DNA from: a virus
Strand: one strand, 5' to 3'
Length of the DNA stretch: 27,471 nt
IMG/VR virus record: IMGVR_UViG_3300028844_003329
Coordinates: 1-27,471 of that record
Shown one piece after another: positions 1 through 27,471 of this stretch. The position numbers and the translations under genes were made by a program. Under the pieces are notes generated by a model, which had not been told where the DNA came from, did not search any database, and worked only from the letters and a program-made list of their open reading frames with translations. The stretch's first letter is position 1, and each line of letters begins with the position of its first letter.

Positions 1-363
1 TTTACGAACCCGTTTCAGTTTTTTGTTTTTCTTAATTTTCTTTGCATCTTTCTTTTTTCGTTCACGTCCTGCGGCTACTCTTTGTGCGGCTGATCTTTTT
101 TTACCAGCTACATTTTCGTCCATGTCTTCATCGTCATCGTCATCGTCATCGTCATCTGAATCAAACTCTTCGTCCATGTCTTCATCGTCATCGTCTTCAT
201 CATCGTCTTCTTCTTCTTTGGCTTCAAATACGTTAGACACAATTTCGTCTTTCAATTCAGAAATTTTTTCTACTATTTTTTCTTTCATAATAGAATCAAA
301 CTCTGAAGCAAGTTTTGCTGGTTTATCATTAGATGCATGTTGTAGTAAGGTTTCTATTCCCAT
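1..363 (-). CDS. gp67: gp67-like prohead core (scaffold) protein, C-terminus cut by window edge
   Basis: The frame is open from an ATG at 363 to base 1 with no stop, giving 121 visible codons; the 3' end is missing. A strong ribosome site (AAGGAG) precedes the ATG. The protein has a helical N-terminus of about 45 residues, a highly acidic Asp/Glu tract at about residues 50-82, and then a strongly basic Lys/Arg-rich segment. T4 gp67 is an 80 aa prohead core protein with a helical start and acidic tail, encoded just after the portal gene, so position and composition both fit. The added basic domain makes it longer than T4 gp67, and a fusion of 67- and 68-type core functions is possible. Recognition rests on composition and synteny rather than a conserved motif. 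The acidic tract is encoded by GAT/GAC repeats prone to slippage. Confidence 0.72.
   Translation of the reverse strand, partial: MGIETLLQHASNDKPAKLASEFDSIMKEKIVEKISELKDEIVSNVFEAKEEEDDDEDDDDEDMDEEFDSDDDDDDDDDEDMDENVAGKKRSAAQRVAAGRERKKKDAKKIKKNKKLKRVRK
115..195. repeat. 27-bp direct repeat within TCATCG microsatellite-like tract
   Basis: The 27 bases at 115-141 recur exactly at 169-195, within a run of TCATCG units (GAT/GAC codons on the coding strand). Each copy encodes the same acidic block of the gp67-like protein, so the acidic tail appears to have grown by slippage or tandem duplication. Confidence 0.85.
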
Positions 364-388
364 TAGTTTTAAATCTCCTTTTTGTTTA

Positions 389-1030
389 TTATAAGCCACT
401 GTATCCAGAAACTTTTCTTAGTTCGAGTATTATTGTGTATGAGTCGGTAGCGACCCATGTTCCATTTGTTGTAATATCTATATTTCCAGTTGCACCAGTT
501 AATCCAGCAGGAGATGTAATTGTGTTTCCCACTCCCTTTAGATTCCAGAATCCATTCCCGTTGAGAATAAGTGCATCTGCATTTGCAGTAGCATCCCACT
601 CAATCGAAACTGATTGAGTTGCCGGAGCATTGACAGAAAACCATATTTTATTAATTGCCAATTCAAACTGTTCAACATCCGTGATAGTCCAAGTTGCTCC
701 CCACGAAGTCCCTGATTCATCCCCAACAATTGCATCACCAGTTGTAAAGGGTATTGGTGGGTCTTGTGCTATGATGCTTAAAACCACTGTTTTTGTAGCA
801 TTATCTGAGGAAATCACTATTCCCCTAGCTCCAGATGCTGTTTGTGTTACTGTTTCTCCAATAGTATAGTCTCCAACAACTGATCCAGCATTGGTTTCAA
901 AATCTACTTTAGCCCCGCCTAATAAGGAAGCATCGACTCTTAATACAGAAGCTTCGTTTGTACCATCGTTGATTAGTTTTACAACGGCTCTATCTTGAGT
1001 ATCTATGATTGTGTGTGCTGAAGTTGCCAT
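389..1030 (-). CDS. Virion structural protein with inserted beta module (213 aa)
   Basis: This 213 aa protein starts at an ATG preceded by AGAGG. The N-terminus (residues 1-47) and the C-terminal half (from about 118, including EQFELAINKIWFSV and a final SYTIILELRK strand) resemble a small beta-sandwich structural protein that I recall from T4-like marine phages; this is memory, not a search. Between them, residues about 48-118 form a Gly/Thr-rich stretch with an SGARG motif like the SGATG modules of other virion proteins, and look like an insertion. The gene lies between the capsid-targeted small genes and the gp67-like gene, where T4 has nothing equivalent. A head or tail surface decoration is possible but unproven. 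No signal peptide or transmembrane segment is visible. Confidence 0.7.
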   Translation of the reverse strand: MATSAHTIIDTQDRAVVKLINDGTNEASVLRVDASLLGGAKVDFETNAGSVVGDYTIGETVTQTASGARGIVISSDNATKTVVLSIIAQDPPIPFTTGDAIVGDESGTSWGATWTITDVEQFELAINKIWFSVNAPATQSVSIEWDATANADALILNGNGFWNLKGVGNTITSPAGLTGATGNIDITTNGTWVATDSYTIILELRKVSGYSGL

Positions 1031-1038
1031 TTATTATT

Positions 1039-1224
1039 TTACCTCTTTACCGTTTTGGATTTTTTTAATAATGCTCGAACTTTGTCCAGTGATTTTTTAT
1101 TGATTTCCTTAGAAGAATTAGCATTCATGAGTTTTGTGATTTCGTCAAACTCCTTTGGATCGATTTCCACAACAGCATTTTGTGTGGCTTCTCGTATTTC
1201 GTTTAAAAATTTATCTAATTTCAT
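1039..1224 (-). CDS. Small putative capsid-targeted internal protein (61 aa)
   Basis: This 61 aa basic protein begins MKLDKFLNEIRE. The leader matches the pattern of T4 internal-protein capsid-targeting sequences (T4 IPIII starts MKTYQEFIAE), with L-N-E at residues 8-10 as the expected gp21 cleavage site. The mature part is a charged, mostly helical 50 residues ending KKSKTVKR. AAGGAAT precedes the ATG. It follows another leader-bearing gene by 9 bp and both sit directly after the portal gene. By analogy with T4 IPs it would be packed in the prohead, trimmed and possibly injected. The function of the mature part is unknown. Confidence 0.7.
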   Translation of the reverse strand: MKLDKFLNEIREATQNAVVEIDPKEFDEITKLMNANSSKEINKKSLDKVRALLKKSKTVKR

Positions 1225-1233
1225 TTATATTCC

Positions 1234-1485
1234 TTATTTTACTATTAAATTAACTTGGGCTGAATATTTAAAAAATGCTTTTTCAAAATCTCCGGTTGCT
1301 TTGTGTATTCTTCCAATATCTTTTACATCTGCATTATTAAAATCTTCAATATGCTGTTCGGTTAAAGCCCATACACTATCTATAGATTTTTCTATATCTA
1401 TTAACAATTCATCAATTTTTGATTTTGATTTTTTGAAATCAGTTCCACGCAACCTAATTTCATTTAAAAATTTATTTAATTTCAC
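1234..1485 (-). CDS. Small putative capsid-targeted internal protein, GTG start (83 aa)
   Basis: This 83 aa protein begins MKLNKFLNEIRL if the GTG at 1485 is the start. That start is chosen because it restores the same ten-residue leader as the neighbouring gene, including the L-N-E cleavage site. The gene overlaps the end of gp20 by 14 bp, suggesting coupled translation. The mature part is helical and charged, about 73 residues, with no recognised domain. Leader and position argue for an internal head protein packed with the prohead core; the specific role is unknown. Confidence 0.7.
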   Translation of the reverse strand: MKLNKFLNEIRLRGTDFKKSKSKIDELLIDIEKSIDSVWALTEQHIEDFNNADVKDIGRIHKATGDFEKAFFKYSAQVNLIVK

Positions 1486-3187
1486 TTTTCTTTTCTTCTG
1501 CTCCCTTTTTATTTTTAGTATCTGGTTCGGCTGGTGGTTCTGGTCCTGTTCCCGGTTCTATTGGTACTTCTGATTCTCCGGGTGGAACTCCCTCTTCCTC
1601 TTCTCCCGGTAAAGAACCGCCGGGAAATGCTTGATCTATTTCTGGTTCAAATTTTCGTAATTCATCATCTTTAGCCTCTTGTTCAATTTCAGATTTAATT
1701 ATGTCGATTTCCTCTTCTGTCTGCATCAGAATATTTTTCTGTATATATGCTTTAGAAAAGAATTTTCCAAGAAACGGATCAATTTCATTTAATAAACCAA
1801 GTCGTTCTCGAAGTAATTCTGCATCTTTTAATTCTGAAAAATGAGCATCAGAAACGAAGTCATAATGAATTTTTTCTTGATATCCATCCCATTCATCTTC
1901 ACGAATAATACCTTTAGTGATTAACTGAATTCGTAAAATATTATTGAACAATACAGAAAATCTTTTTCGTAATCTATTGATGAATTTTGAGAATTTTAAT
2001 TCATCTCTTGTGATTTCAGATGCTCTACCAAGATTGAAAGTATTTTCCGCTTCCATTCTGGTAACAGGAACATTAAGAGATTTGAATAATCGTCTTTTGA
2101 AGAAATTTAAATCTTCTAGTTCGCCAAGATTTTGTCCAGCAGGAAGGGTATCAACTTCTGTTCCTTTTCCACCTTCTCTACGGGCAAGGAAATAATCTTC
2201 CTGTGCTGATATTTGATTTTTCTTGTCGCTTAATTCACCAGTTGTTGAATTGTAAACAAACTTGTTTTTGTAGTTTGCCATTACTGACTGGATATACTCT
2301 TCCGCTTTTTTTGGTTGTAAAGAACCAACATCAATATAGAATACTCTTCGTTCCGGCGCACGAGATAATCTATATATAACTACTGAATCTTCCAGCATTC
2401 GAAGTTGATTCATTGGCTTGATTGCCTTGTGTAAGTAAGAAAGAACTATTTGTTGATTCTTGCTTATGAATCCAGAATGAACATAAGATATTGCATCTGT
2501 ATTTATTTGAATTGCGTTTGCAACGTTGCTTAAATCTGCCGAATTAACGCCACGAATATTATTTGAGAAAGTATTTTTTATTGGAACATACATAAAAAAT
2601 TCTTTTATTTCTTTGATTTTTTCTAGACCATTTGTATTTGGAATAGGTTCTTTTATAACTTCCTTTACTTTTTTAATATTGGTAGCATCAATGGGTCTTA
2701 CTTCAACAACACCATTTTTTGGATTTTTTTCGTCTACAATAATATGGTGATATAATCTTCCTTCTGTGTACCATTGTTTGAATATATCGTATGATTTGTC
2801 GGAAAATTTAAGTAGTTTTAAAACTTCGTCAAATTCCGTTCTTATTTTCTTTTTAAGTGGCTCTCCAATATCTATATCATCTAATTCAATAGATACGGCG
2901 GCTTTGTGTTCTTCACATACAATCGCTTCATCTACTATGTCATCAATAGCACTATCGACTTCCGGCTCTAATGCCAATGCTCGATATTGTTTGATTAATT
3001 CAAATTCTGTTTTTGCATTAGTTCCAAATTGTATGGATGATTGTTGAAATCCTGATTGGTTTCCAACCTCTACTACTAACGCACCATCATCTTGTTCTGG
3101 ATTAACAACACTAGTCGGTATTTTTTCTTTTTTCTTTTTTGGTATTTTGATACCAAATAAATCTACTATAGATTCTGTTAAGCTCAT
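1472..3187 (-). CDS. gp20: Portal vertex protein
   Basis: This 571 aa protein is the gp20-type portal of T4-like phages (T4 gp20 is 524 aa). The portal forms the dodecameric ring at one capsid vertex that nucleates prohead assembly, docks the terminase and passes DNA. Recognisable stretches include YRALALEPEVDSAIDDIVDEAI (split here as two adjacent conserved segments around residues 68-90), the WYTEGRLYHHIIV region, RMLEDSVVIYRLSRAPERR in the centre, and the VTRMEAENTFNLGRASEITRDE region. The last 60 residues are a low-complexity Pro/Glu/Lys tail that probably accounts for the extra length. The gene follows gp19 as in T4. Its ATG is preceded only by a weak AAAGG 12 bp upstream, next to a hairpin and a TATAAATA element. 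Confidence 0.97.
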   Translation of the reverse strand: MSLTESIVDLFGIKIPKKKKEKIPTSVVNPEQDDGALVVEVGNQSGFQQSSIQFGTNAKTEFELIKQYRALALEPEVDSAIDDIVDEAIVCEEHKAAVSIELDDIDIGEPLKKKIRTEFDEVLKLLKFSDKSYDIFKQWYTEGRLYHHIIVDEKNPKNGVVEVRPIDATNIKKVKEVIKEPIPNTNGLEKIKEIKEFFMYVPIKNTFSNNIRGVNSADLSNVANAIQINTDAISYVHSGFISKNQQIVLSYLHKAIKPMNQLRMLEDSVVIYRLSRAPERRVFYIDVGSLQPKKAEEYIQSVMANYKNKFVYNSTTGELSDKKNQISAQEDYFLARREGGKGTEVDTLPAGQNLGELEDLNFFKRRLFKSLNVPVTRMEAENTFNLGRASEITRDELKFSKFINRLRKRFSVLFNNILRIQLITKGIIREDEWDGYQEKIHYDFVSDAHFSELKDAELLRERLGLLNEIDPFLGKFFSKAYIQKNILMQTEEEIDIIKSEIEQEAKDDELRKFEPEIDQAFPGGSLPGEEEEGVPPGESEVPIEPGTGPEPPAEPDTKNKKGAEEKKSEIK

Positions 3188-3189
3188 TA

Positions 3190-3197
3190 TATTTATA
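3190..3197 (-). promoter_or_regulatory. TATAAATA late-promoter-like element at gp20
   Basis: The minus strand reads TATAAATA, identical to the T4 late promoter consensus, ending 2 bp before the gp20 ATG. Initiation about 6-7 bp downstream would leave almost no leader, so it may be chance in AT-rich DNA or may produce a leaderless or internal transcript. Confidence 0.3.
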
Positions 3198-3206
3198 TGC
3201 CTTTAT

Positions 3207-3238
3207 TGGGAATTGCCCTACGAATAGAACAATTCCCA
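3207..3238. terminator. Hairpin between gp19 and gp20
   Basis: A perfect 9-bp inverted repeat (TGGGAATTG at 3207-3215 and CAATTCCCA at 3230-3238) encloses a 14-nt loop in the 59-bp gp19-gp20 gap. On the plus strand it is followed by five T residues, so it could stop antisense transcription. On the minus (coding) strand no T-run follows, so there it would act as an RNA stability or processing hairpin or a weak attenuator rather than an intrinsic terminator. Confidence 0.55.
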
Positions 3239-3246
3239 TTTTTAGG

Positions 3247-3792
3247 TTACAGTTGTGGAGTTGTGTTTCCTGCGCTTCCTATCGTTTCCCAATAATTGTA
3301 TTGAAGGGTAACTTGGAATTCCTGAAGTTGATCATTTGTGTCAAACGCCAATTCAATTGGTGATAGTTCTGATGGGTATACATCTCGAATTACATATTCT
3401 TGCAATGCAGTACCATCTCTATCCCATTGAATAACATTTGCTGTTCCATATATAGCTTGAGGATTCGCATCCGATGTAGCATTTGTGGCATGGCTATTTA
3501 TTTCGTTCATCCATGATTCAAATGCACCTCTGATTGTAAAATCTACATCATTCAGAACAGTAATATTCCATTCAGTAAATGTTCTATCACCGGGAATTTT
3601 AATTTGTCGTCCCATGAAAGGAACGTCAATATTTCCTAGTGTAGAAGCAGGAATTTGTGATGCTTTGATTAACAAACTGTCGTTGAATTGAAATTGAGTT
3701 GTAGCTATTCCCTGTGGAAATGTAAAAGACACTTCGAATAGATTGGGTCTAACACCACCTCGTAATCGACTCTTGAAACTATTTATATCCAT
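3247..3792 (-). CDS. gp19: Tail tube protein
   Basis: This 181 aa protein is the T4 gp19-type tail tube subunit (T4: 163 aa), which polymerises as stacked hexamers inside the sheath and carries DNA to the cell. Shared features are the N-terminal RPNLFEVSF, the central GRQIKIPGDRTFTEWNITVLND block and the C-terminal FQVTLQYNYWE. A short extension follows YWE. It lies between sheath and portal as in T4. GGGAG is present but 13 bp from the ATG, a little far. The start is supported by family length and the MDINSFKSRLRGG N-terminus. Confidence 0.96.
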   Translation of the reverse strand: MDINSFKSRLRGGVRPNLFEVSFTFPQGIATTQFQFNDSLLIKASQIPASTLGNIDVPFMGRQIKIPGDRTFTEWNITVLNDVDFTIRGAFESWMNEINSHATNATSDANPQAIYGTANVIQWDRDGTALQEYVIRDVYPSELSPIELAFDTNDQLQEFQVTLQYNYWETIGSAGNTTPQL

Positions 3793-3820
3793 CGTTTTTA
3801 ATATTCTCCCTTTGTATTAT

Positions 3821-5767
3821 TTATGATCCAATCTCATCGAAACTTACGTCTGTAGCAGTAGCAATAAAATTTAATTGAATAAAGTTAATAGATCGGGCTG
3901 GTTTGATGAATATATCTCCAACAAATTGATTGGTATCGACTATAGCCCCCGGATTGTTTGTTGTGTCTGAAATTACTTTGAAGTCCGTAATACCTTGTCG
4001 GCCTTGAACAGTTCTTAGGAATGGTTCGACAAGATTTTTAAACGCACGTCTTGTAAATTCGTTGTTTAATTCAAACAACTGAAATTTAGCTGATGTAGCA
4101 ATCGTCTTTTCTAAAACAATAAACAATCGTCTAACATTAATTCTATCGAAAGCAGATGGTTTCAGAAGCATTGTTTTGTCTCCAAATAATATAATTCCTT
4201 GACCTTTGAAATTTACAATTGGATTCATAGATGCTTTGTATAATTCATCTCTATCCGCTTTTGATTGTGACCAAGCAAGTTTGATAGCATTTTTGATATT
4301 ACCTCTGTTGAATCCGGCAGGTGAAAACCAAGGATCGTCTGTTTGATCTGTTCTTGCCATTAGTCCAGCAGTATCTCCATTAAGTGGAACCCATCTAGGT
4401 ACATCGTTATAACGATCTAACATATATTTCCAGTTTGTATCTGCGAAAGCATATGAAGATGCTCCAAGAGTCGTACCATCTGCTAAAATAGATGTTTGTT
4501 CTCCACCAGAATTATTTACCGCCGATGCTAATGCAGGAGACACACAAGCCACACAATCTTTTCGTACTTCGGCTACGTTGTCTATGATCCATCTCCCTAC
4601 TGTTGGGCTACTACCACCTTGAAGTATTAATGTAACATCTACTTCTTCAGCATTTGCAAATAATGAATACCCAGTTTGTCGAACTCCATTTGTAAGTCCA
4701 GTTGACCCGTTATCATCTACACCACCTGTTAATGATCCACCTTGTCCAAGGTCTTCAAGAACACCTGTTAATACACCAGAAGTACCACCACTTGTTGTAA
4801 TGACTGATACAGACGGAGCCGCACTATATCCAGTACCTTTTGTATCTAGACGAACACCCGTGATTTCGCCACTACCACCAACGGAAGTAATTGTTCCTGT
4901 TCCTTGTGTAGTTGGAGTACCATCAGACCAAGTAAATGTCTCGTTTACAGCATAGCCAGTACCGGGAGTTGTAATTGTAATAGATGTTAATGCATCTCCA
5001 TCTCCCACAATGGAAGTTGCTCCAAAATCGGCAGTTGAATTTCCACCAGCAAACGGAGTTGTACCTATTGTTCCAACAGCACCAATCCAAACATATTTAG
5101 ATTCGTTTTTCAGAACGTTTACGATATAATTTGTTGAACCGTCTGTTTTCTTTGCATCCGAAGCTTTAGACACAAATGGGAATCGTTCTAAAACGCTTCC
5201 TGCATTTCCTGTCCATTGTCCATCTTCATCAACTACTACTACATGTACTTCGTCTAATGAACCACCTCTTTGTAAAACATAATCAGAAGTTCCGGGCGTA
5301 CCGTCAAACTCTGCTTTGTATTTCCAGTTCGGAAATATGACAGAATCTGCTACATGTACTTTTAGGCTATTTCCAAGAACGCCGGGATATTTACCAACAA
5401 ATGCTTCGTCTGTAAAAGTAAACCCATCAAAATCTGTTTCATTTTCTATCAATGGAGCAGTTGTAGGAACAGTTCCATCAGCTTCTACGGATGAATTTTT
5501 TGCTAACACCCCAACTTTTCTAACAACTAATAAATTATTTGCGTATGCCAAGAAACTTGCGGCACACATCCAATCTGTTGCAACGTCATCATTTGGTGTC
5601 CAGAATTTTTCTACAAGATCATTTTCTGAAACAACAAGTGTTCGCTCGCTTGACGGACCCCATTGTGCCGCAATAACACAACCACCAATCGTAGTCGAAA
5701 CTGCGGCTGGCACTAATGTTTGGTCGTCTTCTCTGAAATTTACTACTGGTGAAACGCTGAAAGCCAT
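3821..5767 (-). CDS. gp18: Tail sheath protein with inserted Gly-rich module
   Basis: This 648 aa protein is the contractile sheath (T4 gp18: 659 aa). The N-terminus (SPVVNFREDDQT) and C-terminal third (AGFNRGNIKNAIKLAW, FGDKTML, INVRRLFIVLEKTI, FELNNEFTRRAFKNLVEPFLR, DIFIKPARSINFIQLNF) are characteristic of T4-like sheaths; the C-terminal part drives subunit interlocking. Residues about 236-352 differ: they are Gly/Thr/Ser-rich and contain two GTGY repeats (about 269 and 311) followed by GG-x-S-G turns, like the repeats in the 193 aa protein at 23081-23662. They sit where sheath homologues normally have a short loop before GYSLFANAEEVDV. A strong AAAGGAGA site and a late-promoter element precede the gene. 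Confidence 0.96.
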   Translation of the reverse strand: MAFSVSPVVNFREDDQTLVPAAVSTTIGGCVIAAQWGPSSERTLVVSENDLVEKFWTPNDDVATDWMCAASFLAYANNLLVVRKVGVLAKNSSVEADGTVPTTAPLIENETDFDGFTFTDEAFVGKYPGVLGNSLKVHVADSVIFPNWKYKAEFDGTPGTSDYVLQRGGSLDEVHVVVVDEDGQWTGNAGSVLERFPFVSKASDAKKTDGSTNYIVNVLKNESKYVWIGAVGTIGTTPFAGGNSTADFGATSIVGDGDALTSITITTPGTGYAVNETFTWSDGTPTTQGTGTITSVGGSGEITGVRLDTKGTGYSAAPSVSVITTSGGTSGVLTGVLEDLGQGGSLTGGVDDNGSTGLTNGVRQTGYSLFANAEEVDVTLILQGGSSPTVGRWIIDNVAEVRKDCVACVSPALASAVNNSGGEQTSILADGTTLGASSYAFADTNWKYMLDRYNDVPRWVPLNGDTAGLMARTDQTDDPWFSPAGFNRGNIKNAIKLAWSQSKADRDELYKASMNPIVNFKGQGIILFGDKTMLLKPSAFDRINVRRLFIVLEKTIATSAKFQLFELNNEFTRRAFKNLVEPFLRTVQGRQGITDFKVISDTTNNPGAIVDTNQFVGDIFIKPARSINFIQLNFIATATDVSFDEIGS

Positions 5768-5836
5768 TTCTATTTCTCCTTTAATTACCTATTTGTGTTA
5801 CTTTAGATTCCTTGTCTATTTTTATATTCTATGTAA

Positions 5837-5844
5837 TATTTATA
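5837..5844 (-). promoter_or_regulatory. T4-type late promoter for gp18
   Basis: The minus strand reads TATAAATA, the T4 late promoter -10 consensus read by gp55-type sigma. It lies in the 95-bp gap between gp17 and gp18, about 70 bp upstream of the gp18 ATG. Expected initiation near 5830 would give a leader of about 60 nt carrying the AAAGGAGA ribosome site. Spacing and location make this the best promoter candidate in the window. The site overlaps a plus-strand TATAAATA at 5843-5850 because the surrounding sequence is palindromic. Confidence 0.6.
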
Positions 5845-5862
5845 TAAATATTTTCCTTAAAC

Positions 5863-7491
5863 TTACCAATTCTTAGTCTCTAACTGTGTTCCAATTATTT
5901 TATTAACATCCAGTGGTTCTTGTGGAAAATAAATAGGCATAATATCTGCCATTAACATTTCTTCATGTTCTTCCATCATTCTTGTTGTTATATTATGGTT
6001 AACACCTTCTTTGAAATATTGTTGGTTCACAAGCCATCCAAAATGTACTAGACACATAGCAAGATCGTCTGTTCTACCAATTTCAGCTTCAAATGTTTTT
6101 CCATTGACAATGAATGATGATAATTCTGATATAATATCGAAATCAGGTACTATTAGTTTGTCGTCTTCAATAAGAGTTTTAAGTGTTGCACATCCTATCT
6201 GTTTTGATTGTAAAGAAGTCTTGATACCCCGATGAACCGATTTAGAGAATCCACCAGATACCTCCGTCATTTTTTTATTTTTGGCAACAGTCATTAACAT
6301 ATTTTCATATTCAAGATCGTGATATAAAATATCTGATATTTGACCACCAACTGAATTTATTTCTACCAGAACACTTGCCATATTATATTGTTTTGCAACC
6401 TGTTCTATTATAGATGGAAATAATATTGGTGATATTTTGTTGTTTTTAAATTTTGCTACTAATTGATATGGATATTCAGTTATATCAATAACAGTAAATG
6501 CCGATGCATCAAGACCAAGACCTTCTGATACATCAACACACATATTATATAATCGGTCTTTTTCTGGTAATTTATATATATGTACTCCATTCTCTGTTTT
6601 TTTGATAGGATCGTCATACACCATCGATCTCAATTTTCTACCAGATATTAATGTATTTGTAGAACCAACAAAATGACATTCATGTTCTTCGTCAAACTGT
6701 TCTTGTGATGTATTTTTTATTGTTTCTTCTTTCCACTTAACATCTCTACCGGGAACTTGGCTCCAGTGAATTTCAAATGGAACGAAAGAATTTTTCTTTT
6801 TTTCGGCATCAGTCCATAACTTATAAAATAAATTCATACCATGTGGAGTTGATACGATAATTAATTTGGAAGTGAGACCAGAAGAAATAGTCGGGTATGT
6901 TGATTTAAAAAATTCTTCGGCTATGTTGTCTGGTACAAATGCAAATTCATCAAGGAACGCCATAGCAAATGCTCGACCACGAACAGCACTAGATGATGTG
7001 GATGCGGCAAGAACTGTACAACCATTTTCTAATTCTATCGACCCTTTATTCCACGTAACAACACCCTGTTGTAGCCACATAGGTAATTGTTCGTAAGCAA
7101 ATTTTAATCGTCCTAGAAGTTCTCTGGCGGTTTCTGCTTTGTGGGCTAGAATTCCAATATCTTTCATTCGATTGAATAGAATATAATGCAACATGTAACC
7201 ACCAACAATGGTCACACTTTTACCAACTTGTCTGGGACATTTAGTAATACAGAATCTGTTATTCTTGTACACGTCTATCATATCTTTCTGATAGTCATGT
7301 AATATGAAATCCATATCTCCACCATCAATATTTTTGATCTTTACATAATTTTCAATGAAATACACTTCGTCCTGAGCGCATTTAATATATTCTTGTACTT
7401 GATGGGGAGTGAATTGTATCTGTTGTCCAACCGCTTTGATCTTTGGGTTAGATAGATAGTTCTTTATTTTATTTTGTTGTTGTGTCGTCAT
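5863..7491 (-). CDS. gp17: Terminase large subunit (packaging ATPase-nuclease)
   Basis: This 542 aa protein is the T4 gp17-type terminase (T4: 610 aa), which cuts concatemeric DNA and pumps it through the portal. The N-terminal ATPase shows Walker A around PRQVGKS (86-92) and Walker B AFLDEF with D181/E182. A coupling-type STPHG motif lies at about 214-218. The C-terminal RNase H-like nuclease shows the expected acidic triad: D320 in MCVDVSEG, E377 in VLVEINS, and D475/D476 in RTDDLA, corresponding to T4 D401, E458 and D542. Both active sites look intact. The ATG overlaps the end of gp16 by 23 bp, suggesting coupled translation of the two packaging subunits. Confidence 0.98.
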   Translation of the reverse strand: MTTQQQNKIKNYLSNPKIKAVGQQIQFTPHQVQEYIKCAQDEVYFIENYVKIKNIDGGDMDFILHDYQKDMIDVYKNNRFCITKCPRQVGKSVTIVGGYMLHYILFNRMKDIGILAHKAETARELLGRLKFAYEQLPMWLQQGVVTWNKGSIELENGCTVLAASTSSSAVRGRAFAMAFLDEFAFVPDNIAEEFFKSTYPTISSGLTSKLIIVSTPHGMNLFYKLWTDAEKKKNSFVPFEIHWSQVPGRDVKWKEETIKNTSQEQFDEEHECHFVGSTNTLISGRKLRSMVYDDPIKKTENGVHIYKLPEKDRLYNMCVDVSEGLGLDASAFTVIDITEYPYQLVAKFKNNKISPILFPSIIEQVAKQYNMASVLVEINSVGGQISDILYHDLEYENMLMTVAKNKKMTEVSGGFSKSVHRGIKTSLQSKQIGCATLKTLIEDDKLIVPDFDIISELSSFIVNGKTFEAEIGRTDDLAMCLVHFGWLVNQQYFKEGVNHNITTRMMEEHEEMLMADIMPIYFPQEPLDVNKIIGTQLETKNW

Positions 7492-7930
7492 TGTTAGGTT
7501 GTGATTTTGCTATCAATTTTTGTAAATCGTCTGTTGATCCTACATAAATTGAATTGTTTGTGATGTTTTTTCCTTTTCCACCACCAGCAAGTTCATCAAT
7601 CTCCTTTATAGTTTTTTGTAGTGTCAGAAGTTCTTTTGTAACTTCCGAAGTCGTTTTTATAAGTTTCCCAATTACTTCGTATGTAGAAGCCTCTTGTGAG
7701 TCAGATGCAACGAACAGTAGTTCATCAATAGCATCTTGTCCTTTTTGTATAAGGTCGTAATATTTTTTTCTAGAGTAATCATAATCATCTTGAACATCTG
7801 TTTCTGTTTTTTTAACAACTGATGTTGTTGGAAGAGGTTTTACATCGACCCCTTCAAGTGCTGATATTTCAGGGTATTTTTGGTGTGCCTTGTCTAAGGT
7901 ATCTTCTAAGTCTTGTTGTGCATCAGTCAT
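7469..7930 (-). CDS. gp16: Terminase small subunit
   Basis: This 153 aa protein corresponds to T4 gp16 (164 aa), which oligomerises, binds the packaging start and regulates gp17. The diagnostic block is central: YYDLIQKGQDAIDELL followed by EASTYEVIGKLIKTTSEVTKELL (about residues 57-100), a helical coiled-coil core. A flexible acidic N-terminus and a Gly-rich linker (AGGGKGKN) before the C-terminal tail also fit. It is immediately upstream of and overlaps gp17. A TATAAATA overlaps its ATG, probably by chance. Confidence 0.93.
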   Translation of the reverse strand: MTDAQQDLEDTLDKAHQKYPEISALEGVDVKPLPTTSVVKKTETDVQDDYDYSRKKYYDLIQKGQDAIDELLFVASDSQEASTYEVIGKLIKTTSEVTKELLTLQKTIKEIDELAGGGKGKNITNNSIYVGSTDDLQKLIAKSQPNNDDTTTK

Positions 7931-7943
7931 ATTTATACATCCT

Positions 7944-8258
7944 TTATTGTAATCGCAATTTTGATTTTTTTTCCTTTATGGAAAGTAATGATCTTGGTAC
8001 TTGAGCATCTTTAATTAATTGTTTTGCCGTTTGTAGTAACAGAGTCTCTTTTTTATCAAATACTGTTTCTTTAAAATTCCTTATTAAAATATCAAAATCT
8101 TTTAATAATGGTACTGATCGATCTAGATAATTGGTATTTGTTGCAAGTTCTTCGGTAGAAACTTCTCCATTTTGTTTTTTTAGTATTTGATTTTTCCATG
8201 AAGATTTTATAGATTCATTTAATCTGGTTTCCTCCAAAAATGTTTTTAATTTTTTCAT
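7944..8258 (-). CDS. Putative capsid-targeted internal protein (104 aa)
   Basis: This 104 aa basic protein begins MKKLKTFLEETRLNE, a leader of the T4 internal-protein type with L-E-E at residues 8-10 as the presumed gp21 site; the FL-x-E-x-R-L pattern matches the 83 aa protein after gp20. The rest is helical and Lys-rich with no recognised domain. The ATG overlaps the gp15 stop (TAATG) with AAGGA upstream, so translation is probably coupled. In T4, gp15 and gp16 are adjacent, so this gene is an insertion into a conserved junction. Confidence 0.68.
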   Translation of the reverse strand: MKKLKTFLEETRLNESIKSSWKNQILKKQNGEVSTEELATNTNYLDRSVPLLKDFDILIRNFKETVFDKKETLLLQTAKQLIKDAQVPRSLLSIKEKKSKLRLQ

Positions 8259-9052
8259 TAAGTCCTTTCTACGGTATTGATTGTAGTGGTGAAACCAAAA
8301 TCATCATCAGGATCGGCAGTTGGTGGGTCTGGTACAATATTTATTTGAGACAGTTCTTCTCCAACTATAGGAGTGCAACTATCGTTATGTGCAATATTTA
8401 TAGTGATGTCTGTTATTAGTCCACCACCAGCACCAGAATCTATAGAGCCGAATAGATTTATTTTTGCATTGAAATTTAAGGTGTATATTATCGCCCTTCT
8501 ATCTCTAAAATCTCCGTCATAACTATCTTGATAAGAAACCCCTTCTAATGTTATTGGAATATCTCGTTTGATATTCATCGAAGTTTCAAAAACACTTACA
8601 GTAAATCTTGGAGAAAAGAACGGTAAAATTTGTTCTACAATTTGCAGAGCATCTTCTTGATATTTTGCAAACACATTTAATTCGAGATTTATACTGTATG
8701 GAACTGAATCAAATACTGTTGTTGCAGAAGTATTGTCTCCAACATTTGCTATAGCCAGTTTTGTCACTGGTGATTTTTGTCTGATAATATCGTGTTGGAA
8801 TCCTGTGATTTCAAAAGACATTCTGGGTAGTGGCATTTGAATATCAGCCCCTTCCGTTGTAGCTCCAGAAATATCTTGATCTATACGCACCAACATTTTT
8901 TCTTTGGGTGCATATGCAAGAGGAACTTTCATTGTTTTTGTTACATTATCTGTCGAATCAAATCGTTGAATTGAAATGTCGTTAAATACTGCTCCAAAAG
9001 CAATTATTAAATTCCTAATTGAATTGTGGTAAAACGGTTCGAGTCCCAACAT
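8258..9052 (-). CDS. gp15: Tail sheath stabilizer / tail completion protein
   Basis: This 264 aa protein matches T4 gp15 (272 aa), which forms the hexameric ring capping the tail tube and sheath and joining tail to neck. Landmarks are the start FYHNSIRNLIIAFGAVFNDI, the VPLAYAPKEKMLVR strand, PRMSFEITGF, the EDALQIVEQILPFFSPRF block (very close to T4 QIVEQILPYFQPHF), and IKRDIPITLEGVSYQD with DFRDRRAIIYTLNF. The C-terminus is a divergent Pro/Asp-rich tail, as in T4. It lies between internal-protein-like genes but keeps its T4 order relative to gp14 and gp16. Confidence 0.95.
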   Translation of the reverse strand: MLGLEPFYHNSIRNLIIAFGAVFNDISIQRFDSTDNVTKTMKVPLAYAPKEKMLVRIDQDISGATTEGADIQMPLPRMSFEITGFQHDIIRQKSPVTKLAIANVGDNTSATTVFDSVPYSINLELNVFAKYQEDALQIVEQILPFFSPRFTVSVFETSMNIKRDIPITLEGVSYQDSYDGDFRDRRAIIYTLNFNAKINLFGSIDSGAGGGLITDITINIAHNDSCTPIVGEELSQINIVPDPPTADPDDDFGFTTTINTVERT

Positions 9053-9053
9053 A

Positions 9054-9216
9054 TTATCTTAATTTCTTGATGGTGTCGTTGATATCTGATAGTTGTGGAA
9101 TAATTTTTCCAATATCTGAAGCGGTAGATTGCATAGAACTTTCCCGTTGAATTTCTACAAGAGCATTTTGTAAATCCTTAACAAGTTTGCTTGAGGAATT
9201 GTTTTACGGTTTTCAT
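9054..9216 (-). pseudogene. Frameshifted capsid-targeted small protein gene
   Basis: An ATG at 9216, directly after the preceding stop (TAAATG), starts MKTVKQFLKQ, a leader like those of neighbouring genes, but the frame stops after 12 codons at 9178. A second frame, open from about 9203, gives LVKDLQNALVEIQRE and continues to a stop at 9054, one base before the gp15 ATG. Removing a single A of the AAA at the leader end would join the two into a protein of about 53 residues. The leader has Q where cleavable relatives have E at position 10. This may be a genuine one-base mutation, a sequencing error or, less likely, programmed frameshifting. Confidence 0.6.
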
Positions 9217-9465
9217 TTATAATTTTCTTGTTATGAAGTTGATAGCACCTTTTAAAGATGGATGTGTTCCCCAACCTTTAATCACTGTCATGTTTTTATC
9301 GACTATTACCATAATAAATTTATCTTGTGGTTTTGGCATCCCATCTATATCTCGTTTTATAACCAATCCTCGTTTGCCATTTTTTTCATCGGTACTATGT
9401 AGGATATGTTTTTGGTCCCGTGTTGATAGAGACATTTCTGATAAAAGTTCTTTGTATGTTTTCAT
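9217..9465 (-). CDS. Putative capsid-targeted internal protein (82 aa)
   Basis: This 82 aa protein begins MKTYKELLSEMS, nearly the T4 IPI/IPIII leader, with L-S-E as the cleavage site. The mature part is basic and looks alpha/beta, with a strand-like FIMVIVDKNMTVIKGWGTHPSLKGAINFI segment whose predicted pattern (strand, turn, strand, helix) differs from the purely helical relatives. Its ATG overlaps the upstream stop (ATGA). The first 30 bp are identical to those of the next upstream gene although the mature proteins are unrelated, indicating a shared 5' cassette end. The function of the mature part is unknown. Confidence 0.72.
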   Translation of the reverse strand: MKTYKELLSEMSLSTRDQKHILHSTDEKNGKRGLVIKRDIDGMPKPQDKFIMVIVDKNMTVIKGWGTHPSLKGAINFITRKL

Positions 9466-9725
9466 ACATCCTCTAATTCTTTTCTAAGTTCTTGTTTTCT
9501 AGCGTTTGTGATCTTCTTTTTAATCTTTATCCTCGGTTCTTCGCCATTAATAATACTGTTTAATGAACTGATTATAGCGTTCTTTGGCTTGTCTTTCATT
9601 CCTGTAATAACCGTTTTAATTTTTGTACCATTGAGGATAGCTTTCATCATAGTTTGTAAAGGATCAGTTACATTCACTCCTTTACCGCCACCTGCTTCTG
9701 ATAAAAGTTCTTTGTATGTTTTCAT
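9436..9725. repeat. 30-bp direct repeat at two internal-protein gene starts
   Basis: Bases 9436-9465 and 9696-9725 are identical. Each copy encodes the first ten codons (MKTYKELLSE) of adjacent genes. Identity ends where the mature proteins begin, consistent with the leader moving or being maintained as a cassette end. Confidence 0.9.
9462..9725 (-). CDS. Putative capsid-targeted internal protein, Gly-rich junction (87 aa)
   Basis: This 87 aa basic protein begins MKTYKELLSEAGGGKG. L-S-E followed by Ala is a near-ideal gp21-type cleavage context (T4 IPs have I-A-E before Ala). The mature part is Lys-rich with two hydrophobic helices and a basic C-terminus. It lies just downstream of gp14, where T4 has gp15 next. 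AAGGAAT lies upstream of the ATG. No domain is recognised; a DNA-associated internal head protein is a reasonable inference from charge and leader. Confidence 0.72.
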   Translation of the reverse strand: MKTYKELLSEAGGGKGVNVTDPLQTMMKAILNGTKIKTVITGMKDKPKNAIISSLNSIINGEEPRIKIKKKITNARKQELRKELEDV

Positions 9726-9743
9726 TCTGCTAGTATTCCTTAT

Positions 9744-10367
9744 TTAAAATTTTTCACTCCAAGGATCGTTTTCGCTGAAGTCTATTACTCCCTGACCTTC
9801 CGTATCAAATTCTGGATTGTCTGCAAATGGATCGTTAGTTATTGAATCGGCGTTTAAAAAGTCTTCCTCTATTTCATCTATTTGGGTTACACCAGTATCT
9901 AGAACTTCTCCAGAATATTGATACAACTCACATGATAGTTTGAATGTAGTTGTTTTTCCTCTTGGATAAAACGGTTGTTCGTCTTCTACAAATTTAATTT
10001 CAAACAATCCATCAGACAATGGAAAGTACACAAGATCGCCTTCGTTTGGTTTATCAAGACCAGTTGTATCTTGGAATTTTGATTGTGATACGGATAGATT
10101 TAATTCATCACGAACTTCGTAACCAAATTTAGATATGATATCTGATTCACCTTCAAACCCATCAACCGAATCTATATACATATCGATTTCATAAGCTTGT
10201 TGGAAAGCATTTTGAGTATCTTCACCAAATAATTTATCTTTATTTAAAAATACTCTTGGAACATATATAATATCAATACCATTGAATGATATAGCTTCTC
10301 TGGTTAAGTCGTCTATTAATCGTTGTTCGTTTTGGTTGTTGTAATTATTTACAAAAAAGTTGGACAT
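9744..10367 (-). CDS. gp14: Neck protein (head completion)
   Basis: This 207 aa protein corresponds to T4 gp14 (256 aa), which with gp13 forms the neck connecting the filled head to the tail. The N-terminal signature is NEQRLIDDLTREAISFNGIDI followed by YVPR and an LFGED motif (residues about 12-50), as in T4 gp14. A conserved ISKFGYEVRDEL segment and the GDLVYFPLSDGLFEI region follow. The acidic C-terminal tail is shorter than in T4. The first 20 codons are duplicated as a remnant 300 bp upstream. Confidence 0.93.
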   Translation of the reverse strand: MSNFFVNNYNNQNEQRLIDDLTREAISFNGIDIIYVPRVFLNKDKLFGEDTQNAFQQAYEIDMYIDSVDGFEGESDIISKFGYEVRDELNLSVSQSKFQDTTGLDKPNEGDLVYFPLSDGLFEIKFVEDEQPFYPRGKTTTFKLSCELYQYSGEVLDTGVTQIDEIEEDFLNADSITNDPFADNPEFDTEGQGVIDFSENDPWSEKF

Positions 10368-10713
10368 TATTTAAAATAATTCTCCATATAAACTACCTAA
10401 TTTACCAATATCTTTTTTCATTTTGTCCATAGATGCTAGTAGTTCTTGATCTAATTTAATATATTCGTCAATAGCTTTTTTTCTTTCTATTGTTGTTAAA
10501 TGTGATGTATTTTTTAGTCCACTCATTACATCACTAGAATGAATTCTATCTCTTTCAAAATTTTTAATATCTATTATCATTTTCATTGCTTTTTTTTTGT
10601 AATTATTTACAAGATTGGATATATTTTTATCTTCATTTAAAAATTCTTTGTATGTTTTCATATTAGTTTGTCGTCTATTAATCGTTGTTCGTTTTGGTTG
10701 TTGTAATTATTTA
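10308..10713. repeat. 44-bp direct repeat from a duplicated gp14 5' end
   Basis: Bases 10308-10351 and 10670-10713 are identical over 44 bp. The first copy lies within gp14 (around codons 6-20) and the second in the 23-codon remnant ORF. Similarity continues past the identical block to both ATGs with a few substitutions (SNFFV against TNYFI). Confidence 0.93.
10371..10661 (-). CDS. Putative capsid-targeted internal protein, paralogue C (96 aa)
   Basis: This 96 aa protein begins MKTYKEFLNEDK, with L-N-E as the expected gp21 site. The mature part is Lys-rich and helical. Its middle (FERDRIHSSDV, then YIKLDQELL) aligns with FSKDRISTPEA and YIDLQNSLS of the gene at 10729-11007, so the two are diverged paralogues. 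The ATG overlaps the stop of the gp14 remnant ORF (ATGA). It sits directly upstream of gp14. No domain is recognised; an internal head protein is inferred from leader and context. Confidence 0.74.
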   Translation of the reverse strand: MKTYKEFLNEDKNISNLVNNYKKKAMKMIIDIKNFERDRIHSSDVMSGLKNTSHLTTIERKKAIDEYIKLDQELLASMDKMKKDIGKLGSLYGELF

Positions 10714-10729
10714 TGAAGTAGTTTGTCAT
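10658..10729 (-). pseudogene. Truncated duplicate of gp14 N-terminus (23 codons)
   Basis: The 23-codon ORF encodes MTNYFINNYNNQNEQRLIDD, then KLI and a stop. Its first 20 residues match the gp14 start at 17 of 20 positions. The last three codons match the C-terminus of the gene at 11004-11309 instead. It is coupled on both sides: its ATG overlaps the upstream stop (TAATG) and its stop overlaps the next ATG (ATGA). I read it as a recombination scar. It may be translated as a short leader that keeps ribosomes running into the next gene. Confidence 0.85.
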
Positions 10730-11007
10730 TATAAAACTCTAATAAAAGTCTTTAAATCTATTAACGCTTTTTTGTAATTAGTTTGTGTTGCTGATAGGGA
10801 ATTTTGCAAATCTATATATCTACTTCTAAAATTCTTTGCTTTTTTTTCATCTACCAATCTTCTATCTATTGTTGCAAAAGCTTCTGGTGTTGATATCCTA
10901 TCTTTAGAAAATTGTTCTATAGTTTTTAACAATTTTTCAATAGTTTTTAGATCATTGAGTAAACTTTTTTTCTTTTCTTCTCTTATAAATTCTTTGTATG
11001 TTTTCAT
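10729..11007 (-). CDS. Putative capsid-targeted internal protein, paralogue B (92 aa)
   Basis: This 92 aa protein begins MKTYKEFIREEKK, with I-R-E as the presumed cleavage site. The mature part is basic and almost entirely helical, probably a helical bundle or coiled coil, and shares the F-x-x-DRI and YI-x-L motifs with the gene at 10371-10661. The ATG overlaps the upstream stop (ATGA). It is one of four genes sharing an identical 18-nt start encoding MKTYKE. Function unknown; internal head protein by analogy. Confidence 0.74.
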   Translation of the reverse strand: MKTYKEFIREEKKKSLLNDLKTIEKLLKTIEQFSKDRISTPEAFATIDRRLVDEKKAKNFRSRYIDLQNSLSATQTNYKKALIDLKTFIRVL

Positions 11008-11309
11008 ATTAGTTTGTCGTCTATGGCCTGTTGTACTAGTTCAATAATATCAACTTTTTTCATTTTTAATAACTGGTCTGGTTCTATTCTAATTTTTAAA
11101 TCATCTAGTCGAATCTCTTTTGTTCCCCATTGAAGAAATCCTCTAGGAACTCCTTTAATATCAGTAAAAATTCTAATGATAGTTGATCTACCTAATATTG
11201 TTCCAAATGATCTATTCACACCACCTTTACCTACTTTTGAATTTGGGTTTATTATTTTTCTTGCTGTTGTAAATGGCGATTCTTTTATAAAATTTTTGAA
11301 ATTTATCAT
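11004..11309 (-). CDS. Putative capsid-targeted internal protein (101 aa)
   Basis: This 101 aa basic protein begins MINFKNFIKESPF, a divergent leader with I-K-E as the possible gp21 site. The mature part looks alpha/beta: a GKGGVNRSFGTILGRST loop region, strands around TIIRIFTD and RGFLQWGTKEIRL, and a C-terminal helix ending AIDDKLI. It is not evidently related to the helical paralogues downstream. Its ATG overlaps the stop of the membrane protein gene (ATGA). The codons for IDDKLI fall within the 38-bp repeat and supplied one partner of the recombination that created the gp14 remnant. Confidence 0.66.
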   Translation of the reverse strand: MINFKNFIKESPFTTARKIINPNSKVGKGGVNRSFGTILGRSTIIRIFTDIKGVPRGFLQWGTKEIRLDDLKIRIEPDQLLKMKKVDIIELVQQAIDDKLI

Positions 11310-11575
11310 TTTTCGATTACCTTTATTGGTTTTCTTTCGGTTTTACCTTTTTCATATCCTTTATAATATGCTTGTTCTAATTCTATCTTGTCAATTCGGT
11401 TTCGTAAGTTAGCAAGCAGTTCCCATTGTTTAATATTAACTCGGTTTGTGTTTCTGAGAGATGAAACTTCTCCATATAAATTTAACAGGCCAGCAATAGC
11501 CATAACAACAATACCACCAACAATTGTTAGCATCCAATTTACAAAAGAATTTGAATGTTCTGGAGATTCTTTCAT
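11306..11575 (-). CDS. Small single-pass membrane protein with coiled coil (89 aa)
   Basis: I use the ATG at 11575, 1 bp after the gp13 stop, giving 89 aa; a longer form would need a TTG start inside gp13. Residues about 13-37 (WMLTIVGGIVVMAIAGLLNLYG) form one transmembrane helix. It is followed by a charged helical segment (RNTNRVNIKQWELLANLRNRIDKIELEQAYY) likely to form a coiled coil and a basic tail. No lipobox or cleavable signal is seen. The layout resembles small phage envelope proteins such as inner-membrane spanins or holin-like proteins, but nothing identifies it as either, and no partner lysis gene is in the window. A membrane protein between gp13 and internal-protein genes is unexpected. 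Confidence 0.7.
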   Translation of the reverse strand: MKESPEHSNSFVNWMLTIVGGIVVMAIAGLLNLYGEVSSLRNTNRVNIKQWELLANLRNRIDKIELEQAYYKGYEKGKTERKPIKVIEK

Positions 11576-11576
11576 A

Positions 11577-12311
11577 CTAGCCCACAAAATCTCTCGGCGG
11601 CAATTGGTATTCGTCTTTTAATTTTTGTTCAAGAGTTTCGATGTCTTGGGTAGCTTCGTCATATATATCTTTTCCGTTCAAGGTAACTCCACCAGTTAAT
11701 TGAACCCCATCGAATTTCTTTAGATTATTTCCCCATTGTTGTTTGATAAGTGCTGTTGTGTATTTTTTCAAGAACCAATCATCATATACATCGGTAAATG
11801 TTTCTGGATCAAGCATTCTCCACGTTTCCATAACAAATACTTGATCCACTTGGAACTTAGAAGCCCAATCTTCTTCAATAAATAGTCGGTTCTGTTTTCG
11901 GTTGAATTGAATAGACCGTTCATGATTAAAGAGAGATTGTATTAGACTTATGTTTTGTTGGAATTGGTAATATGGAATCAATCCAGAACCTACAAACGCA
12001 TTCATATCATTGAGAAAAAATTGATATTCCTCATTAAAAATATCTCCAGAAAATCCAGAAGATATTGGAAGAACACGTATGACTGTGATTACTTCATTTG
12101 GAATTGGTATATATTCATTATCAATATCTAGTTGGGTTATTGTATGTCTGAGATATACTTTTTCTACACCATCGAAATGATTCTCTCCAAAAAATTGCAA
12201 GGCTTCGTCCATACGATCTTCAAGTTGTTGATCGTCAATTTCTATGTTGATAACAGGATCGCCTAGACTTCTTAGAGAGTAATCTATCAATTCTTGTCTA
12301 GTATTTGGCAT
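11577..12311 (-). CDS. gp13: Neck protein (head-tail connector)
   Basis: This 244 aa protein corresponds to T4 gp13 (309 aa), the head completion/neck protein that binds the portal side of the neck with gp14. The N-terminus (TRQELIDYSLRSLGDPVINIEIDDQQLEDRMDEAL, in two adjacent conserved segments) is the strongest family signature, followed by VYLRHTIT, VITVIRVLPI, the FIEEDW and FVMETWR strands, and WFLKKYTTALIKQQWGNNLKKFDG. The C-terminal EYQLPPRDFVG resembles the end of other T4-like gp13 proteins. It is shorter than the T4 protein but looks complete. Confidence 0.94.
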   Translation of the reverse strand: MPNTRQELIDYSLRSLGDPVINIEIDDQQLEDRMDEALQFFGENHFDGVEKVYLRHTITQLDIDNEYIPIPNEVITVIRVLPISSGFSGDIFNEEYQFFLNDMNAFVGSGLIPYYQFQQNISLIQSLFNHERSIQFNRKQNRLFIEEDWASKFQVDQVFVMETWRMLDPETFTDVYDDWFLKKYTTALIKQQWGNNLKKFDGVQLTGGVTLNGKDIYDEATQDIETLEQKLKDEYQLPPRDFVG

Positions 12312-12319
12312 TAATTTAT

Positions 12320-12742
12320 TTACCCTACGATATTTAGTAATATTTTTTTGTTAGTGTCAAACCACTTAACAATAGATTGTACTGCTTTTTCTTTAGTTGC
12401 TTTAGATACTTTTCGGAATTTTTTTGGTTTTTCGGATGGATCAGCAAAATTAAAATTTTGTTGAAATGATTCAACTAAAAATCCATTTCGTTCTTTACTA
12501 ATATGCCACCGCATCCGTATTTTTGAATTATCTAAAATTCCATTTGAAACAGTTTCTTTTACACCAGATGCATAAGAAATTAGTAATGATCTATTATGTT
12601 CTCCACCAAGAGTTGATTGCCGGAATCCCATAGTGTGTCCTACTTTATATTCCATTAACTGTTTTTCTAATTGTTGTTGAATAAAATTCATCTCCATTGC
12701 TAATTCATCTTCTTCTTTTATATATTGTTTAAACGTTTTCAT
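12320..12742 (-). CDS. Putative capsid-targeted internal protein (140 aa)
   Basis: This 140 aa protein begins MKTFKQYIKEEDE, matching the internal-protein leader pattern with I-K-E as the presumed gp21 site. After a helical segment (residues about 12-33), the middle shows alternating strands (RSLLISYASGVKETVSNGI, IRMRWHISKERNGFLVESF), suggesting a compact alpha/beta domain, then a basic region KKFRKVSKATKEK and a C-terminal helix. The start is 2 bp after the stop of the P-loop kinase gene. No family is recognised. Size and a folded-domain appearance are comparable to T4 IPI, whose processed form is an anti-restriction protein, but that function is not shown here. Confidence 0.72.
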   Translation of the reverse strand: MKTFKQYIKEEDELAMEMNFIQQQLEKQLMEYKVGHTMGFRQSTLGGEHNRSLLISYASGVKETVSNGILDNSKIRMRWHISKERNGFLVESFQQNFNFADPSEKPKKFRKVSKATKEKAVQSIVKWFDTNKKILLNIVG

Positions 12743-12744
12743 GG

Positions 12745-13488
12745 TTATCCCTTTTTAAACCAGATAGTGACTTTGCTAGATAATTCTGATTTTGACATTA
12801 TTGATGGAATTAGTTCTTTACCAAGTTCCTTTACCAGTTGTTCTTTGATTTTTTTACCAGTTGGATTTTTGATATCAGAATTAAAGAATTTCGATAGTCT
12901 GTTAAATGCTTTTCCTATCACTTTATCTGTTAATTCTCCGTCATCATTATTTATCTCCATAAAAATACTGAATTTTGATCGAAACGCTGTTTTGTTCTCT
13001 TCTACTTTATCAAATACTTTGCGTATGAACGCCTCTGGGACGCTCCTAGAGCGCAATTTAGCCCGTTTTAATGAAGTTTCGAGTGAAGTATTGACCCAGA
13101 TCATTGCAGTATCGTAACCAAAGTCTTTTAATACTTTATTTCGATTTATTGTGTTGGTTATATCAGCCGAAGTTGAATCAATGATCATAGGAAGCATACC
13201 ATTTATAGCCAATTCTAATTCGGCTCTTGTACTGTTTTTGGTGTCTTTGAATAGCTTGGCAAATTCTTTTGCTTCTTTATCAAATCCGGGTCCAATATCT
13301 ATATTTCTTTTGTTGGATATAAATTCTATAAACTTATCCGAATTGATAATTTTTGGTTGAATAGAGCCACTTATTATTTTGGAACTTACATATGACTTTC
13401 CAGAGCCGGGAGTTCCACCAAGAAATACTGCTTTGAATATTCCTTTATCGTTTATACCTTCTTTTAAAAATTGTTTGAATGAGATCAT
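12745..13488 (-). CDS. P-loop kinase-like protein with capsid-targeting leader
   Basis: This 247 aa protein begins MISFKQFLKEG, with L-K-E before Gly as a plausible gp21 site, so the leader would be removed just ahead of the catalytic domain. Walker A is GGTPGSGKS at residues 24-32. Further motifs fit zeta-toxin/polynucleotide-kinase-like P-loop kinases: NSD at 49-51, a second acidic strand IIDSTSAD at 102-109, the strand MIWVNTSLETSLKRA (129-143) and a basic lid R-S-R-S-VPEAFI from 146. About 50 C-terminal residues are basic and helical. The ATG overlaps the upstream stop (TAATG). The substrate cannot be told from sequence: nucleic-acid ends, UDP-sugars or small nucleotides are all possible. 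Similar leader-bearing P-loop proteins, as I recall, occur in other marine T4-like phages. Confidence 0.82.
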   Translation of the reverse strand: MISFKQFLKEGINDKGIFKAVFLGGTPGSGKSYVSSKIISGSIQPKIINSDKFIEFISNKRNIDIGPGFDKEAKEFAKLFKDTKNSTRAELELAINGMLPMIIDSTSADITNTINRNKVLKDFGYDTAMIWVNTSLETSLKRAKLRSRSVPEAFIRKVFDKVEENKTAFRSKFSIFMEINNDDGELTDKVIGKAFNRLSKFFNSDIKNPTGKKIKEQLVKELGKELIPSIMSKSELSSKVTIWFKKG

Positions 13489-14027
13489 TATAGTGTTCCG
13501 GGTATTAGTTTTGTTAGTTTATCGATATCTTGAACAAGTTTTCCAAATGTTGCATCGAGTTTGTGAACTGCCAAGCTTGCATTCCAAACATCGGCGGCTA
13601 TACTACCGGGATCAGTATCGATTGTATCAATCAAATTAGAAGTCGATAGATTAGTTACGATGTTGTGATTTCCAATGGTTGGTACAAATGGATTATTACC
13701 ATCAGAAGAGAATAAGTTTCCTTCTACAGTCAATCTATGATCACCTTCCCATGTTCGAATTTTCCAACCATTTTCTAGGAAGAATGTAGAACCTAAAAAT
13801 CTACCTTGAATAGTTGGATCGCCTCCAACGCCTCGCATAGCTTGAATATATTTTGCATTATCTCGATTTAACAACCAATGTTTCCAAGACGAATATAAAT
13901 CAGTTTTAATATCGATAGTTGTTACTCCATCGTTGATTAAAATTAATCTGTTCGGTCCATCAAAAGTAACTTTGTGGTATAGAGTTAAATCCCAATAATC
14001 TTCCCATCCAAAAACAGCTAATGTCAT
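13488..14027 (-). CDS. Virion structural protein (179 aa)
   Basis: This 179 aa beta-rich protein contains a pattern I recall from a family of small phage tail/fibre proteins: a first strand pair (VTFDGPNRLILINDGVTTIDI), then DLYSSWKHWLL, a GRFLGSTFFLENGWKIRTWEGDHRLTVEGNLFS block, and a C-terminal helical tail (SLAVHKLDATFGKLVQDIDKL). The C-terminus could be an oligomerisation helix. Its ATG overlaps the stop of the 525 aa structural gene (TAATG). No enzyme motif is visible. Tail or baseplate accessory is the best guess. Confidence 0.7.
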   Translation of the reverse strand: MTLAVFGWEDYWDLTLYHKVTFDGPNRLILINDGVTTIDIKTDLYSSWKHWLLNRDNAKYIQAMRGVGGDPTIQGRFLGSTFFLENGWKIRTWEGDHRLTVEGNLFSSDGNNPFVPTIGNHNIVTNLSTSNLIDTIDTDPGSIAADVWNASLAVHKLDATFGKLVQDIDKLTKLIPGTL

Positions 14028-15604
14028 TATGCGATTTCATCCCAATGTAGTGATCCACGAATATTTGAAGTTCCAGTAACAGTTTCTGCGGCTAAAACAT
14101 ATTCATCTTGTGTAGTTCCATCTGCATCTAGTCTGATATATTCTCCTAAATAATCAAACGCATCAAAATGTTCTGTCATGGCACCTACTGGACAAAACCA
14201 AGTATCTAGAACAGTTCCACCTGTTATTGCTGTTGCTGAAATTTCATATTCTGTACCACTTTCAGTATTAGCAGAAGTCCATGACTCGCCTGTTAATGTT
14301 GCTGGGTTTTTTATTAGTTGTATCATCGTAACTTCGGCAGAAGTATACATAGACATACGAACTGGAATTATAGCAACTCGATTTGGTTGAGTGCCAACCA
14401 AAGTTTTTGGTCTGATACCTATAATAGGTTTTAATGTAGTTGTTCCAGAAACATTAGTAGATCGTACAGTACTAAAATGTCTTTTGTTTGGTCTAAAATC
14501 TCCCTCTGTTCGTACTACTGCTGTTGTCGCTTTTATTTCACTAGAAGAAACTGCTACTCCGGTATTTTCTACTTCATATCGCATTGGTAGTGTTCCAGTT
14601 TTTGACCACGCTCTGTCTGTAGCATTTCCATTCTCAATTACATGAACAACAATTTCTACTCCATCGGGTCTGAAAATACCAAACGAAATAGTACCACCAC
14701 CTAACCATTGTATATCGATAGTGTAAATATTATTTTTTGTTAGGTCAAGAGTCATATCAGATATACCAGTTCCATCGAGTTTATCTTTGTTCCAACTTGA
14801 TTGTGGTATTCGAGTTTCAACAACTGATCCTGTAACGGATGATCGTAGAACCACATATAGAGTTGTATCGTCTAGTTCAAAATAACATCCATCATTATCA
14901 TCCATATACCCCCAACGTCTTCGCACGTTAGTTTTTCCAGAATCACCAAGAACAGTAGTCATAAGAATTGAATGACCTACTCCCGGTTGATAGTGATGAT
15001 ATTTTTGTGTGGTCATTCTAGCAAGCGCACCAGAAGCTGTTCCGGCGGTATCTAGAACAACCGATGAATCGTTTCCGCTATATGTTCTTGATCCTGTTCC
15101 AGAAAGATTTTCACTCCATTGGGAATCTTGTGCATCTCGTAAGAAAGTATAATCACCAAGAATAACAGGCTGTGATGTTCGTAGTCGATTAAAGGAGTCA
15201 AATTGTGGCGAACCATCTTCAAATCTAGTTTGTAAACTTCCACGTTCATCAATGGTAGCCATTCGACCAATTATATTACCATCGGTAATATTAACTGATT
15301 GTGATTCTAAACTATTGGAACTGGTCGTTACAGTTGCTCTTGTTGTTGGTCCTGTAGCCTGTAAAAGATCATTGAGAACAAACGTTCCAGTAACATCTTT
15401 CAACCAAAGGTCTCCCTTGGTTGGGTCTATTCTATTAAATACTATACCAACTACAGTTCCGGTTGCGCCAGAAATTGATCCAGTAATTATTTCGTCTATG
15501 ATAAATGATGTTAAAACCGTTCCGAATGGAACATGCTCTCTTCGTACAGAGAGTATTTTTTTCCCTGTAGAGTCTGGTGGTACTTGTATGAAAGAATCGC
15601 TCAT
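14027..15604 (-). CDS. Large virion structural protein (525 aa)
   Basis: This 525 aa beta-rich protein has the signature DGSPQFDSFNRLRTSQP (about residue 130), the YHHYQPGVGHSILMTTVLGDSG block and RRRWGYMDDNDGCYFELDD, typical of a widespread family of phage virion proteins of uncertain location. Residues about 36-92 contain a separable module with SGATGTV and a TGTFVLNDLL strand, related in style to inserts in other proteins here. The C-terminus ends with NIRGSLHWDEIA. It lies among tail-fibre genes and is translationally coupled to the 179 aa protein downstream. Function beyond a structural role cannot be stated. Confidence 0.75.
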   Translation of the reverse strand: MSDSFIQVPPDSTGKKILSVRREHVPFGTVLTSFIIDEIITGSISGATGTVVGIVFNRIDPTKGDLWLKDVTGTFVLNDLLQATGPTTRATVTTSSNSLESQSVNITDGNIIGRMATIDERGSLQTRFEDGSPQFDSFNRLRTSQPVILGDYTFLRDAQDSQWSENLSGTGSRTYSGNDSSVVLDTAGTASGALARMTTQKYHHYQPGVGHSILMTTVLGDSGKTNVRRRWGYMDDNDGCYFELDDTTLYVVLRSSVTGSVVETRIPQSSWNKDKLDGTGISDMTLDLTKNNIYTIDIQWLGGGTISFGIFRPDGVEIVVHVIENGNATDRAWSKTGTLPMRYEVENTGVAVSSSEIKATTAVVRTEGDFRPNKRHFSTVRSTNVSGTTTLKPIIGIRPKTLVGTQPNRVAIIPVRMSMYTSAEVTMIQLIKNPATLTGESWTSANTESGTEYEISATAITGGTVLDTWFCPVGAMTEHFDAFDYLGEYIRLDADGTTQDEYVLAAETVTGTSNIRGSLHWDEIA

Positions 15605-15607
15605 TCT

Positions 15608-15943
15608 TTAAATTTCCTTAATTAAATTTTCAATCTTTTGTATACTATCCTCTAAATATTTATGTGTCTCTTTTAACTGTGGTGTGGTTTCATACAAAAA
15701 ATCAAAATCTGAGGTAAATGGTTCTGCTTTTTCTAAATTGGTTTTTGATTTTCTCAAATTCGTTAAGATATCAAGAAAGGCTGACCCTGACAGAGATTTT
15801 TTCTCTGCCAGTGCCAACTCTCGCTCTTGAATACGTTGATTTGTTCTATCAATTTCGTTCTGTTCTAATTGGACTAATAATTCCCGATCCTTCATTGTTT
15901 CTTCGGCAGTTATTTTACGTCCAAATACAAAATCATTTTTCAA
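15608..15943 (-). CDS. Coiled-coil protein of unknown function (111 aa)
   Basis: This 111 aa protein is charged and helical, with long heptad-like stretches (RELLVQLEQNEIDRTNQRIQ and KETHKYLEDSIQKIENLIK) predicting coiled coils. The gene starts 4 bp after the stop of the 922 aa structural gene, whose last codons contain the CAGGAG ribosome site used here. It ends just before the 525 aa gene. No signal peptide, transmembrane segment or enzyme motif is seen. A chaperone or assembly factor for the neighbouring fibre proteins is conceivable but is inference from position only. Confidence 0.65.
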   Translation of the reverse strand: MKNDFVFGRKITAEETMKDRELLVQLEQNEIDRTNQRIQERELALAEKKSLSGSAFLDILTNLRKSKTNLEKAEPFTSDFDFLYETTPQLKETHKYLEDSIQKIENLIKEI

Positions 15944-15946
15944 CGG

Positions 15947-18715
15947 TTATACTCCTGCTGGATCAGAATAATTTCTTTCCAATGAGCTAACCATTGAGAA
16001 ACTATTAGTTGTTGATCTAGTAATAGTACCAGTAACGATAACGAATTGTGCGGTAGATAGTCCAATTCCTACAAGAGTAATTGGTGCGTTTGTTGCTGAT
16101 GTTCTACCACCTTGAACGTTACCATCATAATCGAAATCGAATGCAATTGAACTCGATGCGGCAACTAGGCCAGCAATATCTACTCCAGAATTGTTGTCTA
16201 CAATGATAGCATCAACTGTTGAATACTGATTACCATTTGCATTAGTGAAGAACATTGTATATTCCGCATCAGAATCATTTTGCAAGTTGATGTTCGGAAG
16301 AATTGTTCCACCAGCTACGAATGGGAATACTCTGTTCGTTCCAGTGTTATCGTTGAAGGTCACGTTATTAACATCCGCAATAGCAAGGTCATCAATAATC
16401 ATATTCAGACCAATACCGTTTGGAGAAGTGAAAGACATTAGAAGATCAACAACGTCACCATTACCAAGTTCTGTTACGTTTCCACCTTCATCAATATTTG
16501 CGGCTTCTCGAAGTCGTCTTTGAACATATTCAAAACATTCAGAAGCTAATCCTTGATTACCAAATAATCTCCATTTGAATCCGTAAGAATCAGAACCAAC
16601 TGCTCTTACAAAATTGATTTTACCAGTAAAGGTTGCTGTTGTGTCTGCGGCATTAGCAGTAACAATATCGGTTGATGCTAGTGTTAGAACTGTTGCAGAT
16701 GTTCTTGCTTTAACGGTATATGAAATATTGTTTGCGGCATCTTCAGCATTTGCAACCGTAATAACAGTACCAAGACCAATTCCTGCATCCCATGTACCAC
16801 CAGTAGTTGTTATTTGATCTTCACCACCACCACCTGTACCGGATGAAAAGTTGATGCTAGTGTTACCCGGAACAACAGAAGCAATATCTTCATTTTTGTA
16901 TTGGAGATACATTCCCGGTCCAACAACTACAAAGGTCATACCAGTTTCACCAGTGAATCCACCAGTTACGTCTGAAGTATCAAGAGTCAGAACTGTAGCA
17001 GAATCAACTGAAACAATCTTATAAACTCCAATTGGTCCAGTACCAGCAGTAATTCTTACATAGTCTGTTGCGGCAACGCCAGCAGTTGTAAAGTTACCTG
17101 TTGTAGTTGTTAATGTTCCTCTCGTTCCATCAAATGGTGTAGCATCAGCAAGAACACCATCTGTTTCAGAAGCATTTGTTACATCAACAACTGTCGAATA
17201 CGCTTGGAAGTCAAGAGTGACTGTTAAATCTCCAAGAGTATTACCATCTTCAAGAATATTAATATCACAACCTGCGGCAATAATATTTCCTGAAACTGTA
17301 TATCGTCCAGCATGACCTGCTGGAGCAGTAATGTCAATCGTATCACCAACTGCTAAATCGGTTGCAGTATAATCTTGAGTTGCAGTAATTGTTGCTGTAC
17401 CATCAAGATTATTTGTAAAAGCTTTTGAAGTTTCAGCAGAACCAACTGTGTCAACTGTCGCCCAAGGTGCTTCTCCGTTTTCCAATGAACCATCAAAAGT
17501 AACGATAGCGGGATCGGCGGCAGAAGCAAGTGGAAATCTGTTTACGATTGTTTCTAGTGAAGATACACCAATATCTGAAATCTGTGATCCAGCATAAGTT
17601 TGACCTTTCGCTCTAGCAAACAATTTCAAAAATGCTCGGGTATTATCTGTTCCACCAAACTCTGTTGACCCAGCCTCAAAAATTTTGATGGCCTGATTCA
17701 CCGGACCAGTTAAAACAAAATTAACCTTTGTTGTAATAACCGACACTGGTTGGTAATAAACTTGAGTAGTTGTGGGCAACGTACCCAATGTAATAACTCC
17801 GGTATCTTCACGCTCGTTTGTGTTGGTTGCATCTTTAGAAGCCCACCCACCAGTTCGTACCAATCTTCGTGTTCGCTCTGAAAAGTAATCCCAATCAGCA
17901 TGAGCAGAACCACCACCAAGCTCCATCTGTTCACGAGTAATTCCCTCAAATGGGAATTCGTGTCTGATAAGATCATCGGCTGTTACAAATGGGTCTAAAT
18001 CTTTTTTCCATTGTGTTTTAGAATATGAATATAGTGCCTGTTTTGTAACACCATCTAATAAACTGTATCGAGTGACTGTGAAAGTTGCACTTGATTGACC
18101 ACCGTTTGGAAAATCTGGTGTAATTGTCATTGAAGTATCAGAAGCAATTGCAGTAACTTCGTAGTCTCCAGCATCTGTTGTATCGGAGAGAACTAAAATA
18201 TCTCCGGGCGAAACTCCCTGTGTTGTCCATAGAGCAGATGCAGAAGTAAATGTTCCTGTGTCTCCACCACCTTGAGTTGTTGCACCATCTGTTCCAGTAT
18301 CTAATTGGCGACCATCCGTTTCATTTGGAGAACGAATATCCCATGATAGATTTGAATTTGTTCCAAAAGCGGTAAAGTTTGTTAATTCAGAACCACGATC
18401 AATTGTGTTTCCATCTTGGTCTGTAGTGTTTACTGTAACAGTGGTTGCGGTTACTGATGCAATAACATAATGTCCTGCATCCGGTCCTTCATGAATACAA
18501 AGAATATCATTAGCTACTACCCCGGCAGTACTTGGATTCCCTGATCCAACTGTAAAAACTAACGAAGCCGCCGTTGATCCAGTTGTACCGGACATCTCAT
18601 TAGCTCCACCAGCATCTATTAGATCGCCAGTTGCCTCCAATGAAATTAATTGATTTGATGTGTTGTATATTACCTGATGTCTTGATAGACGATCAAGATC
18701 ATTTACAATTGCCAT
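15947..18715 (-). CDS. Large repeat-containing tail/fibre structural protein (922 aa)
   Basis: This 922 aa protein carries up to five copies of a roughly 60-residue beta module with the pattern aGV-x-x-gD-x-i-x-i-x-x-g-x-x-G-x-Y-x-V-x-s-v: at about residues 50-105, 155-215, 440-503, 533-598 and 632-697. The core between the second and third repeats (WDYFSERTRRLVRTGGWA, FLKLFARAKGQTYAGSQI) resembles T4-like phage structural proteins. The C-terminus ends R-N-Y-S-D-P-A-G-V, matching R-I-F-N-D-P-T-G-V at the end of the 853 aa protein, likely a shared assembly or tip peptide. An AAAGGAGA site precedes the ATG. A role in the distal tail or fibre is inferred from neighbours and repeat architecture. 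Confidence 0.78.
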   Translation of the reverse strand: MAIVNDLDRLSRHQVIYNTSNQLISLEATGDLIDAGGANEMSGTTGSTAASLVFTVGSGNPSTAGVVANDILCIHEGPDAGHYVIASVTATTVTVNTTDQDGNTIDRGSELTNFTAFGTNSNLSWDIRSPNETDGRQLDTGTDGATTQGGGDTGTFTSASALWTTQGVSPGDILVLSDTTDAGDYEVTAIASDTSMTITPDFPNGGQSSATFTVTRYSLLDGVTKQALYSYSKTQWKKDLDPFVTADDLIRHEFPFEGITREQMELGGGSAHADWDYFSERTRRLVRTGGWASKDATNTNEREDTGVITLGTLPTTTQVYYQPVSVITTKVNFVLTGPVNQAIKIFEAGSTEFGGTDNTRAFLKLFARAKGQTYAGSQISDIGVSSLETIVNRFPLASAADPAIVTFDGSLENGEAPWATVDTVGSAETSKAFTNNLDGTATITATQDYTATDLAVGDTIDITAPAGHAGRYTVSGNIIAAGCDINILEDGNTLGDLTVTLDFQAYSTVVDVTNASETDGVLADATPFDGTRGTLTTTTGNFTTAGVAATDYVRITAGTGPIGVYKIVSVDSATVLTLDTSDVTGGFTGETGMTFVVVGPGMYLQYKNEDIASVVPGNTSINFSSGTGGGGEDQITTTGGTWDAGIGLGTVITVANAEDAANNISYTVKARTSATVLTLASTDIVTANAADTTATFTGKINFVRAVGSDSYGFKWRLFGNQGLASECFEYVQRRLREAANIDEGGNVTELGNGDVVDLLMSFTSPNGIGLNMIIDDLAIADVNNVTFNDNTGTNRVFPFVAGGTILPNINLQNDSDAEYTMFFTNANGNQYSTVDAIIVDNNSGVDIAGLVAASSSIAFDFDYDGNVQGGRTSATNAPITLVGIGLSTAQFVIVTGTITRSTTNSFSMVSSLERNYSDPAGV

Positions 18716-18730
18716 TTAGTTATTTCTCCT

Positions 18731-19036
18731 TTAGGTGTAATCTTTTGGTACTAAAATATATGAGTTTTTTGTTTCTTCTATAATGATATTGTTTGTTACC
18801 AACATTGATATAAATGCGTTAAATTCTTCTACATTTAAAGTTATTCCATCAGTTGTCATATTTTCATGTATATCTTTACAATCTCTAGCATAATCAACGC
18901 TAAAATAATCACGAACATCACCACGATATACATTACAGTCGTTGTTATTATTTATGTTATTTTCGTTCTTAGCATCTCTGTTGTGTTTGTCTATAATTCG
19001 CTGTATTGCAATTATTCCATCCGATTGTTTGTACAT
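18731..19036 (-). CDS. Small protein of unknown function (101 aa)
   Basis: I use the ATG at 19036 (MYKQSDGI), giving 101 aa. It follows the 853 aa gene's stop by 1 bp, with CAGGAG inside that gene's final codons as the ribosome site; a longer frame would overlap that gene by about 130 bp and is unlikely. The N-terminus is helical (GIIAIQRIIDKHNRDAK), then an Asn-rich linker, and an acidic C-terminal domain (VEEFNAFISMLVTNNIIIEET) with mixed helix and strand. No family is recognised. Placement between the two largest fibre genes, both ending in a D-P-x-G-V peptide, suggests an accessory or assembly role. Confidence 0.7.
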   Translation of the reverse strand: MYKQSDGIIAIQRIIDKHNRDAKNENNINNNNDCNVYRGDVRDYFSVDYARDCKDIHENMTTDGITLNVEEFNAFISMLVTNNIIIEETKNSYILVPKDYT

Positions 19037-19037
19037 G

Positions 19038-21599
19038 TTATACTCCTGTAGGATCATTAAATATTCGATCAGTTCTTTGTTGAATTGGTATAGAGGAATC
19101 GGTTGCTGGTCTTGGAAGATCATCAATAAATTCATAATTCCAATCTTCGTGTAATATAACCACATCAATATTGGTTGCGCCAGATGCTTCGTAAGTATGA
19201 TTGAATGTGGTTCCTGAACTTTCTATTCCATCTATTTCTGTATTTGTTCCTGTTTGTAATATTCTAACTTCTGAGCCTGTTTTCAAACCAGTGAAAGATA
19301 TTACTGTTGAACTATTTATATCTATTGCTCCGGGCGCAACGGGAATAGGATATGTATCAATACCCAACGATTCGTTTACGTCTGCATTTGATCCATTGGT
19401 TAAATTGATTATAACTTTTCCTCCAGAGGTCAATAGAAAGGGGACATCAACTGGTTGGGCAACATATGTAGTTCCATCCCACGTGACTGCGTTCCCTGCA
19501 TGAGATGAAGAAGACCCATCATATCTCATTGTTATATTATTAGAAACATCTCCACCTGTTGCTGGAACTTCAATAACCCAAAAGTATGTTTGTGTGTTTG
19601 TAGGAACAAACCCATCTTCGAATAAAAATTGTACTGCATTTGATCCTGTCCCTAATTTAGAAACGTCAATCTCATTTGATGTTGCTAAAATTGCGCCTGT
19701 TGGTTCTGCATTGGGATGGGTAGCATCATCAGAATCATAAATTTTACAAACCATGTTTCCAGTTGGTGCGCCAGTTTTCTTTAGAAGGACTTGTAATGCA
19801 TCAACAACAACTCCCGTTCCAGTAAATTCTTGACCAACTCCCCGTGTCGTTCCATTATGAAATATTATATCGTTATCAGCATTTAAATATCCATATGAAT
19901 CTATGACTGTCGCTGTCGTACTATTTAAAATTTGCCGTACATCATTAGTCATTGGTGGAAATTCACCAAAGAATTTTATATTGTCAAACGTATATGTCCC
20001 GGCGGCGGCAAACTCGATCATAGTTTGAGTTGATGGATCACCAGTTGAAACAATTGTCATATCAGAAATATTTGTAGTTGTTCCGGGCCATAGTAGTCCT
20101 ATATTTTGATCGTTTGTTCTATCGTTTGGGTCGATTAAAGTACCCCCAAATAATTCTGCTCCGTTGCTAGTTGTTCCAACATCTATTTTTCCGTTAGTAA
20201 TGAATGTAGTATCAATAAGAGTGGTTTTTGTGCTATCATCAAACGAGATGCCTTCTCTCGCTCCAACAAATTCCGCTCCATAAAAGTTGACAGAAGATAA
20301 ATGAGCAATATCAGTTGCGAAATCAACGGTATAAGTTTGATTTCCGGGGTCTTCTGTTAAAAATCTTGGTCCGTTAACACCTTTTCTATCATCTCCTGTT
20401 CCAACTAGAACACCCATTTCAACCGATGTAGTTTGACCGGAAGCACCTTGAGCATCAATGAAATATATGTCTTCATAATTTAGAAGATGGAGAACAGATG
20501 CTCGGTTTGCCCCGCCATAATATAAATACCGTTTAAAGATAATACTGTATGGAATTGTATCTAGAAATGTTAAAGGATTCGATTGAGTGTCGGAGCCAAA
20601 TCTTATTGCTGAACCAAACAGAACAGCACCAGAAGCCTGTTCAATCAATCCATTATTAGCCCCCTCCGAATGATTAATAAAATCTTCCCACGTTGCAGTT
20701 GTCGCACCACCTATTGCATCGTCTGTAACTTCATAAATAGGAAATCCATTAAAACAAATATCCATAAAGGTATTTTCAGCTTTAACATTGGCAACAGTCG
20801 CAACATTTCTAACACCAACCCCAAAACGCCTCACGGCTGTTAAATCGGCACCTTCTGGAGTAACTGTCCCAACCGTTGTTCCTGCACTAGATAAAATAAC
20901 ATCCGTTCCATCGTCATTAACAATTACAAAAGTAGTTGCTCCTGTGACTCGTATTTCCCAGTCTGCTCTATTGATTGTAGGAACAGCAGGGGTATTACCA
21001 GCAGTTGCAATATCAGAACTCGCAATTACAACCGTCTGCCCTGTCCAGAATCCATGAGATGCTGTTGTTGTAATTTCATTTGTTGATGTGCTACCAGAAG
21101 AAATATTTACAGCAGTTCCTGTTCCGGCTGTAAATGACGGAGCCTTTCTTGTATCTATAAGTACTTGTTTCCAGCCGTTTGTTCCTACATCTGACCCACC
21201 AATCCACCATTCAGAATAATCAGTTGGTGCGCCAGTTGTTTCTGTAGAAGACGAAACCCACATAAAGAGTCCACCAGCCGCCCGTGTCAACATTACAGCA
21301 GGGGTTAGCATTTGAATTATCGTTCCTAATAATTCATTTCCAGTGGCAGTCATATCCACTACGGTATTAGCAGTTTTTGTTCCACCAGCAGTCGAGGTAT
21401 ACCAATCAAACCCAAGTCCTGTTTTCCAACTGTTTCCGGCGGCTTTAACCGCATTTGCGGCAGTACCTTCAAACTTAACTTGTAAGTCTTGAACTACTCC
21501 GGCGAATTGACCAGTACCAGTCCACCGGAAACCATCCCAATTGGTAGTTGTATCCGCATCATCTATTTCAGTTAGATTTATGTCAAACTGTAAAGCCAT
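19038..21599 (-). CDS. Large tail-fibre protein with beta-helix and C-terminal binding domains (853 aa)
   Basis: This 853 aa protein has an N-terminal beta domain (1-155), a module at about 160-250 that looks inserted (the pattern TTTASHGFWTGQTV with INRADWEIRVTGATTF resembles FCCH-type modules), a central region with right-handed beta-helix-like strand repeats (about 360-570), and a C-terminal beta-sandwich (588-725) with the GQEFTGTGVVVDALQVLL pattern of carbohydrate-binding-type folds. The tail has TNIDVVILHEDWNYEFI, SIPIQQRTDR and a terminal FNDPTGV. This architecture suits a host-binding fibre. The gene abuts the 309 aa signal-peptide gene (TAAATG). Confidence 0.78.
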   Translation of the reverse strand: MALQFDINLTEIDDADTTTNWDGFRWTGTGQFAGVVQDLQVKFEGTAANAVKAAGNSWKTGLGFDWYTSTAGGTKTANTVVDMTATGNELLGTIIQMLTPAVMLTRAAGGLFMWVSSSTETTGAPTDYSEWWIGGSDVGTNGWKQVLIDTRKAPSFTAGTGTAVNISSGSTSTNEITTTASHGFWTGQTVVIASSDIATAGNTPAVPTINRADWEIRVTGATTFVIVNDDGTDVILSSAGTTVGTVTPEGADLTAVRRFGVGVRNVATVANVKAENTFMDICFNGFPIYEVTDDAIGGATTATWEDFINHSEGANNGLIEQASGAVLFGSAIRFGSDTQSNPLTFLDTIPYSIIFKRYLYYGGANRASVLHLLNYEDIYFIDAQGASGQTTSVEMGVLVGTGDDRKGVNGPRFLTEDPGNQTYTVDFATDIAHLSSVNFYGAEFVGAREGISFDDSTKTTLIDTTFITNGKIDVGTTSNGAELFGGTLIDPNDRTNDQNIGLLWPGTTTNISDMTIVSTGDPSTQTMIEFAAAGTYTFDNIKFFGEFPPMTNDVRQILNSTTATVIDSYGYLNADNDIIFHNGTTRGVGQEFTGTGVVVDALQVLLKKTGAPTGNMVCKIYDSDDATHPNAEPTGAILATSNEIDVSKLGTGSNAVQFLFEDGFVPTNTQTYFWVIEVPATGGDVSNNITMRYDGSSSSHAGNAVTWDGTTYVAQPVDVPFLLTSGGKVIINLTNGSNADVNESLGIDTYPIPVAPGAIDINSSTVISFTGLKTGSEVRILQTGTNTEIDGIESSGTTFNHTYEASGATNIDVVILHEDWNYEFIDDLPRPATDSSIPIQQRTDRIFNDPTGV

Positions 21600-22529
21600 T
21601 TATTTATTGTTTTTTATTACTTCTATAATTTCTAATTTGTCATTATAGATAGCACCAGTGGATTGAAGAGGTGGAGTATATAACCCAAAATGCATTTGAG
21701 CCAACCCACCATTGTTAGGATAAGTAAAATTACATTGAGTATTTAACCAGTTATGATCAATTCCATCCCAACCAACAGCGCAAGGGGGAATTTCTTCTGG
21801 AAGATATGCAGACCCTACAATTTGAGGATTAAATTTTGATGCTGATACAAGTACACCATCTTGCCAAAGTGCAATTACTGGTGAGTTATAAACATTATTT
21901 GTAGTGTAATCTATATATACAGTAACTCGTACCCATTGGTTTCTTGGAAAAGATATTGTTGAATCATGGTAAATATCAGGAGCATTTTCACTGTGAACAG
22001 GAACATGTTGAAAATGCATTTTGTAATTTTTATCTATATTTACCAAATAAGAATGAGGCCAATATATATCACTATATGATGAAAAAGTAGCCAAGCTTAC
22101 CCAATCTTTATTAGCAACATTTGTAATATCAATATCAACATTCACATAAAAATCTACAACTACAGCAGTATTCTTAACACCAAAAGGATCGTTCATCATT
22201 TGGATTGTAGGATATGCTCTGTGATTTGTATTTCCACCGGGAGCAGGAAGTGGATTAGCCCCGTATTGATATCCTTTGTGTGAGAAATTTCCTTCATAAA
22301 CAGTAGTAGCTTCTAATGTGTGTGATGCCGTTCCTTGATTATTTTGGGGAACGATATAGAAATTACTAAAAGAAGCAATATCTTCAAATCCATTTGTGTA
22401 ACTAGGACCAGCCGTTAAATCATAATCAGTAACTACTGATTGTACAAAAGGTGGAAGTGTTGCTGAAGTTGCGTTTGTTGTAAATACAAACAAACTGATT
22501 AACATAACTGCAAATATTTTATTGAACAT
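21600..22529 (-). CDS. Secreted jelly-roll (lectin or polysaccharide-lyase-like) protein with signal peptide (309 aa)
   Basis: This 309 aa protein starts with a textbook Sec signal: a Lys at position 4, a hydrophobic core IFAVMLISLFVFTT and a likely cleavage after TSA (residue 23). The mature part is beta-rich and has a pattern common to concanavalin-A-like lectin and polysaccharide-lyase folds: VVVDFYVNVDID, WVSLATFSS, NQWVRVTVYIDYT, VIALWQDGVLV, and a final MHFGLY-x-n-YNDKLEIIEVI strand pair. Two or three Cys residues occur near 250. AGGAGTATC precedes the ATG. A signal peptide within a phage fibre operon is unusual; it implies export in the infected cell rather than cytoplasmic virion assembly. 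A glycan-binding or glycan-cleaving function is inference from fold. Confidence 0.75.
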   Translation of the reverse strand: MFNKIFAVMLISLFVFTTNATSATLPPFVQSVVTDYDLTAGPSYTNGFEDIASFSNFYIVPQNNQGTASHTLEATTVYEGNFSHKGYQYGANPLPAPGGNTNHRAYPTIQMMNDPFGVKNTAVVVDFYVNVDIDITNVANKDWVSLATFSSYSDIYWPHSYLVNIDKNYKMHFQHVPVHSENAPDIYHDSTISFPRNQWVRVTVYIDYTTNNVYNSPVIALWQDGVLVSASKFNPQIVGSAYLPEEIPPCAVGWDGIDHNWLNTQCNFTYPNNGGLAQMHFGLYTPPLQSTGAIYNDKLEIIEVIKNNK

Positions 22530-22536
22530 GATACTC

Positions 22537-23079
22537 CTATATAGTATTGATTGTTTTTAAAGTTCCGTCTATGTTGTATGTAAACTCTTTTGTTAATGTT
22601 GCTGAATCAGAAACTCTTGTTAATACGAGTTGAGTTAATTGCCCAGCTACATATGTAAAATCTTTATTGAATAATTTTGTAGTTTTTATTGGTGTTGTAT
22701 ATGTTGATAGATTTGTTAAAAGTCCATCTGTAAATATTGTTTCTTTGAAATTTGTTAGGTTGGATAATATGAATTCCATTTCGAGTTCAAGTGTATCTAC
22801 ATCGACAATACTAATAGCACCATCAGAACCATCAGCCCCAGCAGGTCCAATTGGACCTTGTGGGCCAGTAAGCCCTTGTGGGCCAATATCTCCTTTAGTA
22901 CCTTCTTTGGTTACGACTCGTTGTTTTTCTTGACCCGGATCAATTACAACATTCTTTTCAACAGTTCCAGTTACAACTTTTTCTTTTGGTTGTGTACTAT
23001 TAACTGTTATTTTTTTGTCGTTGTCTGTTACAACAACTCGTTGCTTTGGTTGTGTATCATCGATTACAACTTTAACCAT
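22537..23079 (-). CDS. Collagen-like fibre protein (180 aa)
   Basis: This 180 aa protein has three parts. Residues 1-57 contain three diverged repeats (DDTQPKQRVV, NSTQPKEKVV, DPGQEKQRVV). Residues 60-89 are ten uninterrupted Gly-X-Y triplets (G-T-K, G-D-I, G-P-Q and so on), long enough for a short collagen-like triple helix. The C-terminal 90 residues are beta-rich (FKETIFTDGLL, FTYVAGQLTQLVLTR, FTYNIDGTLKTI) and likely form the trimeric head. Collagen-like segments are common in phage tail fibres as rigid shafts. It lies immediately upstream of the signal-peptide gene. No enzymatic motif is seen. Confidence 0.82.
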   Translation of the reverse strand: MVKVVIDDTQPKQRVVVTDNDKKITVNSTQPKEKVVTGTVEKNVVIDPGQEKQRVVTKEGTKGDIGPQGLTGPQGPIGPAGADGSDGAISIVDVDTLELEMEFILSNLTNFKETIFTDGLLTNLSTYTTPIKTTKLFNKDFTYVAGQLTQLVLTRVSDSATLTKEFTYNIDGTLKTINTI

Positions 23080-23080
23080 T

Positions 23081-23662
23081 TTATTTTGTCACTTCTGGAG
23101 TTACAAGAATTCTTCCTTCTATTACTCGATCAATTTTCGATGTAGTTGGTGCAATAGATTCTACATCATAAACATATCTTCCATCTTTTATTGCAGATGT
23201 TTGTGTATCCGTTAATGATATTTTTATTTTTCCGTCAGTAACATCTAGAACAGCCGTTGCGGTTGCTCCCGATCCACCACCACCAGTAAATCCTATTAGT
23301 GGTATGTTTGTATATCCTACTCCCGGTTCATCCACAACAACTCCAGTTACAGACCCGGTTGTTAAATCTATCGTAGCGGTAGCGGTTGCTACTATGGTTG
23401 GAGTATCGCCCCCTTGAGGTGTTATAGTAACAGCCGGAGCCGATGTATATAATGTACCCCCAGCATCGAGAGTTATTCTTGATACACCAGTTCTAATTGC
23501 TACTGTCAAGGTTTCTGTTACTGCTACTGATCTATAATGTCGGCGCATTTGAGAACGAAAAGTATATCCTGTCAAATCTAAGGGAGTTGTAGCATCTTGA
23601 TTTATAGTTAGATCAGTTTCAAATGTAGTCCCTTGATCAATTGTGAGATTTAATATAGCCAT
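23081..23662 (-). CDS. Fibre/baseplate-type protein with inserted Gly-rich GxGY module (193 aa)
   Basis: This 193 aa protein has the frame of a common small phage protein: ILNLTIDQGTTFETDLTI, LDLTGYTFRSQMRRHYRS, then KISLTDTQTSAIKDGRYVYDVE and RVIEGRILVTPEVT. In that family the two halves are nearly contiguous; here residues about 57-143 are an insertion made of two repeats with (G)-x-x-Y-T-x-x-P-x-V strands followed by Gly-rich turns (TGGGGSGATATA). The same style of module is inserted in the sheath gp18. Its ATG follows the stop of the small coiled-coil gene directly (TAAATG). A baseplate or fibre-attachment role is likely. Confidence 0.75.
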   Translation of the reverse strand: MAILNLTIDQGTTFETDLTINQDATTPLDLTGYTFRSQMRRHYRSVAVTETLTVAIRTGVSRITLDAGGTLYTSAPAVTITPQGGDTPTIVATATATIDLTTGSVTGVVVDEPGVGYTNIPLIGFTGGGGSGATATAVLDVTDGKIKISLTDTQTSAIKDGRYVYDVESIAPTTSKIDRVIEGRILVTPEVTK

Positions 23663-23836
23663 TTATTCTGTTTTTTTCTCGGTTGGTGTTTTTAATTCTT
23701 CTATTTCTTTGTTGGCAATTATTAGTTGGGTTTTTAATTGAATAATTGTAGCAGTAGCATTGTTCAATTCTCCTTGCATTACTTGTATTGCGATATCCTG
23801 TGTGTCATTTAATTTATTTCTTTTATCATCACTCAT
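23663..23836 (-). CDS. Small coiled-coil protein (57 aa)
   Basis: This 57-residue ORF starts at an ATG preceded by GGAG eight bases upstream and ends with a stop touching the ATG of the 193 aa gene. It begins MSDDKRNKLNDTQDIAIQVM and continues with a heptad-like helix (ATIIQLKTQLIIANKEIEELK). Good ribosome site, tight packing and coiled-coil regularity support it as real. It fills an otherwise empty 197-bp gap. The product is cytoplasmic by sequence; function unknown, possibly a fibre assembly factor. Confidence 0.72.
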   Translation of the reverse strand: MSDDKRNKLNDTQDIAIQVMQGELNNATATIIQLKTQLIIANKEIEELKTPTEKKTE

Positions 23837-23859
23837 ATTTGATTCTCCAATCAGTTATA

Positions 23860-24918
23860 TTATTGTTTTCCTCTAAAATCTTTATACCCAGAAGTGGATA
23901 TATTACTATTCCAAGTATTTGTATATTTGGTTGCTATTTCAGAACTTGTGTTAGTCAACACCGACATTTCAATAGTATTTATTCCCCCAACATCATTTCC
24001 AACCACCAATGTATTTCGTACCGTTGAAGAGGGAGTTATATCAGAAAGGTCTGGATTATTAACTATTCCATATTGAGTCCCGACTGCTATTTGGTTGCTT
24101 ATGTGTAGTATGGTTGCCACACAATTAACATCAATAGGTGTTGATACTGTTCTATTTGTTCTTGTTGTTGATGACGGCCCAACATAATCTAGTATAGGTG
24201 TGCTATAATAAACATAATCTCCCATTTGAATGAATCGTCTATTTAATCCAACCTCTCTTCTAACAGAACCTATTCTTCTATATACATCATATGAAGAATC
24301 ACTTAATAAATTAGTTGCTGTTAAGGATGTGTCGAACCCGGCATCAACAACACCAGAAGATATATGCTTTATTAAAAATACATGATACCAAGTATTGTCT
24401 TGAACCAAACCACCACTAAGTCCAGAGGGAAATCCACCATTACCCGTACCAACTGCCCATGTAGCATCGATTCGTTTAGCCAACAAGGTTGTTAATATCA
24501 TATTGTTTGTATTAGAACTGTCGGTACATTCTCCAATTGATATATCAATATCGTTGATTAAATCCCCAGCCGTATTTCCCAATTGTAATCCATCAATAAA
24601 TCCTCGTTTCATAACAGCTTCTGATTTCAATGCACTTTCAGAAACTGAATCTACAGCAGGAACTAATAAGTTTAATGATGACCCCAAAAACATAATCCAT
24701 GTCACAATTCCAGTTTGTGGAGTGAATGTAAAAGTTATTGTTGATCCACCAGTATCATAATCAACACCCGGTTCTTGAATAATATCATTATAACTAACAA
24801 CTACTGATTGAGAATTAGGTACTTGAAAGTCTAAATTAAATGTAGTTAATATTGAATCTGGAGTTAACGTTTGTTTTTCGAATGCACCAAATTTTGGTGC
24901 TGGTCCTATGTATGACAT
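23860..24918 (-). CDS. Tail-fibre protein, paralogue 2 (352 aa)
   Basis: This 352 aa protein begins MSYIGPAPKFGAFEKQTLTPDS, a common N-terminal module of phage tail fibres (YIG-P, KQTLTP, then a beta-sandwich ending in TFTFTPQTG). The second domain, from about residue 105 (GFIDGLQLGNTAGDLINDIDISIGEC, TWYHVFLIKH, SGVVDAGFDTSLTATNLL, YRRIGSVRRE), is also a common fibre tip domain. It is a tandem paralogue of the 357 aa protein directly upstream and the two share long near-identical DNA blocks. The C-terminal third is most divergent, as expected for receptor-binding specificity. Its ATG overlaps the upstream stop (TAATG). Confidence 0.83.
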   Translation of the reverse strand: MSYIGPAPKFGAFEKQTLTPDSILTTFNLDFQVPNSQSVVVSYNDIIQEPGVDYDTGGSTITFTFTPQTGIVTWIMFLGSSLNLLVPAVDSVSESALKSEAVMKRGFIDGLQLGNTAGDLINDIDISIGECTDSSNTNNMILTTLLAKRIDATWAVGTGNGGFPSGLSGGLVQDNTWYHVFLIKHISSGVVDAGFDTSLTATNLLSDSSYDVYRRIGSVRREVGLNRRFIQMGDYVYYSTPILDYVGPSSTTRTNRTVSTPIDVNCVATILHISNQIAVGTQYGIVNNPDLSDITPSSTVRNTLVVGNDVGGINTIEMSVLTNTSSEIATKYTNTWNSNISTSGYKDFRGKQ

Positions 24919-25991
24919 TATAGTTGTCCTCTATTATCTATATATCCATGACAGATAATTCTTCTATTATTTATGGTTCCCGATACTCGTTCTGCAATTC
25001 TACTAGAGGTATCAGTTGTAACCAGAAGTTTGTTTGAATGATCCATGTCTATTGATGAAAAATCCCTTGCAGACATTGTATGCAATGATTGTGATGGTGG
25101 AGTATCAGCTAACAATGGGTTATATATTAAACAATAATGTTCACCGTTATCAGTGACTCGCACATAGTATGTAATATCAGCCTCAACGTTTATTCCAGTT
25201 GGTACACTAATAGTCTGTAGTGTTCTTGTTGTGGGAGGAACCCCATTTAAATCTGAAATTGGAGTATCATACATAAATCTATTTCCAATTTGAAAAAATT
25301 GATTATTACTTGCCGTTTCTCTTCTAACAGAACCTATTCTTCTGTATTTATCATAAGTTGATGTGTTCAATAAATTAGTTGCTGTTAAGGATGCATCGAA
25401 CCCGACATCAACAACACCAGAATTAGTATCTTTGATTACGAATATATGATACCAAGTATCATCTTGAACTAATCCACCAGTCAATCCAGAAGGAAACCCA
25501 CCTTGATTTGTTCCTGCTAACCAAGTTGCATTTATCTGTTTAATCAATGCACTAGATAGAACCATATTTGTAGTTCCATCCTCACTCACACACTCCCCAA
25601 TACCAATATCAATATCATTTGTGGGATTAGTTACATTATTTCCAAGCTGTAGACCGTGTATATAACCACCACGCAAAACGGCATTTGTATCTAATTTAGC
25701 TTCGGTAATTGTTCCATCACCGGGAACGCCAATTGGCACCTTGTCATTTAGATATATTACATACAATATAATTCCAGTGTTTGGAACAAATGTAAATGTA
25801 ATAGTATTTCCTGCAACTGTGTACGCTAACCCCGGCTCTTGTGGAACCCCACCATATACAACCCGAATACTAGATGCAGATGCAACTTCGTTATCAAGTG
25901 TGAACGTTGTTTTAGCACCATTTGGTGTTAATGTTTGTTTTGTGAATTGTCCATGAATTTCAGTGACAACTTCTGGTCCTATATATGCCAT
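24918..25991 (-). CDS. Tail-fibre protein, paralogue 1 (357 aa)
   Basis: This 357 aa protein begins MAYIGPEVVTEIHGQFTKQTLTP and has the same two-domain architecture as its downstream neighbour: N-terminal attachment module (to about 85), then GYIHGLQLGNNVTNPTNDIDIGIGEC, TWYHIFVIKDTNSGVVDVGFDASLTATNLL and KYRRIGSVRRE. The final third (from about 245) diverges. Two copies with distinct tips could form a heteromeric fibre or provide alternative receptor specificity. The ATG overlaps the stop of the preceding 185 aa gene by one base. Confidence 0.84.
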   Translation of the reverse strand: MAYIGPEVVTEIHGQFTKQTLTPNGAKTTFTLDNEVASASSIRVVYGGVPQEPGLAYTVAGNTITFTFVPNTGIILYVIYLNDKVPIGVPGDGTITEAKLDTNAVLRGGYIHGLQLGNNVTNPTNDIDIGIGECVSEDGTTNMVLSSALIKQINATWLAGTNQGGFPSGLTGGLVQDDTWYHIFVIKDTNSGVVDVGFDASLTATNLLNTSTYDKYRRIGSVRRETASNNQFFQIGNRFMYDTPISDLNGVPPTTRTLQTISVPTGINVEADITYYVRVTDNGEHYCLIYNPLLADTPPSQSLHTMSARDFSSIDMDHSNKLLVTTDTSSRIAERVSGTINNRRIICHGYIDNRGQL

Positions 25992-26548
25992 TAAATAATC
26001 CCGTAAAGTTTGAATGATCCCGAAAATGTTCCTGATGGTGGTCCAATACCTATACCTTCAATAGCTCCATTTGTTTGTTGTTCTCCCCAAGCCCTTGATT
26101 CGAAATTTGCATTATTTGTATATATTATATTTGATCTATACGTTGTATATGCACCAAAATTTTGTGCATCAAAAATATCAATATTTCCCCCGGATATTCC
26201 CTCATTGGTTAGGTTTCCAATACCCCATGTAGCCGTCGTGTCTCCTGCCAATTGCATTGAAGTAGTAGCCCCAACGTCATTATTAAAAGCACTAGTATCC
26301 TCAGCAGTTCGGACAAAACTATGATATCCTGTTGTTATCATTCCAGCACCATAATCAAATTGCATTAGTAGTAAAGTATCGTCAGTATTGAACGTTACTG
26401 TTTCGAATACGATATGTAGTCTATTGAATATTTTTGGTATTGTGTTAAATACTACGGATGAATTATTTGTGGCTGTATTTATTTCCAACAAAGTCATTCC
26501 TGCTGTTCCGTCTTCCAGTCCACCAAATTGTATTTTACTTTGTGGCAT
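25991..26548 (-). CDS. Small beta-rich fibre protein (185 aa)
   Basis: This 185 aa protein is beta-rich with features of small phage fibre/tail-tip jelly rolls: a strand set IFNRLHIVFETVTFNTDDTLLLMQFDYG, a central turn-rich region, and the C-terminal SGTFSGSFKLYGI strand, a frequent ending of such proteins. No Cys and no enzyme motif. It sits between two other small structural genes with one-base overlap to the 357 aa fibre gene. Location in the fibre or tip is inferred. Confidence 0.72.
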   Translation of the reverse strand: MPQSKIQFGGLEDGTAGMTLLEINTATNNSSVVFNTIPKIFNRLHIVFETVTFNTDDTLLLMQFDYGAGMITTGYHSFVRTAEDTSAFNNDVGATTSMQLAGDTTATWGIGNLTNEGISGGNIDIFDAQNFGAYTTYRSNIIYTNNANFESRAWGEQQTNGAIEGIGIGPPSGTFSGSFKLYGII

Positions 26549-26549
26549 A

Positions 26550-26870
26550 TTATGTGATTTCCATGAATGAGAGTATTACATCACAATTTCCACCAGTGGA
26601 AGATACCTCAATTAACTCTCCCGTTTGTAAAACAAGTTTTTCCCCCGATATTAATTGTAATGATGCTCCTTTTAATATGGGAGTATCTTTTACTATATTA
26701 TACTCCAGAGCAGATGCAGTAACCAATGCAGTAACATTTATGGTTGCTGATGCATCAACATTAGCTATGGTAAACCCAACACATACTGAAGTAGTAGATG
26801 CGGGAACTGTATATATTGTCGTTGCAGTTGAAACATTTCTAGCTGTTTCATTTTTAAATACGTTTGGCAT
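26550..26870 (-). CDS. Small virion-associated structural protein (106 aa)
   Basis: This 106 aa protein matches a common small phage family with the pattern TIYTVPASTTSVCVGFTIANVDASATINVTAL, then LVKD-type hairpin (NIVKDTPILKGASLQLISGEKLVLQTGELIEV) and a last strand CDVILSFMEI. It is an all-beta single domain, found in many phages next to tail-fibre genes. AAGGAAAATAATAA precedes the ATG. Its exact place in the virion is unknown. Confidence 0.77.
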   Translation of the reverse strand: MPNVFKNETARNVSTATTIYTVPASTTSVCVGFTIANVDASATINVTALVTASALEYNIVKDTPILKGASLQLISGEKLVLQTGELIEVSSTGGNCDVILSFMEIT

Positions 26871-26890
26871 TTATTATTTTCCTTTTATTA

Positions 26891-27471
26891 TTACCCTAGT
26901 GCTATGGCGAGTGCGACAACATCATCTATTGTTGCAATATCAGTCCATGTAGTTGAATTGCTTTGTGAAAATTTGTCAGAGTCTGTATCGTATATTAATA
27001 ATCCTTGTGCTGGTGATGAAATTGCATCTCTTTGCGCTGTTGTCATTCTTGGAATTAATATTCCTTCTGTAGTTGATACTATATCAACAATTGAGGATAT
27101 GTTTGGTGTTGCATTATTGATTCCTATATTATCATTCCCGGCATCAACATGAAATAAACTTGGTAATGTTGATCCTTCAATTCGTGTATCTTGATCTAAA
27201 CCATCTTCATTTATTACTAATCCACCATAATGAATTGCGCTTCTATCAATATTGACACCAAACAAAGTTACTGCATTTGAGTGAAATCTAAATGAATCAG
27301 ATGCAGTGTCGAATGTTTTTGTTTGTGCCGTTTCACTCGAACCCGGATCAAATACTATTTCACCACCTTCGGTTCCATTTGCACCCATTATCAAAGGATT
27401 ATCAAATTGTGCAACACCGCTTGCGCCGTCTATGAAAAATGCACGACCTAAATCATAATCAACTTGAAAAT
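26891..27471 (-). CDS. Tail-fibre protein, 5' end missing (192 aa visible)
   Basis: The frame is open from the right edge of the window (first complete codon at 27469) to the stop at 26891; an internal TTG at 27394 would be a poor start, so the gene almost certainly continues beyond the window. The visible part begins in FFIDGASGVAQFDNPLIMGANG and ends with a segment characteristic of phage and bacterial fibre tips: a VDAGNDNIGINNATPN repeat, then IVSTTEGILIPRMTTAQRDAISSPAQGLLIYDTDSDKF. A short helical C-terminus (DDVVALAIAL) follows. No intramolecular chaperone catalytic motif is visible. It is a distal fibre candidate. Confidence 0.75.
   Translation of the reverse strand, partial: FQVDYDLGRAFFIDGASGVAQFDNPLIMGANGTEGGEIVFDPGSSETAQTKTFDTASDSFRFHSNAVTLFGVNIDRSAIHYGGLVINEDGLDQDTRIEGSTLPSLFHVDAGNDNIGINNATPNISSIVDIVSTTEGILIPRMTTAQRDAISSPAQGLLIYDTDSDKFSQSNSTTWTDIATIDDVVALAIALG

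Follow-up and report, generated by a model that had tools for sequence, protein, structure and literature searches.

A gp14 remnant between two internal-protein-like genes as a probable scar of recombination in a T4-like phage

The IMG/VR virus contig IMGVR_UViG_3300028844_003329, referred to here as the window (the whole stretch analyzed, 27,471 bases), carries portal, tail tube, sheath and terminase genes that match those of T4-like cyanophages and Pelagibacter phages. Following its neck gene 13 on the minus strand, we find a 101-aa gene, a gene denoted B, a 23-aa remnant of gp14, a second gene denoted C, and finally intact gp14 (Table 1). How did a fragment of one neck gene come to lie between two small genes, and did a single event place it there? 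The original prediction was that one unequal crossover duplicated an internal-protein gene together with 20 codons of gp14, and that this event explains every part of the arrangement.

Table 1. Coordinates of the features at the gp13-gp14 junction and of two nearby leader-coding stretches.
Feature	Position	Strand	Description
gp13	11577..12311	-	phrog_211, head-tail adaptor Ad2
101-aa gene	11004..11309	-	ORF; N-terminal, capsid-targeting-like leader MINFKNFIKE, then S
38-bp repeat, 101-aa gene 3' end / B leader copy	10987..11024		38/38 identical to 10641..10678
Gene B	10729..11007	-	ORF, 92 aa; leader MKTYKEFIRE, then E; start overlaps 101-aa stop (ATGA)
gp14 remnant	10658..10729	-	ORF, 23 aa, MTNYFINNYNNQNEQRLIDDKLI and stop; in frame on both sides
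44-bp repeat, remnant copy	10670..10713		44/44 identical to 10308..10351
Crossover site GTCGTCTAT	10670..10678		9 bp; coding strand ATAGACGAC, codons IDD
38-bp repeat, remnant end / C leader copy	10641..10678		ATAGACGACAAACTAAT + leader codons 1-7
Gene C	10371..10661	-	ORF, 96 aa; leader MKTYKEFLNE, then D; distant homologue of B
Intact gp14 (T4 neck protein / head closure Hc2)	9744..10367	-	207 aa
44-bp repeat, gp14 copy	10308..10351		codons ~6-20 of gp14
Leader-coding stretch of 87-aa gene	9696..9725	-	MKTYKELLSE; 30 bp, identical to 9436-9465
Leader-coding stretch of 82-aa gene	9436..9465	-	30 bp, identical to 9696-9725

The joint and the gp14 remnant

Intact gp14 was identified by its matches to PF11649 (E=1.5e-42) and phrog_679 (E=4e-64), with the Hc2 profile spanning most of the protein, whereas the remnant lacks a full-length reading frame and stops after 23 codons. 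It consists of 20 gp14-like codons (MTNYFINNYNNQNEQRLIDD) fused in frame to the KLI-stop of the 101-aa gene, and it overlaps the stop of B by 1 nt and the start of C by 4 nt. The order described originally, with the remnant ending in KLI, was confirmed, and the 44-bp and 38-bp repeats were recovered to the base, together with their 9-bp overlap in GTCGTCTAT. In 40 Markov-1 random windows, exact repeats reached at most 18 bp, as opposed to the 44 bp observed. Exactly three copies of GTCGTCTAT lie on the + strand of the window: one is within gp14, one marks the remnant junction, and the third sits at the 3' end of the 101-aa gene (...AIDDKLI), the source of one crossover site. The IDD codons share a common frame in all three. 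The coding-strand joint reads ...CGATTA-ATAGACGAC-AAACTAATATG..., that is, gp14 codons up to Asp-Asp followed by Lys-Leu-Ile-stop of the 101-aa gene, whose stop overlaps the start of C. A single copy of the match lies at the joint and one at each parental site, as in a microhomology crossover, and the probability that a random joint would share at least 9 nt is about 1e-4. The part of the prediction that has gp14 crossing over with the 3' end of the 101-aa gene is thus well supported by the repeats, the reading frame and the distribution of the remnant among relatives.

An identical arrangement, remnant included, was found in the IMG/VR contig 3300028829_003841 (L004/G001, 70.8 kb), which differs at 2 of 6,177 bases. 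Assembly of a chimera from two strains in one metagenome is most improbable as the source of the joint: a strain mixture would hold both alleles, but the repeats (38-44 bp) are below typical read length and the same joint stands in this separate 70.8-kb record, though the two records may share raw reads. As a separate observation, comparison of the two contigs revealed a 35-nt deletion at window 9191-9193 (L004 6152-6349) that frameshifts a 65-aa leader-bearing gene (MKTVKQFLNE...), unbroken in both L004 and the nearest relative, L085; the deletion is either true variation or an assembly error.

The 44-bp stretch varies among relatives, with L085 reading NNYDVSGEQRLIDE there, so that its 44/44 identity in the window means recency. 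Near the start of the remnant the picture is different. All six base differences from gp14 fall within the 19 nt nearest the start (P = 4e-4), and they change codons 2-6 from SNFFV in gp14 to TNYFI, conservative changes only (P = 0.003 for six random substitutions). Judged from the sequence, the 5' end of the remnant resembles the beginning of a second, functional gp14 allele that travelled with B, rather than the product of decay. Selection on the remnant as a functional short gene, a coupling peptide or a leader, would turn the repeats into a mark of constraint, and the in-frame position and the 1-nt and 4-nt overlaps agree with this; we nevertheless regard it as highly improbable, given that the identity reaches synonymous sites (same-codon probability for NNYNNQNEQRLIDD given the codon usage of this genome, P = 3e-4) and that, of 86 loci having gp13 as well as gp14, L004 alone has a remnant with the repeated gp14 5' end, the other 85 showing neither.

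Divergence of B and C and their putative internal-protein role

Both genes are predicted by AlphaFold to form the same long helical hairpin, with helices at 4-38, 41-50 and 54-91 in B (pLDDT 75.8) and at 4-38, 42-50 and 57-95 in C (pLDDT 81.5). Long helical hairpins match unspecifically in fold searches. Comparison of the mature parts gave a score of z = 4.9, with none of 2,000 shuffles as high, and together with the shared predicted helix layout this shows that B and C are real homologues, at 35% protein identity including the leader and 49% DNA identity after codon 7. They are poorer in G+C, at 24% and 22%, respectively, than gp13 (34%), gp14 (33%) and the window, which together span 32-35%.

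These values bear directly on the claim that one gene was duplicated into B and C. Since the remnant and the leader copy are identical (44/44 and 38/38) and B and C agree at only 49% of DNA positions, the joint must be young and the split between B and C old. An evenly similar duplicated interval, expected only with identical parents, was not found. A single crossover between identical sister genomes, followed by divergence of the duplicated gene into B and C, would account for the order, for both joints and for the homology of the two genes. It would also give the remnant and the B/C pair the same age; yet the presumably unneeded remnant has changed at 0/44 positions whereas about 51% of B/C DNA sites after codon 7 differ, which would demand extraordinary rates confined to B/C, and the clustered, conservative changes at 6/19 nt of the remnant 5' end are unlike decay. 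We therefore reject the one-event reading as very unlikely, and conclude that the crossover does not suffice and that one or more allele replacements must be added to it.

The leaders of B and C suggest what these genes may encode. In T4, residues 4 and 7 of the capsid-targeting leader direct targeting, while residues 8 and 10 act in processing (PMC9026906). B (MKTYKEFIRE) and C (MKTYKEFLNE) both begin with a leader of about 10 residues of the kind found in T4-type internal proteins (CTS family), and they resemble T-even IPI, IPII and IPIII (PMC3012670, PMC9026906) in having a short leader with Y4, F7, L/I8 and E10 and in that the mature proteins are small and vary between relatives; unlike these, B and C sit between neck genes 13 and 14. 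In T4, internal proteins are injected, with IPI blocking GmrSD and IPIII being required on E. coli ECOR17 (PMC3012670, PMC9391042); apart from the capsid-targeting leader, such proteins are highly diverse (PMC3012670, which cites Repoila et al. 1994 for diversity). By analogy, B and C are probably capsid-targeted, injected internal proteins.

Database searches added little to this assignment. Searches of Pfam, PHROGs, PADLOC and PDB returned no function for B or C; C matched phrog_2667 'internal head protein' weakly (E=0.07) and over residues 1-29 only, and the mature parts of both showed no detectable sequence similarity to known internal proteins. A match of B to a type I restriction model (E = 1.5e-4) was set aside as probably due to helix bias. 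Neither B, C nor the 101-aa gene had a match in 50,697 phage records; within IMG/VR, the near-identical contig L004 was the sole match for B and C, and L004 and L085 were the only ones for the 101-aa gene. Against the other leader genes of L085, B and C scored only weakly (for C and the 65-aa gene, z = 3.7). A gene for the prohead protease gp21 was not identified in the window or in G001.

A leader-like pattern is present in six further genes of the window, of 104, 87, 82, 101, 140 and 247 aa, and leader-motif alignment scans added nothing among the matches listed. The 247-aa product (12745-13488; leader MISFKQFLKE) is a P-loop protein with AAA_33 / Zeta_toxin matches, and it may be packaged and injected. 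A separate group of adjoining small proteins, at G001:C1:50116-55258, shares a motif like WYEENIxEFDxEQ near the N-termini and is a probable tandem paralogue family.

At the DNA level, the first 30 bases of the 87-aa and 82-aa genes are identical (30/30), while the mature proteins look unrelated. Within the window the four best-matched leaders, a small sample picked for matching, agree at 26-30/30 bases, as compared with 19-22/30 between orthologous leaders of the window and L085. In these four leaders, chosen for their match, tyrosine is encoded by TAC in 4/4 cases vs 27% in the genome (P = 0.005), which hints at exchange or conversion at leader-coding stretches. Such homogenized leaders lend some plausibility to an old duplication in which B and C diverged and conversion later restored the remnant from gp14 and the stretch covering the 101-aa 3' end and the leader. 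This sequence of events is nonetheless unlikely: two independent tracts would be needed, each reaching the joint, a functionless remnant would have to survive for long, and the conservative changes in its codons 2-6 are not predicted. A broader idea, possible but doubtful, is that the leader stretch serves as a shared recombination socket, with leaders homogenized per genome and mature parts swapped, so that unrelated injected proteins would be collected at the 13-14 junction, which is also a NUMOD3 site elsewhere.

The gp13-gp14 junction in relatives

Our comparison set comprised 86 loci with both gp13 and gp14, many of them near-identical and hence not independent. In 73/86 loci gp13 adjoins gp14, while 13/86 hold inserts between them. 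Inserts with similar leader genes occur in L007, L008, L046/L050, L077 and L085. At the junction of other T4-like contigs, in the place where leader genes insert here, there is a NUMOD3 gene, detected by Pfam at L091:4421-5005 and L096:4421-5005 and by close sequence similarity at L094:1063-1647; these genes are homing-endonuclease-like.

In the nearest relative, L085, gp14 is 79% identical to that of the window, and the order is gp13, a 101-aa homologue (57% identical and directly after gp13), an 82-aa gene, an 88-aa gene and gp14, all three small genes having leaders. The remnant, B and C are all absent from this locus. The ancestor foreseen in the original prediction, with a single gene separating the 101-aa gene from gp14, was not found; L085 carries two different genes with leaders in this interval. 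In L085 an 8-bp match, ATAGATGA, links gp14 and the 101-aa homologue at homologous positions, so that a short match between these two genes is not peculiar to the window phage. The 87/88-aa leader gene has orthologues after gp14 in the window (9462-9725) and before gp14 in L085 (L085:923-1189), and from this change of side it follows that leader genes move. The lineage sample amounts to two near-identical contigs and one more distant, and a gp14 scan of bacterial genome contigs yielded no relative.

A proposed allele replacement and unequal crossover

The best explanation, and one that we consider probable, is that at least two recombination events, an allele swap and an unequal crossover, took place in a locus of putative capsid-targeted internal proteins at the 13-14 junction. 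B and C would be diverged alleles of one internal-protein gene that once lay between the 101-aa gene and gp14. B would have taken the place of C in one phage, bringing with it the first ~6 codons of a foreign gp14; the exchange points would lie within the leader-coding stretch on one side and within gp14 codons 6-8 on the other. In the other step, for which the repeats provide strong support, an unequal crossover at ATAGACGAC, presumably during co-infection, would have linked two sister phages, one with B and one with C, by connecting gp14 of the former to the 3' end of the 101-aa gene of the latter, giving 101 - B - gp14(1-20)+KLI - C - gp14. Either step may have come first: a crossover followed by replacement of one copy would also fit. 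With the joint in frame, overlapping stops and starts continue from the 101-aa gene as far as C, which could preserve translational coupling. The benefit, by analogy with T4 IPI and IPIII, may be one virion with both versions of an injected protein. Against this model, gp13 and gp14 scans of IMG/VR returned no phage with B or C singly at the locus, and the replacement step is one that we infer; moreover, L085 has two other genes here instead of one, and the differences between remnant and gp14 are few (six bases).

The proposed crossover resembles processes described in T4. Tandem amplifications at 6-10-bp microhomologies are known for dmd-tifA, genes 16-18/Hp17 and rII (PMC9391042), and they share with our case unequal recombination at a short direct match, a joint that retains one copy of it and a T4-like machinery; whereas those amplifications are young laboratory products with identical copies, here the alleles are diverged and the product persists in nature. 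T4 also recombines at 3-13-nt minihomologies in a UvsX-dependent manner (PMC8262927), a range that includes the 9-nt match found here, although that process was described for deletions after CRISPR cleavage. Recombination of this kind is familiar from phage T4, and the scar is a natural instance of it, ordinary in its mechanism and unusually clean. As a base-exact natural fossil, it indicates that a T4-like phage can gain another version of an anti-defence protein that is probably injected, while the first is kept, and that the minihomology recombination of laboratory T4 also fits a product persisting outside the laboratory, between phages with different alleles.
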